Source: a virus. Taken from it: 22,617 nucleotides of DNA. Position numbers and translations under genes: made by a program. Numbering within the stretch: the stretch's first letter is position 1; each line of letters starts with the position of its first letter. Below are positions 1 to 22,617 of the stretch, in pieces. The stretch is from positions 1 through 22,617 of IMG/VR virus record IMGVR_UViG_3300042541_001656; one strand, 5' to 3'. Below the pieces are notes generated by a model. It worked only from the letters and a program-made list of their open reading frames with translations, searched no databases and was not told where the DNA came from.

Positions 1-198
1 GCACTCAAGATTTTAAAGGTAACTCAAAAATCAATCCTTGTTGGTTACGATAAAGGCACAGAAGAAAACGCAAGAGCCGAAGGCAACATTCTTGGAAGCT
101 ATGGCGGCGATCCAAACCCTAAAAAGGCTCGGGATTTTCTTGGCATAACTGATAATGAGTTATTAAAAATCATTAAATATGTAAAGAAAAACGTATGA
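1..198 (+). CDS. Phage virion morphogenesis (Mu gpG-like) protein, 3' part
   Basis: This is the last 65 codons of a gene that begins before the window; frame 1 is open from base 1 to TGA at 196-198. The C-terminus holds ARDFLGITDNELLKII, which fits the RPFLGLSxE(D/E)xxxI end that marks the Mu gpG / phage_tail_S virion morphogenesis family, preceded by a gapped Gly/Asn-rich segment. Proteins of this family act at the neck or in tail completion when heads and tails join. Its stop overlaps the start of the next gene (ATGA at 195-198), so the two are probably translationally coupled. Its place just before a scaffold and coat gene matches the Mu head order. The N-terminal part is not visible, so the family call rests on the tail end alone. 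Confidence 0.6.
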   Translation, partial: ALKILKVTQKSILVGYDKGTEENARAEGNILGSYGGDPNPKKARDFLGITDNELLKIIKYVKKNV

Positions 199-728
199 GT
201 AAAGCACGCCTCCAACTTGCTGCAATCGTTAAGAGAATAGAAAAATCCGTTAACGATAATTTGACTAATGAAGTTCTAGGAGAGCTCGGACTTAAGGCTG
301 TTGAAATTGTCAGAAAAAGAACAAGGCTTGGTTATGGAGTCACAAAGCAATTTGGGGAGCGTGGTAAATTAGCACCACTAAGCCCTAATTATGTCGAACA
401 AAGGCGCATGTTCAACCAACTTGCGGCTTATACAACTCCAAAGAAATCAAACCTAACACGCACCGGGCAGATGCTTGAGTCTCTAGGCGTTACTGTCAAG
501 GGCACTACAGTTATCATTAGGCCCGAAGGCGTTAGAACTGACGGCAAAAGAAACGAAGACGTTGCGAGGTGGAACCAAAAGGGCGCCGTGGGCCAAAGAA
601 AAGATGGCTCGTTGTGGGTTAGGCCGGAGCGTATTTTCTTAAATATATCTGGTAACGAATATAACCAGCTTTTAAGATTCTATCGCAAAACGTTTGGGGA
701 TTTGCTAAGAAAAAGAAAAGTGATATAA
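195..728 (+). CDS. Second gpG / HK97-gp10-like head-tail joining protein
   Basis: This 177-residue basic protein starts at the ATG overlapping the upstream stop. Its middle has the LTRTGQMLESLGV segment (about residues 87-99), followed by a beta-rich stretch and a C-terminal WVRPERIFLNIS..EY..LLRFYRK. These are the usual features of small neck or tail-completion proteins (gpG or HK97 gp10 type). Its C-terminal half lines up by eye with the truncated gene before it: L.V...+, a Gly-rich gap, R..R.FL.I, then a helix. The two therefore look like diverged tandem copies with a role in closing the head-tail junction. The exact family (gpG or gp10) cannot be settled here. Confidence 0.6.
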   Translation: MSKARLQLAAIVKRIEKSVNDNLTNEVLGELGLKAVEIVRKRTRLGYGVTKQFGERGKLAPLSPNYVEQRRMFNQLAAYTTPKKSNLTRTGQMLESLGVTVKGTTVIIRPEGVRTDGKRNEDVARWNQKGAVGQRKDGSLWVRPERIFLNISGNEYNQLLRFYRKTFGDLLRKRKVI

Positions 729-729
729 T
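702..729 (+). promoter_or_regulatory. Sigma70-like promoter for scaffold and capsid genes
   Basis: There is a TTGCTA at 702-707 (4 of 6 with the -35 consensus), a 16-base spacer, and a perfect TATAAT at 724-729 preceded by TG one base upstream (TGATATAAT, extended -10). The -10 box overlaps the TAA stop of the neck gene. Predicted transcription start is near 736, leaving a short leader with the AAGGA ribosome site before ATG 759. It would give the highly expressed scaffold and coat genes their own transcript. This is seen by eye only, and AT-rich sequence makes chance matches possible. Confidence 0.45.
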
Positions 730-758
730 TTTTAATAGTTTTAACCAAGGATGGAAAT

Positions 759-1358
759 ATGAACGAGCAGAAAGTCCCTGAGGGACAATCTGGTCAGCTT
801 GAAGCTGCATCAGAGAATCAAGAGCAAAGTAAGTCTACCATTTCTTATGATACGCACCGGAAGCTACTTGACGAAAAGAAAAAGCTGCAAGCACAACTTG
901 AAGCCTTATCCGTCAAAGAAAGAGAACGTGAAGAAGCTGACGCAAAAAAGCGTGGCGACTATGAAACGTTGCTGAAAGTTCGTGATGAGGAGTTGAACCG
1001 TGAACGCAAAGAGAGGCAGGAGCTATCCGAGCGAATTTCTCACGGCCTAAAGATGAACTGCGTAATCGACGCTCTGGGCGGTATCGTTGACCAAAAATGG
1101 TATAAACTGATTGATACATCAGAAGTAGCAATCAATCCAGAATCTGGTGAAGTTGACATGATGACCGTTGCAAGAGTGGCTGAGTCACTTAAAAAACAAT
1201 GGCCAGAAATGATTCAGAGAACCGCAAAGCTACCAGCTACAGCACCTCAAGGGCTTAATGGCGGCGCAGGAAAAATTACTGAATCAGAGTGGAAAACTTT
1301 AACATCAACTTCCGATATGAAAAAATGGAAGCGAGATCAGATTGTTTGGGGACAATAA
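759..1358 (+). CDS. Capsid scaffolding protein
   Basis: This 199-residue, very charged protein lies 30 bases before the major capsid gene, the standard place for a scaffold. Residues about 30-97 are a long Lys/Glu-rich heptad region predicted to be coiled coil. It is followed by a small folded part (about 98-165, with DALGGIVDQKWYKLID) and a Gly-rich linker leading to a short C-terminal segment rich in Lys and Trp, which could be the coat-binding end. This is the build of gp20-type minor structural and scaffold proteins: helical rods that fill the prohead and leave before DNA packaging. No protease motif is visible, so cleavage of the scaffold is not indicated. AAGGATGG at 748-755 serves as ribosome site. 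Confidence 0.7.
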   Translation: MNEQKVPEGQSGQLEAASENQEQSKSTISYDTHRKLLDEKKKLQAQLEALSVKEREREEADAKKRGDYETLLKVRDEELNRERKERQELSERISHGLKMNCVIDALGGIVDQKWYKLIDTSEVAINPESGEVDMMTVARVAESLKKQWPEMIQRTAKLPATAPQGLNGGAGKITESEWKTLTSTSDMKKWKRDQIVWGQ

Positions 1359-1388
1359 ACAAATAATAAAATTTAGGGAGTCCAAATC

Positions 1389-2246
1389 ATGGCAAGTACA
1401 AATCTAACCGACGTACAATATCAAGTACAAAAATACTGGTCACCGATGGCTACTAAGCAATTGCGTGAAAGTCTTTTGCTCGGTTCCATTGTTAATAAAG
1501 AATATAGCGGCGAAATCGTCAAAGGTGGCGACCAAGTTCGTGTTTACAGCGTCAACGCTCCAACGGCAACTACTAAAACTGTAGGCGCTGTTGACAGCAA
1601 CACATTCTCTCCATCTGCAATCTCAACAAGCTACGTTGACGTAAAAGCTGATAAGCACGTCACGGCGGCCTTTGAGTTTGCTGACGAAGTAGAGCTAATG
1701 TCTTTGATTGACCGTGAAAATCCTGAGGTTATGCAATCTCTAGTTTTCTCGGTTGAAAAAGCTGTCAACGCTGCTTTGTATACTGCTCTAGTACCTTCTG
1801 CAGCTGCTCCTGACCACCAAATTGTAAAAGCCACTATGGACGCTTCTGCATTGCTTGATGTTCGTAAGCTTTGCTCTGCTGCTAAGTGGGATCAGCTAAA
1901 AGGCTGGTACGGTCTTCTTGATCCAAAGTATTACAGCGATGTACTTGCTTCTCAGACGCTTGTTAGCTCTGACTTTGGCGCTGCTGATACTCCAGTAATC
2001 GGCGGACGTGTTGGCCTTCGTCGTTACGGAATGCAACTAGCAGAAGACAATTCTTTGGCAGAAGGCACAGCGTTCTTCCTGCATCCAGATGCACTTTTGA
2101 TGGTCATGGCGAAAGATATGGCTATTAAAGTTTCCGATCTTCACCCAACTGGTAAGCATGGCATTTTGATGTCTGTTGACCTTATTTTCGGTGTAGTTCT
2201 TGGAATCGAAGGCGCTAAGAAGTGTATTAAAGTCACTACTGCCTAA
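1389..2246 (+). CDS. Major capsid protein
   Basis: This 285-residue protein directly follows the scaffold and is followed by a terminator. It starts with an alpha-helical arm (YQVQKYWSPMATKQLRESLL), then GGDQVRVYSVN and a VDVKADKHVTAAFEFADEVE strand, and a long spine helix around residues 115-135 (VMQSLVFSVEKAVNAALYTA). The C-terminal half has the AAKWDQLKGWYGLLDPKYYSDVL and GRVGLRRYGMQLAED patterns typical of P22-coat-like / HK97-fold phage coat proteins that form the icosahedral shell. Length is at the short end for the family. Codons are strongly biased to GGC/GGT, CGT and GCT, as in highly expressed genes. GGGAG at 1376-1380 is the ribosome site. Confidence 0.8.
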   Translation: MASTNLTDVQYQVQKYWSPMATKQLRESLLLGSIVNKEYSGEIVKGGDQVRVYSVNAPTATTKTVGAVDSNTFSPSAISTSYVDVKADKHVTAAFEFADEVELMSLIDRENPEVMQSLVFSVEKAVNAALYTALVPSAAAPDHQIVKATMDASALLDVRKLCSAAKWDQLKGWYGLLDPKYYSDVLASQTLVSSDFGAADTPVIGGRVGLRRYGMQLAEDNSLAEGTAFFLHPDALLMVMAKDMAIKVSDLHPTGKHGILMSVDLIFGVVLGIEGAKKCIKVTTA

Positions 2247-2256
2247 TTAAAATCAT

Positions 2257-2284
2257 GAGAGGGGGGCTTCTGCCCCTCTCTTTT
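2257..2284 (+). terminator. Rho-independent terminator after the capsid gene
   Basis: A perfect 8-bp stem (GAGAGGGG at 2257-2264 with CCCCTCTC at 2273-2280) closes an 8-base loop and is followed at once by TTTT. The T-run is short, so it is probably leaky, lowering transcription into the downstream genes relative to the coat gene rather than stopping it. The next ribosome site (GGTGGA, 2285-2290) begins one base after the T-run. Confidence 0.75.
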
Positions 2285-2298
2285 GGTGGAGTATTTTC

Positions 2299-2532
2299 AT
2301 GATAGCTTTTGATTCTCTTAACCCATACGACACCATGGGCTATATTGTTGGGCGTGATCCCGGTGATCTTATAAATAAATTGCGTGAAATTAGAACACCG
2401 ATTAAGATTCATTTTATTGTTCAACAAGGTTCCAATCATGTTGCCTATTTCACGGGCGACGTAAGAACAAAAAAGGTTGAATCTGATGTCACTACCGAAA
2501 ACGCTCCAAGACAGAGAGTACGAAAAGTTTGA
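2299..2532 (+). CDS. Hypothetical small phage protein
   Basis: This 77-residue protein is not recognised. ATG 2299 has GGTGGA nine bases upstream. It contains one amphipathic helix (about residues 19-31, RDPGDLINKLREI) followed by two strands (IKIHFIVQQGS, HVAYFTG) and a charged tail. There is no signal peptide or membrane span. The 3' end overlaps the start of the next gene by 47 bases in another reading frame. Its place just after coat suggests a minor head or decoration-related protein, but this is only context. Confidence 0.6.
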   Translation: MIAFDSLNPYDTMGYIVGRDPGDLINKLREIRTPIKIHFIVQQGSNHVAYFTGDVRTKKVESDVTTENAPRQRVRKV

Positions 2533-2881
2533 CGTAAATGATGACGGTGAAGTCATCGTTCGAACTTCTCTTACGGGCGATATAACCGGTGAGTTCACGC
2601 CTACTGGTCTTAAAAATGGCGGGCGAGTAACAGAGGTTACTTTATCAGATTCGGCGTGGACAGCTTTACCACCGAGCGGGGCGCTTTTGAACCGTAACGC
2701 TATAAATATTCAAAACTATTCTGGTTCTCAAATCAAAATAAATTACGTTTCTAATGTTGGCTATATAGGCACTCTTATTAACGATAACTCAGAGCGCAAC
2801 TACGATATAACCGAGCACATTCAACTCTATGCCCGTGCTGAAGTTGGAGCCCCGGTAATCATTCTTGAGGAAATTAGTTAA
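2486..2881 (+). CDS. Hypothetical virion-associated protein, beta-rich
   Basis: This is 131 residues from ATG 2486, which has AAGG 9 bases upstream. An in-frame TTG at 2477 is a less likely start. The N-terminus MSLPKTLQDREYEKF..NDDGEVIVRTS is a recurring opening of small phage structural proteins encoded among head, tail or fibre genes. The rest is predicted beta-sandwich (VTEVTLSDSAWTALP, NRNAINIQNYSGSQIKINY, a strand-rich end EVGAPVIILEEIS), which resembles a decoration or adhesin domain. Function is unknown. It overlaps the preceding gene by 47 bases and its stop overlaps the next start (TAATG), which fits coupled translation of a structural group. Confidence 0.65.
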   Translation: MSLPKTLQDREYEKFDVNDDGEVIVRTSLTGDITGEFTPTGLKNGGRVTEVTLSDSAWTALPPSGALLNRNAINIQNYSGSQIKINYVSNVGYIGTLINDNSERNYDITEHIQLYARAEVGAPVIILEEIS

Positions 2882-3051
2882 TGGCTTTTGTAGTTCCAGT
2901 TACAGCGGGAAGCGATTGGCATTGCGGCTGGTCTACGATACCATTCAACTCGATTGTCAAAATAATTGAAAATAGAATTTCTGTCACCTTCGGGCCTTTA
3001 GAACTTGAAGGCACTTTGTTTCTTGAAGGCACTTTAATTCTTGAGGCTTGA
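2881..3051 (+). CDS. 56-residue phage protein with LEGTL repeat
   Basis: The ATG at 2881 shares its first base with the TAA of the previous gene, and its own stop (3049-3051) lies 3 bases before the next ATG, so it fills the gap exactly. The N-terminal part has W and C residues (GSDWHCGWSTI). The C-terminal part is a short strand repeat ELEGTLFLEGTLILE, with the DNA word CTTGAAGGCACTTT occurring twice (3004-3017, 3022-3035). Such LEGTL.LEG ends occur on small proteins next to phage fibre or decoration genes. The role is unknown; a small adaptor or stability peptide is a guess. Confidence 0.55.
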   Translation: MAFVVPVTAGSDWHCGWSTIPFNSIVKIIENRISVTFGPLELEGTLFLEGTLILEA

Positions 3052-3053
3052 AT

Positions 3054-3956
3054 ATGTCTAATAGTAAAATTCGTTGGACAGCCATACCGGAACCCGAATC
3101 ACCTCCATCAAACCGGGTGATGATGTGGTATGATGAAGACGATCAAATATTTAAAATTAAGCGTGATAATGGCGTTGCGGAAGCATTGGCTGGCGGTACA
3201 ATTGTAGCTAACACGGAAAAACTTCTGTGCGTTGTGCGCAACCAAACAGGCTTTACAATACCCAAAAAGACAGCGGTATATATTTCAGGGGCCAGCGGCA
3301 ATAGGCCGCTTGTTAGTTTATCTATAGCCTCAACAGAAGCTGGAAGCTCTAAAACTTTTGGCATTACTCAGCAAGACATTCTTCATAACGGTACTGGTTA
3401 TGTCGTCGTCGAAGGGCAATTGACGACAGTTAACACAAGCATGTTTACCGAAGGCCAAGCCCTTTACTTATCTCCAACCGTTCCGGGCGGGCTAACGACA
3501 ACCAAGCCAAGTGCACCCAACCATATGGTGTTTTGTGGTTACGTAGTTAGGTCTCACAATATTGACGGTGTTATTGAAGTTAAGATTCAAAACGGATTTG
3601 AACTTGAAGAGTTACATAACGTTTCTATCACCTCACCTGCAAATGGCGATCTTTTACAATACGAATCTGCAACTGGACTTTGGAAAAATGTCACATCGTC
3701 ATCTATTGCCGGCAAGGTTTTTAAAGTAGAATATTTCACGCTAGACGCTAACCAAATAAGTGAAAAAGAAGTTGGCTTGCAACATACTCCAAGCGACGCA
3801 ACAAGCGTTATGCTTGATGTAATAGGTTCGACTGCCCAAGTTTACGGTACTGACTACTCGGTGGTATCATATAACCTATCTTGGTTGGGCGGGCCACTTG
3901 ACGGCTTACTGTCTGTTGGCGATAGAATAAGAGTGAGCTATCAATATCAATCATAA
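3054..3956 (+). CDS. Fibre or decoration structural protein
   Basis: This is 300 residues from ATG 3054 (GAGG 8 bases upstream); an in-frame TTG at 3048 is less likely. Residues about 10-50 resemble a short virion-attachment segment. Residues about 57-185 form a beta module known from many phage fibre proteins: VRNQTGFTIPKKTAVYISGASGN, then EGQALYLS..VPGGLTTTKP, then IEVKIQNGFEL. This leads into HNVSITSPANGDLLQYESAT, a phrase that often links to a distal tip. The last 80 residues (GTDY..., LSVGDRIRVSYQ) resemble the end of the next protein. The position right after the coat gene, not near the tail tip genes, raises the option of a head fibre or decoration protein instead of a tail fibre. Confidence 0.65.
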   Translation: MSNSKIRWTAIPEPESPPSNRVMMWYDEDDQIFKIKRDNGVAEALAGGTIVANTEKLLCVVRNQTGFTIPKKTAVYISGASGNRPLVSLSIASTEAGSSKTFGITQQDILHNGTGYVVVEGQLTTVNTSMFTEGQALYLSPTVPGGLTTTKPSAPNHMVFCGYVVRSHNIDGVIEVKIQNGFELEELHNVSITSPANGDLLQYESATGLWKNVTSSSIAGKVFKVEYFTLDANQISEKEVGLQHTPSDATSVMLDVIGSTAQVYGTDYSVVSYNLSWLGGPLDGLLSVGDRIRVSYQYQS

Positions 3957-3968
3957 GAGGGAATAAAA

Positions 3969-6050
3969 ATGGCAATGTTAAAAGGTAAGTTTGTAAGCAA
4001 AGATGAGGCTATTCAATCGAGTATTGATCCCGCAACGGGTGAAGACTTAGCAAGAAAATCTTACGTCGACTCAACTGCAGCCGCAGCCGCTGCTGCTATT
4101 GACCTGTCTAGTAAGGCAGATTTAGTTGACGGAAAAGTACCTTCGACACAATTGCCTAGCTACGTTGATGACGTGCTTGAATACGACGATCTTGCTGCGT
4201 TCCCTGCCACCGGCGAAACTAGCAAAATTTACGTCACAAAAGATACTAATAAAACGTATCGCTGGAGCGGTTCTTCTTACATTGAAATTTCTGCAAGCCC
4301 CGGCTCAACTGACGCTGTAGCAGAAGGTTCAACTAATCTTTATTACACAGATGCTCGTGCAAAAGCTGCAGCTGTTGGCGACGCCATCGTTGATGGGGTT
4401 GTAGACGTAGCAGCTTCACAAAATGCTGTCTTTGATGCTCTTGCTCTTAAGCAGGCAAGCCTTGGAACTGGCACTACTGATCAATTTCTTCGTGGCGATT
4501 TGTCCTGGCAAGAAGTCGCAACCTCGGTTGGGATTGCCCAAGTTAAAATTGTAAGCAAAGGCGGCGTTGACGCAACAGGCGATGGTACTTTGACCAAGCC
4601 CTATGCTACCGTTGGCGCTGCAATGGCAAGCATTACTGATGCCTCTCCTACAAAGCGTTATCTTATTAAAGTGCAGGCAGGAGCTTACACTGAAGGCGCA
4701 TTGGCACTCAAAGCCAACGTCTTTATTTGTGGTGATCAAAAAGAAGCAGTCCGCATTAGTGCATCAAGCTTTTCTTTGGCTTCTGATTTTAGCGGCTCGG
4801 CTGATAACCGCTCTGGTATGTCGAAACTTATAATTGCGGCAGGGAATGCAAACTTTGATTGGGGTGCCGTAACTTCAGCAGCAGGTAAACTTTACTTTAG
4901 CGAAGTTTCTACAAATGGTTCAGTGACTTTGACAGGTCACAATAATGCTACTGCTCAAGCCCAATTTGATTCATGTATATTTTTTGCGGCACTGACAATT
5001 AGCGGTATCAATGTCGGGTTATTTACTAACAACGTTTCCTACAGCAGCATTACACTTAATCAGCATCCAGGTGGTGGAATGCCCACCATTTTAAACGCCA
5101 TTGGTGGAAGTTGCGGAACAATAAGAGCAAACACTACTGTCAATGATTTTAACAGACGTTGTAGTTTATTCTTAAAAAGTTTCTTCTCTGATGATTTGAT
5201 CATTGATGGCCCATCTTCTTATGCTGACGCCGACCTTGATTCTCAAGGAAAAAACAGCACACAAAAATTGAATGGTGGTACTCTTGTTGCCATTACATCA
5301 AGGCTAAACCACGCTCTTGATACTCAAATGCTAAAGCCAATTGCAAACAACGCTCATAATTTGGGTGATTGGGCCAAGCAGTGGATGTTCAACTTTGCGT
5401 ATGTACACGCTTCATCCGGTACAGACATGTACCTGTTGTCTGCGATGGAAAATTACGATGCAGCAGGTGATACTGTTGGCCGCAATATTTTCATCACACC
5501 AGATGGATACGGTCTACAGACTAACGTATCTGGCGGTAATGTAGAGATTGAGACTGCTGCTGTAAGTGGCACAGGCGTTCGTGGAAAAGTTCAAATCAAA
5601 GCTAAAGAGCTTGATATGACTGCTACGAAAATCAGAAATCTTGCTAACGCCACAGATTCTACTGACGCATTAAATAAAGGCCAGCTAGATTCTGCAGTTT
5701 CAACGCTCAGTATTGAAATTTCTGGTAAACAAGCAAGCCTTGGCACTGGCACCACAAGCGAATATCTTAGAGGTGATTTAACTTGGCAAGCCGTACCCGC
5801 TGCGTTAGTTGCTAAAAAAGAAACTTTTATTCTCTCATCAACCGATTTAAGCAATGGTTATATTGATTGCGCTCATCTATCGGCAGCTGATTCTATGCTT
5901 TTAGTCACTGGCGGTATTCCTCACCAAGAGGGAGTTTCAGAAGACTACGTGCTTTCTAATGTTGGCGGCGTGACTAGAATCACTTTTAACGCTGGCCTAT
6001 TGGCTAAGTTATCCGTAGGCGATAGAGTTTACGTAATGTATCAAAAATAA
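3969..6050 (+). CDS. Large fibre protein with beta-helix domain
   Basis: This is 693 residues. The N-terminus (DPATGEDLARKSYVD, then LPSYVDDVLEYDDLAAFP...KIYVTKDTNKTYRWSG) is the standard start of many phage fibre or spike proteins. Residues about 200-455 begin with GDGTLTKPYATVGAAM and continue as short strands, the pattern of a pectate-lyase-like right-handed beta-helix trimer. Near 580 comes NATDSTDALNKGQLD, a fibre junction motif. The phrase KQASLGTGTT..(F/Y)LRGDL(S/T)WQ occurs twice, at about 161-183 and 587-609, bracketing the beta-helix. The last 80 residues match the tip of the preceding gene. The helix may bind or cut host surface polysaccharide; no catalytic residues can be identified by eye. 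Confidence 0.7.
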   Translation: MAMLKGKFVSKDEAIQSSIDPATGEDLARKSYVDSTAAAAAAAIDLSSKADLVDGKVPSTQLPSYVDDVLEYDDLAAFPATGETSKIYVTKDTNKTYRWSGSSYIEISASPGSTDAVAEGSTNLYYTDARAKAAAVGDAIVDGVVDVAASQNAVFDALALKQASLGTGTTDQFLRGDLSWQEVATSVGIAQVKIVSKGGVDATGDGTLTKPYATVGAAMASITDASPTKRYLIKVQAGAYTEGALALKANVFICGDQKEAVRISASSFSLASDFSGSADNRSGMSKLIIAAGNANFDWGAVTSAAGKLYFSEVSTNGSVTLTGHNNATAQAQFDSCIFFAALTISGINVGLFTNNVSYSSITLNQHPGGGMPTILNAIGGSCGTIRANTTVNDFNRRCSLFLKSFFSDDLIIDGPSSYADADLDSQGKNSTQKLNGGTLVAITSRLNHALDTQMLKPIANNAHNLGDWAKQWMFNFAYVHASSGTDMYLLSAMENYDAAGDTVGRNIFITPDGYGLQTNVSGGNVEIETAAVSGTGVRGKVQIKAKELDMTATKIRNLANATDSTDALNKGQLDSAVSTLSIEISGKQASLGTGTTSEYLRGDLTWQAVPAALVAKKETFILSSTDLSNGYIDCAHLSAADSMLLVTGGIPHQEGVSEDYVLSNVGGVTRITFNAGLLAKLSVGDRVYVMYQK

Positions 6051-6061
6051 GGGGAAAAAAA

Positions 6062-6139
6062 ATGCCAGCACCTAAACCGATCGAAGTTCCTGTTGAAGAC
6101 AAAAGACCAAATGAACCCGGGCCAGTACCAGAAGTTTAA
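6062..6139 (+). CDS. 25-residue proline-rich micro-protein (candidate)
   Basis: A tiny reading frame lies between the large fibre gene and the connector gene. It has AAGGGG 7 bases upstream of ATG 6062 and ends 10 bases before the next start, leaving just room for that gene's GAGGT ribosome site. The product has six prolines and four glutamates and is hydrophilic. It fills the gap neatly, which supports real translation, but there is no recognisable family. It could also be a leader that only carries ribosomes across. Confidence 0.4.
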   Translation: MPAPKPIEVPVEDKRPNEPGPVPEV

Positions 6140-6149
6140 GAGGTAAATT

Positions 6150-6965
6150 ATGACCGTCAGCCTTATAACTCAGCGTGTAATACATGAGACAACAGATATT
6201 TCTGTTGCTGTTTCCGACTTCAGAGTTGGGGATTATGCTCTAAGTTATTTGGCTGGCGAGTTCATTTACATCGGAGCAAGTAGCCCCTTTAATAATGTAT
6301 GGATGGAACTCTCAACCCCTGAAACTGCAAGCGTTGGAATGCCAACTATCGAGGTTTGGTATAACGGATCATGGTCTCCTGTAGTTGATATTATTGACCA
6401 AACCGAAGGGCTTACAAAATCAGGAAGAATTTCGTGGTCATTGCATATTGATAGCGGTTGGAATTTAGAACAAAAAAGTGAAACGGTCGGATTGAACACG
6501 TTTCAAATATATAATCGCTATTGGCTTAGAATGTCTTGGGCGTCGGCATTTTCTGTTGAGTTAAGTTATATCGGCCAGAAATTTAGTACAGACTCAGTTT
6601 TGTCTGCGATGTACCCCGACCTAATGCAGGCAGCTATATTAAACGGATTTAAAGCCGGTAAAATAAATTGGGACGAACAGCACTTTATGGCTTCAGAATC
6701 TGTTGTCAAAGAAATCAGAAAAAGAAATCTAGTTTTAGATAGAAATCAAATCTTTGATTGGACAGTTTTCGAAGACGCTTCTAGCCACAAGGTGGCGGAA
6801 ATTGTTTACCATGCTTTTGGAGCTCCATACCGTGAGCACGTCATGATGGCAAATAAGCGTTACCAAGAAGAACTTAACTCAAGATTTTACGTTGTTGATG
6901 TAAATCAAAATGGCCACATTGAACAGGGTGAAATCTACAATAAATCTGGCTGGCTAACACGATGA
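6150..6965 (+). CDS. Head-tail connector/adaptor-like protein
   Basis: This is 271 residues. The first about 145 residues are a beta-sandwich with IEVWYNGSWSPVVDI.D.T.GLTKSGRISW and YWLRMSWA, resembling an attached virion domain. The C-terminal part (about 155-271) is mostly helical (LSAMYPDLMQAAILNGFK...; VAEIVYHAFG; MMANKRYQEELNS) and fits the gp6/gp15-type ring proteins that sit under the portal. Near the end is DVNQNGHIEQGE (250-261), which matches a 12-residue EF-hand calcium loop at every ligand position. The next gene overlaps its stop (ATGA) and looks like a tail terminator, which supports a neck position. The adaptor call is inferred from layout and helix pattern. Confidence 0.55.
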   Translation: MTVSLITQRVIHETTDISVAVSDFRVGDYALSYLAGEFIYIGASSPFNNVWMELSTPETASVGMPTIEVWYNGSWSPVVDIIDQTEGLTKSGRISWSLHIDSGWNLEQKSETVGLNTFQIYNRYWLRMSWASAFSVELSYIGQKFSTDSVLSAMYPDLMQAAILNGFKAGKINWDEQHFMASESVVKEIRKRNLVLDRNQIFDWTVFEDASSHKVAEIVYHAFGAPYREHVMMANKRYQEELNSRFYVVDVNQNGHIEQGEIYNKSGWLTR

Positions 6966-7411
6966 CCAAAATTGCTGAAATATATGATGAAATTATCAAC
7001 AAGCTATCCACAGAGCTTCCAACGTTTCAGCGTGTACCAAACCCTTACTCATTAGATGAGAATACAGCTATACTTCTGCGCAAAGCTTACGGCCTTGCAA
7101 TTGGAGCGGGAACTAATACCGAACGTTATGTCGGATGTATAGCTACATGGGAGCGCTCTTATACGATTGGCCTTGTGACACAGGTTATCACAACTGAAAA
7201 TGACACTTTGGGCCGTGCCTCTGTTGAAAAGGATATTGTGGACGCCCATGGTGCTTTATTGTTAGCATTCGAAGCAGATTCAACTCTTAGCGGCAAGTGC
7301 ATCAAGGCGGTAATTGCCGATGACGGTGGTATCAACTACATACAAGGGGCTCAGAGTAAGTATCTTGCCCTAGAGATTACGTTGCGTGTAGAATATCAGG
7401 AGCAAACTTAA
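6962..7411 (+). CDS. Tail terminator / tail completion protein
   Basis: This 149-residue protein is coupled to the connector gene by an ATGA overlap and sits immediately before the tail tube gene, the usual place for the lambda gpU-type tail terminator. It has an N-terminal helix (IAEIYDEIINKLSTELP), a strand-rich core (ATWERSYTIGLVTQVIT), a central helix (VEKDIVDAHGALLLAF), and a final strand KYLALEITLRVEYQE, which is characteristic of this family. Such proteins form a hexameric ring that caps the finished tail and lets it bind the head. Sequence identity to a named member cannot be tested here. Confidence 0.65.
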   Translation: MTKIAEIYDEIINKLSTELPTFQRVPNPYSLDENTAILLRKAYGLAIGAGTNTERYVGCIATWERSYTIGLVTQVITTENDTLGRASVEKDIVDAHGALLLAFEADSTLSGKCIKAVIADDGGINYIQGAQSKYLALEITLRVEYQEQT

Positions 7412-7439
7412 ATCTTTTCATAGTTTAGGAGCCAAAAAG

Positions 7440-8930
7440 ATGGCATCAATTCAGACAAGAAATAGCGTTCTCGCTATCAAAAAAGAAACAAGCGAAGGCG
7501 TTCCAGCGAAGCCATCCGCTGCAACTGACTATGTAGCGTTGCAAGATGACTTTTCTATGCAAGGCGGTTTTAACTTGCTTGATAACGCTGAATTAAAAGC
7601 GTCCATCGGTACTGCTAAAAGCATCATCGGCGGTGAAGCACCTAGCGCAAGCCTTTCACACTACCTTCGAGCATCTGGCGTTGAAGGCCAAGCACCAAAC
7701 TACAGCCTTCTTTTAGAAGCTTGCCTTGGTGCTACGTCGGTCGCAGCGACTGAGTATGACACAATTGCAGGCTCAACTGCTGCTGCGTTAAAAGTTGGTG
7801 CCGGTGAAGGCGCTCAATTTGAACGTGGTGAAGCTGTTTTAATTAAAGATGCTGCAAACGGTTACCGTATCCGTTGCGTTGACTCTGTTGCTAGCGATGA
7901 CCTAACACTTAGCTTTGAAACTCCCGTCGCAACTCCTGCAGCTATTAACCTGGGCAAATGCGTTCTTTATAAGCCAGCTAACGACTCGCACCCGACGCTT
8001 ACACTCTGGCACTACCTCGGACAAGGCGGCGCTCTTCAGGCAATGGCAGGAAGCCGTGTAACGAGTGCATCGTTTGATATCTCTGCCGGCGAACTTATCA
8101 ACGCAAGCTACAACCTTGAGGGCGTTGGTTTCTACTTTGACCCTATGGAAGTTGAAGCTGGAGCAAACAAAATTGACTTTGATATTGGTGCTGGAACTAT
8201 TACGGCAATTGTACCTGTCAAATTATATAAAACACCTATCGAACTTGCTGACGCTGTTGCAACTTCTATGAGTGCCGCTGCTGGCGTAACTATCACATGT
8301 GAATATAGCTCTGCTGATGGTAAATTTACCGTTGCTAAAGCTTCTGGAACTCTTGCCGTAGATTGGCTAACTGGCACTGATTCTATCGGCGCTGTTCTAG
8401 GCTTTACGGCTGACGACACTGGAGCACTTAGCTATCAGTCTGACGCAGCTGTTGACTTTAGCTCTCCTCAAAATCCATCGTTCGATAACGCCGACCCATT
8501 GGCCGCAAAAGATAATGAAGTGATGATTGGCTTTGCCTCTGAGTTTGCTTGCTTTAAAGCATCTGCCGTTAGCATGACGATTGATACTCCTAAAGCTGAT
8601 ATCCCTTCGGTATGTTCAGCTTCTGGTATTCAAGGCTCTATCGTTCAAAGCCGCTCGGTTACTATTACTGTCTCTGCTTTGCTTGAAAAATATGACGCAA
8701 AACAATTTGAGCGTTTCCGCCAAAATGCTGACGTAAAATTCCAATATAGTTTTGGTCAAAAAACAGGTGGTAACTGGACACCGGGTAAGGCAGGATGCCT
8801 TTATGTACCAACCGCAACGCTTTCTTCATTCGCTGTATCTGATGCAGATGGCTTGGCTCAACTTGATATTGAGCTAAAAGCTTTTGTAAATTCAAACGGT
8901 GACGGTGAAGTTTACGTTGCCTTTGTTTAA
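7440..8930 (+). CDS. Major tail tube protein with inserted domain
   Basis: This 496-residue protein starts SIQTRNSVLAIKKETSEGVPAKP, a typical siphovirus tube opening (strand, then K.E...G.P). It ends with VSALLEKYDAKQFERFRQNADVKFQYSFG and a long final strand region, also usual for tube subunits that stack as hexamer rings. Family members are often 150-350 residues. The extra length comes at least partly from residues about 239-340, which hold a recognisable inserted domain (ANKIDFDIG...ELADAVATSMSAA...AVLGFTADDTGALSY). That domain probably projects from the tube surface. GGAG at 7427-7430 is the ribosome site. The following chaperone pair and tape measure confirm the tail context. Confidence 0.75.
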   Translation: MASIQTRNSVLAIKKETSEGVPAKPSAATDYVALQDDFSMQGGFNLLDNAELKASIGTAKSIIGGEAPSASLSHYLRASGVEGQAPNYSLLLEACLGATSVAATEYDTIAGSTAAALKVGAGEGAQFERGEAVLIKDAANGYRIRCVDSVASDDLTLSFETPVATPAAINLGKCVLYKPANDSHPTLTLWHYLGQGGALQAMAGSRVTSASFDISAGELINASYNLEGVGFYFDPMEVEAGANKIDFDIGAGTITAIVPVKLYKTPIELADAVATSMSAAAGVTITCEYSSADGKFTVAKASGTLAVDWLTGTDSIGAVLGFTADDTGALSYQSDAAVDFSSPQNPSFDNADPLAAKDNEVMIGFASEFACFKASAVSMTIDTPKADIPSVCSASGIQGSIVQSRSVTITVSALLEKYDAKQFERFRQNADVKFQYSFGQKTGGNWTPGKAGCLYVPTATLSSFAVSDADGLAQLDIELKAFVNSNGDGEVYVAFV

Positions 8931-8938
8931 GGGCAATT

Positions 8939-9292
8939 ATGAAAACAATTAAAATAGTTCCGACAGTTTGTAAGGGTGATAACGCTACTTGGGAAGGTAG
9001 CGTAACGCTCAGAATGCCGACGTTTGATGAAAAATTTGATTACTTAGAAAAGATTCAAATTTCTGTCAATGATGAAGGAACCGTTGAAGGTAGCCAAAAC
9101 CAAAAGTTAAAATCAATTCGTGAAATGGTGAAGCTATCCAAAGATCACTATCTTGAAGTTGATTTAAAATCAAAAGCAACAAAAGAAGAAGTTAAGTCTT
9201 TTGACGAGATGCAATACGTTGACGACCTTCACGGGGCTCTTGTTGAAATTGCTGGCATGATGCTTAATGGTTTTAAATTGGGAAACGGTTGA
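8939..9292 (+). CDS. Tail assembly chaperone, lambda gpG-like
   Basis: This 117-residue acidic-basic protein sits between tail tube and tape measure, where most siphoviruses encode a chaperone that keeps the tape measure soluble. It opens with KTIKIVPTVCKGDNATWEGSVTLRMPTFDEKFDYLE, a beta-then-helix pattern common in these proteins. Its last codons contain a slip site (GGGAAAC, 9280-9286) that allows a longer version to be made in the -1 frame. The stop TGA (9290-9292) lies just 3 bases after the slip site, so the short form is the default product and the fusion a minor one. The sequence is not close to lambda gpG by eye; the call rests on position and the frameshift. Confidence 0.7.
   Translation: MKTIKIVPTVCKGDNATWEGSVTLRMPTFDEKFDYLEKIQISVNDEGTVEGSQNQKLKSIREMVKLSKDHYLEVDLKSKATKEEVKSFDEMQYVDDLHGALVEIAGMMLNGFKLGNG
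9280..9286 (+). promoter_or_regulatory. Programmed -1 ribosomal frameshift site GGGAAAC
   Basis: The heptamer fits X-XXY-YYZ, with the zero frame read as GGA AAC. Slipping back one base re-pairs as GGG AAA and enters the frame of the next reading frame. Lambda G/T uses GGGAAAG. A clear downstream stem is not evident: only a 4-bp GGCC/GGCC pairing (9294-9297 with 9318-9321) was seen. Confidence 0.75.
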
Positions 9293-9522
9293 AGGCCGCT
9301 ATCAGAATGCAAACAAGGGCCAGTTATAGAGGCTCTTTAATGCAAAATGAAGCGGCACCCTTTATTGCCGAATACTCTCAGCGCAAGAGGCTTGCTAAAC
9401 TTGGTTATACTTCAAATATATCCGAGCTATGTGCACTTAAAGCTGAGATTTTTGGTATAATCGACGTTGAACTTGATAAATGCCAAGCCGATGACATGAG
9501 GTCAAAACATGGCAGAAAATGA
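9286..9522 (+). CDS. Frameshift extension of the chaperone (lambda T-like), GT fusion
   Basis: This is the -1 frame reached from the slip site. Joined to the first 116 residues of the upstream gene it adds 78 residues, for a fusion of 194. There is no ribosome site before the TTG at 9289, so it is unlikely to start on its own; an ATG at 9307 is a weaker alternative. The extension is basic and helical (EAAPFIAEYSQRKRLAKLG, NISELCALKAEIFGIIDVEL), consistent with a T-type domain that binds the tape measure or tube. It overlaps the tape measure start by 14 bases, the same arrangement as in many tailed phages. Confidence 0.7.
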   Translation, partial: RLKAAIRMQTRASYRGSLMQNEAAPFIAEYSQRKRLAKLGYTSNISELCALKAEIFGIIDVELDKCQADDMRSKHGRK

Positions 9523-12151
9523 CGTAACTATCCAAATAAAAGTTGAAGCCAAGGATGCACAGGCGGCAATTGAGCTATTTGGTAAGGAAAGCGTTCGGGT
9601 ACTACAAAAAACAGAGTCTCAAGCTGATTCATTTTTTAGTTCATTTGCCAAGGCCAAAGGCACATTAGTTGCGGCTATTGGTGCTATTACTGCAGCCTAT
9701 TACACAATGTCTTCAGCAATTGGACAAGCCGTAGAAGATGCAAAACTTACTCGCCAGATTGAAGCATCACTCAGGGCTACAGATGAAGCAAGCAAGGCAG
9801 CGGTCGACGGAGTTTTAGAATTTGCCGATGCACTAAAAGCGGCTACTGGCATTAGTGATGATTTAGTAAAACAAACATTTATTACTGCCAAATCATTTGG
9901 TGTCACAACCGATCAAGCCAAAGAACTAACCAAGGCGGCTATTGATTTAGCTGCAGCCACCGGCGTAGATGTTGAAACTGCAGTTAGACAACTTGGCGGT
10001 ACACTTGATGGCTCGATAGGTAAGATTGGAAATCTTGGTAAAGAATTTAGAAACCTTACCAGTGACCAATTAAAAGCCGGCGACGCAATTGGTCTAGTCA
10101 ACGAAAAATTTGGAGGAACTGCATCCAAAGAACTTGACACATATCAGGGCAGCATTAACTCTCTTAAAAATGCGTGGGATGATTTTCTAAAAATCATCGG
10201 TAAAACGGTTGTAAATTCTGACATAGCAAAAAACGCAATCGCCGGGCTTGCTAGTGTCATAGATTCTTTTAATGTATCTGTAACTAATACTAAGGATACT
10301 ACTGAAAACCTTGATAAATCTATTGGGGTTTTATATGCGCTCGGCGCAAGTTCTAGCCAAATAGAAAAAGCTGTTAATGCTTCTTTAAAGGCTCAAGAAA
10401 GTTTTAACCAATTAGGTTCGTCCATTGGAAAACAGTCCAAGGAAATCGAGCAAGGGTTTGCCGGTATAGTTAATCAGGCGCAGGGTAGTACCAGCGCCAT
10501 GGCTGATTTTGAGGAAAGGTTATCAAGTTTTCCAGATGCTGTTATTCCTCCGCTTCAAAAAACCGGTAAAGAGCTCGAAGAATTAAAAAATAAGGCAAAA
10601 AAACTTGCTGAAGAAGCACAAAAATTTAAAGAAGGTATCTTTGGAGATTTCGGCTCACAAGTAGAAAAAGAAGCTTCAAAAGCTCAGCAAGCTCTTTTAA
10701 AAGTACAAGAGTTTGAAAAACAAGGGGCATTGTCGGCTAAAGATGCTTATGATTTGCGCCTTAAAATTGCTCTAGACTTTAACCAAAAGCAAATCGAATC
10801 TGCGAAACGTGCCGCTGATGAAGAGAAAAAAACTTATGAAGAAGTATTGGCGTCCGCTAAAGCTGCAAATGACCAAATCCGAGCGGAGTTTGAAAAACAG
10901 CAAGTATTTTTAAAATCAGTATTTGAAAATCCTTTTGGAAATCTTGCCGATAAACTTGGTGCGCAGATTGCAAGGGCTGTTGAGTTTGCAAAATCTGGCA
11001 TAGATATTGGTTCACCATTCAAGGAAGGCGAAATAGCTGCCAGTATATCCGGCGGTTTGGCTTTAGCGTTACAGGGTAAGGCCGGGGCTACTAAAGCGAT
11101 ATCTGGTATTGCCGACAAAATTGGCGCTTCATTCGGTATCCCCGGGCTTGGTGCGATTACCGAATTGCTTTCACAAGGCCCTGAGGCTACTAAAAAGTTT
11201 ATTACAGAATTTATCAAATCTATTCCTGATATAATTCAGGCAATTTCTGAATCTATACCTGTAGTCGTTGAAGCGTTAGTTGATACGCTTGTAAACAAAG
11301 GCGGGGCTTTAAGGATTGGAATAGCTATTGCGAAAGCAATGGCAGGCCAACCTGTATTTGCCAAATTATCAGAAGAAATATTCGGTAAATCTGGTGAAGA
11401 ACTCGGCAAAGCTGTCACTGATGGCGTGACAGAGTATTCAAGTAGCGCACAGGATGCTTTCACTCAGTTCTTTACTGAGATTGGGCCAGCCTTTGGAAGA
11501 ACATTTGAAAGCCTTGGTAGAGACCTTGAAAACTCATTCGAAGGGTTCGACGATAGATTCAATAGTGCTATAAATTCTTTTGCCGTCAGCTTTTCTGGCG
11601 CTATAACTGATTTTATAAACGCTATAGGCCCTGCCTTTAGTCAATTCTTTAATGATATTGGGCCTGCACTTGAAATAGCATTTGGTGGCCTTATAACTGG
11701 AATTGTGGACGGTATTAGCAATGTATTTATGCCAATCGAGAACGCATTGCTTGGGCTGGCTGACATGATTCGGCAGTTTGCAGATTCTATTACACCACAA
11801 AATATTGGCGGCAGTGGTGGTGGTAAAGGTGTGATTTCTGAGTTTCTTGGGCTTGCTAAAGGCGGTATTGTATACGCCGCTCAAGGCACTTTAGCTAAAG
11901 GAACAGATACCGTCCCGGCGATGTTAACGCCCGGGGAGTTAGTGGTTCCAAGAGATATGGTCAGCGAATTAGGCGCTTATTTATCGGCTCAGCGTGACAC
12001 TTCTGGAGCTAGCAATACCGCTATGCTTGCGTCTATACTGTCTGAGGTTCAAAAACCTATCGTCGTACAAGCCGAAGCTAAAGTGAATCAATCGGCTTTT
12101 GCTGATATAATTTTGCAACTGAACCGACAAAATGCGAGGCTAACGGCATGA
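9509..12151 (+). CDS. Tail tape measure protein
   Basis: This 880-residue protein spans the tail and sets its length, about 130 nm at 1.5 angstrom per residue (rule of thumb). The N-terminal region has a hydrophobic helix (about 48-75), then the minor-tail motif block (KLTRQIEASLRATDEASKA, ALKAATGISDDLVKQ, VETAVRQLGGTLDG, about 82-170). Residues about 345-475 are Lys/Glu/Ala-rich coiled coil. Around 590-760 come amphipathic repeats with IGPAF/IGPAL three times. The segment AKGGIVYAAQGTLAKGTDTVP.MLTPGELVVPRDMV (from about 783) is the hallmark C-terminal patch of tape measure proteins. No peptidase or lysozyme domain is visible. It overlaps the chaperone extension by 14 bases and the next gene by ATGA. 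Confidence 0.9.
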   Translation: MAENDVTIQIKVEAKDAQAAIELFGKESVRVLQKTESQADSFFSSFAKAKGTLVAAIGAITAAYYTMSSAIGQAVEDAKLTRQIEASLRATDEASKAAVDGVLEFADALKAATGISDDLVKQTFITAKSFGVTTDQAKELTKAAIDLAAATGVDVETAVRQLGGTLDGSIGKIGNLGKEFRNLTSDQLKAGDAIGLVNEKFGGTASKELDTYQGSINSLKNAWDDFLKIIGKTVVNSDIAKNAIAGLASVIDSFNVSVTNTKDTTENLDKSIGVLYALGASSSQIEKAVNASLKAQESFNQLGSSIGKQSKEIEQGFAGIVNQAQGSTSAMADFEERLSSFPDAVIPPLQKTGKELEELKNKAKKLAEEAQKFKEGIFGDFGSQVEKEASKAQQALLKVQEFEKQGALSAKDAYDLRLKIALDFNQKQIESAKRAADEEKKTYEEVLASAKAANDQIRAEFEKQQVFLKSVFENPFGNLADKLGAQIARAVEFAKSGIDIGSPFKEGEIAASISGGLALALQGKAGATKAISGIADKIGASFGIPGLGAITELLSQGPEATKKFITEFIKSIPDIIQAISESIPVVVEALVDTLVNKGGALRIGIAIAKAMAGQPVFAKLSEEIFGKSGEELGKAVTDGVTEYSSSAQDAFTQFFTEIGPAFGRTFESLGRDLENSFEGFDDRFNSAINSFAVSFSGAITDFINAIGPAFSQFFNDIGPALEIAFGGLITGIVDGISNVFMPIENALLGLADMIRQFADSITPQNIGGSGGGKGVISEFLGLAKGGIVYAAQGTLAKGTDTVPAMLTPGELVVPRDMVSELGAYLSAQRDTSGASNTAMLASILSEVQKPIVVQAEAKVNQSAFADIILQLNRQNARLTA

Positions 12152-13227
12152 CGGTAAGCCAACAAAATGCTAGATTTTGTTTTAATAACTGGCTTGACTC
12201 TGGAGCGTTCACGTCGACTCCTGCGCAACCCGATTACCCTACGTCTAATCTATATGACCCCATTCGAAGTAAACTATGGAAAGCGTCGCTCACTTTCGAA
12301 ATACCGGCGACGGCGAATAAGTTTTATATTAATGGGACGACAAAAACGATTACGCCGGGAAGCTATTCAAAATCAGAATTAACTATTGCTATAAATGCTT
12401 TAATATCTGGAATTGCCATAATCGCAACAGATGATGCCAATAAATTTTATTTTGATTCTTTAACTGCTTCAGACATTAGTTTAAATATTAGCAACCAAGC
12501 CAACGCTATTTGGAATATTTTGGGTTATTTTGGAACAGTGGATAGGTCGGGGCCAATAGTTGAAGCTGATGAGCAAAGAGCCTCAACAGGCGAGTGGTTC
12601 AAAATAGACTTAGGTTTACCTCAAATCGCCGATTTTTCTGCAATATTGCCAGAAGCTAACTCAGTTTTTAAAATGAGAACTTCACGCATAAGACTGCAGG
12701 GAAATAACTTAGACACATGGGATAACCCTCCTGTCGATCTTGATTACGAGGTTAGCGACTTTGGTGCTTTCATTGCTCCTAATGACGCTCAGCCTTGTAG
12801 ATTTTGGCGCATATTTATTGATGATAAAAAAAATCGGTCTATTGAAGCTAACGTTTTGTATCTTGGTAGCGCAGTCACTCCTACAAATACAAATATTGCT
12901 GTCGGTTTTACACGTCAGCGTGAAGACTTGAGCGCAAGGCTTATTTCTGAATCCGGAGCTCTTTACGTTGACCGCCGACCTAAACAACTTGCAATTTCTG
13001 GCATGGGTGTCCAGTTTTTAAAAGATGAAGAGCTAGAGGAAATGGAGCAACTTTTCTATGACCTCGGAGTAGAAAACCCATTTTTCCTCTGCATTGATCC
13101 AAGAAAAAATGTCAGCCTAAAGCTCTCGCAAATGACTCACTACCTTTCTGTTACAAGCCCGCTGCAGCTACAGCACGTATTGCGTGGTTATTATAATTTA
13201 TCGGTTGAAATGCGGGAGGTCATTTAA
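12148..13227 (+). CDS. Distal tail protein with discoidin-like domain
   Basis: This 359-residue protein follows the tape measure, where distal tail or tip proteins are coded. After an N-terminal strand region, residues about 55-140 carry an inserted module (ANKFYI..TTKTITPGSYSKSEL..., NILGYFGTVDRSG) related to the one in the tail tube. Residues about 145-245 look like a discoidin / F5-8 type C beta-sandwich (EWFKIDLGLPQIADFSAIL, RIRLQGNN..TW, CRFWRIFIDD), a common sugar-binding fold. The C-terminal part (QLAISGMGVQFLKDEELEEMEQLF) is unassigned. A role as hub-adapter or host-sugar contact is inference from fold and place. Confidence 0.6.
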   Translation: MTVSQQNARFCFNNWLDSGAFTSTPAQPDYPTSNLYDPIRSKLWKASLTFEIPATANKFYINGTTKTITPGSYSKSELTIAINALISGIAIIATDDANKFYFDSLTASDISLNISNQANAIWNILGYFGTVDRSGPIVEADEQRASTGEWFKIDLGLPQIADFSAILPEANSVFKMRTSRIRLQGNNLDTWDNPPVDLDYEVSDFGAFIAPNDAQPCRFWRIFIDDKKNRSIEANVLYLGSAVTPTNTNIAVGFTRQREDLSARLISESGALYVDRRPKQLAISGMGVQFLKDEELEEMEQLFYDLGVENPFFLCIDPRKNVSLKLSQMTHYLSVTSPLQLQHVLRGYYNLSVEMREVI

Positions 13228-13673
13228 TGAATATAGAACTGTACCCCCGCAACGCTTATTTTATCGTTATTGAGGCAATCAAAAGCAATCTTGGAAAATA
13301 TTACAACGATACTTGGGGCGACCTAAATATGGTTCATATGAGAGTTTATAACAAGGTTACAGTGCCTTACGAATATAATTTAAGACTCGTTTTATCTAGC
13401 TACGAAAACGGAGCACCAATACACAGCTCAGATTGGTTCAAGTTTAGTAACGACGTAACAGGCCAAGTTGGAAACGATTGGCTTGGAGATATTATTTTTA
13501 CTTTTCCAGAGTACCCGATGACAAATCAATTGGATTACTTTCTAAGTATGGAAACTCAGTTTTATAATCCTGACAGTGTTGAAACTTATTTGGCCGTATG
13601 GTGTGATTGGATGCAGCCAGTAGGCATTGAAAACACTGCCGGAGCTAGAGCCGCTATCGGAGTCAAGCGATGA
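13227..13673 (+). CDS. Tail tip protein of unknown function
   Basis: This is 148 residues. GGGAGG seven bases before ATG 13227 is a strong ribosome site, and the start overlaps the previous stop (TAATG). The product has many aromatics (WFKFSNDV, WLGDIIFTFPEYP, YFLSMETQFY, WCDWMQ) and looks beta-rich without signal or membrane segments. I do not recognise a family. Tight coupling to both neighbours (ATGA at its end) suggests it is part of the distal tail or baseplate. Confidence 0.6.
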   Translation: MNIELYPRNAYFIVIEAIKSNLGKYYNDTWGDLNMVHMRVYNKVTVPYEYNLRLVLSSYENGAPIHSSDWFKFSNDVTGQVGNDWLGDIIFTFPEYPMTNQLDYFLSMETQFYNPDSVETYLAVWCDWMQPVGIENTAGARAAIGVKR

Positions 13674-15883
13674 CGTTTGAGGCAGAAGCACAAAAATCAG
13701 CAAGTGAAAGATTTTTTTTAGTCAAATTAAAAGGGCGTGTCGGCTTAGAGCCAGTGTCTACAGCGACTCCAAACGTTTATAAAGCATATATTTTGCCAAA
13801 AAGCATTGATTTTTTAATTGAAGAAATCTACGTAAACGGCGCTTTAATACCTTCGAACAAGTGGTCTTTGGGCGAAGACGAATATGGTAAGTTTATATTA
13901 ATAGAGTCAGCTACAAATCTTGCAGACTTAGATAACGTAACTTATTTTGAGCACGGTATCTATATGACTGGCGGCGTGGTTCGTTATACAACTTTAGTAG
14001 ACTCCGGTATTGCTACAGCCTCATGGCTACCTAAGATTAAAAACTACCCTCAATTTTCGCAGTCTATGCGTGACATTGCAGAGGGAGTTTTCAGCCTAAG
14101 CAATACTTCAATTGACGTAATATCTACTGATACGTTTTTACAACTTAGTGCTGATAGTTACGCCAATGCCCCGGTTACGGTCTGGGCTTGTATAGACTCT
14201 CCAAATACAAACCGTCGAATATTTGACGGCGTCGTTTCCTCTATAAGTTATCAATACGGAGTTTGCACCTTTAACTTAATTGATACATTTAACACTCTTA
14301 AAGATTCGGCAGAATTTGGAGATAGGAAAGAAGCCTACAATTATAAAACAAATACTAGAACTCCATACATAAGCCAAGCCGACGAAAACAGTACGGCAAC
14401 GCTTGTCGTTGGTCGGACTAGCCCATTAATTGTAAGCAATGGAGGCCGCCAGAGCGGAAACTATGGAGATTTTTATAAGTTTTTTCATTTGTCAGACGGA
14501 CTCAGAGCTATACCGTTAACAGAAAATTTTGAGCAAGCGACGTCAGTTCAATTCTATTTAGGCAGAATGATAGGTAATCAACTTAAAAAACTTACATTCG
14601 GAAACATCATCAGGTCATATCGTCTTTATACAAATGGCGGTTATGCTGATTACGACAAAAACTACACAACGCAGGCTGTCGATTATCACCCTATTATTTT
14701 AATGTATTTAGATAATTTTAACGGTGAGATTGGCGACTATATACCTAACCTAACTATTACAGGCTCGGGTGCCGCTACCTATAAAGCATTTTGCTGCCAT
14801 AACCAGCTATTTACATTTGAAGGTAATCTTTATAACTGCGCATTTGCTCCGGTAGTTTATAGCTATAATACAAATGATTACCGCATTTCCGGCTCAGTTA
14901 GCGTTACGCTTCCGGCGGCGAATACGGTTCCCTCAATATCGTTATTCTCTGAGGGTAACGGAGATATCCAATATAAATATGACCGGGTGGACAAGCCTAA
15001 TCCAGCAAGTGCTGCGACGTTAGCGATGAAGTATAGTGGTAGATATTTGCCGTTTACGGTGTCTATTGCGAATAGCTATACCTATGGCGGTGAGATTGTA
15101 AGCCACGTTTACGCTACTGTATCCTCTGCAGATATTGGCGGGGATTTACCGGGGTCTTTGAGCGTTAAAGGGCGTTTTTCACCCTTCGAGGAAGTCTCTC
15201 ACAGCAGATTTATGAAGTTTATTTGTAAAGCAGGCGGCTTAACAACTAATGATTCAACCTTTACTGCAGCCGATGCCGTATTTGGCGGCAAAGTTTGCTT
15301 GACCGTTCCTACTTTTGGAGAGACTGCCTACCCTAGCTACCTAGAAATAGCTCAAAAAGTTACTAGCTCGGTTCTCTCACTGTTGAGAATTAACAATGCT
15401 AGAGAGATTGAGTATTACGTTATGAAAGCGCTTGACGGTTTTTTTGCACCAAAAAAGAACCCCGTTAACATGTTACAAGGCTCTACTAGCTCAACTATAG
15501 ATTTTCAAGATTTGGCGACTTCCGTCATCTTTACTAATCTAAACTTTAAAGAGGCTCACAAAAAAGACACGGCCTTGTATAATGCTACCGTTGATTTTCC
15601 TCGCCTAAAGTATTTTTTAAGAACTGAAAAAACAAAAAATGTCGACCATGTTTTAGACGATATGTCTAGTAGAAAGGACTTCGTAGCTAGATATTTTTCT
15701 ACGTCGAATGTAGAATATACGCTAGCAACCTCAAGCGAAGATTTAGCGTCTAAAATTGGTGATATTATTGAAATTCAAAATAATAACGCTCTTATGACTT
15801 TTCCGGGGTACGCTATGATAACTAGCTTAGACCAGACTGGAAGCAAGACAAACGTTAAAGCCAATGGAAACGTAGGAGTATAA
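13670..15883 (+). CDS. Baseplate hub / tail-associated protein
   Basis: This 737-residue protein starts at ATGA overlapping the upstream stop. Its place between the distal tail protein and the fibres, and its length, fit the central hub (lambda gpJ / Tal class) that ends the tube. The N-terminal part is strand-rich (VYKAYILPKSIDFLIEEIYVNGALIPSNKW, TNVTYFEHGIYMTGGVVRYTTL). The segment ISTDTFLQLSADSYANAPVTVWACID..NTNRRIFDGVVSSI is like the hub domain of tail-tip proteins with an early ring fold. The C-terminal half has GDIIEIQNNN...MITSLDQT, which also recurs in hub proteins. No peptidase or lysozyme motif is seen. Family-level similarity cannot be proven by eye. Confidence 0.55.
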   Translation: MTFEAEAQKSASERFFLVKLKGRVGLEPVSTATPNVYKAYILPKSIDFLIEEIYVNGALIPSNKWSLGEDEYGKFILIESATNLADLDNVTYFEHGIYMTGGVVRYTTLVDSGIATASWLPKIKNYPQFSQSMRDIAEGVFSLSNTSIDVISTDTFLQLSADSYANAPVTVWACIDSPNTNRRIFDGVVSSISYQYGVCTFNLIDTFNTLKDSAEFGDRKEAYNYKTNTRTPYISQADENSTATLVVGRTSPLIVSNGGRQSGNYGDFYKFFHLSDGLRAIPLTENFEQATSVQFYLGRMIGNQLKKLTFGNIIRSYRLYTNGGYADYDKNYTTQAVDYHPIILMYLDNFNGEIGDYIPNLTITGSGAATYKAFCCHNQLFTFEGNLYNCAFAPVVYSYNTNDYRISGSVSVTLPAANTVPSISLFSEGNGDIQYKYDRVDKPNPASAATLAMKYSGRYLPFTVSIANSYTYGGEIVSHVYATVSSADIGGDLPGSLSVKGRFSPFEEVSHSRFMKFICKAGGLTTNDSTFTAADAVFGGKVCLTVPTFGETAYPSYLEIAQKVTSSVLSLLRINNAREIEYYVMKALDGFFAPKKNPVNMLQGSTSSTIDFQDLATSVIFTNLNFKEAHKKDTALYNATVDFPRLKYFLRTEKTKNVDHVLDDMSSRKDFVARYFSTSNVEYTLATSSEDLASKIGDIIEIQNNNALMTFPGYAMITSLDQTGSKTNVKANGNVGV

Positions 15884-15884
15884 A

Positions 15885-18527
15885 ATGGCTAACATTAAAA
15901 AACTATATTTTGCCAACGGCACGGACGTTACCGCACCAGACGACTTGGCTTTCCCTGCGACTGTGTACGCTAATGATGCAGCTTATGTTGCTGTTAATGG
16001 CGCCGCTGTTGACGGTGATTTCTACCTTAATAGCACGCTAAAAGCCTTGCGTGTTTATTCTAACGGGGCATGGCGCACTACGATAATGGCAACTGATGCC
16101 GCTGACGCCACCAAACTCTTTGGCGTTGACTTGACGTCAGCCACAACGGGAACGCAAGCTACAATAAAATTTAACAACACAACAAATAAAACTTACACTT
16201 TCCCTGATATTCAGGGAGAAGTTGTTTTAACGGTAGGCGACCAAACCGTCGACGGTAAGACTTTAACTAACGTCACTCTTAATCAACCAAAAGTAACGGG
16301 CGGCTCTATTGACGTTCCTGCAGCCGGTGCTTTGTCTGTTGGTTCAAGCATTGGTGCCAATAATTTGACGCTTGGTGGAGCAACTTCTACAGTTATCGTC
16401 TCGGGTAACTTGACCGTTCAAGGAACGACGACAACTATTGAATCTACAAACTTAGATGTAACAGACAAAAACATCACAGTAAATAAAGGCGGTAGCGATG
16501 CTTCCTCCGAGGGTGCTGGATTAACCGTTGACCGTGTTGGTACTGATGGATCTTTGATTTATAAGGACGCAGCTACAAATAAGTTTGCAATAGGAACTCT
16601 TGGCGCAGAAAAGGATATCGCTACTATGTTTGATATCACAGCGGCGAATTTAAGTGGCGTGGTAACACCGGCTAACGGTGGTACAGGTGTAAGCAATAAC
16701 AACGCTGCGACATTAACAAGAAGCGGCAATCATGCAGTGACATTTACAACTACCGGGACAACAAGCCTCACCTTGCCAACAAGCGGAACACTTGCACGTG
16801 TTGAAGATATTGGAGCATCTGGTGTATACGGGCCGGCAGTATCTGACGTTAATAATTTTGTCCTCTGGGATAACACCACGGGCACATTAGTTAAAAACTC
16901 TCTTGTAACGCTGACAAATTCCACTATGACAGGAATTGGGTCAATTGAATTTTCAGATTTAAAACTTGGATCAAGTATAATTCAAACAACTGTAGCAAAT
17001 TCAGATTTGACGATCATTCCTAACGGCACGGGAAAAATTCTTTTAAGAAGAAACGTAAGCGTTACAGATAATAATGGTATTTCTTTTAACGATGCAACTA
17101 ACTCATTGTCATCTACAATCAAAGCACAATCAACTCTGACAAATAGCAGAGTGCATTTAATTCCTGACGACACAGGAAATATTGTTTTACATACGGCAAC
17201 TCAAGATTTATTTAACAAAAAAATATCCTCTACCGAAGCTATCACGGGGGCCTTAAAACTTCCTGCTGGTACAGAAGCCGAACGCCCAACAGGTGTAAAC
17301 GGTTACGTCCGTTATAACTCAACCTCGGATTCGTTTGAGGGTTACACAACGGCAGGTTGGGCCGCTATTGCTGGCGGCGGCGGTGGAACAATTGATAAAG
17401 TGCTTCAAGCAAGTCACGGTTTTGCTCTTGGTGATACTCTTTACTTAGTCGGCACTACTTACACAAAAGCAATTGCCACATCATCGGCAGCAGCAGAGGT
17501 TGTAGGCGTTGTTAGTAAGATTGTAGATGCAAATAATTTTGAATTAACGCTATCCGGAGAAGTTACCGGCCTAACAGGTTTGACAGCTGGAGAAGTTTAT
17601 TTCTTGTCTGCTGCAACAGCTGGTCTTTTAACTGTCACAGAGCCAAGCACAATAGGTCAAGTTTCGGTGCCTGTTGGGATTGCATCAAGCACAACAAGCC
17701 TATACGTGGCTCCTAAGCGTGGCGTAGTGATTGGCGGTACAAATGCCCGAGCAAACGTATCGTTAACATCTGGCGCAACTACGAGCGTACAGAATCTTGC
17801 AGGATATGACGCAGGTGAGTTAACTGGCTGGGTGTTTATCTCAAGCGCAGCGCCAGTGCGGTTTTATGTCTCGGCCAAGTTTGCTAAGTCTGGATCTGGT
17901 GGTGATTATAACCTAAGTTACCAAACAACAGGTGATGTTCCTCCTGTCGGTTTTTCACTTCAAATCAGCACATCTGGACTTTTAAGTTGTACACTTCCAG
18001 CAAGTTCTGGAACGACAAGCGTTATCAACTACGCTCTTAATGCCCCTGCAATCGGCGCAAGTTTCCCGCTGACTGTTGATGCTGGCACAATCTTGAGTGG
18101 TACTGTTGCATCTGCAAGGCTTCCGGCTGGTCAGTATCCAGGTTCTACTGCTGGCACTGCGATTGCTGCTGGTTATGTTGGAGAATCTTATAACCTAAAG
18201 ACATCCGGAGATATTTCTATAGGCACAGCAAATACAAACATTCTTTCCCAGTCACTAGGTGCGGGAACTTGGCTTATAAATGCAGGTGTTACTATGTTAT
18301 CGGCGACGACAAATACTGGTTTTGTAGCTATCTATCAAAGTGCAACAACTAACGTAATAAGCGCAGAGACTTCGGCATACTTGAATAGTACAAGAGCATT
18401 TGCTGGGGTATCTCATGTTGTAACTTTATCTGCAACAACAACTATCGGTGTTGTTTCTTCAGTTAATAATGGTTCGGGAACGGCGGGAGCACAAAGGTGC
18501 TATTTAGTTGCTACAAGAGTCGCTTAA
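15885..18527 (+). CDS. Long tail fibre protein, first of three with shared tip
   Basis: This 880-residue protein starts one base after the hub stop; GTAGGAGT is the ribosome site. It carries several widespread fibre phrases in order: FPDIQGEVVLT (about 105), VTDKNITVNKGGSDASSEGAGLTVDR (about 190-215), NGGTGVSNNNAATL (about 264-278), LPAGTEAERPTGVNGYVRYNS..FEGYT (about 460-490), and a beta module HGFALGDTLYLVG...LTAGEVYFLS (about 510-585). Residues about 757-880 (GTAIAAGYVGESY..., ending ATRVA) form a tip domain also found in the next two genes. It probably trimerises and contacts the host. No intramolecular chaperone is visible at the end. Confidence 0.7.
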   Translation: MANIKKLYFANGTDVTAPDDLAFPATVYANDAAYVAVNGAAVDGDFYLNSTLKALRVYSNGAWRTTIMATDAADATKLFGVDLTSATTGTQATIKFNNTTNKTYTFPDIQGEVVLTVGDQTVDGKTLTNVTLNQPKVTGGSIDVPAAGALSVGSSIGANNLTLGGATSTVIVSGNLTVQGTTTTIESTNLDVTDKNITVNKGGSDASSEGAGLTVDRVGTDGSLIYKDAATNKFAIGTLGAEKDIATMFDITAANLSGVVTPANGGTGVSNNNAATLTRSGNHAVTFTTTGTTSLTLPTSGTLARVEDIGASGVYGPAVSDVNNFVLWDNTTGTLVKNSLVTLTNSTMTGIGSIEFSDLKLGSSIIQTTVANSDLTIIPNGTGKILLRRNVSVTDNNGISFNDATNSLSSTIKAQSTLTNSRVHLIPDDTGNIVLHTATQDLFNKKISSTEAITGALKLPAGTEAERPTGVNGYVRYNSTSDSFEGYTTAGWAAIAGGGGGTIDKVLQASHGFALGDTLYLVGTTYTKAIATSSAAAEVVGVVSKIVDANNFELTLSGEVTGLTGLTAGEVYFLSAATAGLLTVTEPSTIGQVSVPVGIASSTTSLYVAPKRGVVIGGTNARANVSLTSGATTSVQNLAGYDAGELTGWVFISSAAPVRFYVSAKFAKSGSGGDYNLSYQTTGDVPPVGFSLQISTSGLLSCTLPASSGTTSVINYALNAPAIGASFPLTVDAGTILSGTVASARLPAGQYPGSTAGTAIAAGYVGESYNLKTSGDISIGTANTNILSQSLGAGTWLINAGVTMLSATTNTGFVAIYQSATTNVISAETSAYLNSTRAFAGVSHVVTLSATTTIGVVSSVNNGSGTAGAQRCYLVATRVA

Positions 18528-18594
18528 AGGTGCGCATGTTAACACACTTAGCCGGTTTAAATTAACGAATCAAGAATATCATATGGAGCAACCA

Positions 18595-19923
18595 ATGTCA
18601 TCATCAGCTTTTACCCCTACACAAACGCAGATTACAAATAATGTTCCTACAAATGTTCCTATTGTTGAAGCAGGGCAAGATTATACAGGAGCGATCACCG
18701 GGGGTGGAAGTGCTACATATAATTATGTCTCTAGAAAATGGAGAAGAGTTGGCGATAGTGTACAAGTAAACTGGTATTTTTCTGTTACTGCAACTGGTTC
18801 AGGAGCATCTAATTTATTGTTACCTTTGCCAACTGGCATGACTGTAGATTTTACTAAAACATCAAATGGTCAGATTATTGGATCTGGTTACAGGCTTAGT
18901 GGAGGAACTAAAAACGCAGCATTTACTCCAAGAGTTGTGACGGGAACATCAAATGCATTTGTTATTGAAACTTCTTCAGGTTCAATTCTAACGGGGAGTG
19001 CAGTTGTATCAGGTGAAGAATTTAATCTAACTGCAACAATAGCAATCTCAGAATGGGCCGGTTCCGGCACCACTACACTAGCGACAAGAGCGGTTGAGGA
19101 ATATGCGGCAGCAACTAGCGGTACATGGGATGCAAATGCTACAGCAGCACAAACTATTTATGGTTTAGAAGGTGCACCAATTACTGGAGCAATAAGTGCA
19201 GCTTCCAGAAACAAAGTTGTTCGTTTTCAGTCACCAATTTTGCCAACAGATAAAATATTTTTAGAAATTTACAATTTAAATGGAAATCCGGGATGGGTTA
19301 GCCATACAGATATTGGCTTTGGTCTTGTACAACAACTTAACCAAGTTTATGGAGCACAAATCAACCCAGTAAACGCTGGGTTTAATACAGATTGTATTGT
19401 TTATTTTTATCAATTTTATTGCCCCGCTAGTAATGCTTATGGTGGAGCAGGTCAGCAGTGGAGTAATGGACTTAGATGGCGTCTGCGAAAAGTCTCCGGC
19501 GGAGCCCAAGTAGGCTACCCCGTCTCATCTAGAAATATAGTTGGGGATACCAGCGGAAGTGTTGTGCCGGTAGGAATGCTGGGGGAGTCCTATACAGATA
19601 CAACAGCAAGTGGCAGCCCAGTATCTCTAACTACCTCAATGGGAACACAAATAACTAGAACTCTATCTGCGGGAACATGGCTATTATTTGCTTCCGTTCG
19701 TACTGACTCTCTAACTACAGGTGATACAATTGGACTTCAATGGTCAGATTTACTAGGAAATGCTGACACGGTATATTCAAGCGGGGGAGCTTCTATTTCT
19801 ATGTCTATTCCCCCGAGAGTTTATATAGCTAGCGGATCAACTGCACTTAATTTTCAAGCAAGCAATACAACAGCCTCCCGTGGTAGGTGCTGGAGTAAAG
19901 TAGTTTATGTACGAATCGCCTAA
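18595..19923 (+). CDS. Tail fibre protein, second of three with shared tip
   Basis: This is 442 residues from ATG 18595, which has GGAG six bases upstream; longer forms from ATG 18583 or TTG 18508 have weaker sites. N-terminal residues about 25-175 are a sandwich domain frequent in fibre proteins (WRRVGDSVQVNWYF..., LPLPTGMTVDF, FNLTATIAISEWAG). The middle has RNKVVRFQSPILPTDKIFLEIY. Residues about 321-442 (GSVVPVGMLGESYTDT, LSAGTWLLFASV, ending VVYVRIA) are a diverged copy of the tip domain in the preceding fibre. Codons shift toward AGA, GGA and GCA compared with the capsid genes, which hints at separate ancestry. Likely a receptor-binding side fibre. Confidence 0.65.
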   Translation: MSSSAFTPTQTQITNNVPTNVPIVEAGQDYTGAITGGGSATYNYVSRKWRRVGDSVQVNWYFSVTATGSGASNLLLPLPTGMTVDFTKTSNGQIIGSGYRLSGGTKNAAFTPRVVTGTSNAFVIETSSGSILTGSAVVSGEEFNLTATIAISEWAGSGTTTLATRAVEEYAAATSGTWDANATAAQTIYGLEGAPITGAISAASRNKVVRFQSPILPTDKIFLEIYNLNGNPGWVSHTDIGFGLVQQLNQVYGAQINPVNAGFNTDCIVYFYQFYCPASNAYGGAGQQWSNGLRWRLRKVSGGAQVGYPVSSRNIVGDTSGSVVPVGMLGESYTDTTASGSPVSLTTSMGTQITRTLSAGTWLLFASVRTDSLTTGDTIGLQWSDLLGNADTVYSSGGASISMSIPPRVYIASGSTALNFQASNTTASRGRCWSKVVYVRIA

Positions 19924-19938
19924 TCAGGAGGAATAAAC

Positions 19939-20409
19939 ATGACAGCTAAAGCACAATTACAATCATCAGGTGACGGTACTGCGATACCGGTGGGGTATGT
20001 TGGGGAAACAAAAACTATATCACAGCCATCAAATACAAATTTTCCAGCCTCGGATGTTTTTGGAGACATCGGTTCATTTCAATTAACTCCTGGTATTTGG
20101 TTGTTGTCTGCATCTATGATGTATTCCATGGACAATGACGTTACCAATTTTTCATACGGTACTTTTGGATTTAGTACTACGTCTGGAAACTCATACCCCG
20201 ATCAATTGTTCGATATGTCTAACTTTAATTATATACCGAGAGGATTCGGGCGAACTGTTGATAACTTTGTTATTGGGACAGTTTCAGTTCCTTGTTTTTA
20301 TGTAAATATTTCAGCATTAACAACCTATTATCTTAAGATTATGCCTGGAACTTTTTCGGGAACTGTACCCCAATATAAAGCAAGCGCAAGAGCAGTAAGA
20401 ATCGCCTAA
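19939..20409 (+). CDS. Small tip-domain protein, third fibre paralogue
   Basis: This 156-residue protein has AGGAGG before ATG 19939, the strongest ribosome site in the region. It is almost only the tip domain: GDGTAIPVGYVGETKT at residues 11-26, LTPGIWLLSASMMYS around 50-64, ending ARAVRIA. It lines up with the last 120 or so residues of the two genes before it. It may be a stand-alone cap that binds the end of a fibre, a soluble decoy, or a swap partner in recombination between fibre tips. The function is not known. Confidence 0.6.
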   Translation: MTAKAQLQSSGDGTAIPVGYVGETKTISQPSNTNFPASDVFGDIGSFQLTPGIWLLSASMMYSMDNDVTNFSYGTFGFSTTSGNSYPDQLFDMSNFNYIPRGFGRTVDNFVIGTVSVPCFYVNISALTTYYLKIMPGTFSGTVPQYKASARAVRIA

Positions 20410-20418
20410 GAGGTACAC

Positions 20419-21291
20419 ATGTTTACACGCATTGCCAGTTTAGTTTTATGCCTGCTTGCTTTGTCGTGCTCAAAAAAGCCTGCGCAATCTCCTGACCAAA
20501 TTGAGCCTAAGATTAAAGCTAAGGCTGAGCTTTACAAATCCCTACATAAAGGTTGGGCGCACCAAGGCGGTTGCGACTCTTTAGCGTTTACAGCTTTATG
20601 CAAACTATCAAGCGGATGCCAAGAGGCAGATATTTTACAAGCTGAAGGCGAACCCGGGCGCTGGTATCGTAATCCTGGAAAGCGTTGCTATGATGACGGC
20701 CAAAGCAAATCAGACATTTCTAAAGACATGCTCATGATGCTTTTCCCGTATCTCTACGCTACCGGCGATAAGCAAAACCTCACTGAGATATATGAGTACG
20801 GAAAAGCCAACGGCAATGTAATGGGCCGTGGGCCTATTAGCCGTACATTCATGACTCCTCCCATGGTCTTTTTGCTTCAACGGATGATTGGTTTTAATGT
20901 TTCGGTAAAATCGGAAACACCTGTTATCAAAAAAGCAGGGTTTGAAAAACACCTTGATGCCGTAGCCTTGTTAACAAAAGCAATGGTAGGTGATGGCCTT
21001 AATTTAGTTGAGTATGAAGAAATTAGAAAATACTCACAAGAAAGCCCTAGAAACGCCTTATTCTCCGCCTTGTATAACAAGCACCGTGACGGCAACCAAC
21101 AGCAAGCAATTGATATCTTGCTTGATGGGTCTTTATTTCCTAGTGATAGACTTCCGACAAGCAAAGAGCGCTGCGAGGAATACCTATGGCAGCGTGATAA
21201 TGATCCAAAAGATTGGGGCCCTTGTGATGCTAATAGAACTCATGACGGCGTCGATTTTTTATTCGCCGCCTATGTTGCCGGGCAAATTTAA
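20419..21291 (+). CDS. Predicted lipoprotein, cysteine-rich, unknown function
   Basis: This is 290 residues; AGAGG lies 7 bases before the ATG. Residues 1-16 are a short hydrophobic signal peptide and ALSC (14-17) looks like a lipobox, though the first position is Ala rather than Leu. Ser at +2 suggests outer membrane. The mature part has cysteines at 52, 61, 67, 90, 252 and 269, so disulphides in the periplasm are likely. GCDSLAFTALCKL, the GRWYRNPGKRC block and DISKDMLMMLFPYL look like a helical-toroid-like fold but show no sure active site. It follows the fibre genes where lysis or exclusion genes often lie. Options are a lysis helper, superinfection exclusion, or a wall-active enzyme; none is shown. 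Confidence 0.65.
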   Translation: MFTRIASLVLCLLALSCSKKPAQSPDQIEPKIKAKAELYKSLHKGWAHQGGCDSLAFTALCKLSSGCQEADILQAEGEPGRWYRNPGKRCYDDGQSKSDISKDMLMMLFPYLYATGDKQNLTEIYEYGKANGNVMGRGPISRTFMTPPMVFLLQRMIGFNVSVKSETPVIKKAGFEKHLDAVALLTKAMVGDGLNLVEYEEIRKYSQESPRNALFSALYNKHRDGNQQQAIDILLDGSLFPSDRLPTSKERCEEYLWQRDNDPKDWGPCDANRTHDGVDFLFAAYVAGQI

Positions 21292-21301
21292 TGATATAAT
21301 T
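21292..21301 (+). promoter_or_regulatory. Extended -10 promoter element (candidate)
   Basis: TGATATAATT repeats the word of the scaffold promoter and lies just after the lipoprotein stop, so it is not coding in that gene. No good -35 box is at 16-18 bases. Predicted transcription would begin near the ATG at 21308, giving a leaderless message. The same word also occurs by chance inside coding sequence at 11227 and 12103, which lowers the weight. Confidence 0.3.
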
Positions 21302-21307
21302 GTTCTC

Positions 21308-21535
21308 ATGGTGAAGAAACTTCATGAGAATATTAATCATCTAATGTTGGCGCTGATAATCGGCGTTGCTAGTTTAGGTGTATCTTTTATCGGTGATATG
21401 TCAAAAAACATCCAAATCATGGCCGCCAGTGTTGAACAATTAAATATCAGAATGGCAACCGTATCTGATACGATGAAAGATCATGAAGTACGTATTAGAG
21501 ACGTTGAAAAAAATACTTTTAAGAAAAAGGACTAA
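21308..21535 (+). CDS. Holin-like single-span membrane protein
   Basis: This is 75 residues from ATG 21308. Residues about 12-29 (LMLALIIGVASLGVSFIG) form one membrane span, followed by a heptad-like helix (VEQLNIRMATVSDTM) and a charged end (HEVRIRDVEKNTFKKKD). This shape, a short basic N-terminus with one span and a coiled tail, is common for small phage lysis or holin-like proteins next to lysis genes. There is no clear ribosome site before the ATG; in-frame starts further upstream would run back into the lipoprotein gene. The lysis role is inferred from position and topology only. Confidence 0.5.
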   Translation: MVKKLHENINHLMLALIIGVASLGVSFIGDMSKNIQIMAASVEQLNIRMATVSDTMKDHEVRIRDVEKNTFKKKD

Positions 21536-21539
21536 ACGC

Positions 21540-21863
21540 ATGGAAGCGAAAGAACTAAAAGAGGCCCTAAAGTTTATTTGTGCACTCGCTAACTCAATCG
21601 GCGAAGTAGCTAAAGACGGCGAAATTGGCCTTGGCGATGCTACTCATCTTATCCCTTTGCTCTATAAGCTACCTTCTGCTGTCGACGGGATGGCAAAAAT
21701 CCCTGAAGAAGTTAAAGAACTTTCAAGCGAAGGCATGGCTGAACTTGCTCAAATGATCAAAGATGAGCTCGATTTGCCGCAAGATAAAATTGAATTCGCT
21801 GTTGAAGAGGGCATTGATATTTGCCTAAAACTTTATGCGCTGGCGCAAAAACTCAAAGGCTAA
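21540..21863 (+). CDS. Small helical phage protein, unknown
   Basis: This is 107 residues from ATG 21540, with AAGGA about 10 bases upstream; the frame runs further back but only inside the preceding gene. The product is acidic and mostly helical: LKEALKFICALANSIGEVAKDG, GEIGLGDATHLIPLLYKLPSAVDG, EEVKELSSEGMAELAQMI. Such proteins with a Gly-acidic turn before a long helix recur beside phage holin genes, but without a known activity. It is the last gene before a strong terminator. Confidence 0.6.
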   Translation: MEAKELKEALKFICALANSIGEVAKDGEIGLGDATHLIPLLYKLPSAVDGMAKIPEEVKELSSEGMAELAQMIKDELDLPQDKIEFAVEEGIDICLKLYALAQKLKG

Positions 21864-21884
21864 TTTAGTCTTTAACGCCTGCCA

Positions 21885-21914
21885 CAAGGGGGGTCGTTCC
21901 CCCTTGCTTTTTTT
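21885..21914 (+). terminator. Strong Rho-independent terminator ending the late operon
   Basis: A perfect 8-bp stem (CAAGGGGG at 21885-21892 with CCCCCTTG at 21899-21906) has a 6-base loop and is followed by a C and 7 Ts. It closes the structural and lysis run. It lies only 9 bases before the next ATG. Confidence 0.85.
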
Positions 21915-21923
21915 GAGTAAGAA

Positions 21924-22268
21924 ATGAAAGAATCAGATTTACTCAGCTACGCTTTATCTTCCTTAAAACTATCCGGCCTTGTTGCCTGGAGAGTCCCAAA
22001 TGGGCCAGTTTTACATTCTATCGGCAGCAATCAAATACGCAAAAAAAGCCCGATCAAAGGGTTTCCCGATATCGCTGGCGTAATGCCAAACGGTAAGTTT
22101 TTTGCTATTGAGCTCAAAACGCCTAAAGGCCGCCTAAGCCCCGAGCAAGTTGAATGGATTAGTAAGCTAAACATGTCTAGCGCAATGGCCGTAGTGTTGC
22201 GCAGCCGGGAAGAAATTGACGAGTTTATTTCTGCAGTTTCAAAAATAAAAATACCGCTAAGTGTTTAG
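21924..22268 (+). CDS. VRR-NUC domain nuclease
   Basis: This 114-residue stand-alone domain shows the VRR-NUC core of the PD-(D/E)XK fold: E3 in an N-terminal helix, WRVPNG (22-27), GFPDI with D49, and IELK with E63 and K65, followed by the LSPEQVEWI helix with Q75. These residues bind a metal ion and cut DNA; the family includes phage and structure-selective nucleases, including Holliday-junction or flap-acting enzymes. The small size matches phage versions. Phages usually place it with replication or packaging genes. Here it follows a terminator with only 9 bases in between and a weak ribosome site, so expression probably depends on read-through or a promoter inside the upstream gene. Confidence 0.8.
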   Translation: MKESDLLSYALSSLKLSGLVAWRVPNGPVLHSIGSNQIRKKSPIKGFPDIAGVMPNGKFFAIELKTPKGRLSPEQVEWISKLNMSSAMAVVLRSREEIDEFISAVSKIKIPLSV

Positions 22269-22279
22269 TCTAGCGGTAT
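22251..22279 (-). terminator. Inverted repeat, probable leftward or two-way terminator
   Basis: ATACCGCTA (22251-22259) and TAGCGGTAT (22271-22279) form a perfect 9-bp stem with an 11-base loop. On the minus strand the stem is followed by a T-rich run, the form of a terminator; on the plus strand the run is only short. The nuclease stop codon (22266-22268) is in the loop. Confidence 0.6.
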
Positions 22280-22396
22280 TCGGGTGACCTTCATTCTAAC
22301 GGACTAGAACTCAGTTCGAATAAATCATATTAAAAAATTAATGGCCCCGCAACTGCAAAGCCATTCAAATAACCTATATTTCATGCGGAGTTTCTC

Positions 22397-22410
22397 ATTT
22401 GAACACAAAT
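22397..22410. promoter_or_regulatory. Short inverted repeat before LysR-type gene (possible operator)
   Basis: ATTTG-AACA-CAAAT lies 17 bases before the ATG at 22428. LysR-type regulators bind interrupted palindromes of this kind and often control themselves. The arms are only 5 bp, so chance is quite possible. Confidence 0.25.
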
Positions 22411-22427
22411 ATCGTACCATAAATAGC

Positions 22428-22617
22428 ATGAAACTTCGAGGGCTAGACATTGATGACCTTTTCGTCTTAGTAATGTTGGGCGATGACATTAGTGTCACAG
22501 AAATAGGCAAGAGGCTTAACATCACCCAACCTGCGGTTTCTCAGCGCATCACAAAAATAAAAAGCATAACCGAAATAAATCCGGTTATGCGTTTTTCAAG
22601 ACACCTTAAAATGACAA
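22428..22617 (+). CDS. LysR-type DNA-binding protein, 5' part
   Basis: Only the first 63 codons are in the window; no stop is reached. Residues 21-46 (ISVTEIGKRLNITQPAVSQRITKIKS) form the helix-turn-helix of LysR-type regulators, with the typical LNITQPAVSQ recognition helix; a short (R/K)FSRHLKMT wing follows. The start at ATG 22428 puts the helix at the usual residue range. It is on the same strand as the phage genes, past a hairpin. It could be a chromosomal regulator at a prophage edge or a phage repressor-like protein; a full-length regulator would need about 300 residues, so the length beyond the window would decide. Confidence 0.7.
   Translation, partial: MKLRGLDIDDLFVLVMLGDDISVTEIGKRLNITQPAVSQRITKIKSITEINPVMRFSRHLKMT

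Follow-up and report, generated by a model that had tools for sequence, protein, structure and literature searches.

Organization of the locus

The analyzed stretch of DNA, here called the window, comprises the 22,617 bases of an IMG/VR virus record and is probably a fragment. Its tail genes, which include a tail tube-like gene, a tape measure gene and several genes without an assigned family, run from left to right and end in three consecutive genes, numbered 1 to 3, whose products all finish in a related terminal domain, the tip (Table 1). The three gene positions are referred to as slots 1 to 3, and each tip is divided into a variable cassette and the border blocks that flank it. In gene 1, the sequence profile described below places the tip at residues 746–880. 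The longest open reading frame of gene 2 spans positions 18508–19923; translation likely starts at the ATG at 18595 (MSSSAF), because relatives that include the start begin there and the residue numbers of a preliminary description of this locus fit, and an alternative start at 18583 would give a product of 446 amino acids. Further upstream, a 693-residue protein (positions 3969–6050) precedes the tail tube gene; close to the N-terminus it matches PHROGs of the minor-tail/peptidase type, and its residues 554–588 resemble a YadA stalk.

Gene 3 had been described as little more than the tip domain, in agreement with its 156-residue product, a free-standing tip behind a 23-residue leader. An AGGAGG Shine-Dalgarno sequence precedes its ATG and the leader is kept across phages; gene 3 is therefore probably expressed, which makes a role as a silent donor doubtful. 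A weak Pfam match of gene 3 to Na_K-ATPase (E = 0.14) was dismissed as noise. The gene to its right encodes a secreted, lipoprotein-like protein that matched no Pfam or PHROG family, and it adjoins the tip genes in many relatives as well; superinfection exclusion or surface glycan processing are guesses only for its role.

Table 1. Genes, border blocks and variable cassettes of the tip region, in window coordinates.
Feature	Position	Strand	Basis
Gene 1 (slot 1): long tail-fibre-like body with terminal tip, 880 aa	15885..18527	+	ORF listing; tip by profile
Gene-1 tip 5′ border block GGTTATGTTGGAGAA, encoding GYVGE; a weaker version of the consensus	18171..18185	+	
Gene-1 variable tip cassette; jelly roll in the AlphaFold2 model	18186..18515	+	
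Gene-1 3′ border block AGAGTCGCTTAA, diverged form	18516..18527	+	
Gene 2 (slot 2): modular body with tip, 442 aa from the likely ATG at 18595	18595..19923	+	ORF; start in relatives
Gene-2 inner border block GTTTLATRAVEEY, between two body modules	19067..19105	+	DNA conservation, relatives
Gene-2 tip 5′ border block GGAATGCTGGGGGAG, codes GMLGE; homology to L003 stops at 19587	19573..19587	+	
Gene-2 variable tip cassette	19588..19911	+	45% DNA identity to L003, flanks 90–92%
Gene-2 3′ border block GTACGAATCGCCTAA; direct repeat of 20395–20409	19909..19923	+	
Gene 3 (slot 3): free-standing tip with conserved 23-aa leader, 156 aa	19939..20409	+	ORF; leader; fold
Gene-3 tip 5′ border block GGGTATGTTGGGGAA, consensus form; homology to L003 stops at 20007	19993..20007	+	
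Gene-3 variable tip cassette	20008..20397	+	46% DNA identity to L003, flanks 90–91%
Gene-3 3′ border block AGAATCGCCTAA, consensus form	20398..20409	+	
Secreted, lipoprotein-like protein, 290 aa; conserved right flank of the exchange region	20419..21291	+	Relatives

Homology and fold of the three ends

The motifs that the preliminary description had reported at the ends of the three products are present at the residues it gave. In a MAFFT alignment, 17 columns are identical in all three ends, including (in gene-3 numbering) G13, G19, G22, E23, L49, G52, W54, L55, A58, R154 and A156. Likewise, the pairwise local BLOSUM62 scores of 98, 70 and 66 stand well above the means of 2000 shuffles each (41, 32 and 32), with 0, 0 and 1 shuffles reaching the real score, so that the three ends do align better than shuffled sequences, as had been anticipated. 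Moreover, a profile of 49 tips, all taken from contigs other than the window, selects exactly three proteins in the window, the products of genes 1, 2 and 3 (E = 2.7e-11, 9.6e-16 and 2e-32; 39.7, 54.2 and 108.3 bits); by comparison, shuffled ends score 5.7–12.3 bits at best, and the next ORF of the window scores 4.2 bits. The homology of the three gene ends is thus confirmed.

The gene-3 end and the gene-1 tip were folded with AlphaFold2 as monomers, and the gene-2 tip was assigned by profile alone. Both models (pLDDT 83.2 and pTM 0.77 for gene 3; pLDDT 79.8 and pTM 0.73 for the gene-1 tip) are eight- or nine-stranded jelly rolls, so that the predicted folds agree for the two tips modelled. 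Foldseek searches of the PDB with the two models return overlapping top matches, namely the BC2L-C lectin, the PLTL lectin and members of the TNF family; C1QL3 is additionally matched by the gene-1 tip, and a short-fibre domain of cyanophage A-1(L) by gene 3. Tail fibres and phage C1q proteins are found among the matching viral predicted structures. The models accordingly place the tips of genes 1 and 3 in the TNF/C1q-like jelly-roll class, the fold class of trimeric lectins. None of the 52 tips collected here matched any Pfam family at E ≤ 0.01; the modelled tips thus share the fold class of C1q and TNF without belonging to those Pfam families. The earlier proposal of a set of receptor-binding-type ends is supported by the predicted fold and by the location of the tips, which may well bind receptors.

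Gene 3 matches the C-terminal part of PHROG 11393, a tail fibre protein family (E = 2.5e-5, positions 406–536 of 538 in the profile), as do 19 of the 52 tips in total, the best at 1.1e-14. Further, the C-terminal 135 residues (399–533) of gp47 from the Pseudomonas phage Pa193 match the tip profile with E = 2.4e-11. This protein is the tail fibre of a Pbunavirus whose published model (PDB 8VBX) spans about residues 1–340 (PMC11042391), and its tip therefore lies beyond the resolved part and resembles the window tips at the level of sequence only. The fibre of Enterobacter phage SDFMU_Pec was found with tblastn as a further relative.

Distribution of the tips across viral contigs

Scans of viral contigs and iterative profiles brought together 52 distinct tips from about 36 contigs, and almost all of these tips lie at exact protein C-termini. 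The order of gene 1, gene 2, gene 3 and the lipoprotein-like gene recurs in relatives; it is also present in contigs such as L006, where the right flank has SU10-adaptor-like and virion genes instead of those of the window. When the viral collection was scanned for DNA patterns of the gene-3 leader and of the gene-2 linker, no further contigs emerged, and the collection thus seems nearly exhausted for these forms. A separate, unrelated phage contig (L017, positions 5211–8429) has three consecutive genes with tip ends (680, 182 and 189 amino acids) and no gene-3 leader.

Among cultured phages, tblastn with each full gene gave nothing for genes 2 and 3, and low-complexity or body matches only for gene 1. 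Two candidate matches were rejected: a Rhizobium phage match proved to be a tail collar protein without a tip, and a 16-nt match in Vibrio phages, obtained by blastn with a 30-nt border, lies inside a different C-terminal domain and was treated as chance because of its E value of 8 and its missing RIA end. A search for hosts in GTDB genomes gave no relative with either of the two alignments used; since the confirming step of that search relies on gene 3 of the window only, distant tips could have escaped it.

Replacement of whole tips relative to the nearest tip-bearing relative

When the window is compared with its nearest tip-bearing relative, L003, the DNA identity alternates sharply, at 91.8, 45.3, 90.1, 45.7 and 90.9% in successive stretches. 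These correspond to the body of gene 2 up to the GMLGE codons; the gene-2 tip; the 3′ block, spacer and gene-3 leader; the gene-3 tip; and the gene-3 3′ block with the lipoprotein-like gene. The identity breaks at 19587/19909 and 20007/20392, which are the borders of the tips, indicating that both tips differ as whole units within conserved surroundings. The window thereby shows replacement without a visible donor, an observation that counts against the exchange of tips proposed below.

Three other contigs (L024, L025 and L026) are 99% identical to the window and stop short of the tips (at 17796, 15051 and 15083 in window coordinates), which would fit a break in assembly near the variable region; the closest comparison is for this reason limited to L003. 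According to the record names, L025 and L003 share one IMG metagenome number, 3300042446, so that a phage 99% identical to the window and another with different tips seem to share one sample.

Movement of cassettes between slots

The preliminary description had suggested searching related phages for exchange of tips between the genes, and such exchange is found. In particular, the variable tip part is 89% identical between gene 2 of L006 and gene 3 of L007, and the tips are 81% identical between gene 3 of L002 and gene 2 of L021, 74% between gene 3 of L067 and gene 2 of L069, and 66% between gene 3 of L008 and gene 2 of L009; the gene-3 tip of L005 is 89% identical to the terminus of an L014 product whose body is unrelated. 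In these cross-slot pairs, the DNA homology extends from in or near the GYVGE block to the RIA-stop block, and the flanks follow the slot. Clear recent pairs number only about five, and they include none of the window tips, whose nearest relatives remain remote, which also counts against exchange.

The same pattern is evident across the family. Of 35 gene-2 and gene-3 tips, 12 have their closest relative in their own slot, compared to 17.0 ± 3.7 in shuffles; for the 23 residues just upstream of the tip, the corresponding count is 34 of 35, which none of 20000 shuffles reached. In a tree, the slot labels of gene-2 and gene-3 tips are as scattered as shuffled labels. A 276-residue gene 3 in L067 (positions 7327–8157) has the usual gene-3 leader followed by a gene-2-type linker PVSARNIIGDTSG; judged by this arrangement and by its tip shared with L069, it is a recombinant between slots.

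Three homologous and adjacent ends are what would be expected if one tip had been copied along the operon and its copies had diverged within one lineage, and tip duplication had indeed been named as the source of the set. However, tips within one genome are no closer to each other than tips of different genomes (mean likeness 0.116 versus 0.109), which argues against recent tandem duplication, and the nearest relatives sit in other slots of other phages. As tips within a phage are as different as tips between phages, the slots look filled from a shared pool rather than copied from a neighbour; duplication as the source has very little chance of being right, and an ancient duplication that founded the slots is possible. 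The accompanying idea of a store for recombination is supported in that the tips appear to take part in cross-slot recombination, whereas a silent store is doubtful in view of the probable expression of gene 3.

Conservation of the borders as DNA

Both borders (GGGTATGTTGGGGAA at the 5′ side and AGAATCGCCTAA at the 3′ side) are conserved as DNA beyond the protein requirement. The codon GGG is used at the two glycine positions of GYVGE in 39 of 52 and 35 of 50 tips, compared to 12% elsewhere in the same genes, and the tyrosine codon is TAT in all 37 of 37; at the other border, the terminal isoleucine is ATC in 39 of 51 (21% elsewhere) and the terminal alanine is GCC in 28 of 46 (14% elsewhere). 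At the GYVG codons, the z-scores for codon identity reach 14.8, 7.0, 4.0 and 11.3, and at RIA they reach 4.6, 7.8 and 5.1, while the range for conserved residues within the domain is −1.3 to 3.8; since z-scores ignore the relatedness of the sequences, these inner positions are the real control. The GGG bias is not an artefact of the search, because contigs found through the gene-2 linker alone, without the GYVGE pattern, show the same GGG.

The blocks are also nearly confined to the tips. All 22 occurrences of the strict 5′ pattern in 432 kb lie at a tip border, and 19 of the 20 occurrences of the 3′ pattern lie at a tip end. The single exception is in L011 (positions 6540–6660), where gene 1 has an unrelated C-terminus with its own TAA-TAA and the 3′ block follows directly behind it, untranslated, an apparent scar of cassette replacement. 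Further, ten relatives retain the inner block of gene 2 at the DNA level, and the body modules that adjoin it reassort independently; for example, L006 and L011 share the first gene-2 module at 95–99% and differ in the rest, and L009 and L011 share the tip at 99% and differ in the body modules. The conservation of the blocks as DNA may reflect either selection for exchange or homogenization through exchange itself.

Selection for working junctions could by itself set the breaks at domain borders, and the blocks are short; border DNA kept for another reason (RNA structure or translation end effects), together with illegitimate recombination and selection for in-frame swaps, would then create the same mosaic. 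Yet the positions of the junctions and the blocks agree to within a few bases, the body modules of gene 2 are separated by a similar DNA-level block at another exchange border, and the 3′ block of L011 persists untranslated at its apparent exchange scar, all of which make this explanation improbable.

DNA-conserved borders that occur almost only around the tips and are common to unrelated phages could also be recognized by a dedicated system, in which a site-specific recombinase or other factor moves the cassettes, as in a shufflon. The 5′ and 3′ blocks are, however, unlike each other and not inverted, and no inverted repeats flanking the tips were found. Moreover, serine recombinases were found in none of the 32 records (the window and 31 related records, which are partial), and tyrosine recombinases in four of them, the window not included. 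Because all of the records may be fragments, the missing recombinase is weak evidence; a dedicated system nonetheless appears very improbable.

Hypervariable C-terminal domains of phage fibres are classic targets of diversity-generating retroelements. Here, the variation spans the whole domain, includes changes in length and involves whole alleles common to several phages instead of adenine-specific point changes, and a reverse transcriptase was found in 0 of the 32 records, which may be incomplete, with the controls working. The likelihood that a retroelement diversifies the tips is negligible.

Discussion

The favoured explanation, with a probability of roughly three in four, is that phages exchange receptor-binding-type tips through homologous recombination within short blocks that the tips have in common. 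Each gene would end in a trimeric-lectin-type tip with a TNF/C1q-like jelly roll, proposed to bind receptors; genes 1 and 2 would bear it on long or modular bodies, and gene 3 would be a tip with a short fixed leader. The exchanged cassette would comprise about 110–140 codons, from the GYVGE block to the final RIA-stop block, and cassettes from a pool common to many aquatic phages would replace one another in any slot. During mixed infections, homologous or recombineering-like exchange would place crossovers within the short blocks on both sides of each tip, and, because the blocks are conserved as DNA and common to all slots, the gene-3 tip of one phage could enter gene 2 of another.

General homologous exchange with crossovers in the blocks explains the cassettes, their borders and the scarcity of recombinases in the partial records together, and the observed junctions fall within a few bases of short conserved blocks on either side of the variable tip. 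Counting against it, the blocks are short for RecA-type recombination. On balance, the exchange probably proceeds through general recombination, and the possession of several tips may widen the host range. A stronger version, in which the border sequences are true DNA sites selected for exchange, a plug-and-socket standard of unrelated aquatic phages that admits any tip into any slot, the tip-only gene 3 serving as a ready-made port or donor and a phage or host recombination factor possibly assisting, is tentative and on present evidence unlikely.

Related systems differ in instructive ways. Shufflons and invertible tail-fibre segments (R64 pilV, Mu/P1) have interchangeable C-terminal tips joined at a conserved motif, as here, with extra copies beside the main gene. 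In contrast to them, no recombinase or inverted sites were found in the present, partial records; gene 3 looks expressed and not silent; and exchange appears to take place between phages, with no programmed switch. In work by Tetart et al. (1998; cited in PMC7468147), the adhesin specificity of T-even phages was reportedly swapped by recombination between conserved motifs, and tip segments are there, as here, swapped between phages at short conserved motifs. The T-even adhesins have another fold and are exchanged between equivalent genes, whereas the present cassettes recur in several genes that lie side by side, one of them a tip-only gene.

C1q-type receptor-binding domains form hypervariable islands in aquatic phages (PMC3909814; PMC7468147), and recombination has been proposed for the variation of such receptor-binding proteins (PMC7468147). 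These metaviromic-island proteins have the same fold class at their fibre ends, with highly variable alleles in otherwise near-identical phages (PMC3909814; PMC7468147); their variation concerns one gene position, whereas here there is cross-slot movement with exact borders and DNA-level blocks. Mosaicism of receptor-binding proteins is general, in that the N-terminal part is kept and the C-terminal domain is exchanged (PMC10684548); the exchanged ends are often non-homologous there, while the present tips form a single family in which the borders are standard and a genome has more than one slot. Within the literature searched, whose coverage is partial, no description was found of a single tip family that moves among consecutive genes regardless of slot, of a tip-only gene or of DNA-level border blocks. 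As far as that literature extends, tail-fibre mosaicism is known, and the cross-slot cassettes, the tip-only gene and the DNA-level border blocks appear to be new.

Overall, the results provide a sequence-defined cassette model for the renewal of host-recognition ends in uncultured phages, and suggest a route by which a phage could alter the target of its attachment. With the borders, the slots and the pool identified, exchange becomes measurable from metagenomes, and the model would help to explain why such regions break assemblies and show up as metaviromic islands. Should the borders indeed be selected as DNA, they would represent evolved receptor-exchange sites common to unrelated phages.
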